DNA of 38,435 bases from contig JAJEAL010000072.1 in the NCBI GenBank assembly GCA_022822785.1, positions 1 through 38,435 of the forward strand. Direction: 5' to 3'. Positions 1 through 38,435 of the stretch are shown piece after piece (the first letter of the stretch is position 1; every line of letters begins with the position of its first letter). The translations under genes were made by a program, and so were the position numbers. The stretch comes from Candidatus Poribacteria bacterium (lineage in GTDB: Bacteria > Poribacteria > WGA-4E > PCPOR2b). The notes under the pieces were generated by a model, which saw nothing but the letters and a program-made list of their open reading frames with translations, searched no databases and had not been told where the DNA came from.

Positions 1-49
1 TGGATTAAAGTCCATGATTTGTGGCCCAAATTAGCGATGGCACTTCAAA
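1..49 (+). mobile_element. 3' terminal fragment of a second IS3-family element (type B)
   Basis: These 49 bases match the reverse complement of 38203-38251 with one mismatch (position 37). In the right-hand copy this stretch holds the last orfB codons, the TAA stop and the right inverted repeat ending in TGGCACTTCA. The window therefore opens with the tail of an IS copy that differs from the complete IS immediately after it. Either a tandem insertion or an assembly join at a repeat would produce this. Confidence 0.75.
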
Positions 50-66
50 TTGAAAGGAGATTTCCG

Positions 67-351
67 ATGGCAAAACGGCGACGATTCACCCCTCAATTTA
101 AGGCAGACATTGTGATTGAGGCACTTAGCGGTCAAAGTTCCCAAGCAGAACTGTGCCGCCGACACCACCTCAGCGAAGAACAGCTGTCGAAGTGGAAACA
201 TCAGCTGCTTGACAACGCGTCAACTCTCTTTGAGTCCACTGATAAGCAATCCAACGCCTCCCAACAGCGGATTGCTCAACTGGAACAGCTCGTTGGCAGA
301 TTGACCTTGGCTTTAGATATCCAAAAAAAAGCCTCAACGTGGCTGACTTGA
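67..351 (+). CDS. IS3-family transposase OrfA (HTH protein)
   Basis: This 94-residue protein has the usual size of an IS3 OrfA. It opens with basic residues (MAKRRRFTPQFK), has a helix-turn-helix at about residues 10-45 (AELCRRHHLSEEQLSKWK) and ends in a heptad-like leucine segment (RIAQLEQLVGRLTLAL) that would mediate multimerisation. The start at 67 is chosen because AAAGGAG sits 8 nt upstream; an in-frame ATG at 37 lacks a site and lies in the preceding IS tail. The last codons cross a run of eight A (323-330) where a -1 shift leads into orfB. In the family OrfA binds the inverted repeats and modulates the OrfAB transposase. Confidence 0.88.
   Translation: MAKRRRFTPQFKADIVIEALSGQSSQAELCRRHHLSEEQLSKWKHQLLDNASTLFESTDKQSNASQQRIAQLEQLVGRLTLALDIQKKASTWLT
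323..330 (+). promoter_or_regulatory. Programmed -1 frameshift site (A8 slippery run)
   Basis: The run A AAA AAA at 324-330 is in the OrfA frame and is the classic slippery heptamer of IS3 elements. A -1 slip here continues as S-L-N-V-A-D-L, in frame with orfB, giving the OrfAB fusion transposase. The orfB frame is -1 relative to orfA, as required. Confidence 0.75.
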
Positions 352-1181
352 ATCGGTCAAAAAAGCAAAAGATGGTTGACACGTTGCGGACCGATTACTC
401 GGTTCGACAGATTTGTGATGTTCTGGGTTTCGCTCGGAGTAGCCTCTATTATCACCCAAACCCTTTTGAACAGGCACTCCGCAGTGAGATTCAAAAACTT
501 GCAGCACGCTATCCGACCTATGGCTATAGACGTATCACACAGTTACTGGTGCGTATGGGATACGCTGTCGGTTACCGTAGGGTCAGACGACTGATGAAAG
601 TAGATAATCTCTCGATTGCCGTCAAACGTGCCTGTCAAACCACTCAATCGATTGAGGGTGTCAGTCAATGGAGCAATCGGCTTGAAAATCTTGACATCTG
701 CCGACCCGATCAGGTCTGGGTCGGTGATATTACCTATGTTCGACTCAAAGCGCAATTTGTCTATGTAGCGGTATTAATGGATGTATTCACCCGAATGGTC
801 AGAGGCTGGCAATTGAGCCGAAACTTGACACAGCCTTTGACCTTGCAGCCTTTGCAACAGGCATTAACCCAAAGGGTTCCAGAAATTCATCATAGTGACC
901 AAGGCGTTCAATATCTTTCAGCTGCTTATATTTCTACGCTCACCCGTCACGGCATTGAGATTTCGTTAGCGCGTCGGGGACACCCGTGGGACAACGGTTA
1001 TGCCGAAAGGCTTATCCGAACCCTCAAGGAGGAGGAAGTCCATCTCAACGACTATGGCGATATAATCGAAGCCAAAGAACGCATCGGGCATTTTATTACA
1101 CAGGTGTATAACCAGAAACGTCCGCACGCGGCGTTAGGCTATTTGACACCTACTGAATTTGAACAAAAACACTTGTCTTAA
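339..1181 (+). CDS. IS3-family transposase OrfB (DDE integrase core)
   Basis: The 280-residue protein is full length for an IS3 OrfB. An N-terminal HTH_21-like region (SVRQICDVLGFARSSLYY, then YPTYGYRRI) precedes an rve integrase core. The acidic triad is visible: D in VWVGDITYV, D in HHSDQGVQY and E in DNGYAERLIRTLKEEE. The C-terminus KRPHAALGYLTPTEFE is typical. The possible independent start is GTG at 339, but in the family the active enzyme is normally the OrfAB frameshift product. The copy looks intact and could be active. Its C-terminus differs at several positions from the copy at the far end of the window, so the two are related but distinct IS types. Confidence 0.93.
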   Translation: MADLNRSKKQKMVDTLRTDYSVRQICDVLGFARSSLYYHPNPFEQALRSEIQKLAARYPTYGYRRITQLLVRMGYAVGYRRVRRLMKVDNLSIAVKRACQTTQSIEGVSQWSNRLENLDICRPDQVWVGDITYVRLKAQFVYVAVLMDVFTRMVRGWQLSRNLTQPLTLQPLQQALTQRVPEIHHSDQGVQYLSAAYISTLTRHGIEISLARRGHPWDNGYAERLIRTLKEEEVHLNDYGDIIEAKERIGHFITQVYNQKRPHAALGYLTPTEFEQKHLS

Positions 1182-1222
1182 GTTTTATGATTTATGGCCC
1201 AAATTAACGGTGGCACTTCAAA

Positions 1223-1462
1223 AATCAGCGCAGTTGAGGATTGGCACAATCTGTTGTAAGCCTCATTTACTAGCAATTGCTTAGTTGCTGTAACCTAAAG
1301 TGCTAGTTCATAAATCAAGCGTCAAAGAAGCGAGTTGTTTATATAGAAGGAACACGGTTTAAGACAGGATTCAATCCCTTTGTCCAAAATCAGGCAATTT
1401 GAACGCGAAAAACTTGGTTATTTTATGCTGCTAGCAGCCTGCGGTACTCTAGGACAACTCGA
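1223..1462. other. Intergenic stretch, no gene seen
   Basis: I see no convincing reading frame, RNA or repeat between the IS right end and the TIM-barrel gene. A perfect 12-bp palindrome (GCTGCTAGCAGC, 1427-1438) lies just beyond the 3' end of the minus-strand gene, but without a T-run it is not a convincing terminator. Confidence 0.5.
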
Positions 1463-2404
1463 TCACTTATTTTCCAAGGACGCGAGTAAAGATTTCACAT
1501 AAGCAACGGCCTTTGCTTCCAAATTTTCCCCCGGGTATCTCGGTTGACCTAAGTGTTCTGGATTTAGAATACCTTGATAATTAACATCTCGCAAAGCGGT
1601 GATTATGGCGGGAAGATTGACTCGGCCCTCGCCAAGGGGGCCCTCCCGTCCAGCGGGCCATCGATCGGAGTGATCTCGCAGCTGGCAGAAATGGATCTTA
1701 TCCGCAAACTCAACCACCAGCGCCGGCACATCGCCGCCTGGGATATCCATACCGGTACACAGCGTAACACCATTAGATGGACTTAGAACCGTGTTGATTA
1801 ATCGACGCAACTCCTTCCAAGTTCCTACCAAGAAAGGTCCGCCCCATCCTTCAGTCATATAACTCCCGTAATCTCCAATCCTTACGCCTCCTGCGACCGC
1901 TCGTTCCCGAACACCATCTTGTAGAAGTCGATGAAGACTATGGTTTCCAATGCCAATGCCGTTCGCTTCCGCGACCGGCATTAATTCACGGTAGATATCA
2001 ATCAGACCTTCCCAGCATGCCTCTTCTTCGTCCGGGTTTAGTGGCTTACCGATGTCAACATAGTGCAGCACCGATGTGATGCCAACTTCTCCCAAGATTT
2101 CGATCATCCGCAACATGGCATCGATACAGCGACGGTCACGGGTCAACAGGATGTCTGGATTTGTTGAACCATCACGCCAAGGGCGTGGGGGCCACTTCGC
2201 AAACCAATAGGTAGCACTCGGTACTTCAAGACCATTGTCCTCTAGTTTCCCCTTGAATTCCCGTAAGCAACCTGCATCCGGATATCCATTTTCTTTATAT
2301 CCGGGCAGGGACGCACAACTAATAAAAACGCGTTCGACGCCGAGTTGTTCGCAACGTTCAGCGGTCGCTTGTACATCAGTTGAGGCACCAATTCCGATTT
2401 TCAT
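1463..2404 (-). CDS. UxuA-like / xylose isomerase-like TIM-barrel protein
   Basis: The 313-residue protein reads as a single xylose-isomerase-like TIM barrel. It starts with the strand MKIGIGAS, has probable active-site strands with SVLHYVDIG (mid-protein), GIGNHSLHR and CTGMDIPGGD, and ends with KIHFCQLRDHSD and GILNPEHLGQPRYPGEN. The combination of an HFxxLRD strand and a C-terminal PEH motif recalls mannonate dehydratase (UxuA), but the protein is shorter than typical UxuA, so the substrate is uncertain. GAGGAG lies 7 nt before the ATG. The adjacent DUF6785-type membrane protein on the same strand upstream may be its functional partner. Possible roles are a sugar-acid dehydratase, isomerase or epimerase. 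Confidence 0.75.
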   Translation of the reverse strand: MKIGIGASTDVQATAERCEQLGVERVFISCASLPGYKENGYPDAGCLREFKGKLEDNGLEVPSATYWFAKWPPRPWRDGSTNPDILLTRDRRCIDAMLRMIEILGEVGITSVLHYVDIGKPLNPDEEEACWEGLIDIYRELMPVAEANGIGIGNHSLHRLLQDGVRERAVAGGVRIGDYGSYMTEGWGGPFLVGTWKELRRLINTVLSPSNGVTLCTGMDIPGGDVPALVVEFADKIHFCQLRDHSDRWPAGREGPLGEGRVNLPAIITALRDVNYQGILNPEHLGQPRYPGENLEAKAVAYVKSLLASLENK

Positions 2405-2590
2405 GGGCTTCTCCTCTATTTTAGGCGGTAAAGGTTAAGCATGAGTCGAGTGCCAAGTGTGGCACAGCTTTATTAAAAACAATATTGAAATATGTAAGGA
2501 TAAGGGAAGAAACATATGGGAAAACGAGTGTGAGAGCAAATTTATCCGATTAACTTGCCTCGCCCCCTTCTAGCTTTTAGGTGCAGGGGT

Positions 2591-4531
2591 CTAGGGAAAA
2601 AATTGGTATAAGGGGGTATCGGTGAGAATACTCAGAATGCTCCAAAGGCTACCCGCCATGTAGTCTCCTAACGCAAGCCCTAAAAAGAATGGGATTGCAC
2701 GACGATATGCGTTGAGACCTCCATAGCGTAGGATAGCAGCCTTTAATCCCCAGGTAACAAATAAACAGCACCATAGATTCCACATTCCCCAACTACTGGC
2801 CATTACATAGCCAAGGGGATGGAGGGACCACCAGATAAAACGTGCTCGCAAAAACATTAGCAAGACAGTCACCCCAAGGCCACCTCCCATAAACGCAAGA
2901 GCGGGCTGATCCGGCTCTTGAGGAGAAGTCAGCCAACCTTCAAGTCGATTATAAAAATGCCCCCACTGTATGGTTGGCCCCATATAATATCCCGATTCGG
3001 CACCGTGCCGATAATAGTTATCCAATAAAAGCCAAAAGATTGTTATGGCTCCAATTAGCGTTGCGAGCAGAATTGCAACGGCTGTGTGACGCGGGTTAAT
3101 ATTCTGTCGCTCCGAGATTTTCAACGCTTCCAGTTGCTCTGGCATCGGATGAGTTCGATTGGCGCGACTGAAGTGCATGTACAGCGTGAAAACAGTGAGA
3201 GTGCTAGCACCAAGTCGGCGTGTCCCAAAGGCAGCTATAATTAGGTGATGAGGATCAATCTGAGCCCAGTGAAAATCGTGAACTAAGAAACCCAACTCGG
3301 CACGGAGTCGCGCGATCATTACCCCTAATAACAGATAAATTCCGAAAAATATAGGAACCACCCATAACGACATGCCAGCCCTGTAGGAAAAGACCATCAA
3401 GAACAGCATACCAAAGAAAATTCCTGCAAATGCAAGACGATAAGGCATCGCTTCACGTGTGTCTTTTAGCTGTGACGTAATACCTTTAGACCGGAACAGA
3501 TGGCGCATTAACCGTTTGAAGTGAGCCCTACCGGTCCAAAGGGCAAATCCTAACAGGCCCATGTAGACTCCGAACCCCTGTTCGCCAGCATAGGGAAACT
3601 TTGGGAGACTTTTCCAACCCATGATGCTGCCGCCTATCAGTTCGAGCTTGTAGACCCAGTAAAACACCCAGCATGAAAACAGTAGATCCAGCGGTATAAG
3701 AAAGCTGATACCTATTGCGAAAGGATAGAAAGAGATGCGTATACTTCCCATGGCGTTCCAAGGACGCTCGGTAAAATAGTGATGAACGTCTTGACGTTTG
3801 ACGGGGAGATACGGGAGAAAGGGATAGATTGAATTAAGCAGATTCATCGTACTGATCAGGACGGCGATACCAAAACCAATCCACATAAGTCGATTTTTAA
3901 AAAACCTTGATCTGGGATCTGTCATCTCCATGGGCAGTTGGATCAGTGGGTAGGTCAACCGCTCATGCTCAGTCCATTGGATCCTTAATAAAGTTATGAT
4001 GCACAACATCACAACCATCAATACAAAAAGAAACGAAATCCACGCAACAGCGGGGATAATCCATGCCCTAAAATTGTTATCAACATAGAGACTTGATTTT
4101 CCCTCATAGAAGCCGATTAGGGCCTCTTCGTCCCGTACGGTCAACCATTGCGGCAGATGCTTCCAAAACAGTTCCCGCCAGTCGTTTTCGGGGGTAGCAA
4201 ACCGAAATGGATGCCCCAAGATTGGAATCAGGATTTCCATGATATCGTAGGAGCAGAGACAGGTGATAATACATAACATAAAATAGACGGTAAAGAACTC
4301 TTGCTGGGAAAGAGTCAGCGTCGGGGAAATTTTGCCAAGCGCACGCCCAATTAGAAGAAGCCAAAAGAGGATGAAAATCACATTAAACAGCGGGTGTGTC
4401 CAGGTGGGGAATGTGTATCGAACCACTTCAAGCTCGATGATCCAATATACATTAATCGGCGTGAGCAACAGCGCAATGGTGAAGGATTTGAGCGTTAACC
4501 CGCTTTGGAAGGTGTCAAGCGTGTCTGTCAT
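2591..4531 (-). CDS. DUF6785/DUF6784-type polytopic membrane protein (copy 1)
   Basis: This 646-residue integral membrane protein has roughly a dozen or more hydrophobic segments (for example IALLLTPINVYWIIELEV near the N-terminus, then VIFILFWLLLIG, FFTVYFMLCIITCL and FLFVLMVVMLCIITLL). Its sequence is strongly similar along its whole length to the protein at 25512-27467, with shared blocks such as RFATPEN, HERLTYPLIQLP, FTERPWNAMGS, DNYYRHGAESGYYMGP and TPLYQFFP. I recognise it as the DUF6785/DUF6784 type found in Poribacteria- and Planctomycetes-like genomes; the overall look is that of a transporter, possibly OPT-like. No substrate is known to me. The UxuA-like gene downstream on the same strand is separated by 186 bp. 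An AAAGG motif lies about 9 nt before the start. Confidence 0.75.
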   Translation of the reverse strand: MTDTLDTFQSGLTLKSFTIALLLTPINVYWIIELEVVRYTFPTWTHPLFNVIFILFWLLLIGRALGKISPTLTLSQQEFFTVYFMLCIITCLCSYDIMEILIPILGHPFRFATPENDWRELFWKHLPQWLTVRDEEALIGFYEGKSSLYVDNNFRAWIIPAVAWISFLFVLMVVMLCIITLLRIQWTEHERLTYPLIQLPMEMTDPRSRFFKNRLMWIGFGIAVLISTMNLLNSIYPFLPYLPVKRQDVHHYFTERPWNAMGSIRISFYPFAIGISFLIPLDLLFSCWVFYWVYKLELIGGSIMGWKSLPKFPYAGEQGFGVYMGLLGFALWTGRAHFKRLMRHLFRSKGITSQLKDTREAMPYRLAFAGIFFGMLFLMVFSYRAGMSLWVVPIFFGIYLLLGVMIARLRAELGFLVHDFHWAQIDPHHLIIAAFGTRRLGASTLTVFTLYMHFSRANRTHPMPEQLEALKISERQNINPRHTAVAILLATLIGAITIFWLLLDNYYRHGAESGYYMGPTIQWGHFYNRLEGWLTSPQEPDQPALAFMGGGLGVTVLLMFLRARFIWWSLHPLGYVMASSWGMWNLWCCLFVTWGLKAAILRYGGLNAYRRAIPFFLGLALGDYMAGSLWSILSILTDTPLYQFFP

Positions 4532-4687
4532 TGATGTGTACCTTTGGCAAGTTAGTTTTTCCTATCGTGTTTCTAGGCTACCGGACCATTACACACCACT
4601 TTGTTCCTAGGTGAGTGTATGAAAAGTGGTTAAAGTTTCACCGGACTTCTCGCGTACGCTCTTAGAAAAGACTCGTAAGAGGCAAAG

Positions 4688-4701
4688 GTTGATTAATCAA
4701 C
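4688..4701. repeat. 14-bp perfect palindrome in a divergent intergenic region
   Basis: GTTGATTAATCAAC reads the same on both strands and lies in the 283-bp gap between the divergent genes at 4531 (minus) and 4815 (plus). Its form and place suit an operator for a dimeric regulator, but nothing else supports that. Confidence 0.3.
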
Positions 4702-4814
4702 AACAATCGCTTTCGCATAAGTGCTAAGAACCTATCCAACCAAACGGTACCAGTTTAACTAGAGGCTATGAGAACGATTTCCTCAATTCTATTGTTAATT
4801 GGGAGGACAAAACC

Positions 4815-5861
4815 ATGCCCGACCAGCAGAAGATACCGAAACCTATAACCATTGTAAATTTTATCACACAATTGTTTAGTTGGGTAGATAATAAATCTAC
4901 ATACAACTGGGAAATCACATCTGTGTACTGCCATCAGAAATTTGGGCCACCATCTAAACCAAGATTGTGCTACAATTCCAATCCAATTGGAAGGAGCTAT
5001 CTGATGGCAGTACAGCCGTTCGAGAAATACCCTGAATTTGCCACCGAACTTGATAACGGTTTAACACTCTGTGGAAACTGCCATAGTCTGCTAAGAGGTA
5101 GGGAAGAAACCACTGATCTTCTAAAGTTTATTGAAGAATCTCCTTATTCACGGGATGAGCAGATCGTTGAACGTCTAATAGCAATGATGGCTGAACAACT
5201 CAAGGTACTCAATGACACATTCGCTGAATTGACACGTAGGAAAGCAGAGGTGCCAATAGGGAATGACAACTTTACTGAGCCCGGGCATATCCAAGCGGAA
5301 ATGCTAAGATTGGAAGCGGAGGAGAAACTTAGGGAAGCCGAAAGACTTAGACGAGACGCGGATGACGCGGTGAAAAAGCGTCAACGGGAGGCAGAACAGA
5401 AACGGCTACGCGAGGCGAAGGCACAACAGCAACGCAAAGCAGAAGAAAAACGCAGTGCGATTAGACTACCAATCGTTACCCTTTCTGGCCATAGAAATGA
5501 GGTCTATTCGGTAGTATATTCGCCAAATGGAAATATAATCGCGTCAGGGTCACGCGATAGAACCGTCAAACTATGGTCAATTCAGAATCAACAGGAAATC
5601 GCTACCTTTGAGGGACACAAGGGAGGAGTCATGTCTGTAGCATATTCGCCAAAGGGAGATACGATTGCGACGGGGGCTAATGATAATACTATCAAACTGT
5701 GGTCAGTAGAGGCAGGACGGGAAATTGCTACGTTCGAGGGACACAAGAATCGGGTCATGTCTATAGCGTATTCCCCAAAGGGGGATGCAATTGCAACGGG
5801 GGCAGACGATGGAACCGTCAAACTATGGGACATCTCTCCATGGCTTGACTCCAAGCATTGA
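4815..5861 (+). CDS. Degenerate HNH - coiled coil - three WD40 repeats protein
   Basis: The 348-residue frame has four parts. Residues 1-35 are unrecognised. Residues 37-67 are encoded by a 91-bp mini-element. Residues 68-95 match the end of an HNH nuclease domain (PFEKYPEF, DNGLTLCGNCHSLL), but the preceding His-His of the motif is absent. Residues 155-217 are a highly charged coiled coil rich in E, K, R and A. Residues 222-348 hold three WD40 repeats of 42 residues, each with GH, SVxYSPxG, D and KLW. A full propeller usually needs seven blades, so the protein must oligomerise or be incomplete. GGGAGG lies 8 nt before ATG 4815. A second strong start is ATG 5004, with GGAAGGAG 7 nt upstream inside the element; that form would be 286 residues and begins at the HNH remnant. 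Function unknown. Confidence 0.7.
   Translation: MPDQQKIPKPITIVNFITQLFSWVDNKSTYNWEITSVYCHQKFGPPSKPRLCYNSNPIGRSYLMAVQPFEKYPEFATELDNGLTLCGNCHSLLRGREETTDLLKFIEESPYSRDEQIVERLIAMMAEQLKVLNDTFAELTRRKAEVPIGNDNFTEPGHIQAEMLRLEAEEKLREAERLRRDADDAVKKRQREAEQKRLREAKAQQQRKAEEKRSAIRLPIVTLSGHRNEVYSVVYSPNGNIIASGSRDRTVKLWSIQNQQEIATFEGHKGGVMSVAYSPKGDTIATGANDNTIKLWSVEAGREIATFEGHKNRVMSIAYSPKGDAIATGADDGTVKLWDISPWLDSKH
4924..5014. mobile_element. 91-bp IS3-like mini-element with 15-bp perfect terminal inverted repeats
   Basis: TGTACTGCCATCAGA at 4924-4938 is repeated in perfect inversion at 5000-5014. The left end continues AAATTTGGGCCACC, which resembles the inverted repeat of the IS3 element in this window (TGAAGTGCC, then TTTGGGCC). 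The right part, AATTGGAAGGAG followed by a short spacer and ATGGCA, resembles the orfA leader of that IS (AATTGAAAGGAG followed by ATGGCA at 67). It looks like a MITE or collapsed IS end lying inside a coding frame. No clear 3-bp target duplication is visible. Confidence 0.6.
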
Positions 5862-5971
5862 ACAGAACAGAGACAATCTTCAGGACTTTGCAACGAGCAC
5901 GTCTGCTATTGAAAATAGAAAGGCTCTACTACAAACCTGATCTCTCCCCCGATTCCGGAATTGACACAAAA

Positions 5972-7375
5972 CTACTCCCATTTCCGAATATCAACAAAAC
6001 GCCCAGCGATCGCAGCCCCCGCAGCCATCTGTGGACTGACGAGATGCGTCCGTCCTCCCTTGCCTTGTCTTCCCTCAAAATTTCGGTTCGATGTACTCGC
6101 ACACCGTTCACCCGGCATCAGGATATCTGGGTTCATGCCGAGACACATACTACAACCCGACTCACGCCATTCAAAACCTGCCTTACGGAAAATTTCGTCT
6201 AATCCTTCTGCTTCCGCCTGTCGTTTGACCGCCTGTGACCCCGGCACGACGAGCGCGTTCACCGTCGGAGCAACCTTGCGTCCCTTGGCGACTTCTGCGG
6301 CAACACGGAGGTCGTCAATCCGAGAATTAGTACAACTTCCGATAAACACCTTATCAATCTGAATATCTTCAATCGGGGTCAGGGGTTTCAGGTCCATATA
6401 CGTCAATGCGTGTTCGGCTGCCTGTTTCTGATCCGGTGTCGGCATCTTGTCTGGATCCGGCACCTGGCCTGTTACCTCAGTGACCATCCCGGGATTTGTT
6501 CCCCATGTGACTTGGGGTGCGAGGGTTGCAGCGTCAATCGCAATCGACTTGTCGTAGACTGCTCCCTCGTCCGTTGGCAGCTGTTTCCACTTTTCGACAG
6601 CGAGATCGAACGCCTCACCCTGTGGACAAAATTTACGGCCTGCGAGGTAGTCAAAGGTTTTGTCATCAGGGGCAATCATGCCGGCGCGGGCACCCGCTTC
6701 TATGGACATATTGCAGACTGTCATCCGCTCCTCAACGCTTAAGACTCGAATGGCGGAGCCGGTGTATTCAATCACCGTACCTGTTCCGCCAGCGGTCCCA
6801 ATCCTTCCGATAATTCCGAGAATGATGTCTTTTGCGGTAACGCCGCGTCCTAGCTTTCCATCAATTTCGATCTTGAAGGTTTGGGGACGTTGCTGCAAGA
6901 GACACTGAGTCGCCAAGACATGCTCCACTTCACTGGTCCCGATGCCAATGGCGAGTGCGCCCAGCGCACCGTGTGTTGAGGTGTGGCTGTCGCCGCAAAC
7001 GATTGTCTTTCCCGGTTGGGTGATACCGAGTTCAGGACCAATTACATGTACGATTCCTTGATTCGGACTATGTAGGTCATATAAGGTGATGCCAGTTTCG
7101 GCACAATTCTGAGCCAATACCTCCATCTGTTTGGCGGCAATCTCATCTAAAATTGGAAGGGTCCGATCGGTGGTTGGCACGTTGTGATCCATTGTGGCAA
7201 ACGTCAAGTCGGGACGGCGCACCTTTCGTCCCGCGAGCCGGAGTCCCTCAAACGCCTGTGCAGAGGTAATTTCATGAACGAGATGCGTATCAATATAGAG
7301 GATTGTCGTTTCGCCCGGTATCTCGTGGACAATGTGTGCATCCCAAATTTTTTCAAACATCGTTTTCGGTGTCAT
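5972..7375 (-). CDS. leuC: 3-isopropylmalate dehydratase large subunit
   Basis: LeuC isomerises 2-isopropylmalate to 3-isopropylmalate in leucine synthesis, together with the small subunit LeuD. The 467 residues match the family length. The three [4Fe-4S] cysteines are present: C348 in IGSCTNSR and C408/C411 in SGCSMCLGM. Other aconitase signatures are visible ([33 protein letters not shown]). TAGGAGA lies just before the ATG, and a TTGCAC-18-TATACT promoter candidate sits at 7432-7461. No leuD follows it; the downstream neighbour is a convergent WD40 gene, so the partner must be encoded elsewhere. Confidence 0.96.
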
Positions 7376-7431
7376 CTATTTCTCCTACCTATGGACAGTT
7401 TATAAAGTACGCTTTGATTTCCGTTTATTTT

Positions 7432-7461
7432 AGTATACCCGATTTTTTCTCTTCTGTGCAA
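7432..7461 (-). promoter_or_regulatory. Candidate sigma70 promoter for leuC
   Basis: On the minus strand TTGCAC is followed after 18 nt by TATACT, about 57 nt before the leuC start. This is a good match in sequence and spacing, but only a pattern match. Confidence 0.45.
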
Positions 7462-7527
7462 GACCATAAGCACATAGAAGTAGGCAAAATAACAAATTCG
7501 TAAATTGGTTTTACCGAGTCTTCATAC

Positions 7528-7556
7528 TTGTCTGACATTCTCAATTATGGTAAAAT
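7528..7556 (+). promoter_or_regulatory. Candidate sigma70 promoter for the ceramidase-like gene
   Basis: TTGTCT (7528-7533), a 17-nt spacer and TAAAAT (7551-7556) precede the gene starting at 7629. It is a pattern match only. Confidence 0.45.
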
Positions 7557-7628
7557 AGATAAAAGCAAAAAGTAATCCTTCCAGCCTACAGCTTGTAACG
7601 AGAGACGATTCAGGAGATGAAGAAATCC

Positions 7629-8909
7629 ATGACAAAGATTGGTATCGCGAGCATTGACATAACCCCCCAGCATCCCGTTTGGCTAACGGGCTATGGAAAC
7701 CGTGACCATAAGTCAGAAGGCGTCTATCAATCGCTTACCGCTGGAGCGGTCTCTATCGCCGGCGATGCAGACGAAGTGTTAATCTTGACCGGGGACCTCA
7801 TTGGATACGATCTTGCCTACGCAGCGGCCGCAAAGAATCGGATTGCAGAATCCACTGGATTGCTACCGCGTCAGGTCGTGTTAACGGCGACACATACGCA
7901 CTGCGCGCCGTTTTTCTATCCCATGGCGATGCCGGGTGAGGTAGAGCAGGAATATGCAGAATTTCTTTTGAACCAGCTGGTTCAAGTTGCGATTTCAGCG
8001 AAGGGTCAACAGACGGAAGGGGCAGTGGCATTCTCGCGGGGACGCTCTGAATTTGGCGTCAGTCGTCGATTGCCTGACGGGAAAGGCGGTGTTCAGTTCG
8101 CACCAAATCCGGCTGGGCCTATGGATCGAGATCTGGACACGCTTTGGTTCAGCACGGCGTGCGGCGAATTGATTGGTAGTCTAATAATCTTTGGCTGCCA
8201 CCCTACGAGTCGCGGCGGATACATGATTGGCGGAGATTACCCCGGTTTTCTGTGTCGTGCGTTGAGCGAACAGACTAAGGCGCCGTCATTCTTTGCGACG
8301 GGTTGTGCCGGAAATATTAGACCGTGGTTTAAGGGAGAAAACAGCGGTTTTAACACCCCATCTCTTGAAGACTTGGAGGCTGCTTCTCGACAGATTGCGG
8401 CGGAAGTAATACAGTCCCGACAAGACGCGACCTCGGTAAATGCTGAAGCGCTGCAAGTCACAAGCGAATTTCATCACTTGCCTTATGCCGAATTGCCCGA
8501 TGATGCAATGCTTCGTGATAAGGCGGAAAATCACGCCAATCCGCTCATCAGACGCTGGGCATCCGAGATGCTGAAGCTATCCGGTGCAGGTGGCTTGCCT
8601 AACAGTTGCCCCCAAGAGGTTCAGGTCGTACAATTCAACCACGAGATGCGAGCAGTTTTTCTTGGGGGCGAGGTTTTAACAGAAATCGGCCTGCATATCA
8701 AAAGTGCACTTCAACCTGCGGCAACCATTACCGTCGCTTATAGTAACGGTTTAATTGCTTATGTGCCAAGCGAGGAAACGTATGACCTTGGCGGGTACGA
8801 GGTAGATGGTTCACACTTCTATTTTTTGAAACCTGCTCCGTTTGCAAAAAAGATTGAAAACTTGATTGTTGCCAAGACGCTAGATATGGTTAAAAAACTG
8901 CAAGCGTAA
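7629..8909 (+). CDS. Neutral/alkaline ceramidase N-terminal-like protein
   Basis: The 426-residue protein resembles the N-terminal domain of neutral/alkaline non-lysosomal ceramidase. It shows the opening IGIASIDITPQHPVWLTGYGNR, the metal-site-like motif THTHCAPFF, then FGCHPTSRGG, FFATGCAGNIRP and GEVLTEIGLHIK. Typical ceramidases are longer and carry a C-terminal Ig-like domain, which is absent here. No signal peptide is visible, so it is probably cytoplasmic and need not act on ceramide. The start at 7629 is preferred because AGGAG (7612-7616) directly touches the alternative ATG at 7617 and lies 12 nt before 7629. The gene appears monocistronic. Confidence 0.8.
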   Translation: MTKIGIASIDITPQHPVWLTGYGNRDHKSEGVYQSLTAGAVSIAGDADEVLILTGDLIGYDLAYAAAAKNRIAESTGLLPRQVVLTATHTHCAPFFYPMAMPGEVEQEYAEFLLNQLVQVAISAKGQQTEGAVAFSRGRSEFGVSRRLPDGKGGVQFAPNPAGPMDRDLDTLWFSTACGELIGSLIIFGCHPTSRGGYMIGGDYPGFLCRALSEQTKAPSFFATGCAGNIRPWFKGENSGFNTPSLEDLEAASRQIAAEVIQSRQDATSVNAEALQVTSEFHHLPYAELPDDAMLRDKAENHANPLIRRWASEMLKLSGAGGLPNSCPQEVQVVQFNHEMRAVFLGGEVLTEIGLHIKSALQPAATITVAYSNGLIAYVPSEETYDLGGYEVDGSHFYFLKPAPFAKKIENLIVAKTLDMVKKLQA

Positions 8910-9088
8910 CCGTGCTCGCTTAGAGTTGTCCTATTTCAGTTGAATATACGTAGAATTTTGGTTCTGTTTTCAAGGTTGGAATCAGTTAGGTCAGTTGATT
9001 CTTCCAAATGAACAAGATAGGTACACACGAGGAGGCACAGCTTTAACCCCGCCACAGATTAATTCAATGGTTATGCTGTGAAGCGTCT

Positions 9089-10408
9089 ATGTACAGACTG
9101 TGGACCGTGACTTTCATTATCGCTTTCTTGACCGTCATTTGCGGCTGCCAACAGACACTCACGGAGGTTTTTGTCGATGCGAGTGAGATTGACAAGCAGC
9201 TTGTCAACTATGCTCTCCCCGAGAATGGAGGGGTAATTTTTGTCTCCCAAGATAACCCGGATTATCCTGCATCCACTTTGACCAACGGGATCGTTAGCTC
9301 TGAAAACTGGGATAAAGGTGAGGGCTGGGCAGCCCATTTTGATGGCGAATATGAATATGGGGGCTACATGGAGGTCGGAGAGCGTGAGCAGCTAGCAGCG
9401 CTAAATATGGGAGGCAGCAACACCCGTCAGCGCGCGAACCCAAATCGGACAGCTTACAGTAGAGACCTTTATGGGGGTGAGTTAGCTGGTTCTACTGCTT
9501 CAGAGATAGGGTGGGTTATTATTCAGCTTGCGGCGGAAAGCCTGGTAACCCGCGTCATCGTACATACCATTGATTCAGAAAAATATCCCGCCAACCAGTA
9601 TGGTGTCAGTGATTTTGCTGTCCAATACTGGACTCCACACGCACACGGATGGAAGAGTGTTGATCGGATCGGTAAAAAGATTGGAGAGCAGCACAATAGC
9701 ATCCGTAATAACAAACAGGGACGCGTCACGGTGCGTTTTAAGCCGGTGCGAACTTCAAGAATACGTCTGCTCATTCGACTAACAAATGACACCGAGACCT
9801 ATGACAAGAGGCGTTCGGTTGGCTACGTCCGTGGAATGCTCAGTCGCGTCAACCTCCGCTCTATGCGTGGAACTATTCGGCTCACTGAAATTGAGATTTA
9901 CGGTCTTGAAAAGAAGGATGAAAATGCCTCAGCACCACCAAGCCAAGATATGGCTAACGACCAGCTGCTTGATGATATCTTCGCTGAAGAGTCCGAAACT
10001 GCTGAACTGGCTTCCGAGGAATTTCCACTCACTGAGACACCCATTGAGATCCGTCCACGGGAACAAATTGAAGCAGTTATCCGTAGGTATGCGTCTGCGT
10101 ATACGAACCAAGATCTTCCCGCCTTGATGGCGACTATATCACCTAATTATTCAAGAGAGGGCGAAAACTATACGCAATTGCGGGAAAAGATGGTGGATGT
10201 ATTCCGAAGATATATGCAAATTGATTTGTCACTGCAAAAATTACGCATTCAAGGTGGAACTGGGACCGCAACGGTTGACGCGGATTATGTCATTGCCCTA
10301 ACTTCGGCGGGAAGGCCACCATCAACGTTTTCGGGCAGGTTGTTTTTTGAGTTAACTGCATCTCAAGGTGGGTGGCAAATTTCGGGCATTGATACACAGG
10401 GGCGCTGA
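9089..10408 (+). CDS. Lipoprotein with discoidin-like and NTF2-like domains
   Basis: A 439-residue predicted lipoprotein: the N-terminus is MYRLWTVTFIIAFLTVICGC, with a lipobox (VICGC) at residues 16-20. Residues 40-275 look like a carbohydrate-binding discoidin (F5/8 type C) domain (STLTNGIVSSENWDKG, ESLVTRVIVHTID, FAVQYWTPHAHGWKSV, VRTSRIRLLIRLT, RLTEIEIYGLEK). An acidic linker follows, and the last ~110 residues resemble a SnoaL/NTF2-like fold (EAVIRRYASAYTNQDLPALM to WQISGIDTQ). No catalytic signature is obvious. It would be anchored in the envelope and may bind glycans. The next gene starts one base after its stop, so the two are probably co-transcribed. Confidence 0.7.
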   Translation: MYRLWTVTFIIAFLTVICGCQQTLTEVFVDASEIDKQLVNYALPENGGVIFVSQDNPDYPASTLTNGIVSSENWDKGEGWAAHFDGEYEYGGYMEVGEREQLAALNMGGSNTRQRANPNRTAYSRDLYGGELAGSTASEIGWVIIQLAAESLVTRVIVHTIDSEKYPANQYGVSDFAVQYWTPHAHGWKSVDRIGKKIGEQHNSIRNNKQGRVTVRFKPVRTSRIRLLIRLTNDTETYDKRRSVGYVRGMLSRVNLRSMRGTIRLTEIEIYGLEKKDENASAPPSQDMANDQLLDDIFAEESETAELASEEFPLTETPIEIRPREQIEAVIRRYASAYTNQDLPALMATISPNYSREGENYTQLREKMVDVFRRYMQIDLSLQKLRIQGGTGTATVDADYVIALTSAGRPPSTFSGRLFFELTASQGGWQISGIDTQGR

Positions 10409-10409
10409 T

Positions 10410-11342
10410 ATGAACTTTAGACATTTGTGTTATCCGCCTCGGCTAATAGGGTTCTGCTCTGTGATTCCAAAGCTCAGGGTCCGTTGCACGATGCTGAATT
10501 CGGTGACGTTAAGCTATCGCTGTTGTACGCTTTATCTCCTACCTAGCGTTCTTTTGTTTATTTTTACGTTCAGTGGGTGTAGTGGTACGACTGCTAGTTT
10601 TCAGTTGTCGCCGGCTGATGCCGAGAAACTGGATCCGATTCTCGCGGAGCTCCAATTGGGTTACGATTTGACTTCAAGCTTAAGGATTCTACAGCTCATT
10701 GTAACCATTGAGGAGGAAGGGAAGAAAGAGGAGGTCCGGGAGTCCCTCTGGTACAAAAAATCTGATATCGACGGCGATCTGCTGCACCTCCAAGCGATGG
10801 GCCCCTTGAATGAACCACGCGTCGTTGCCATCGCTGCACGAAACCAGTTTCTGCTCTATCTCATCAATGAAGGGGAGGTCATTTTTGAACCGTTGGAAGA
10901 TCAGGTGCTCCAAGAAATTTTTGGGGTGGACTTACGGGTTTCTGATGTGCGTAGTGCGATTTTTGCCAATCCTTTTCTGGATGGGCGACTTAGCGAGTTA
11001 TCGCTAGCGCACTCTGGCGCAAAATACGTTGTAACACGTCCCGGCCCCGCGGTGGGACAAGTGGAGCGGATAACAATCTTTGTGCGTGCGGACGAGCCAC
11101 AGGTCAGTAATTGGGAAGTAAGTGATAAAGATGGGAACATCATTCAACAAGCAAAGTTCTCAGACTATCGAGAGGTCGGTGGCGTTCTTCGCCCGCATAG
11201 AATTGAGATTGAGCGTCCCCTTGAAAAAACGCGAGTCCTCCTAAAAATCGTGAAGCCTGATATCAACATTGATATCAGCGACAGTAAGTTTGAATTTGAT
11301 CGGTTTTTGCAGGACGGGACAACACGCCGGTTTTTGAGGTAA
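10410..11342 (+). CDS. LolA/LolB-like lipoprotein
   Basis: The frame encodes an envelope lipoprotein with lipobox TFSGCSG. Two starts are plausible: ATG 10410, which almost touches the previous stop, or ATG 10491, which gives a cleaner lipoprotein signal (MLNSVTLSYRCCTLYLLPSV, then the lipobox Cys at residue 30). The mature part has the alternating beta pattern of LolA/LolB or DUF4292-type proteins (ESLWYKKSDIDGDLLHLQAM, RNQFLLYLINEGEVIFEP, FSDYREVGGVLRPHRIEIER), consistent with binding acyl chains of lipoproteins or lipids. It ends 4 bp before ispE. Exact role is uncertain. Confidence 0.65.
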   Translation: MNFRHLCYPPRLIGFCSVIPKLRVRCTMLNSVTLSYRCCTLYLLPSVLLFIFTFSGCSGTTASFQLSPADAEKLDPILAELQLGYDLTSSLRILQLIVTIEEEGKKEEVRESLWYKKSDIDGDLLHLQAMGPLNEPRVVAIAARNQFLLYLINEGEVIFEPLEDQVLQEIFGVDLRVSDVRSAIFANPFLDGRLSELSLAHSGAKYVVTRPGPAVGQVERITIFVRADEPQVSNWEVSDKDGNIIQQAKFSDYREVGGVLRPHRIEIERPLEKTRVLLKIVKPDINIDISDSKFEFDRFLQDGTTRRFLR

Positions 11343-11346
11343 TAAC

Positions 11347-12231
11347 GTGGCAGATTTCGACTTGCGCGTACAGGCACACGCGAAAATTAACCTATATCTC
11401 GACGTGGTCGGAAAGCGTCTCGATGGGTATCATGAAATCGAAACGATTTTTCATTCAATTGGACTGCATGACGACCTCTACCTCCGCAAACGTGCCGATA
11501 GACAGATTACCGTGCACTGTGAACACCCACATGTGCCGTGTGACCCACGCAACCTCGCTTATCGTGCTGCAAAGCTATTACTTGAGAATATACCTGATCT
11601 TAGCGGGGTTGATATCACGATCTTGAAGCGAATACCGGTCGCAGCGGGGCTTGGCGGGGGCAGTGCAGATGCCGCTGCAGTTCTTTGTGGACTGAATACG
11701 CTTTTCAACCTAGAGTTGGCGCAGGGAGAGCTGATGCAGTTTGGTGTGCAACTTGGCGCAGATGTGCCGTTTTGTATTCTGGGTGGTGCTGCCCTTGGAC
11801 GGGGCGTTGGCGAAATTCTAACGCCGTTGCCACCCTTGCACGACGCCTGGGTGCTGCTGGCGAATCCCGGCTTGGAAATTTCTACTGCATGGGTCTACCA
11901 ACATCTCAATTTATCATTGACGCCATTAAAAAAAAATGTTACAATCCTGACCCGTTGTTTGCGGAATGGCGAGTTTTCCAGCCTCGCCCGCCATCTCTAT
12001 AACGGCTTAGAAGTACCTGTTCTCTCGAAATACCCCGTTGTTAAAGAAATCAAAGCTAAGCTCCATAACTGTCCGGGCAGTTGTGGGGTGCTTATGTCAG
12101 GCAGCGGCGCGACAGTGTTCGCCTTCATGCAAAGCCAAGCTGAAGCGAATCTCGCTGCCGCGAACTTCGAGAACGATTTCGCTTTTTGCACTGCAACGCC
12201 CATGAGTAGCGTAGGAGTTCGTATCTCTTGA
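11347..12231 (+). CDS. ispE: 4-diphosphocytidyl-2-C-methyl-D-erythritol kinase
   Basis: IspE phosphorylates CDP-methylerythritol in the MEP isoprenoid pathway. The 294-residue protein shows the family marks: K13 in AHAKINLYLDV, GYHEIETIFHSI, the GHMP kinase ATP loop PVAAGLGGGSADAAA (residues 97-111), a catalytic Asp in LGADVPF, and SGSGATVFAF near the C-terminus. It uses a GTG start 4 bp after the preceding lipoprotein. Its TGA stop is directly followed by the first base of tRNA-Gln. The ispE-rplY-pth neighbourhood is common in bacteria, though prs, often present, is missing. Confidence 0.96.
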   Translation: MADFDLRVQAHAKINLYLDVVGKRLDGYHEIETIFHSIGLHDDLYLRKRADRQITVHCEHPHVPCDPRNLAYRAAKLLLENIPDLSGVDITILKRIPVAAGLGGGSADAAAVLCGLNTLFNLELAQGELMQFGVQLGADVPFCILGGAALGRGVGEILTPLPPLHDAWVLLANPGLEISTAWVYQHLNLSLTPLKKNVTILTRCLRNGEFSSLARHLYNGLEVPVLSKYPVVKEIKAKLHNCPGSCGVLMSGSGATVFAFMQSQAEANLAAANFENDFAFCTATPMSSVGVRIS

Positions 12232-12303
12232 TGGGCGGTCGCCAAGTGGTAAGGCACGGGTCTTTGGCACCCGCATTCGTAGGTTCGATCCCTACCCGCC
12301 CAG
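12232..12303 (+). tRNA. tRNA-Gln (UUG)
   Basis: The full cloverleaf can be folded by eye: acceptor stem TGGGCGG/CCGCCCA, D-stem GCC/GGC, anticodon stem CGGGT/ACCCG with loop CTTTGGC (anticodon TTG), and T-stem GTAGG/CCTAC with loop TTCGATC. The discriminator is G and CCA is not encoded. It abuts the ispE stop codon with no gap, so it is probably released from the ispE transcript by RNase P. Confidence 0.95.
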
Positions 12304-12313
12304 TGTTTTTATA

Positions 12314-12355
12314 AGCCGTAGCTATACTCACAGCTACGGCTTTCTTTTGTTTTGG
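12314..12355 (+). terminator. Rho-independent terminator between tRNA-Gln and rplY
   Basis: A perfect 10-bp stem, AGCCGTAGCT (12314-12323) with AGCTACGGCT (12332-12341), encloses an 8-nt loop and is followed by TTTCTTTTGTTTT. It would end the ispE-tRNA transcript, or act as an attenuator, since the rplY ribosome site begins inside the T-rich tail. Confidence 0.8.
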
Positions 12356-12366
12356 AGGAATATAAC

Positions 12367-13041
12367 ATGCAACAAGTTAGACTTGAAGCCCAGAAACGGG
12401 AAAGTTCCGGGAAAGGTGCCGCGCGTGGCATGCGACGTGCAGGACACCTCCCTGCAATCCTCTATGGTCGCAAGAACGAAGTTATCCCCATCCGAATTGA
12501 CGAGCGAGGTTTTCGGAATTTTCTGCAACACTATGGGGAGAGCGCTTTTATCAACTTGGAAATCGTGGATCACGGTACCGAAAACGTCATGGTTAAAGAG
12601 ATTCAAAGAGATCCAGTCAATGGTCAGCTACTTCATACCGATTTCCTACGAATCTCGATGGATGAACCGATTACCTCAACGGCATCTATCACCTTAGTTG
12701 GATCTGCTCCGGGCATTCAAGAGGGCGGCATCATAGAATTTCCGCACCGGCAGTTAACTTTACATTGTCTCCCAACGCTTCTGCCTGAAGAGATTGAGGT
12801 CGATATCAGCGCATTAGACATTAACGATAGTATCTCGGTGGAAAGTATCGCTCTTCCTGAGGGGATTGACATCCTCGATGATCCTAGCACACGAATTGTC
12901 GCCGTTATCCCACCGACAGTGGAGGAAGAGCCTGTTGATGAGGAAGATGTTGAAGAAGAAGCTATTCTTGATGAAGATGCGGAACCAGAGGTCATCTCTC
13001 GCCGTAGTGATGATGACGATGATGATGGTGATGAAGAATAA
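12367..13041 (+). CDS. rplY: 50S ribosomal protein L25 (CTC family)
   Basis: The 224-residue protein is a long L25/CTC form that binds 5S rRNA. The N-terminal domain shows the family opening (LEAQKRESSGKGAARGMRRA, HLPAILYGRKNE), followed by VMVKEIQRDPVNGQLLHTDF, and the C-terminal beta domain (IEVDISALDINDSISV). The tail from about residue 180 is extremely acidic and ends in a run of Asp. The start at ATG 12367 is set by GGAGG 8 nt upstream. It overlaps the next gene by 11 nt. Confidence 0.94.
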   Translation: MQQVRLEAQKRESSGKGAARGMRRAGHLPAILYGRKNEVIPIRIDERGFRNFLQHYGESAFINLEIVDHGTENVMVKEIQRDPVNGQLLHTDFLRISMDEPITSTASITLVGSAPGIQEGGIIEFPHRQLTLHCLPTLLPEEIEVDISALDINDSISVESIALPEGIDILDDPSTRIVAVIPPTVEEEPVDEEDVEEEAILDEDAEPEVISRRSDDDDDDGDEE

Positions 13042-14200
13042 GTATGGGCTGCCTAAATCCATTCTGTGTGTTGTAATTCTGTTGTCGAGCTGTGTCGGGT
13101 TGGGTTTTGCTCAATCTTCACCGATTCGTTTTGTTGACCGAAGTGGTAAAACTCTTGCTCAAGCAGAGATCGTCGAACGGAATGGTGCTTTGTATCTTCC
13201 CGTTCGGACCTTGCGGGAAGCGTTCGATCCGGGGATGCGACAACAGTACAGCTCCCTGACGAAACGGCTTACCCTGAATCTTAAGGAAAAACAGCTGCGA
13301 TTACGGATTGGGTCACTGGAGGTTAGTGTCGATTCGGATGAAATGAAGCTATCGCTTTCTCATACTCCACTTATCGTTGAGGAGAATTTGATGCTTCCGC
13401 TCGAATTTTTCACCGATCTGCTCCCCCAGATCTACGATTTTAAGGTGACCCATAACCCAGTAATCCAGACAATACACATTACAGAGGGAACTGCACCACT
13501 CCCTGATCTTTCCACTCCTACAACTACGGCGGGATCGGCAAAATTTCTGGTTGTCATTGATCCTGGGCACGGTGGGGCCGATACCGGTTCTCGTGGTAGT
13601 ACAAGAGTCGCTGAGAAGGATATTGTTCTTGACCTTGCCAAGCAGATCGAGACGGTTGCACAGCAGCAGCAGATTGACGTACTATTGACGCGGGATGCAG
13701 ATTTGGAGCGACGCCCAAAAGAACGCATTGATATTGCACAAAAAAATTTTGGGAAACTCTTTTTGAGTCTGCACTGTAATGCCTCTTTTTCTGACCGTGC
13801 AGCCGGTATTCATCTCTATGTCAGCAATTCCTTGGGCATCTCCCAATTAAATCGCTTACCAATGAATCGGGATGATATTTCGCGAGATGGTGCAACTATT
13901 CAAGCGCTCTTCCAAGAGGAATTCCTGCTACAGAGTCGGCAATTCGCCATTATGCTCCAAGCGGAATTGGAACCACTCTCGCCTGCCCCGATTTCCCTAA
14001 CTGAGATACCCGTGGCAACATTGGCTGCCGTCTATATGCCGGCAGTTCTCATTGAAATTGGCTATCTATCCAATGAAATTGACGAAGCGAGGCTCACCGA
14101 TCCTGACCACCTTACCTCCCTCGCGACAGAAATAGTACAGGCAATCCAAGCCTATATTGCCGAAGCAAATCAGATAGAGGACGCTGCAAATGGCAGATAA
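13031..14200 (+). CDS. N-acetylmuramoyl-L-alanine amidase (Amidase_3) with Cu-amine-oxidase-N-like domain
   Basis: This exported enzyme should cleave the amide bond between N-acetylmuramic acid and L-alanine in peptidoglycan. Residues 1-28 form a signal peptide (MKNKYGLPKSILCVVILLSS, ending near GFAQ). Residues 30-150 resemble the copper amine oxidase N-terminal-like domain (GALYLPVRTLREAF). The Amidase_3 domain covers residues 172-385, with zinc ligands H180 (DPGHGGADTG), E195 (VAEKDI), H248 (SLHCN) and catalytic E342 (IEIGYLSN). ATG 13031 is chosen because the signal peptide begins there; it overlaps rplY by 11 nt, suggesting translational coupling. It overlaps the GerMN gene by 11 nt too. 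Confidence 0.92.
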   Translation: MKNKYGLPKSILCVVILLSSCVGLGFAQSSPIRFVDRSGKTLAQAEIVERNGALYLPVRTLREAFDPGMRQQYSSLTKRLTLNLKEKQLRLRIGSLEVSVDSDEMKLSLSHTPLIVEENLMLPLEFFTDLLPQIYDFKVTHNPVIQTIHITEGTAPLPDLSTPTTTAGSAKFLVVIDPGHGGADTGSRGSTRVAEKDIVLDLAKQIETVAQQQQIDVLLTRDADLERRPKERIDIAQKNFGKLFLSLHCNASFSDRAAGIHLYVSNSLGISQLNRLPMNRDDISRDGATIQALFQEEFLLQSRQFAIMLQAELEPLSPAPISLTEIPVATLAAVYMPAVLIEIGYLSNEIDEARLTDPDHLTSLATEIVQAIQAYIAEANQIEDAANGR

Positions 14201-14918
14201 TGCGGCACACAACAATCTGAAATCCATGCGTAGCAGACAAGTTGTTAGCTCAGCCGCTGTGCTCATAGTCACTGTTCTTATTTGTGCAATGTTAATTTCA
14301 TGTGACACTACAGAGACAGATCCAGTACCGCCTCCTGTGCCTCCATCTATGATTACCCCTAGTTCACCACAACCCCAACTTGCGACGTACAAACTTTTTT
14401 ATTTTGATACGACCTCGCTCAGGTTGGCTGGCGAGGAACGGGAACTAACGTTATCCCAGGATGTCACCGAGGGGTTGAAACAGGTTATCACCGAACTCCT
14501 TGGTGATTCCATTACCGGTTTATATCAAACGATTCCGCAAGGTACACTTCTTTATGAGGTGTATGTCGACGAACAGTCAACTGCGTATTTGGATTTTTCA
14601 CGTCATCTCAAGGACGAACATATCGGCGGCACCACCGGTGAAGCCCTTACCGTCGGCGCAATTCTGCGAACTGTTAAGGAAAATTTCCGGGACCAAATTA
14701 GACGCGTACAAATTCTTATCGAGGGACTCGAAACGGATACAATCGGAGGGCATGTTGATATTTCAAAGCCGTTAGTTCTTGCACTGGAATTGGAAGTTGT
14801 AAGCGGGATGGCAGAATCGCTGGAAGGACAATCGCCGGAGACGGAGTTACAGGACGCGCCCCCGACGGAAATTGAGGTATTGAACGCTGGGGAAGCTAGC
14901 GGGCAGGAAACAGATTAA
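14190..14918 (+). CDS. GerMN-domain lipoprotein
   Basis: The 242-residue protein has a lipoprotein signal with lipobox MLISC at about residue 40, then a Pro-rich linker (PVPPPVPP). The GerMN (sporulation/spore germination) domain spans about residues 65-205: YKLFYFDTTSLRLAGEER, LKQVITELLGD, GTLLYEVYVDEQSTAYLDFS and GGTTGEALTVGAILRTVKEN. GerMN domains are often found with cell-wall amidases outside spore formers too. Its 11-nt overlap with the amidase supports a joint role in peptidoglycan remodelling. An alternative start is the ATG at 14226. Confidence 0.85.
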   Translation: MADNAAHNNLKSMRSRQVVSSAAVLIVTVLICAMLISCDTTETDPVPPPVPPSMITPSSPQPQLATYKLFYFDTTSLRLAGEERELTLSQDVTEGLKQVITELLGDSITGLYQTIPQGTLLYEVYVDEQSTAYLDFSRHLKDEHIGGTTGEALTVGAILRTVKENFRDQIRRVQILIEGLETDTIGGHVDISKPLVLALELEVVSGMAESLEGQSPETELQDAPPTEIEVLNAGEASGQETD

Positions 14919-14985
14919 TAAATTTCTCTCTAAGGGTAGTATGCCCCCACTAAAGGTTTCGTAAAAACAGGTGCCCATAATATTC

Positions 14986-15570
14986 ATGCCAGCAAAATTG
15001 ATTGTTGGGCTCGGGAACCCGGGACCTAATTATGAAAACACCAAGCATAACCTTGGATTTTGGGTTATCAACGAACTCTTGTTGAAGTTACAGCTAGACC
15101 GGTTAGCCCCCTCGTGTCGATCACTTATTGTTCGAACAGAATGGCACGGTTCGGAGGTTATCTTTGCCAAACCGATGACCTACATGAACAATAGTGGACA
15201 GGCTGTCAGCATGCTCGTTCAGAAGTTCGATATCTTTCCACACAATCTATGTGTGGTTTACGACGACTTGAATCTAGATGTCGGTGTACTACGAATGCGA
15301 AAGGCGGGCAGCGATGGTGGGCATAACGGCATGAAGTCAATTATCCACCATCTTGGTACACAAGAGTTTCCGCGTTTGCGGGTCGGGATTGGAAAGACAG
15401 GAGGAGTCTGGATGGATTATGTTCTAAGCGAATTCTCTCCTGTTGAGAGGGAAGATATCGATTGGGCGATCCCTTGTGCAGTGGACGCGATTGAGACATT
15501 TGTCACCGATGGTGTTCAGACCGCGATGAATCGTTTCAACGGATGTTCTCCTCCGAGAAATGATTCTTGA
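14986..15570 (+). CDS. pth: Peptidyl-tRNA hydrolase
   Basis: Pth frees tRNA from peptidyl-tRNA that has dropped off the ribosome. The 194 residues match the family length. The catalytic residues are visible: H21 in NTKHNLGFWVINE, Asn in KPMTYMNNSGQAV and D93 in VYDDLNLDVG; GSDGGHNGMKSI is also diagnostic. ATG 14986 gives the canonical start (PAKLIVGLGNPG); a GTG at 14971 is possible. It is the last gene of the rightward ispE-rplY-pth block and faces rsgA convergently. Confidence 0.96.
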   Translation: MPAKLIVGLGNPGPNYENTKHNLGFWVINELLLKLQLDRLAPSCRSLIVRTEWHGSEVIFAKPMTYMNNSGQAVSMLVQKFDIFPHNLCVVYDDLNLDVGVLRMRKAGSDGGHNGMKSIIHHLGTQEFPRLRVGIGKTGGVWMDYVLSEFSPVEREDIDWAIPCAVDAIETFVTDGVQTAMNRFNGCSPPRNDS

Positions 15571-15600
15571 GCTACTTCTCTGGTGAGCAGGAGAGCTGTG

Positions 15601-16559
15601 TTATGATACAGGCAGCGCGTCCGGCGCATTCTCATCGTTTTTCAGTGAAATATAACTCTGATACCGGACATCGCTAATTTTACCTGCGGTGACCGCTTCA
15701 GTAATCGCGCATCCGGGTTCTGAAAGATGGACGCAATCTGTATATTTGCAGTTTCCGAGAAAACGTTCCATTTCGGGAAAATAGAGATCGAGGTTTTCCG
15801 TGTCAACCCCCCACAACCCTACCTCTCGAATACCGGGGGTGTCCGCTACATCGCCGCCACATTCTAGGGAAAACAGTTCAACCAGCGTCGTTGTGTGCCT
15901 ACCTTTGCGCGTTTTTGAACCTACCTCGCCGACACGCAAGCCTAGTCCCGGCTGAACCGTATTCAACAGACTTGACTTCCCAACACCTGACGCTCCTACA
16001 ACAACGCTGAACCTATCTCTCAGTACCTCCCGAAGGGCTTCAACCCTTTGTGGCTCATTGATACTGGTGAACATCACCGGATAGGCGAGTCGTTCGTACG
16101 CACTTAAGATTGATCTCAATTCTTGCCGTTCCGCTGTGTCAATGAGATCGATTTTGTTCAGACAAACAACGGCATCTATCTCTCCCACTTCTGCCAGGAT
16201 TAGAAATCGATCTAAGAAACGAAGATTGAAATCAGGGAGACGGGTTGACAGGACGATAACTACCTGGTCCGCGTTGGCAACCACAATCTGTTCGATTGCA
16301 TCGCGTTTGCCTGGATGTCTGCGCGAAAATTTCGTCCGACGCGGTAGGATTTCCTCGATGACCCCCTCTTCATTGCCGAGCGGTGTGACAATTACTTTAT
16401 CCCCAACAGCGACGGGTCAGCGTAGATCTGCCTCCCCTCTGCAGATCGTAGGGCACGCTTGACTCGTCCACGCAGCTGACAGCGAAGGATTGTGTTGCCA
16501 TCTTGAACATCATAGAAGCTGGTTCTAGCCCGAATGACTCGACCTTGAATTGTATCCAT
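15601..16559 (-). pseudogene. rsgA: Ribosome small-subunit-dependent GTPase RsgA, broken by a frameshift
   Basis: RsgA is a circularly permuted GTPase that helps mature the 30S subunit. The first part runs from ATG at 16559 (MDTIQGRVIRARTSFYDVQD) through the OB-fold, and stops at TAA 16392-16394. The rest continues in the neighbouring frame, reading VAVGDKVIVTPLGNEEGVIE and on to VVANADQVVIV. The join requires one extra base near 16411-16416. The second part keeps G4 (CLNKIDLID), G1 (GASGVGKSSLLN), G3 (DTPGIREVGLWG) and the zinc knuckle (CKYTDCVHLSEPGC), so only one base is wrong. A sequencing error, real decay or recoding could each explain it. Confidence 0.88.
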
Positions 16560-16678
16560 GAGCAATATTGAAGATTAAAAGTTGAAACTCGACATTGACA
16601 TTACTACACAAATAAGCTATCCGTATCGTTTTGAAATTTCGTTCTGCACTGACTTTCAAATGAAGATATCGTATTATG

Positions 16679-17446
16679 TTAGATATACGCTCTCATCGTC
16701 CGAAGTGCGGTCACCACATCAGCATCAAAATCATCAAAACTGCACTCGCAGGAGACGCGGCCGTCGTAGCCAGCCCCTTCAAGCGCGGCGAAGAATTCCG
16801 CGTAATCAAAATCATCGTTGCCCGGATACGAGCGTTTGACTGGTTCAGCGATGTGGACATGCGCCAACCATTCCGCTCCATCAATGATATTCTGCATTGG
16901 CTCGTCCTCTTGCCAGACATGGTAGAGGTCTGCCAGCAACTGAATACCTTCTCGATTAACCCGCTGCGCCATCTCCAATCCGTCCGCAACCGTGCGGAGG
17001 ATATTCCCTTCGCGGTGACATATCGGCTCAATTACGATGGTAATATCGTTTGCCTCCGCGTGGTCGGCAGCCATGTCCAGAAACTCCGCAATCTGATCTA
17101 ATGCCCTCTCTTCCGAATAACCTTCCTCAAGATTGCGTGATCCGCTGCTTCCGTAGACGATAATCTCTCCCCCGATTGCTTTGGCTCGACAGCACGCGGT
17201 TTCGACGTACCGCGATAATCGTGGGAAATCTACCGCGTCTCCAACAACACGCAGGTTGCCGGGAATAAAACCGGCGTAAGCTTCTGGCTTCAATTTAGCC
17301 TGTGCCACCCGATTTTGAATTTTTTGAAATTCTGCATCGTTTGCTTCTGGAATGAGTGCATTCCCCACTCCTAATTCGATATAATCATAGCCAACCGCTG
17401 CGAGTCTGTCAATTTTTTCGAGCGGAGCGCAAACGCCAAATCGCAT
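16679..17446 (-). CDS. Sugar phosphate isomerase/epimerase-like TIM barrel
   Basis: The 255-residue protein is a xylose-isomerase-like TIM barrel, the usual size for hydroxypyruvate isomerase or ketose 3-epimerase relatives. Metal-site strands are visible: IVIEPICHREGN (Glu), LLADLYHVWQEDE (Asp and His), LAHVHIAEPVKR (His) and GRVSCECSFDDFD (Glu). The opening MRFGVCAPLEKIDRLAAVGY is typical. AGGAG lies 7 nt before the ATG. It lies downstream of the glycoside hydrolase-like gene and upstream of rsgA on the same strand. The substrate cannot be read from sequence. Confidence 0.85.
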   Translation of the reverse strand: MRFGVCAPLEKIDRLAAVGYDYIELGVGNALIPEANDAEFQKIQNRVAQAKLKPEAYAGFIPGNLRVVGDAVDFPRLSRYVETACCRAKAIGGEIIVYGSSGSRNLEEGYSEERALDQIAEFLDMAADHAEANDITIVIEPICHREGNILRTVADGLEMAQRVNREGIQLLADLYHVWQEDEPMQNIIDGAEWLAHVHIAEPVKRSYPGNDDFDYAEFFAALEGAGYDGRVSCECSFDDFDADVVTALRTMRAYI

Positions 17447-17495
17447 AATCTTCTCCTCTATTCTGGGGCAGTTTCAACAATAGATTAACACACGT

Positions 17496-18524
17496 TTACG
17501 CGCTATCACCTGCGATTTCTCGTACCTTCTCAAAGAAAGCCTTTTTGAGTTCTGTGTTGAGTCCCCACTGTACTGGCACGCTTTGGTAGCCATCGCAATA
17601 GTTATTTTCGCCTGGATCAAAATAACCCCACGACGCATATTCGCTGATAGCGGCAACAAAGTTATTGAAAGGCTTATCAAAATCGAAGTGATCGTCTTCG
17701 TTGAAAAGGATTGGCATGGGACGGTAGCCGGGGATCTGTCGCGCTTGCTGAATCATTTCTGCAATACGATTTGGGTCTCGGACACCGTTGCCGTGCATCA
17801 ACAAGAAATCTGATGTTCGCACAACATTTTCCTCCGAAACCTTTCCGCCTCCATAACTCGTTCCCACAAGAAGCCGTCGTCCATCGCGGGTCGTGCCTTT
17901 AACTCGCTCAATCAACTCATGGACGCGATCCGGTTTTAAGATGTCGTGGGTATATCGCTGAACGTTGCACTCGTTGTTGATCTCAACGATGACATTGGTG
18001 TAGCCTTGGTCAAAGATCCAGTGCGTAATGTTATCCACGGCACGGATAACCGTTGCCTCGTCACGGACATGCTGATCCTGACCAAAATAGAAATATCCCA
18101 AAATCACAACCATTCCAAGTTCATCGGCGCGATCTATGATGCGGGTCAGTCGGTCGATGTAATCAACGTTCAAGCTGCCATCGGCTTCGATACCGGAATT
18201 GTGCCACGGCTGCTCCTTCGAATATCCTTCGGGACTTCCCCCTTGGATATTGATTGTGAAAGCCAGTAAACCGTAGGACCTCCATTCGGGGATTGATTCC
18301 AAAAATTCCCGTGTGTTTCTTTCTGCGTCCCATTCGCCGGTGTCAGGATATACCCATCTGCTAATGGTCTCTGGATTCCGATCGTCAAAAATCCCTTGCA
18401 CCATCCGCGAATTGAGAAGTAGTCCCTCAATTTTGTGTCCATGATAAAATCGACCGGGGTAAGTGATTTTTCCATTGATGTAAAATGCGTCATCAATAAT
18501 GCTTACAGCAGTTTGTCTCTCCAT
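17496..18524 (-). CDS. Clan-A glycoside hydrolase-like (cellulase-fold) protein
   Basis: The 342-residue protein looks like a GH5-type TIM-barrel hydrolase. The candidate acid/base E185 lies in VIVEINNECN, the Asn-Glu pair typical of clan GH-A at the end of strand 4, and E276 in PILFNEDDHF fits the nucleophile. Other strands include VVILGYFYFGQD and LLVGTSYGGG. No signal peptide is seen, so it may be cytoplasmic. The ATG at 18524 is preferred over one at 18542 because AGGAG lies 9 nt upstream. The TIM-barrel epimerase follows 49 bp downstream, suggesting joint glycan catabolism. Confidence 0.7.
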   Translation of the reverse strand: MERQTAVSIIDDAFYINGKITYPGRFYHGHKIEGLLLNSRMVQGIFDDRNPETISRWVYPDTGEWDAERNTREFLESIPEWRSYGLLAFTINIQGGSPEGYSKEQPWHNSGIEADGSLNVDYIDRLTRIIDRADELGMVVILGYFYFGQDQHVRDEATVIRAVDNITHWIFDQGYTNVIVEINNECNVQRYTHDILKPDRVHELIERVKGTTRDGRRLLVGTSYGGGKVSEENVVRTSDFLLMHGNGVRDPNRIAEMIQQARQIPGYRPMPILFNEDDHFDFDKPFNNFVAAISEYASWGYFDPGENNYCDGYQSVPVQWGLNTELKKAFFEKVREIAGDSA

Positions 18525-19133
18525 ATAATTACTCCTCTGCATCTAGTTGAAAAATTAAAGCGGCACCTTATCACCATGCTACGGAAAGGCATAGCTCGGT
18601 TGATTCACAAAACGTTGTATTCCTGCCTCCAAACGAATACTCGTGGAGGGGGCAATTCTACTCCAAAATACTTTCTCTCAACGAGAATAATCTGTTCCGA
18701 GTTTCCCTCTTGGGTAGTTGTCTGGAACTGGACTTGTGTGAATTGATGTTCGCCGAAAGCCCCGCCTGCACGATCAGATTTCGAGTTTCGGCTCGGTTAA
18801 GGTTTGCCAGTTGTATCCCAGCGGTGATAAGATTTCTGTTGCCTTGATGAAGCTTAGATCTCCCGACACATTTTGTCCTACCATTTTTTAACCCTCTGAA
18901 GAAGCAAAAAGGACAGAATTAGACCAACTTCGTTCCGATCTCTCACCCTAGCCACGCTACACGCCCATCCATTATCTCACACCGTCATCTATTTTTCAAC
19001 GCCAAATCCTACCTATATCCAGATTTTTAGAGCGAGTAAACCCCTTGACAATTACCCCAGAATCGCATAGACTATATATCCATTAAACCCATCCAAAATT
19101 TCTCAACAAGTGGCAGCAGAAAGGAACTAACTT
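18525..19133. other. 609-bp intergenic stretch without a convincing gene
   Basis: No reading frame with recognisable content is present. On the minus strand at about 18640-18840 there is an open stretch reading AGIQLANLNRAETRNLIVQA without a good start; it could be the residue of a decayed gene, but I cannot identify it. Near the right end there is a promoter candidate for the PTPS-like gene. Confidence 0.5.
19045..19073 (+). promoter_or_regulatory. Candidate sigma70 promoter for the PTPS-like gene
   Basis: A consensus TTGACA (19045-19050), a 17-nt spacer and TAGACT (19068-19073) lie 60 nt before the start at 19134. A TATATA a few bases further down could be an alternative -10 with poor spacing. 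Confidence 0.5.
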
Positions 19134-19520
19134 TTGAACACAACTGTTATTGTCCCATTTGAATTTTACGCAAGCCACAGCCTCTCCGTTAGGGAAAAAC
19201 CTCACAACCACTATTGGACACTAAAGCTGTTTGTCAGGGGGACTCCGAAAGATGGCATGGTGATTGACATCCTCAACCTGCGGCAACTTACTGACCCGTA
19301 CGTCGAAAAGCTTGCTGATACTTACCTTAACGAAAATCCTGCCCTGACTGCAGAACAGGCAGCCTGTCCTACTTGCGAGATGCTTGCTGCCTATTTTTAC
19401 GCCCATATTTCGCAAGCTGTAGAAGCGTTGGACGTCGGTGCTGAACTTAGAGCGGTTGAGGTTGAGTTGCGTGAATTGGAAGGGAAAGAGTGGGGCGCAG
19501 CTCGCCTTGAGGCAGACTGA
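19134..19520 (+). CDS. 6-pyruvoyl-tetrahydropterin synthase/QueD-like protein
   Basis: The 128-residue protein has the PTPS fold signature: FEFYASHSL (zinc His15), PHNHYW (zinc His24 and His26), DGMVIDILNLRQL and PTCEMLAAYFY. QueD enzymes use a Cys just before the second His pair as the proton shuttle; here the segment is VREKPHNH, with no Cys. The reaction may therefore differ from canonical QueD, as in other PTPS subgroups. The gene uses a TTG start with AAAGGAA about 8 nt upstream. No other queuosine gene is nearby; folB lies 3.6 kb downstream. Confidence 0.8.
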   Translation: MNTTVIVPFEFYASHSLSVREKPHNHYWTLKLFVRGTPKDGMVIDILNLRQLTDPYVEKLADTYLNENPALTAEQAACPTCEMLAAYFYAHISQAVEALDVGAELRAVEVELRELEGKEWGAARLEAD

Positions 19521-19632
19521 TCAGGATTCTATGAGCCCGGTCCGGAAACGTTTAGTGGTTAACGTGCTGGAGGTATAGAAGGATTATCCGGTGTTTTGAT
19601 TGAGACAAGAAAAAAAGAATCTGGTGAAGGTT

Positions 19633-19845
19633 ATGCAAACTAAAAGCCGTGTAGACATTGGATTGTGTCAGACCTGCCAACACGCGAAAGTAATCGAAAA
19701 CGCCAGTCATAGCCGTTTTTATCTTTGTCTTTTGGCCCAGTCTAATGTTGATTTCAAGAAATATCCACGTTTGCCTGTGTTAGCTTGTCGTGGCTACAGC
19801 TCCCAGAGTGGAGAAGCCAGTCCAAAAGCAGATAACTCGAGATAA
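19633..19845 (+). CDS. Small four-cysteine protein, unknown function
   Basis: A 70-residue frame from ATG 19633 (an upstream TTG at 19600 would add 11 residues). It carries CQTC near the N-terminus, SRFYLCLLA in the middle and KYPRLPVLACRGY near the end, giving four cysteines that could bind a metal. Small proteins with the pattern CxxC, then C, then KYPRLPVxxC recur in bacterial genomes, but I know no function for them. The GAAGG just 2 nt before ATG 19633 is closer than usual, so the start is uncertain. Confidence 0.55.
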   Translation: MQTKSRVDIGLCQTCQHAKVIENASHSRFYLCLLAQSNVDFKKYPRLPVLACRGYSSQSGEASPKADNSR

Positions 19846-19931
19846 GATTGACACTGTGTGGGAAGCCACAATTCAACCGACCTACGCTTGACTATGCTGT
19901 CGAAATTTTCCTGCCCTTTATGACTTTGATC

Positions 19932-19960
19932 TTGAATATCAGTCATGTTTCCCTTATAAT
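19932..19960 (+). promoter_or_regulatory. Candidate sigma70 promoter for argD
   Basis: TTGAAT (19932-19937), a 17-nt spacer and a perfect TATAAT (19955-19960) lie about 100 nt before argD. The leader between them shows only a weak hairpin (GACTG...CAGTC). Confidence 0.6.
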
Positions 19961-20062
19961 ATTTGACACTATATCTTTTTAACCGACTGCCGCATAACAG
20001 TCAGGGGTTCGCTAGGTCAGAAAATAGACATGCGTTGACCCTAAAAGGAGGACACGTACGAA

Positions 20063-21250
20063 ATGACAACTGCCGAAATTAAAGCGATGGCGACAGAGAA
20101 CATTATGAATACCTACGGCGAGCGTTCGCTGGCGTTCGTTCGAGGTGAAGGGGCTTATCTCTGGGATGCAGATGGCAAAAAATACCTCGATTTTCTGGGC
20201 GGTTTAGCCGTCAACGGTTTGGGGCATTGCCATCCCAACGTTGTCGCAGCCGTCCGCGAGCAAGCAGGAAAGCTGCTGCATGTTTCTAATCTTTACTATA
20301 TTGAGCCGCAGGCCGAGTTGGCGAAACTGCTCATTGATAACTGTGATCTTGATAAGTGCTTCTTCTGCAACAGCGGTGCTGAAGCCAACGAAGCAGGGAT
20401 TAAGCTGGCACGCAAATTTACGAGAGACCAAGGCAGGGAAGCCTACGAAATCATCACGATGGACAACTCGTTCCATGGGCGTACAATGGCGACGATAACG
20501 GCGACGGCTCAACCGAAATATCACAAAGGATTTGAGCCGATGGTGCCGGGATTCACCTATGTTCCGTATGATGATCTCCCCGCTGTGGAAGCCGCGATCA
20601 GTGAAAAGACCTGCGGTATCCTTGTGGAAACGATTCAGTCGGAGGGTGGTGTCAACACACCGAGCACCGGTTATATCCAAGGGCTGCGGGATCTCTGTGA
20701 CGAACACAGTCTGGTCCTCATCCTCGACGAAGTACAAACGGCGATGGGCCGTCTCGGTCCATTGTTCGGGTATCAAAGCTACGGTATTATTCCCGATATT
20801 ATCACGATGGCAAAATCTCTCGGTGGAGGGACCCCGATCGGTGCAATGCTGGCTAAGGAAGAGGTCGCGGCTAGTTTTGTCCCCGGCACTCACGCAGCGA
20901 CGTTTGGAGGCAACCCATTGGTAACTGCCGCGGCATGTGCAACGGTAAAAACTATACTCGACGAAAAGCTTGGCGAAAATGCTGTCGAGGTGGGGGACTA
21001 TCTGGAGACTAAATTGCTGGCACTAAAAGATCGGTATCCGATTAAAGAGGTCCGCGGCAAGGGTCTATTGCGTGGGGTTGTCCTGTCTGTCGATGCCAAT
21101 GCACTTGCTGCCAAGTGCATTGAAAATGGCTTGATCACAATCTGCACAAACGATTATGTCTTGCGCTTTTTACCCCCGCTCAATATCACCACAGCACACG
21201 TCGACGAAGCGATTTCGATCGTCGAGAAATCGCTGGCTGAAACTGTCTAA
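20063..21250 (+). CDS. argD: Acetylornithine aminotransferase (class III PLP aminotransferase)
   Basis: ArgD transfers an amino group from glutamate to N-acetylglutamate semialdehyde in arginine synthesis; some members also act in lysine synthesis. The 395 residues match the family. Motifs include DFLGGLAVNGLGHCHP, FFCNSGAEANEAGIKLARKF, SFHGRTMATITAT, LILDEVQTAMGR and the PLP lysine K251 in MAKSLGGGTPIGAM. GGAGG lies about 11 nt before the ATG. No other arginine genes are nearby. Related class III enzymes (ornithine or GABA aminotransferases) are less likely because of the sequence pattern. Confidence 0.9.
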   Translation: MTTAEIKAMATENIMNTYGERSLAFVRGEGAYLWDADGKKYLDFLGGLAVNGLGHCHPNVVAAVREQAGKLLHVSNLYYIEPQAELAKLLIDNCDLDKCFFCNSGAEANEAGIKLARKFTRDQGREAYEIITMDNSFHGRTMATITATAQPKYHKGFEPMVPGFTYVPYDDLPAVEAAISEKTCGILVETIQSEGGVNTPSTGYIQGLRDLCDEHSLVLILDEVQTAMGRLGPLFGYQSYGIIPDIITMAKSLGGGTPIGAMLAKEEVAASFVPGTHAATFGGNPLVTAAACATVKTILDEKLGENAVEVGDYLETKLLALKDRYPIKEVRGKGLLRGVVLSVDANALAAKCIENGLITICTNDYVLRFLPPLNITTAHVDEAISIVEKSLAETV

Positions 21251-21286
21251 TACAGGTACAAAAATAATTTACGTTAAGGAGAACTG

Positions 21287-21317
21287 GAAACCGGGTTTTT
21301 GCCAAAAACTCGGTTTC
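21287..21317. repeat. 31-bp near-perfect hairpin repeat
   Basis: GAAACCGGGTTTTT (21287-21300) pairs with AAAAACTCGGTTTC (21304-21317) over 14 positions with one G-T pair and a 3-nt loop. It sits between argD and the cyclophilin gene. Its form is that of dispersed palindromic repeats; it could also end the argD transcript or protect its 3' end. Confidence 0.6.
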
Positions 21318-21374
21318 AACATACATACAGGAGAAAAACGAAGGCTCAAAAGCGTAGAGTCTTTATTGACATTA

Positions 21375-21932
21375 ATGCCAACTACAAAATCTCTGATATG
21401 GTTGTCGGTTGTCAGTCTTGTCACTTGCAGCGGATGTGATAAATCTAAACCCAATGCAATTCTGGAAACAAGCAAGGGACAGATTGTCATCGAGCTCTAT
21501 CCCGATGCGGCACCGAAAACAGTGGATAATTTTGCGACCCTCATCCAACAAGGGTTTTACGACGGTCTCTCCTTCCATCGGTATGTGCCTGATTTTGTAA
21601 TCCAGGGTGGTGACCCAACGGGCGATGGGACTGGAGGGCCGGGGTGGACGATCTATGGTGAATTTCAAGACCCTGAACTTCGGTCTAAAATGCCCACGCA
21701 TGAAAAAGGGGTTGTCGCAATGGCGCGAAAACCACAGCCGAATTCTGCGGGCAGCCAATTTTATATCTGCTTGAACTCAGATTCAAAAAGTTATCAGCAT
21801 CTTGAAGGCGACTATACTGCGTTTGGGCGTGTCATCGAAGGATTAGAGGTCGTCGATCAACTCCGCCAAGGTGATAGGATAAACAAAGTCACACTCAAGG
21901 ATTACGAACCGACAACAGAAGATAAAAAATAA
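21375..21932 (+). CDS. Cyclophilin-type peptidyl-prolyl isomerase, lipoprotein
   Basis: The 185-residue protein starts with a lipoprotein signal (MPTTKSLIWLSVVSLVTCSGC; lipobox Cys at residue 21), then a cyclophilin domain: IVIELYPDAAPKTVDNFATL, FYDGLSFHRYVPDFVIQGGD with the catalytic Arg in FHR, GVVAMARKPQPNSAGSQFYI and LEGDYTAFGRVIEGLEVVD. It should assist folding of proline-containing proteins in the periplasm. The frame is open further upstream, but the lipoprotein signal fixes the start; no clear ribosome site is seen. It lies between argD and the KamA-type gene. Confidence 0.9.
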   Translation: MPTTKSLIWLSVVSLVTCSGCDKSKPNAILETSKGQIVIELYPDAAPKTVDNFATLIQQGFYDGLSFHRYVPDFVIQGGDPTGDGTGGPGWTIYGEFQDPELRSKMPTHEKGVVAMARKPQPNSAGSQFYICLNSDSKSYQHLEGDYTAFGRVIEGLEVVDQLRQGDRINKVTLKDYEPTTEDKK

Positions 21933-21979
21933 GTACGGAATGCAAATCTGCGTTCCCCAACGGAAAGGCAAAAGAACTC

Positions 21980-23041
21980 ATGGAAGAATGGAAGAAACTT
22001 GTTCGGGATACAGTCAACACACCTGAAAAACTTGCTGCTATCTTCGATGTCGATCTTGAAGAGATACAGCGTGTTCACGACGTATTTCCTATACGTATCA
22101 ATCCTTACTATTTGAGCCTAATCGAAGAGCCGGGAGACGCAATCTGGAAACAGGTCGTTCCAGACCCAAAAGAGTTGATTAGAACCGGTTTTGAGGAAGA
22201 CGATCCACTCAGTGAAGAAGATGATAGTCATGTGCCCAACGTTACACATCGTTATCCGGATCGCGTCCTATTTTATGTGAATTACATGTGTCCAATCTAC
22301 TGCCGATTTTGTACTCGAAAACGGAAGGTGGGAGATCCGGACTCCATTCCTGATAACAATATCGAGATGGGCTTGGATTATATTCGCAGCCACCCCGAAA
22401 TCCGTGACGTAATCATCTCCGGCGGGGATTCAATGATGCTGACGGATCGGAAGATCGATTATATCGTCGGCAGCCTCCGCGACATCGAGCATCTCGAAAT
22501 TATCCGCATCGGTTCGCGTGTCCCCGTCACCCTGCCACAACGTATCACGCCGGAGTTGTGTGCGATTCTCAGGCAATATCACCCTTTCTATATTAACACC
22601 CACTTCAATCACCCCCGCGAAGTTACGCCGGAAACTGAGAAGGCGTGTGGTATGTTAGTTGATGCCGGTATCCCCGTCGGCAATCAGGCTGTTTTGCTTA
22701 AAGGTGTCAACGACGATCCCGAAGTCATGGTTGATTTAATGAAGAAACTCCTCAAAATCCGCGTCAGACCCTACTATATCTATCAGGCAGATCTTGTCTA
22801 CGGGACGGATCATTTCCGCACATCGATCAAAACGGGACTGGAAATCGTTTCCGCTTTACGCGGACACATCTCTGGGCTCGGCGTGCCGCACTATGTGGTT
22901 GATGCCCCCGGTGGCGGCGGTAAAATCGCGCTCATCCCAGATCCGGTCGTGTCCTTTGATGACGAGGAGATTCAGTTGAAAAACTATGAGGGGAACACCT
23001 ACAGCTATCCAAGCACCTCCTTCTATGATGAGGATTGGTAG
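21980..23041 (+). CDS. KamA-family radical SAM aminomutase
   Basis: The 353-residue protein belongs to the lysine 2,3-aminomutase family, which uses an iron-sulfur cluster, SAM and PLP to move an amino group from C2 to C3. The CX3CX2C cluster motif is C104, C108 and C111 in CPIYCRFCTRKRKVG. SAM-binding VIISGGDSMML, substrate-region NTHFNHPREV and the PLP lysine K315 in DAPGGGGKIALIP are present. It is shorter than clostridial KamA (about 416), like many short clades. Candidates are lysine or glutamate 2,3-aminomutase, or an EpmB-like EF-P modifier; no epmA or efp is in the window. Beta-amino acids can serve as compatible solutes. Confidence 0.88.
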   Translation: MEEWKKLVRDTVNTPEKLAAIFDVDLEEIQRVHDVFPIRINPYYLSLIEEPGDAIWKQVVPDPKELIRTGFEEDDPLSEEDDSHVPNVTHRYPDRVLFYVNYMCPIYCRFCTRKRKVGDPDSIPDNNIEMGLDYIRSHPEIRDVIISGGDSMMLTDRKIDYIVGSLRDIEHLEIIRIGSRVPVTLPQRITPELCAILRQYHPFYINTHFNHPREVTPETEKACGMLVDAGIPVGNQAVLLKGVNDDPEVMVDLMKKLLKIRVRPYYIYQADLVYGTDHFRTSIKTGLEIVSALRGHISGLGVPHYVVDAPGGGGKIALIPDPVVSFDDEEIQLKNYEGNTYSYPSTSFYDEDW

Positions 23042-23080
23042 GATTTAGGACCTGTTTGAAAAAGAAAATAACTCTCGTTC

Positions 23081-23109
23081 CGTAGGCGGGGCATCTTGCC
23101 CCGCCTACG
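23081..23109. repeat. Perfect 12-bp-stem hairpin (GC-rich palindromic repeat)
   Basis: CGTAGGCGGGGC (23081-23092) and GCCCCGCCTACG (23098-23109) form a perfect stem with a 5-nt loop ATCTT. No T-run follows on either strand, so a simple terminator is unlikely. It lies in the 91-bp gap between the KamA-type gene and folB, and is probably a dispersed REP-like element or an mRNA stability hairpin. Confidence 0.7.
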
Positions 23110-23132
23110 AGGAATGGATTGATATGTAACCA

Positions 23133-23501
23133 ATGGACAAAATCATTCTGAAAGGCATTCGATTCCACGGCTATCACGGCGTCGCGGAAGCGGAGCGTCA
23201 GCTTGGACAGAAGTATGAAATAGACCTTGAGCTGATGACTGACCTCACCGTTGCTGGTGAAACCGATGATCTCGCCCACACAATCGACTACGCCCAAGTC
23301 GTTCAACGGGTAATTGAAATTGGAACCCAGGGTTCATTTCAACTCTTTGAAGCACTCGCCGAAACAATTGCGGACGCAATCCTCGCCCAATTCCAAATCG
23401 AGGAAGTCCGAATTACTGTCAAGAAGTTATCCCCACCAATTGAACCAACACTCACCTATGCAGGCGCTGAGATCCATAGGAAGCGAAAATCAGATGAATA
23501 A
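23133..23501 (+). CDS. folB: Dihydroneopterin aldolase
   Basis: FolB converts dihydroneopterin to 6-hydroxymethyl-dihydropterin in folate synthesis. The 122-residue protein matches the family: IILKGIRFHGYHGVAEAERQ with the conserved Glu, TIDYAQVVQRV, FQLFEALAETIADAIL, and the catalytic Lys in ITVKKLSPPI. GAGGAA lies rather far (about 17 nt) upstream. It overlaps the next gene by 8 nt (ATGAATAA), so the two are translationally coupled although their functions appear unrelated. No folP, folK or folE is in the window. Confidence 0.93.
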   Translation: MDKIILKGIRFHGYHGVAEAERQLGQKYEIDLELMTDLTVAGETDDLAHTIDYAQVVQRVIEIGTQGSFQLFEALAETIADAILAQFQIEEVRITVKKLSPPIEPTLTYAGAEIHRKRKSDE

Positions 23502-24741
23502 ATCAACGGCTGTTTTTCATTCTATAATTTTCTTGTGCCTCCTTTTGATCACTAGTCCAGCCGTTATAGTAAGCGATACTGGTTCCTCGCCGCTGAATCC
23601 CAATGCAACTCGCATAGATCTATTTGAAGATCTGCATCCGGGCGTTCATATCTATCGGTACGATTGGCATGAGGAAGGGTGTGTCCTTTATGTGGCTGAA
23701 ATAGATCGTTCTTATACTGACCTCCATTTTGAAGCGGCAATCGCCAAAGATCAGATCTTAGGCAAGGAGAGCGTCAGATCTGTCGCCAATCGGCGTTCAC
23801 AACGTAGTGACCGCCGTGTTTTGGTCGCCATCAACGGTGGATTTGGTGTTCTCGGTGATATGAAGGGATACGGCGGCGCGTTGGAAAACTTGCATATCCA
23901 AGCCGGGGAGTTGATAACACAACCCGCATCTGATAAAGCGGCGTGTTTCGGCGTGACATCGGACGGTGATTTCTTGATTGGTCCTGTTGAAATGGAAGCT
24001 GCGGTGGCGGTTGGAACATATCGCTTACCGCTTGAGTGCATCAACCAGAGATTTCTCGATGGCTGCAAATCTATCCTCTATACTCCCCGCATGGGCGATT
24101 CGACACACACGAACCGTAAGCGGGCTTATGAGATAATCTTGACCGAACTCAGGCTGCCAATCATGGGCAGCTATGAGAGCGAGTTTACCGTGAATCGGTT
24201 TGGGAGAGGCGGCAACAGCCCGATTCCTGAAAATGGTGCGGTCATTTCCTTTCGATCGCGAATCGACAAGCAATTGGAAACAGAGCTAGGTAGTGGAAAA
24301 CGTGGAAAGATTGAAATCCAACTCAAACCGACTATTTGGAACAGTGCAATTCAAGCAATTGGCGGTCGAGTACGGCTTGTAAAGAATGGGCGAGTCAATG
24401 AAGCAATAGAGCAACACCACCACGCTCAGAAAAAACATACGCCCGGTAAACGGCAGCGCGACTTGGCGTTGAGCTATGAACCGCGCACCGCTCTGGGTTA
24501 CAACGACGAAAAGCTGATTTTAGTTGTGGCGGACGGTCGACAGATGGGTTATAGCACGGGTTTATCGCTTTATCGGCTCGCAAGCCTGCTGGTTGAACTC
24601 GGCGCGACAGAAGCTATCAATCTGGATGGCGGTTCATCAAGCACCTTCGTTGTCGATGGAGAGGTCGTGAATCGTCCGTCGGGACGGAGTGAACGCGATG
24701 TCCTCAACGCCGTTTTACTCACAGTTGATCAACCTCGGTAA
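23494..24741 (+). CDS. Phosphodiester glycosidase (NAGPA/DUF2233) family protein
   Basis: The 415-residue protein begins with a signal-like hydrophobic segment (FHSIIFLCLLLITSPAVIVS). The NAGPA domain signatures are HIYRYDWHEEGC near the N-terminus, VLVAINGGFGVLGDM, and the strongly diagnostic C-terminal block ALGYNDEKLILVVADGR, then LASLLVELGATEAINLDGGS, SSTF and RPSGRSERDV. The family removes sugars from phosphodiester-linked glycans; bacterial members are linked to cell-wall or exopolysaccharide metabolism. It is likely periplasmic. ATG 23494 overlaps the end of folB; a longer frame exists upstream, but the signal segment supports this start. Confidence 0.88.
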   Translation: MNKSTAVFHSIIFLCLLLITSPAVIVSDTGSSPLNPNATRIDLFEDLHPGVHIYRYDWHEEGCVLYVAEIDRSYTDLHFEAAIAKDQILGKESVRSVANRRSQRSDRRVLVAINGGFGVLGDMKGYGGALENLHIQAGELITQPASDKAACFGVTSDGDFLIGPVEMEAAVAVGTYRLPLECINQRFLDGCKSILYTPRMGDSTHTNRKRAYEIILTELRLPIMGSYESEFTVNRFGRGGNSPIPENGAVISFRSRIDKQLETELGSGKRGKIEIQLKPTIWNSAIQAIGGRVRLVKNGRVNEAIEQHHHAQKKHTPGKRQRDLALSYEPRTALGYNDEKLILVVADGRQMGYSTGLSLYRLASLLVELGATEAINLDGGSSSTFVVDGEVVNRPSGRSERDVLNAVLLTVDQPR

Positions 24742-24993
24742 AATCAGAGCCGTGCCTTAACCGATAACGAGAACCACGCCGTCTTCAACTCGTATCCCGC
24801 CTAACAGAGCAGATTTCACTGAGTTAGTTAGTAGAAGTTTTGCGTAGCCTCCCACTGAGATCTGTGATAACATCCCTCGCAACAGCGATATAGACTCAAA
24901 TTAACAGAAAATACCAGGTCATACTGAACCATTTCGTCTATATCTAATCTTGAACACCCTATAACTACCAACCAAGATAGTAGGAGATATAAG
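24742..24993. other. Intergenic stretch, nothing recognised
   Basis: No gene, hairpin or repeat of note is seen in these 252 bases. The ribosome-binding site of the next gene (GGAGA, 24982-24986) lies at the right end. Confidence 0.5.
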
Positions 24994-25389
24994 ATGCCAG
25001 AGCGAGTTGAACTGAATCCACCTTGGCCCTGGGCGAGCCAATTCCGAATTGCACAAGGGGTACGGGTGGGAGACACCGTGTACGTATCAGGACAGGTCGC
25101 CTTCGATCCACAAGGCAATTTAGTGGGTGGGGACGACATGGAGGCGCAGTCGCGTCAAGTTTTTATCAATATTCAAGCGGTCCTCGCTGAAGCCGGTGCA
25201 ACTATGGAAGACGTAGTGAAAATTACAGCCTTCCTTACCGATATGAGCCGGTACGCGGAATACGCGACTGCCCGTACCGAGGCGTTCCCCAATAATATAC
25301 CGGCTAGTGCCACGGTCGCTACACCTACGTTAGTCAACAGTGATCTGCTTGTTGAGGTCGAGGCAATCGCCGAAATCGGGTGTGGGTAG
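24994..25389 (+). CDS. RidA (YjgF/UK114) family protein lacking the deaminase arginine
   Basis: RidA proteins are small trimers, many of which hydrolyse reactive enamines and imines. This 131-residue protein shows FRIAQGVRVGDTVYVSGQVA, FINIQAVLAEAGATMEDVVK, MSRYAEYATARTEAF and LVEVEAIAEIG. In true RidA a conserved Arg sits in the PARS motif; here the segment reads IPASATVATPTL, with Ser in place of Arg. That places it with the Rid subfamilies whose activity is unknown. GTAGGAGA lies well spaced before the ATG. It stands alone, 122 bp before the DUF6785-type gene. Confidence 0.9.
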   Translation: MPERVELNPPWPWASQFRIAQGVRVGDTVYVSGQVAFDPQGNLVGGDDMEAQSRQVFINIQAVLAEAGATMEDVVKITAFLTDMSRYAEYATARTEAFPNNIPASATVATPTLVNSDLLVEVEAIAEIGCG

Positions 25390-25511
25390 GGAATATAGTC
25401 GTAAACCGCGCTTAAAGTTTCCACAATGGAATTGTTGCATCACTAAAATCAGAGTGGTATAGCGTATCTTCAAGGCAAAAGCGGTGATTTATTTAACCCC
25501 ATTTTTTGACA

Positions 25512-27467
25512 ATGCAAAGCGATAGCCCAATAAACGATACGTCGAATACCTTCCAGAGTGGCTTAACGCTTAGGTCTTGTCTAATCGCGCTGTTGCTTAT
25601 GCCAATCACTGCGTATTGGCTGATCGAGCTGGAAGTTGTTCGCTATACGTTCCCAACCATTATCCATCCGTTTTCAAATGTTATTTTTGTCATTTTTTGG
25701 CTCCTGCTGATCCGGTATATACTAGTTAAAATTTCTCCAACGCTTGGGCTCTCGCAGCAAGAGCTCCTGACCATCTATGTCATGCTAGGTTTCGTATCCT
25801 GTCTCTGTTCGTATGACATGATGGAAATCTTGGTCCCAATTTTGGGGCACCCGTTTCGGTTCGCCACCCCCGAAAATGGTTGGCGAGAACTGCTTTTCAA
25901 GCACCTTCCCGAATGGCTTACCGTCCGGGACGAAAAAGCCCTAACACCATTCTATAAAGGAGGCTCAACGCTTTACGAAGAGGGTTATTTTAAGGCATGG
26001 CTCATCCCCGGCGTTGCTTGGATTTCATTCCTATTTGCTCTGATGATTGTGATGTTAGGGCTCACTACCTTATTGCGGAGACAGTGGACGGAACACGAAC
26101 GGTTGACGTATCCGTTGATCCAACTCCCGCTGGAGATGACCAATCCCCAAACTAGCTTCTTCAAAAACAGATTGATGTGGCTTGGTTTCGGCATCGCTGC
26201 TTTAATCAGTATCGAAAATTTGCTCAATTCAATCTATCCCGCTTTCCCGTACATACCTGTCAAGCGTCAGAACATCCATCAGTATTTCACCGAGCGTCCT
26301 TGGAACGCCATGGGAAGCACAAGAATCTCATTCTATCCTTTTGTCATCGGTATCAGCTTCCTCATGCCCCTTGATCTCCTGCTTTCATGCTGGGTATTCT
26401 ACTGGGTGTACAAAGTCGAGTTGATGGTTGGAAACATTATGGGTTGGCAGGGGCTGCCACGCTTTCCATATATCGCTGAACAGAGTTTTGGTGTGTATAT
26501 TGGGTTGTTCATTGTTGCATTGTGGACAGGAAGAGCATATTTTACTAGGTTGGGACGCCATCTGTTTACTGGTGCGACATCTGCGGCGCACCTAGATGAC
26601 TCTCATGAACCGCTACCGTATCGTTTGGCATTTGCGTGCGTGGTATTTGGGACGATCTTCTTAACAGTTTTTTCCTACAAGGCAGGGATGCCGCTATGGG
26701 TCATTCCACTTTTCTTTGGGATTTATTTTTTATTGGGGACAATGATTGCGCGGCTGCGTGCAGAAATGGGATTTTTGTGCCACGATTTTCAAAACGGCGT
26801 CGATCCGCACCATATGATTATCGACGCGTTTGGGACGCGCCGGTTAGGTGCCGGTGCTCTCACTGTATTTACGTTGTACATGCACTTCACTTTTGCAAAC
26901 CGAACCAACCTAATGCCGCAGCAGCTGGAAGCGTTCAAGATTTCCGAACGGCGGAATATTAATCCTCGCCACATCGCCGTCGCTATTGTAATCGCAACAT
27001 TCATTGGGGCAATCGCAACATACTGGCTCTTGTTGGATAACTATTATCGACACGGTGCCGAGTCGGGGTACTACATGGGACCGACCACGCAACGGGGTTG
27101 GGTCTATCACCGCCTCGAAAGCTGGCTGAACTCCCCTCAAGAGCGGGATGAGCCTGCGCTTGCCTTCATGGGCGGTGGACTTGGGGTAGCGGTGGTATTA
27201 ATGTTTCTAAGGGGACGCTTCCTCTGGTGGTCGCTTCATCCCCTCGGTTATGCGATGGCGGATAGCTGGGGGATGTACAATTTATGGAGTTGCTTATTTG
27301 TTGCTTGGGCGTGCAAGGCAATCGTGCTCCGCTACGGAGGTCTCAACGGGTATCGTCGCGCCATTCCCTGCTTTTTGGGCCTGGCACTGGGGGATTATCT
27401 GTTGAGCAATATCTGGGGAATTTTGAGCATTCTGACCAATACACCCTTATATCAGTTTTTCCCCTAG
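25512..27467 (+). CDS. DUF6785/DUF6784-type polytopic membrane protein (copy 2)
   Basis: This 651-residue integral membrane protein is the full-length paralogue of the one at 2591-4531. The two align from FQSGLTLRS at the N-terminus to TPLYQFFP at the C-terminus with few gaps. Hydrophobic segments alternate with conserved polar loops (CLCSYDMMEILVPILGHP, EHERLTYPLIQLPLEM, MIARLRAEMGFLCHDF, RYGGLNGYRRAIPCFLGLAL). Transport is a reasonable guess; the substrate is unknown. It is followed on the same strand by a TIM-barrel epimerase and a sulfatase-fold enzyme, suggesting a small catabolic operon. ATG 25512 is chosen over TTG 25506; no strong ribosome site is visible. Confidence 0.75.
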   Translation: MQSDSPINDTSNTFQSGLTLRSCLIALLLMPITAYWLIELEVVRYTFPTIIHPFSNVIFVIFWLLLIRYILVKISPTLGLSQQELLTIYVMLGFVSCLCSYDMMEILVPILGHPFRFATPENGWRELLFKHLPEWLTVRDEKALTPFYKGGSTLYEEGYFKAWLIPGVAWISFLFALMIVMLGLTTLLRRQWTEHERLTYPLIQLPLEMTNPQTSFFKNRLMWLGFGIAALISIENLLNSIYPAFPYIPVKRQNIHQYFTERPWNAMGSTRISFYPFVIGISFLMPLDLLLSCWVFYWVYKVELMVGNIMGWQGLPRFPYIAEQSFGVYIGLFIVALWTGRAYFTRLGRHLFTGATSAAHLDDSHEPLPYRLAFACVVFGTIFLTVFSYKAGMPLWVIPLFFGIYFLLGTMIARLRAEMGFLCHDFQNGVDPHHMIIDAFGTRRLGAGALTVFTLYMHFTFANRTNLMPQQLEAFKISERRNINPRHIAVAIVIATFIGAIATYWLLLDNYYRHGAESGYYMGPTTQRGWVYHRLESWLNSPQERDEPALAFMGGGLGVAVVLMFLRGRFLWWSLHPLGYAMADSWGMYNLWSCLFVAWACKAIVLRYGGLNGYRRAIPCFLGLALGDYLLSNIWGILSILTNTPLYQFFP

Positions 27468-27512
27468 TTCATCTATCCTTCTCTCACCTCCCACAAAAAC
27501 GAAAGTTTGACT

Positions 27513-28334
27513 ATGAAACTCAGTTGTATACCTGTTTCATTCTACGAAGATATTTTTAGCGGCAAAAAATCAGTTATTGATTGGATCCATTTCGCTGCTG
27601 GTCTAGGACTGGAGGGGGTTGACTTCAGCGTAAAATTCTTTCCAACCAGAGACAAAGATACCCTTAACAGCATTACCGAGGAAGGACAAAAGATTGGCAT
27701 TGAGTTTTGTGCATTGGCGTGTTATCCTGATTTTACCCATCCCGACGTCGATCAGCGTGCACAGGAGATAGCACAGATGAAAGCAGATGTGCAACTGACA
27801 GCGGCACTTGGTGCCAAATATGCGCGGGTAACTGCTGGACAGAATCACCCCGGCACCGACCGGGCACAGGGAATTGGTTGGGCAGTTGATGGGCTTCGCC
27901 AAGTCCTTGATGAGGCAGATAGGTTGGGAGTGACCTTAGTCTACGAAAATCATACCAAGGGTGCGCCCTGGCAATATTGGGACTTCTCGCAGCCGTGCGA
28001 GATTTTCTTAGAAATCTTAAACAGCCTTGAAGATACTTCTCTCAAGGTCTGTTTTGACACCGCAAATCCTCTAGTTCTCCGCGAAGATCCGGTAGCCTTA
28101 TTGGAAGCCGTAATAGATAGGGTAGAGGTCGTTCATGTGTTTGACATACGCACCCCGGGCGAATTTGAGACAGTCCTTGTTGGCACAGGGGCGTCCCCTA
28201 TCAAGCCAATTTTCTCCATCTTGAAGCACAACGGTTTTGACGGTTGGGTGAGTATTGAGGAGGCGAGCCGTACAGGAGACGCCGGATTTGAAAAAGCTGT
28301 TCCTTTCGTCCGTCGTGCATGGAAGGAGGCTTAA
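27513..28334 (+). CDS. Sugar phosphate isomerase/epimerase-like TIM barrel
   Basis: The 273-residue protein is a xylose-isomerase-like TIM barrel. Active-site-like strands are LGAKYARVTAGQN, VTLVYENHTKGAPW (Glu, Asn, His), LKVCFDTANPLV (Asp), VEVVHVFDIR (His) and GWVSIEEAS (Glu), the usual metal-binding set. Relatives include IolE/IolI, hydroxypyruvate isomerase and ketose 3-epimerases. It starts 45 bp after the DUF6785-type gene and is followed 10 bp later by the sulfatase-fold gene, so the three are probably co-transcribed. The substrate is probably a sugar or sugar acid made available by its neighbours. Confidence 0.85.
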   Translation: MKLSCIPVSFYEDIFSGKKSVIDWIHFAAGLGLEGVDFSVKFFPTRDKDTLNSITEEGQKIGIEFCALACYPDFTHPDVDQRAQEIAQMKADVQLTAALGAKYARVTAGQNHPGTDRAQGIGWAVDGLRQVLDEADRLGVTLVYENHTKGAPWQYWDFSQPCEIFLEILNSLEDTSLKVCFDTANPLVLREDPVALLEAVIDRVEVVHVFDIRTPGEFETVLVGTGASPIKPIFSILKHNGFDGWVSIEEASRTGDAGFEKAVPFVRRAWKEA

Positions 28335-28344
28335 CTACCATATC

Positions 28345-29784
28345 ATGAACGTTATTTGTATCTGCTTAGACACATTTCGATCTGACATTATCGGACCGGG
28401 CAAAAAATATAGTCACACGCAAACACCCAACCTAGACATGTTTGCAGCAGAAAGTATCCAGTTTACACGGGCATTTGGGGAAGGTCAACCTACGCTTCAG
28501 ATACGTCGTGGACTGTTTACTGGTATGAGGAGCTTCCCGTGGCGATACAACTTTGACCGGCGGGGACACTGGCATCATGCATCCGGTTGGCATAAAATTC
28601 CTCCGGAACAAGATACAATCGCTGAAGTCCTGCTGGAGCGAGGCTATCTGACAGCCCTAATCGCTGATACATATCACATGTTCAAACCCACAATGAACTT
28701 CTCACGTGGGTTTGCCCATTTGGATTTTGTTAGGGGCCAGGAATCGGATAACTGGCGCAGCGGCGATCCACGGCTAGTTGAAGAACAACTGAGGCGGCAT
28801 GTCAGGGAACCGATTAACTGGCACCGGCACGCGGGGCTCGTCAATTACCTACTCAATCAGCGGGGTAGACGTTCTGAAGATGACTACAGTTGTGCGCGTG
28901 TGTTCCGAGCTGCTTCTGAGTGGCTTGACGACAACCATACGGTGGGACCTTTTTTCCTATGGATAGACAGCTTCGATCCCCATGAACCGTGGGATCCACC
29001 ACCCAGCTATGCGGACGAATATCTCCCCGGCTATTCGGGTAAGGACTTTATTACCCCCGGCGCAGCGTATGAAACGGGTAATCCAACAGAGGACGAGCTC
29101 CGTCGAGTTGAAGCACTCTATCTCGGTGAAGTTACCTTTGTTGATAAGTGTATTGGGCGGCTGCTCTCTAAAATAGAGGAGCTAAATTTACGTGATGACA
29201 CAATCGTGGTAATTCTTTCGGACCACGGGACCCAACTTCGCGATCAAGGACGTTTTGGAAAAAGTCCCGAACAGCTGCATCCATTTAACACTCAGTTGAA
29301 TCTGTTGATTCGTCATCCAGAGCGACAGCAAGGTAAGGAGGTTGATGCGTTTGTTCAAAACCATGACCTGATGCCAACCTTGCTCCATCAGCTTGGGATT
29401 CCGTGCGATTGGACGGATGGGAAGGATTTCTGGCAACTGGTGACCGGCGAGCAGGCATCTATTCGCGATCGGATTATCATCGGTTGGGCAGGTTTTGCAA
29501 CCGGCAACGCACGTGGTCGTGTCAGCGTGAGGGATGAACGGTGGAATTTTTGCACTGCTGTCGGTTACGATGACCCAGATGGCGATGAGTTATTCGACTT
29601 GACTGATGACCTCGCAGAACTCCACAATGTAGCCGGCAATCATCCGGAAATAGTCAAAACTTGCCGGACGGAGGTAGAGGGGTTGCTACGACAACCTCTG
29701 CCCGGCCGCATGATTGAGGTATGTGATGCAGCAACGGCACCGATGACACAATGGTTGCAGCGTAAGCTGCAGCAGTTTAAATGA
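28345..29784 (+). CDS. Sulfatase-fold hydrolase with Thr at the formylglycine position
   Basis: The 479-residue protein has the alkaline phosphatase/sulfatase fold: ICICLDTFRSD (metal Asp9), DSFDPHEPWDPPPSY, VVILSDHGTQLRDQGRFGKS (metal Asp-His). The sulfatase signature CxPSRxxxLTG is replaced by TLQIRRGLFTG, so T50 sits where Cys is converted to formylglycine, while R54 is kept. Thr is the nucleophile in related phosphodiesterases and phosphomutases, so a phosphoester substrate is more likely than a sulfate ester. No signal peptide is visible, so it is probably cytoplasmic. GGAAGGAGG ends about 15 nt before the ATG. It follows the epimerase by 10 bp. Confidence 0.85.
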   Translation: MNVICICLDTFRSDIIGPGKKYSHTQTPNLDMFAAESIQFTRAFGEGQPTLQIRRGLFTGMRSFPWRYNFDRRGHWHHASGWHKIPPEQDTIAEVLLERGYLTALIADTYHMFKPTMNFSRGFAHLDFVRGQESDNWRSGDPRLVEEQLRRHVREPINWHRHAGLVNYLLNQRGRRSEDDYSCARVFRAASEWLDDNHTVGPFFLWIDSFDPHEPWDPPPSYADEYLPGYSGKDFITPGAAYETGNPTEDELRRVEALYLGEVTFVDKCIGRLLSKIEELNLRDDTIVVILSDHGTQLRDQGRFGKSPEQLHPFNTQLNLLIRHPERQQGKEVDAFVQNHDLMPTLLHQLGIPCDWTDGKDFWQLVTGEQASIRDRIIIGWAGFATGNARGRVSVRDERWNFCTAVGYDDPDGDELFDLTDDLAELHNVAGNHPEIVKTCRTEVEGLLRQPLPGRMIEVCDAATAPMTQWLQRKLQQFK

Positions 29785-29804
29785 TAACTCATCAGACCTG
29801 AACG

Positions 29805-31226
29805 ATGGCTAAAACACTCCAATCAAGTCTCCTCACAGAATCAAATATGGCGTTGTTTGTTGACTACTACGAGCTCACGATGGGTAAGGCAGATTTTGAC
29901 AGTGGGAACAACGCAATTGGCACTGAGAACTACTTTGTCCGTTTTATCCCGCAGGGCGAGTATCTGATTGCAGCAGGATTGGAACAGGTTATCCACTATA
30001 TCTTGAACCTACGTTTTACCGATGCAGATCTTAAATGGTTGAAGGAGAGTAAGACGACGCCGGATATGAGTGATGATTTCCTTGATTATCTACGTCACTT
30101 CAAATTCGATGGTGACGTGTATGCGGTACCCGAAGGGACCCCCGTCTTTGCAAACGAACCATTAATCAATGTGACAGGCAGATCCATTGATATTCAGATC
30201 TTCGAGACCTACCTACTCAACGTGATGAATTTCCAAACATTAATCGCCACGAAAACAGCGCGAATCGTTCATGCAGCGGGCGGGCGAACCTGCTTTGATT
30301 TCGGAGCGCGGCGGGCACATGGACGCGATGCCGGTATTTTAGCTGCGCGGGCATCATTCATCGGAGGGGCTGCCGGCACCTCCCTTGTTGTTGCTGGACA
30401 GTACTTCAACATCCCTTACGTTGGAACAGTTGCGCACAAGTTCATCATGGATCGTCCGTCTGAACTTGCGGCGTTTCGAGACTATGCCAATTCATTCCCC
30501 CATAACACCCTCCTGTTGATTGATACTTACGATACTATTGAGGGGGCAAAAAACGCTTGCATCGTGGGCAAAGAGATGAAGGCGAGAGGCGAACAGCTGA
30601 GAGGTGTTCGGCTTGACAGTGGCGATCTACTCGCATTGAGCAAGGCAGTGCGAGAAATCTTCGATGAGGTAGGGTTGACTGACGTGCAAATCTTTGCTAG
30701 TAATGACCTTGATGAATTTCAGATTAATCAACTGCTAGCCGCGGGTGCCCCAATTGATGGATTTGGTGTCGGCACCCGTTTGGTGACGGGAGCGAATTTC
30801 AACCCGCTGACCGGTGAAGGGGGGGCATCAGCGTTGCCCGGCGTTTATAAGCATGTAGAGCGGATCGAGGGTGACAAGGTGACTGTCACCATGAAGGTAA
30901 GTGAGGATGCCGGCAAATCGACCTTGCCTAGCAAAAAACAGCTCTATCGTCAATACGATGCCCACGGACACTATGTTAAGGATGTGGTCAGCCTCTGGGA
31001 TGAAGATATAGAAAATAGTGAGCCGCTGCTTGTCCCGGTAGTTGACAAGGGTGAGTTAGTTTATTCGTTCCCTGACTTGGCTGCGATGCAGGAAAAAACC
31101 AAGACTGAGTTGGCGAGGCTACCTGCACCGTGTAAAAGATTGACAGATGCGGAAGAATATCCTGTCGTTTTGAGTCGAGGGTTGGAGAATTTATTGGAGC
31201 AATTGAAGCAAAATAGGCAACATTGA
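29805..31226 (+). CDS. pncB: Nicotinate phosphoribosyltransferase
   Basis: This enzyme makes nicotinate mononucleotide from nicotinate and PRPP in NAD salvage. The 473-residue protein shows the family opening LLTESNMALFVDYYELTMGK, the loop FDFGARRAHGRDAG with the catalytic His, MDRPSELAAFRDYANSFP, LLLIDTYDTIEGAKNA, VRLDSGDLLALSKAVR and GFGVGTRLVTG. The gene lies 20 bp after the sulfatase-fold gene on the same strand and may share its transcript. Several in-frame starts exist near the N-terminus (ATG 29805 or 29847); 29805 is taken without a strong ribosome site. Confidence 0.94.
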   Translation: MAKTLQSSLLTESNMALFVDYYELTMGKADFDSGNNAIGTENYFVRFIPQGEYLIAAGLEQVIHYILNLRFTDADLKWLKESKTTPDMSDDFLDYLRHFKFDGDVYAVPEGTPVFANEPLINVTGRSIDIQIFETYLLNVMNFQTLIATKTARIVHAAGGRTCFDFGARRAHGRDAGILAARASFIGGAAGTSLVVAGQYFNIPYVGTVAHKFIMDRPSELAAFRDYANSFPHNTLLLIDTYDTIEGAKNACIVGKEMKARGEQLRGVRLDSGDLLALSKAVREIFDEVGLTDVQIFASNDLDEFQINQLLAAGAPIDGFGVGTRLVTGANFNPLTGEGGASALPGVYKHVERIEGDKVTVTMKVSEDAGKSTLPSKKQLYRQYDAHGHYVKDVVSLWDEDIENSEPLLVPVVDKGELVYSFPDLAAMQEKTKTELARLPAPCKRLTDAEEYPVVLSRGLENLLEQLKQNRQH

Positions 31227-31446
31227 TATACTTTTCAACGGATAATATGTAAAAAACTATCATTCTTTGCGTAACTCCCCGGCCACGGGGATTCGCGCTT
31301 TGCCAAACTCGCTGCGTGAGTTCGTGGACGGCCAACCGATATATGAGATGAAAAATAGAAATATCATAACTTATCTCAGTATATCTCCAGAATAGGCGGA
31401 GATATATCACCCATTAACACTCAAACTTGGTTGGGTATCCAGAAAT
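31227..31446. other. Intergenic stretch with only a weak hairpin
   Basis: Apart from a short CCCCGGCCACGGGG hairpin near 31277-31290, I see no gene or clear signal in these 220 bases. Confidence 0.4.
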
Positions 31447-32007
31447 ATGAACGGTAAACCCAAGTGCATTATCATCACAGGCCGCCCGGGGTCCGGGAAA
31501 ACGAGTCTATCCAAGAAACTCGCTGAACGACTGTGGATGCCGGTTATCAGTCGAGACGAGATTAAGGAGGGCTACGTCAACACCTATGGTGTCAAACACG
31601 ATCAGCTTCCACCGGACACCAATGGTGTGGTCACCAATTTCTTCTTCTCGATAGTGAATCAGTACCTCGCCGGTAAGATCTCTGTTGTCATAGAGGCGGC
31701 CTTTCAGCACAAGGTCTGGGAACCAAGGATTCCCCAAATCCTTGAATTGGGGAATCCTTTCATTGTTGTATGCTCCGTTGACGGGATGGTGGCAGCAAAG
31801 CGTCATCTCCAGCGCGGCCTGGATGATCCAAGACGGGAGTTTTTCCACGGCGATAAGCGCGTTAGCATCTACAGGAAAACTGGTATAATGTCGCCTCCTG
31901 GCAACTATATGGTGCCGGATTTTAACGTGCCCACAGTTCATGTCTCAACAGAAGGGCAATACTCACCCAGTATAGATGAGATTGTGACTCTTGTTTTGCA
32001 AATATGA
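31447..32007 (+). CDS. P-loop ATPase/kinase-like protein (AAA_33 type)
   Basis: The 186-residue protein begins with a strand and Walker A loop, IIITGRPGSGKTSLSKKLAE (residues 8-27), followed by PVISRDEIKEGY, a layout seen in small-molecule kinases such as chloramphenicol or gluconate kinase-like AAA_33 proteins. VVIEAAFQHKVWEPR fits a second strand, and KRHLQRGLDDPRREFFH a lid with Arg residues. The substrate is unknown. The end of the gene overlaps the AlkB-like remnant by 17 bp, so the locus may have been rearranged here. No clear ribosome site is visible. Confidence 0.75.
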   Translation: MNGKPKCIIITGRPGSGKTSLSKKLAERLWMPVISRDEIKEGYVNTYGVKHDQLPPDTNGVVTNFFFSIVNQYLAGKISVVIEAAFQHKVWEPRIPQILELGNPFIVVCSVDGMVAAKRHLQRGLDDPRREFFHGDKRVSIYRKTGIMSPPGNYMVPDFNVPTVHVSTEGQYSPSIDEIVTLVLQI

Positions 32008-32233
32008 TTGTTTCTTTGAATTTGAGTTTAGGTTGGATAGTCGATTTCACAAACAAACTCGACAAAAAATATTTGTCTGGCTTGCGCCAAGGAGTATTAT
32101 TGTATTGAGAGATGAAGCTCGATATGAGTGGTTACACGGTATCGCTCCCAGAAAATCCGATACGTGGGCTGGTCAAACGTATGAAAGGCAGCGTAGAGTA
32201 TCGCTAACATTTAGGAAGGTGATGCTCGAATAA
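31991..32233 (+). pseudogene. C-terminal remnant of an AlkB-like 2OG-Fe(II) oxygenase
   Basis: The last ~50 codons read LAPRSIIVLRDEARYEWLHG, then IAPRKSDTW and QRRVSLTFR. This is the C-terminal half of an AlkB-family jelly roll: the EARYEWxHGI block holds the distal iron His, and RRxSLTFR the Arg that binds 2-oxoglutarate. The HxD half of the iron site and everything before it are missing, because the sequence upstream belongs to the P-loop gene. The first ~30 codons of the open frame have no recognisable content. It is best read as a gene fragment left by deletion or rearrangement. Confidence 0.75.
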
Positions 32234-32251
32234 TCGTCAAGGAGGTAACAG

Positions 32252-33577
32252 ATGCTCGAAAAACTGTTCCGCTTACAGGAGTCAGGGACAACTGTCAAGC
32301 GTGAAATTGTCGCAGGCTGCACGACGTTCATGACGCTTTCGTATATTATTTTCGTTCAACCAGCGGTGCTGTCGGCAGCGGGAATGGATGCTGGTGCAGT
32401 GATGGCAGCGACCTGTATCACAAGTGCCTTTGCAATGGTGCTGATGGCGTTGCTTGCGAACTATCCAATTGCCCTTGCGCCGGGAATGGGGCATAATTTC
32501 TACTTCGCCTTCACAGTTTGTCTTACACTCGGGATATCGTGGCAAAGTGCACTCGGTGCCGTTTTCATTGCAGGGGTATTGTTTATCCTGCTCTTCTTTG
32601 TCGGTCTGCGTGAAAAGGTGATGACTATCCTACCCGTTTCATTAAGGAATGCGATTCCGGCAGGGATTGGATTGCTCATCGCGCTGGTGGGTCTGGAATG
32701 GGCGGGACTTATCGTTGACCATCCAGCGACCTATGTCACCCTTGGCAATCTAAAATCGCCACCGGCACTGCTCTCGCTGTTTGGAGTGATAGTGATTGCT
32801 GTCCTGTTCGCCCTAAAAGTACGTGGCGCCATCCTAATCGGCATCCTTGCCTCCACCATTGTTGGTCTCATCACCGGCATGGTCAAATTTCAAGGTATTA
32901 TTGACGCACCGCCATCCATTGCCCCCACCTTCCTCAAACTCGAAATCCCGAATATCTTCGTGCGACCGGAGATGATTGCGGTAATCTTCATCTTCATATT
33001 CCTTGATCTGTTCGATACTGTTGGAACATTGGTCGGTGTTGGTGAACAGGGTGGCTTTATGGTAGATGGTAAGCTACCGAAAGCACGGCAGGCGCTGCTT
33101 TCCGATGCAGTTGCCACAAGCGCGGGCGCTCTACTCGGCACATCAACGGTGACTAGCTACATCGAGAGCGCGTCCGGGATTTCTGCCGGAGGACGCACCG
33201 GTTTAACCAACATCGTGACAGCAATTCTAATGCTACTCGCCTTATTCTTCAGTCCCCTGATTCAGATGGTGGGGGCCGGGTACCCTATCGGTGAAAATAC
33301 GTTTCTATATCCGATAGTTGCTCCAGCACTCATCATCGTTGGCAGCCTGATGCTCAAGAATGTGGTTGCTATCGATTGGGACGACATGACAGAGTCCATA
33401 CCTGCATTTCTCACCCTGTTGCTGATGCCTCTTACCATCAGCATCACGGAAGGGATTGCGTTTGGGTTTATCTCCTATGCCTTATTAAAACTAGTCGCCG
33501 GTCAAGGAAGACAGGTGCACTGGCTGATTTACCTGTTCGCAGTGCTTTTCGTAGCTCGATATATTTGGCTCATCTAA
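32252..33577 (+). CDS. NCS2-family purine permease (AzgA-like)
   Basis: The 441-residue inner-membrane protein matches the AzgA-like branch of NCS2, which imports adenine, guanine and hypoxanthine, usually with protons. Signatures include VKREIVAGCTTFMTLSYIIF, the loop IALAPGMGHNFYFAFTVCL, LRNAIPAGIGLLIALVGLEW, FLDLFDTVGTLVGVGEQGGF and TSTVTSYIESASGISAGGRT. Around a dozen hydrophobic segments are visible. AAGGAGG lies 8 nt before the ATG. With the nicotinate phosphoribosyltransferase upstream, it fits nucleobase salvage. The usual Asn in the APGMGxNAYFA loop is kept, but His replaces the residue before it. Confidence 0.93.
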   Translation: MLEKLFRLQESGTTVKREIVAGCTTFMTLSYIIFVQPAVLSAAGMDAGAVMAATCITSAFAMVLMALLANYPIALAPGMGHNFYFAFTVCLTLGISWQSALGAVFIAGVLFILLFFVGLREKVMTILPVSLRNAIPAGIGLLIALVGLEWAGLIVDHPATYVTLGNLKSPPALLSLFGVIVIAVLFALKVRGAILIGILASTIVGLITGMVKFQGIIDAPPSIAPTFLKLEIPNIFVRPEMIAVIFIFIFLDLFDTVGTLVGVGEQGGFMVDGKLPKARQALLSDAVATSAGALLGTSTVTSYIESASGISAGGRTGLTNIVTAILMLLALFFSPLIQMVGAGYPIGENTFLYPIVAPALIIVGSLMLKNVVAIDWDDMTESIPAFLTLLLMPLTISITEGIAFGFISYALLKLVAGQGRQVHWLIYLFAVLFVARYIWLI

Positions 33578-33617
33578 TCTGAAGCAAACAGACAGACTTC
33601 AACTACCTTCAACTATT

Positions 33618-34835
33618 ATGTTTCCATTTCGCCGGATAGCCGGGGTCGGTGATGTTTACGTGCCGATCCAATATCGAGAACTTGCCACAGAGGACGCTTC
33701 GTGGAAGTTATTCACAGACAGCGAACTGAGACAATTCAATCGAATTTTCACCCACCTACGTCGCGGTGGCGTGGCAATCCTGTCGGGCGACTGGAAGCAA
33801 GTGACGGACGTAATGGAGTATATCGAACGGAAAAAAAATGAGTTGGTTGTTTCCCCCCACGGGGGTAGGCGAAACAGGAAAAGATCGGGTCAGGACAAAG
33901 ATAGCTGGCAACGCCGAACGGGAGGTGGCAGACGTAAATCCGACGCAGGACTAGCGGATGTAAATCTCACACAAGAAAGGGAGCGGGCACTGTCACGTTT
34001 GATGTGCTGGGCGGATCCAGCTGGCACCTTGCAAGCTACCCCGCCGCCACATCTACCGTATCTCCTTGAGTGGGTCGGCGAAGGTCAGGGCGTAAATGAA
34101 GGGCGACCATTTCTAGTTCCCATTGTCACTATTCAGAAAATTCAGAGCGCACTCGCAGAGACCTATCCGATCCATGCACTCGGAGGGTCGCTAGTTGCCT
34201 CCGACAACGTGCTTCCACCCCATTCTCAAGAAACGATTGAACTGTTTCAGCGGGGATTGCAAAGTGTTAAACCACATCTGCCGTGCGGTGCAACAGTGCT
34301 CGATATGGGGTGTGGGTGCGGGTGTCTTACGCTGCTCGCTGCGAAGGAAGTAGGGGATTTGGGTGTAAAAATTTACGCATCGGATCTGCTGCCTGAAGCG
34401 GTTGCGACAACCCGGCTCAACCTCTCATGTTCTACCGATGTCGTTAGTAATCTATCGCAAGTTCGCGTCATGTCAGCAGGTGACCTTTTTCAGCCAGTGT
34501 CAGCACTTCGTTTCGATCTGATTATATTCAACGCGCCGTGGGTGGTTGCACGGGCACGAAGTCGAGCGGAAATCGCCATCCACGATGAAAGACAAAACAC
34601 AATTCGCCGTTTTTTCGATAATCTCCCCAGTTACCTCAACCCAAGGGCACGCCTGCTTATCGGGTACGCAGACGCCTCTGGAACAAAAGCCATCACTTGC
34701 CTAGAAGCGATGATTCAGGAGGCGCGCTTAACAATTTTGAACCGATTCAAGGCGCGGGTGGCAACTCATAGAAGAAATCGGAAATGGGAAAATATCACAG
34801 TTTATGAACTGCTTAACAAAACACTAGATGCCTAA
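33618..34835 (+). CDS. Class I SAM-dependent methyltransferase (PrmC-like motif)
   Basis: The 405-residue protein has a Rossmann methyltransferase domain in its second half: motif I VLDMGCGCGCLTLLA (about residues 228-242), an acidic end of strand 2 in IYASDLLPEA, and a motif IV of the form FNAPW (about residue 304), which recalls the N-P-P-Y of N6/N5-glutamine methyltransferases but is altered. The N-terminal half is unfamiliar and contains a very basic segment at about residues 80-110 (GGRRNRKRSGQDKDSWQRR). The target is unknown; protein glutamine or a small molecule are options. Its last 12 nt overlap the convergent TIM-barrel gene. Confidence 0.8.
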   Translation: MFPFRRIAGVGDVYVPIQYRELATEDASWKLFTDSELRQFNRIFTHLRRGGVAILSGDWKQVTDVMEYIERKKNELVVSPHGGRRNRKRSGQDKDSWQRRTGGGRRKSDAGLADVNLTQERERALSRLMCWADPAGTLQATPPPHLPYLLEWVGEGQGVNEGRPFLVPIVTIQKIQSALAETYPIHALGGSLVASDNVLPPHSQETIELFQRGLQSVKPHLPCGATVLDMGCGCGCLTLLAAKEVGDLGVKIYASDLLPEAVATTRLNLSCSTDVVSNLSQVRVMSAGDLFQPVSALRFDLIIFNAPWVVARARSRAEIAIHDERQNTIRRFFDNLPSYLNPRARLLIGYADASGTKAITCLEAMIQEARLTILNRFKARVATHRRNRKWENITVYELLNKTLDA

Positions 34836-35612
34836 ACCTTGCCGGATAAACTCTCGACTCGCTCTAGCACAATCCACTGGGGTTTTCTCTTCCGTTGGTC
34901 CGTTCTGCTCCACTGTTATCCACCCTGAATAACGCTTTTCCTTCAGCAGCCGAAACACGCTCTCATAGTCACATCGACCGGCGCCGACCTCTGTTCTCAA
35001 GTCAAAATCTTCATGCCAGTCCTTGAATTCGAGAAAATCGATCCGATCCCAGTTGCGTTCGAGAAAGATGGCTGCGCGCTGATCGACCGGATACCCAATG
35101 AAATCCTTTGTTGCATGACCAACATCCACGAAACCGAAGAATTTAGTGGGGGCCGTTCTGTGTAACAGTTCCTCAGTTTCCTCCAAGGTTTCGCCGGTGT
35201 GGTGGGTGTGGTTGTGAAAGCAGGCATGGACATCGTAGGTCAGCGCAATCTCGCCGATCTGATTCAGTAGGTCAGCGATTTCGTTCATGTCTGCGCCCTT
35301 CTGCGCCAAGCCGCCTATCGTCACCAAATGTTGTGCGCCGAGCTGCTGCATAATTTCACAGACACGGTGAACCCTATCAAAGTCACGATCGATGATGAGA
35401 TCAACGCTTACCAATGGAAGCCCACGATCCGTTATCCGCTCGACAAAGTCGGTCTCCTCAATAAGTCGAACTAGCACCCTCTCAAATGTAGCAACGCCCG
35501 CATAGCCGGCCGCCGAGACATCATCAATCCAAGTGGGCATCGTTTCGTTGGGTAGATTCCCACCCCACATAAGGCTCATACAGGCAAGTTTAATGTCAAC
35601 TGCTTCGGTCAT
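34824..35612 (-). CDS. Sugar phosphate isomerase/epimerase-like TIM barrel
   Basis: The 262-residue protein is another xylose-isomerase-like TIM barrel. Metal-site-like strands: VHACFHNHTHHTGE (His-rich), FFGFVDVGHATKDF (Asp and His), IDFLEFKDWHEDF (Lys, Asp, His) and GWITVEQNGPTEE (Glu). This pattern resembles 2-keto-myo-inositol dehydratase (IolE) and related inositol enzymes. The start at 35612 is set by TAGGAGC; the frame extends further upstream, but there it runs through the remains of a sialidase gene in another frame. It converges on the methyltransferase gene with a 12-nt overlap. Confidence 0.85.
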   Translation of the reverse strand: MTEAVDIKLACMSLMWGGNLPNETMPTWIDDVSAAGYAGVATFERVLVRLIEETDFVERITDRGLPLVSVDLIIDRDFDRVHRVCEIMQQLGAQHLVTIGGLAQKGADMNEIADLLNQIGEIALTYDVHACFHNHTHHTGETLEETEELLHRTAPTKFFGFVDVGHATKDFIGYPVDQRAAIFLERNWDRIDFLEFKDWHEDFDLRTEVGAGRCDYESVFRLLKEKRYSGWITVEQNGPTEEKTPVDCARASREFIRQGLGI

Positions 35613-35646
35613 ATTCGCTCCTATTGGTGTGGCTGTTAGGTTGTAA

Positions 35647-35856
35647 CTAGTTAAATTGCCAAGTGTGTCCTTCCTCCTCCTAACGGCAGGCACGGACATC
35701 GAATAATGGATGACTGTGGTGAGAATATCCCACGTAAGGTGAACGATGAAATAGAACTAACAAATCGCCACCGGGTGTGCGTACCACATTGGGAGGAGCA
35801 CCGTACCAGCCTTCCTCACGGTAGATCGTAAGATGGTCTATAACGCGCTAACTCAT
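35647..35856 (-). pseudogene. Remnant of the N-terminus of a sialidase/BNR-repeat protein
   Basis: From ATG 35856, with AAAGGAGAG upstream, the minus strand reads M-S-TAG-R, then VIDHLTIYREEGWYGAPPNV, VRTPGGDLLVLFHRSPYVGY and, after FDVRACR, a second TAG followed by EEEGHTW. This is the start of an exo-alpha-sialidase-like protein, and the last part is an Asp-box (SxDxGxTW) with TAG at the Ser position. A further TAG ends it at 35647. Three amber codons and the loss of the rest of the gene mark it as decayed. It lies just upstream of a TIM-barrel gene, whose leader overlaps it. Confidence 0.7.
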
Positions 35857-36004
35857 TGTCTCTCCTTTGTAAGCACTATGATCTTTTTGGGAAATCAGGT
35901 GTATGGGTGCTTGGTTTGCGCTCCATACTGATGTTGAAAGCAACGGTAATAAACTGAGGGAAACCGAGTTGCTATCAAAGATATGGTTTCTGTTGCACCA
36001 TTTC

Positions 36005-36688
36005 CTAGTTGTCTGCCATCGTGGCAAATTGGTATTTCTTGCGTTTAAGTGTTGTAATAATTTTATCTGTTGCTGTAATTGTACCTGTACGGTTGGCATG
36101 TGGGTTCTCAGCTTTACCATCATGCAGTACGATAACTGATCCGGGCGCAACTTTTTTCAATACTGTATGTGCAATTCGGTCCGGATTCTGGGTTATCCAA
36201 TCCCAACTCCACACACTGCAACTGACGTGTCTACGATTGGCTCTTGCGAGCACCCATGCGACTGGCAGAAATCTCGTTAATAACGGCGCACGAAATACAA
36301 TCTCACCTGCAGCACCCAACTGTCGAAGAAGATTATCCGTGCGTTCAATTTCTCTTCGGACCTGAGCAGGGGGCTGGAATCCCAACACAGGGTGGCTATA
36401 GGAATGGTTTCCAACCTGATGCCCTTCGGCGATAACGCGCTGCACCGTTTCGGGATATTTTTCAATCCGGCTTCCAATCATGAAGAATGTTGCTTTAACC
36501 TTGTGCTTGGCGAGCACATCAAGCAACTTCTCGGTGTAGGGTGGGTGAGGTCCATCATCAAAGGTGAGTGCGACAATCCGGTGCGTTGTGTTTAGACGGA
36601 CAATATTCTGTCCGAACGGTGGTCTAAAAAAGAGCCACAGTAGTAGCATCGTTGTACAGCTTGTCGCAGCAATAATTATTAAGCCCAT
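36005..36688 (-). CDS. Polysaccharide deacetylase (NodB domain)
   Basis: NodB-fold enzymes remove acetyl groups from N-acetylglucosamine polymers or peptidoglycan. The 227-residue protein has an N-terminal membrane anchor (LIIIAATSCTTMLLLWLF), then the NodB domain: LTFDDGPHPPYTEKLLDVL with D44/D45, ATFFMIGSRIEKYPE, the metal motif H95-x3-H99 in GNHSYSHP, FRAPLLTRF, and WSWDWITQNP with VIVLHDGK. All key residues are present, so activity is likely. It lies 33 bp downstream of crtW on the same strand and may share its transcript, though a functional link to carotenoids is not obvious. Confidence 0.92.
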   Translation of the reverse strand: MGLIIIAATSCTTMLLLWLFFRPPFGQNIVRLNTTHRIVALTFDDGPHPPYTEKLLDVLAKHKVKATFFMIGSRIEKYPETVQRVIAEGHQVGNHSYSHPVLGFQPPAQVRREIERTDNLLRQLGAAGEIVFRAPLLTRFLPVAWVLARANRRHVSCSVWSWDWITQNPDRIAHTVLKKVAPGSVIVLHDGKAENPHANRTGTITATDKIITTLKRKKYQFATMADN

Positions 36689-36721
36689 GCCCTACCTTTT
36701 CTTTGCGCTAAACATCGTTGA

Positions 36722-37465
36722 TTATCCAATAGGGTAATCGGAGTGACGTGTACGCTCCAAAGATTCCATCTTGTGTATCGTTGGTAGGTGCCACCAAGGA
36801 ACATGTGGATGTTCGTGATGTTCCCAATGGTAGCCGAAGTGATAGCAGGTAATAAACGAAAAGATAGTGGAATACGCATTGCTCCGTGCGCGATGTGGAT
36901 TGTCATATCCGCCTGCTGGCATGCGATGTGGGAGATATGTCCCGAAATAAAATAGCTGTAACGTACTAAGTAGTGCAGGTAAAACCCAAAACAGAATCAA
37001 GTTTAGACTGGAGATACTCACAACATATTCCATGATTTGAAATACGATTGCCATGCCGAGCAACTGTTTCCAGGTGAGGTAGGTTTTCATAAAGTGCATA
37101 TACCACTCGAAGAAGCCACTATGGTGACCGTCGTGAAAGTCGGGGTCTGTATCGCTCGCGGGTGTTCGATGGTGTTCCCAGTGTTTTTCCTGTAATTTGC
37201 GATAGGAGAACAACGCGTATAACCTGACAGCAATCGTGCCAAGGATATGGTTGATCCGTAGATAATCTGGGCAAACTGTACCGTGCATTGCGTCGTGTGC
37301 CGTGATGAACAGACCGGTGTACAGAAAGGTCTGGCAAAGTATGCCCACAGTTATCAGGGCGCCATTGACATTGGCCAGATCAAGCGTGAGTAGAACTGAC
37401 AGACTAACTACCCACAACCCGATAATCGTGAACGCGATGAATAGCCCCTTGTTTGTTGATTTCAT
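36722..37465 (-). CDS. crtW: Beta-carotene ketolase CrtW-type
   Basis: CrtW adds keto groups at C4 of carotenoid beta-rings. The 247-residue membrane protein has the His-box pattern of this di-iron family: H57 and H61 in FITAHDAMHGTV, HWEHHRTP around residues 95-99 followed by DPDFHDGHHSGF, FGTYLPHRMPAGGYDNPHRA, and FGYHWEHHEHPHVPWWHLP at the C-terminus. Several hydrophobic segments surround these. The spacing and the GTYLPHR/HWEHHEHPHVPWW blocks point to CrtW rather than a general fatty acid desaturase. It starts 4 bp after cruF. Confidence 0.9.
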   Translation of the reverse strand: MKSTNKGLFIAFTIIGLWVVSLSVLLTLDLANVNGALITVGILCQTFLYTGLFITAHDAMHGTVCPDYLRINHILGTIAVRLYALFSYRKLQEKHWEHHRTPASDTDPDFHDGHHSGFFEWYMHFMKTYLTWKQLLGMAIVFQIMEYVVSISSLNLILFWVLPALLSTLQLFYFGTYLPHRMPAGGYDNPHRARSNAYSTIFSFITCYHFGYHWEHHEHPHVPWWHLPTIHKMESLERTRHSDYPIG

Positions 37466-37469
37466 ATTT

Positions 37470-38129
37470 TTAACCTTTTAAGCACACCAATCCGAAATAG
37501 CCGAGTTGAGCCAGATAGAAGTGAAATGCGATGGGTGGCAACGGTTGGCGAAACAAGCCGATCCGTAAACCGCTTGTCATAAAGATAACGCTTAATCCAA
37601 ACCAGGTGACATAATTCTTCAAAGGAACGTGTTCACCAACCCATGTCCAATAATTCAACTTGACTGCCGCGGGTTCCATCAGCAGGTCGAAACATACCAT
37701 CAACAATGCCGCGAAACACGTCAACATGAAAGGACTTCTAGCTGAGGTTTTCGGTGCAATCGTTTGAACGGTTGCCGTTGAAGCGATAAGCATGACAAAC
37801 CATGCACAACCAATCGAAATCGGCACATCGTCAATCGTCAGGCGCAGTGTCTGTCCATAGGTGTACACACCGAAAATTTGGCCTGTCCGAACACCAAGCC
37901 ATTCAATTCCAAAACTCCCTATAATAACAACTATGCTCCAGATGCCAAATTTCTGTCTTTGACCCTGTGAACCTATCCTCCAACATTCCCAAAATAGCCA
38001 AACACCTAAACCGATCATGATTGGTGAAGCAAGAACTTGCATGACATCTTGTAAAACATTTAACAGATGCCAGAGCCCCCCTGCTCCTAAAAGTAGATAA
38101 AGTACCCCTATTTTGAGTCTATTCACCAC
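37470..38129 (-). CDS. cruF: Carotenoid 1,2-hydratase CruF-type (DUF422)
   Basis: CruF hydrates the psi-end of carotenoids such as gamma-carotene in the route to myxol-type pigments; homologues act on bisanhydrobacterioruberin. The 219-residue protein has seven or so hydrophobic segments and the family block IEWLGVRTGQIFGVYTYGQT, followed by VPISIGCAWFVMLIAS, LLMEPAAVKLNYWTW and a C-terminal FHFYLAQLGYFG. The start is a GTG (38129 or the adjacent 38126) without a clear ribosome site. It is followed 4 bp later by crtW, so the two form one operon, together giving a hydroxylated keto-carotenoid. Confidence 0.85.
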   Translation of the reverse strand: MVNRLKIGVLYLLLGAGGLWHLLNVLQDVMQVLASPIMIGLGVWLFWECWRIGSQGQRQKFGIWSIVVIIGSFGIEWLGVRTGQIFGVYTYGQTLRLTIDDVPISIGCAWFVMLIASTATVQTIAPKTSARSPFMLTCFAALLMVCFDLLMEPAAVKLNYWTWVGEHVPLKNYVTWFGLSVIFMTSGLRIGLFRQPLPPIAFHFYLAQLGYFGLVCLKG

Positions 38130-38202
38130 GGCACCGGATGCCTAAATCTATATCATATAGCAGTAATGGGTAGTTGCTTGTTTGCCACGAATCCCTACCT
38201 GT

Positions 38203-38435
38203 TTTGAAGTGCCAGCGCTAATTTGGGCCACAAATCATGGACTTTAATCCAAGTATTTTTGTTCAAATTCAACGGGTGTCAAATATCCTAACGTCGAATG
38301 GGGTCTTTTGTGGTTATAGACCTGTTCAATAAAATGCCCAATTCGGTGTTTGGCTTCTATAATATCGTCGTATTCATTGAGATGGACCTCTTCCTCCTTG
38401 AGGGTCCGGATAAGCCTTTCGGCATAGCCGTTGTC
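38203..38435 (-). mobile_element. 3' part of an IS3-family element (type B), cut by the window end
   Basis: The end of the window holds the right inverted repeat (starting TTTTGAAGTGCCAGCGC on the plus strand) and the last part of orfB, in the minus direction. The terminal 49 bp are the inverse of window positions 1-49. The rest of the element lies beyond the window. Confidence 0.9.
38244..38435 (-). CDS. IS3-family transposase OrfB, C-terminal part (partial)
   Basis: The 63 visible residues run from DNGYAERLIRTLKEEE, including the third catalytic acid (Glu), to GYLTPVEFEQKYLD and a TAA stop at 38244-38246. The frame is open to the window edge. It differs at about ten positions from the corresponding part of the complete copy at the left of the window, so it belongs to a sister IS type. 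Confidence 0.92.
   Translation of the reverse strand, partial: DNGYAERLIRTLKEEEVHLNEYDDIIEAKHRIGHFIEQVYNHKRPHSTLGYLTPVEFEQKYLD

Follow-up and report, generated by a model that had tools for sequence, protein, structure and literature searches.

Membrane proteins of the DUF6785/DUF6784 family in Poribacteria are predicted transporters of a divergent OPT superfamily branch

Barley Yellow Stripe 1 (HvYS1), a member of the OPT superfamily (PF03169), is composed of a YS core and a scaffold, each built of inverted repeats, and an elevator-like, proton-coupled mechanism has been proposed for it (PMC9691689). No significant structural homologue of HvYS1 was found in a DALI search (PMC9691689). The characterised OPT proteins discussed in two reports, HvYS1 together with yeast and plant OPTs, are importers (PMC9691689, PMC12687453). 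The Pfam entries PF20581 (DUF6785) and PF20580 (DUF6784) state no function, the NCBIfam collection has no model for the family, and a literature search found no paper naming either domain; a link to OPT may already be recorded in the current InterPro/Pfam clan notes. Compared with HvYS1, the DUF6785 proteins described here have the same predicted overall fold, match its structure over their full length, correspond to it in three sequence blocks and show significant profile similarity; the identity between the two is 13–14%.

Poribacteria live in abundance as symbionts of sponges, and almost all knowledge of them comes from uncultured genomes. The window analysed here, a stretch of 38,435 nucleotides, is an entire contig of a 5.6-Mb genome, and almost all close relatives of it found in the public collection belong to Poribacteria. 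As the first-pass annotation had described, it encodes two paralogous DUF6785 membrane proteins that each lie beside a xylose-isomerase-like TIM-barrel gene. DUF6785-A (2591–4531, minus strand, 646 amino acids) matches DUF6785 with E 2.3e-160 and DUF6784 with E 2.1e-35, and DUF6785-B (25512–27467, plus strand, 651 amino acids), a polytopic membrane protein, matches them with E 1.1e-156 and 2.3e-33. In both proteins the matches to PF20581 and PF20580 are full-length and far above the curated cut-offs, and the two are 74% identical when aligned.

The TIM barrel of locus A, TIM A (1463–2404, minus strand), is UxuA-like (AP_endonuc_2 E 1.6e-18, UxuA E 7.2e-13) and follows DUF6785-A co-directionally after 186 bp. 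Its nearest PDB chain is the mannonate dehydratase 1tz9 (E 1.4e-9). TIM B (27513–28334, plus strand, AP_endonuc_2 E 7.6e-35) starts 45 bp downstream of DUF6785-B, also on the same strand. It can be assigned to the superfamily of IolE, ribulose-5-P 3-epimerase and hydroxypyruvate isomerase and is nearer to IolE/UlaE-type enzymes; its nearest PDB chains score only 22–26 bits, and no NCBIfam equivalog comes near its cut-off. For neither barrel does any equivalog model attain its cut-off. Both share the superfamily of the AP_endonuc_2, IolE and UlaE-like TIM barrels and the UxuA mannonate dehydratase, and no significant alignment was obtained between them, so that on sequence they are assigned to different subfamilies. 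As TIM A and TIM B lack close homology, an origin of the two loci by duplication of a whole transporter–TIM block was rejected.

At locus B, TIM B is followed by a hydrolase of the alkaline-phosphatase/sulfatase fold (28345–29784, plus strand; Sulfatase E 6.4e-36, with SGSH_C), whose ATG at 28345 lies 10 bp past the TIM B stop codon. The start codons of TIM B, at 27513, and of the hydrolase, at 28345, were refined in this analysis. The hydrolase resembles alkaline-phosphatase superfamily sulfatases and phosphonate monoester hydrolases in fold and overall sequence. The formylglycine-sulfatase motif C/S-x-P-S-R is absent from it: T-L-Q-I-R replaces C-x-P-S-R, with threonine at the formylglycine position, which agrees with the Thr-type sulfatase-fold enzyme noted at this place before. 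A classic sulfatase mechanism is unlikely because the threonine takes the place of the formylglycine cysteine. A nicotinate phosphoribosyltransferase gene (29805–31226, plus strand; NAPRTase equivalog above cut-off) begins 20 bp after the hydrolase and is possibly on the same transcript. All four genes of locus B share one strand, with 45, 10 and 20 bp between them. Upstream of the locus, an NAGPA-type phosphodiester glycosidase is encoded at 23314–24741 and a short form of a lysine 2,3-aminomutase-like radical SAM protein, below the equivalog cut-offs, at 21980–23041. In the closed genome of a congener (G022) the former is found in the same place (79% identical), and the latter is 93% identical.

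The structure of DUF6785-B was predicted with AlphaFold from an alignment of 52 relatives (pLDDT 88.7, pTM 0.91) and searched with Foldseek against 350,542 PDB chains. Exactly two chains matched with E below 0.001, and both are HvYS1 (7wsr and 7wst). The best match, 7wsr_A, has E 1.9e-9, probability 1.00 and TM-scores of 0.66/0.71, and the third hit has E 0.05, probability 0.18 and a TM-score of 0.11. A second AlphaFold model, built for a family member from Armatimonadetes with a 36-sequence alignment (pLDDT 85.2), again gave HvYS1 as the sole confident match (E 4.5e-9, probability 1.00), the next hit being at E 0.038 and probability 0.13. Over both models the TM-scores against HvYS1 are 0.64–0.71, and the match spans the whole chain. 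No match was obtained in a library of viral structures. By homology, DUF6785-A is predicted to have the same OPT/Yellow Stripe fold as DUF6785-B. The comparison with known transporters proposed in the first-pass annotation has thus singled out one OPT/YSL protein in the PDB.

A relation to OPT was also found at the level of sequence profiles. When the DUF6785 profile was searched against PDB sequences, no hit was obtained. The OPT profile contained seven sequences only, six annotated plasmid OPT genes and HvYS1 as printed from the PDB. The plasmid genes had been collected with a ZmYS1 bait sequence (1190-bit match to 7wsr), which is not in the profile; a yeast OPT1 sequence (556 bits to PF03169) reached neither the PDB nor the plasmid OPTs. 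When 99 DUF6785 proteins were aligned with these seven by hhalign, the match had a probability of 79 and P 1.5e-5 over 446 collinear columns that run to the C terminus. Reversed-profile controls gave P 0.26–0.38, and unrelated protein families gave P 0.013–0.43 against OPT and 0.12–0.44 against DUF6785, the lowest value, 0.013, coming from one MFS sequence aligned over 85 columns. The similarity between DUF6785 and OPT is above that of the decoys, which supports membership of the OPT superfamily at the sequence level.

Three blocks correspond in this alignment: LRRQW..E..LTYP of DUF6785 with LIPLRQVLVVDYKLVYP of OPT (LRRQWTEHERLTYP with IPLRQVLVVDYKLVYP), LEAFK with MQDFK (EAFK with QDFK), and GLALGD with ALICGD. 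Because the profile match and the blocks run collinearly to the C terminus, DUF6784 is best read as the C-terminal, last transmembrane part of the same transporter. Residues 120–167 of DUF6785-B, with the conserved ENxW...LPxWL...FYxG, are unaligned to OPT. Conservation at residues 619–628 is inflated for the 80 loci from the collection, since this motif served as the search pattern. In a genome search with the Pfam OPT HMM, DUF6785-type genes were above the cut-off in 10 of 59 Poribacteria, including the genome of the window, whose gene scored 37 bits against a PF03169 cut-off of 25.8. This hit was not reported by ordinary hmmscan, and plain hmmscan of the same proteins gave no OPT match even at E = 10; the HMM signal therefore depends on the scoring route and carries little weight.

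The aspartates implicated in proton coupling of HvYS1 are not conserved in the profile alignment of the 99 DUF6785 proteins. In DUF6785 the Asp446 column holds Gly420, the Asp490 column residue 470 (His or Gln in most proteins) and the Asp494 column residue 474 (Gly or Ala in most). A glutamate, Glu473, is present in 98 of the 99 proteins one position from the Asp494 column, where an alignment error of one residue is possible. The coupling of DUF6785 may therefore differ from that of HvYS1.

The family occurs in all 85 Poribacteria genomes searched, with 8–86 first-look candidates per genome (median about 30), and in none of 14 well-known control genomes. Full scoring of three genomes retained 17, 23 and 33 copies out of 20, 25 and 39 candidates. 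The neighbourhoods of these genes vary with lineage. Subfamily members at 60–66% identity outside the genus adjoin Aldolase_II, PGA_cap and Lon genes, and other lineages adjoin PhyH with trpD/trpC, an MR_MLE enolase-like gene, FGE-sulfatase/FG-GAP genes, or UppS with a P-type ATPase. Some of these conserved neighbours are catabolic and some are housekeeping genes; the latter (UppS, RsgA, TrpD/TrpC, Lon) are uninformative on nutrient uptake. Each lineage has its own conserved neighbourhood, and no universal partner was found.

The earlier reading of the window had taken the two pairs as a recurring module, and neighbours were therefore counted in this genome, in G022 and in a third genome (G084), with genes placed at random along the genome for comparison. 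AP_endonuc_2 TIM barrels number 76, 72 and 55 in the three genomes. Of the 17 DUF6785 genes in this genome, 2 lie 3 kb or less from a TIM barrel and 15 do not; 1.5 are expected, and the observed number is close to this because the genome holds 76 such barrels. Within 1 kb the count is again 2 of 17, against 0.61 expected (P = 0.12), so the pairing does not clearly recur above chance here; the corresponding counts are 3 of 23 against 0.85 in G022 and 2 of 33 against 0.95 in G084. Pooling the three genomes gives 7 against 2.4 expected (P 0.012) with shared orthologues included, and 5 against 2.4 (P ~ 0.10) without the two G022 orthologues of the window cases. A 2- to 3-fold excess of TIM barrels beside DUF6785 is thus present, but it is not significant after orthologues are collapsed. 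Sulfatases lie within 1.5 kb of DUF6785 three times in this genome (0.31 expected, P 0.0035), and no such enrichment was seen in G022 or G084. Among the genes that adjoin DUF6785, 3 of 54 are TIM barrels, a family absent from those listed for at least 2 of the 112 distal control genes. PhyH is the commonest adjoining family (5 of 54) and was rejected as a common partner because it is also common at a distance (5 of 112). It is known to be abundant in Poribacteria, which these counts fit. The TIM barrels are a large expansion in their own right, with four in the window (1463–2404, 16679–17446, 27513–28334 and 34824–35699).

Both DUF6785–TIM pairs are kept in G022 at 88–93% identity. The DUF6785-A orthologue is 93% identical there, and at locus B the order including the hydrolase and the NAPRTase is preserved at 87–91% identity, TIM B (89%) and the hydrolase (87%) being collinear. 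The pairs were recovered within the genus only. In a related contig (L022), a TIM A homologue lies near a DUF6785 gene with one gene between.

Three other readings were weighed against these data. That DUF6785 and a TIM barrel, with or without the hydrolase, form a general recurring unit of uptake and catabolism draws on the two closely spaced, co-directional pairs, their conservation in the congener, the pooled excess before orthologue removal and the TIM barrels among adjoining genes. The abundance of TIM barrels in these genomes, the 15 copies that lack one nearby, the loss of significance without orthologues, the different subfamilies of TIM A and TIM B and the other neighbours of related loci outside the genus make it very improbable. 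It is slightly less likely than not that locus B alone is a putative genus-specific operon of DUF6785, TIM barrel and hydrolase, perhaps with the NAPRTase, that would import one phospho- or sulfo-ester compound, the pairing at locus A being unrelated. Its short gaps on one strand and its order in G022 suggest a possible true operon at the level of the genus rather than a general module; no obvious connection ties the NAPRTase to the other genes, and compact gene packing may be enough to explain the gaps. Such an operon is compatible with the explanation preferred below. An OPT-like fold could also serve an exporter, a flippase or a receptor, as the UppS, PGA_cap (capsule) or TatC neighbours of some lineages and the unconserved aspartates might suggest. 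We consider this unlikely, since DUF6785 retains the core motifs and most of the length and the characterised OPT proteins discussed above are importers.

The explanation that we prefer, with high confidence, is that DUF6785 and DUF6784 constitute one predicted family of transporters, which forms a divergent OPT superfamily branch and has expanded in Poribacteria. The two AlphaFold models that match HvYS1 and the profile homology to OPT strongly support a transporter function, as the first-pass annotation had suggested, and it is the module half of that proposal that finds no support in the genomes tested. Since the proteins are predicted to fold like Yellow Stripe 1, they are probably nutrient importers. 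By analogy with HvYS1, DUF6785 would most likely work as a single-polypeptide elevator-type secondary transporter and would most likely take up small polar organic compounds. The expansion, which has brought the median to about 30 candidate loci per genome, may have been accompanied by diversification of substrates, as is suggested by the different genes beside different lineages. In this genus, two close copies have TIM neighbours and one of them also the Thr-type, putatively phospho- or sulfo-ester-cleaving hydrolase; the likeliest local role could be to import a compound resembling a sugar or a sugar acid, which would then be hydrolysed and isomerised or epimerised. More tentatively, and leaning slightly against it, we consider that DUF6785/DUF6784 may be an unrecognised major branch of the OPT fold with coupling unlike that of plant and fungal OPTs, serving substrate-diversified uptake across the phylum and perhaps ranking as a dominant class among the importers of organic nutrients in Poribacteria. 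What had been a domain of unknown function, with some 30 candidates per genome, now gains a concrete, testable role as an OPT-fold transporter and a solved homologue, HvYS1, to be modelled against. It also offers an expanded bacterial family in which changes of substrate and ion coupling in the OPT fold can be studied.

Two or three DUF6785 genes lie side by side in arrays at two other loci (L024, 5750–11945; L010, 5945–10135) and in G022 (C1:1775861–1781585), which suggests that the expansion arose partly by local duplication. Two tandem membrane proteins of 664 and 665 amino acids are encoded on the minus strand of another contig of this genome (L132, C58 of the genome; 4215–6209 and 6260–8257). 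They have no Pfam match, and the one examined has no NCBIfam match. Their profiles show weak similarity to OPT (P 0.0015) and to DUF6785 (P 0.002), with reversed controls at 0.23–0.24. This type of protein is present in 20 of 21 genomes searched, and it is possible that it represents a further OPT-like family.
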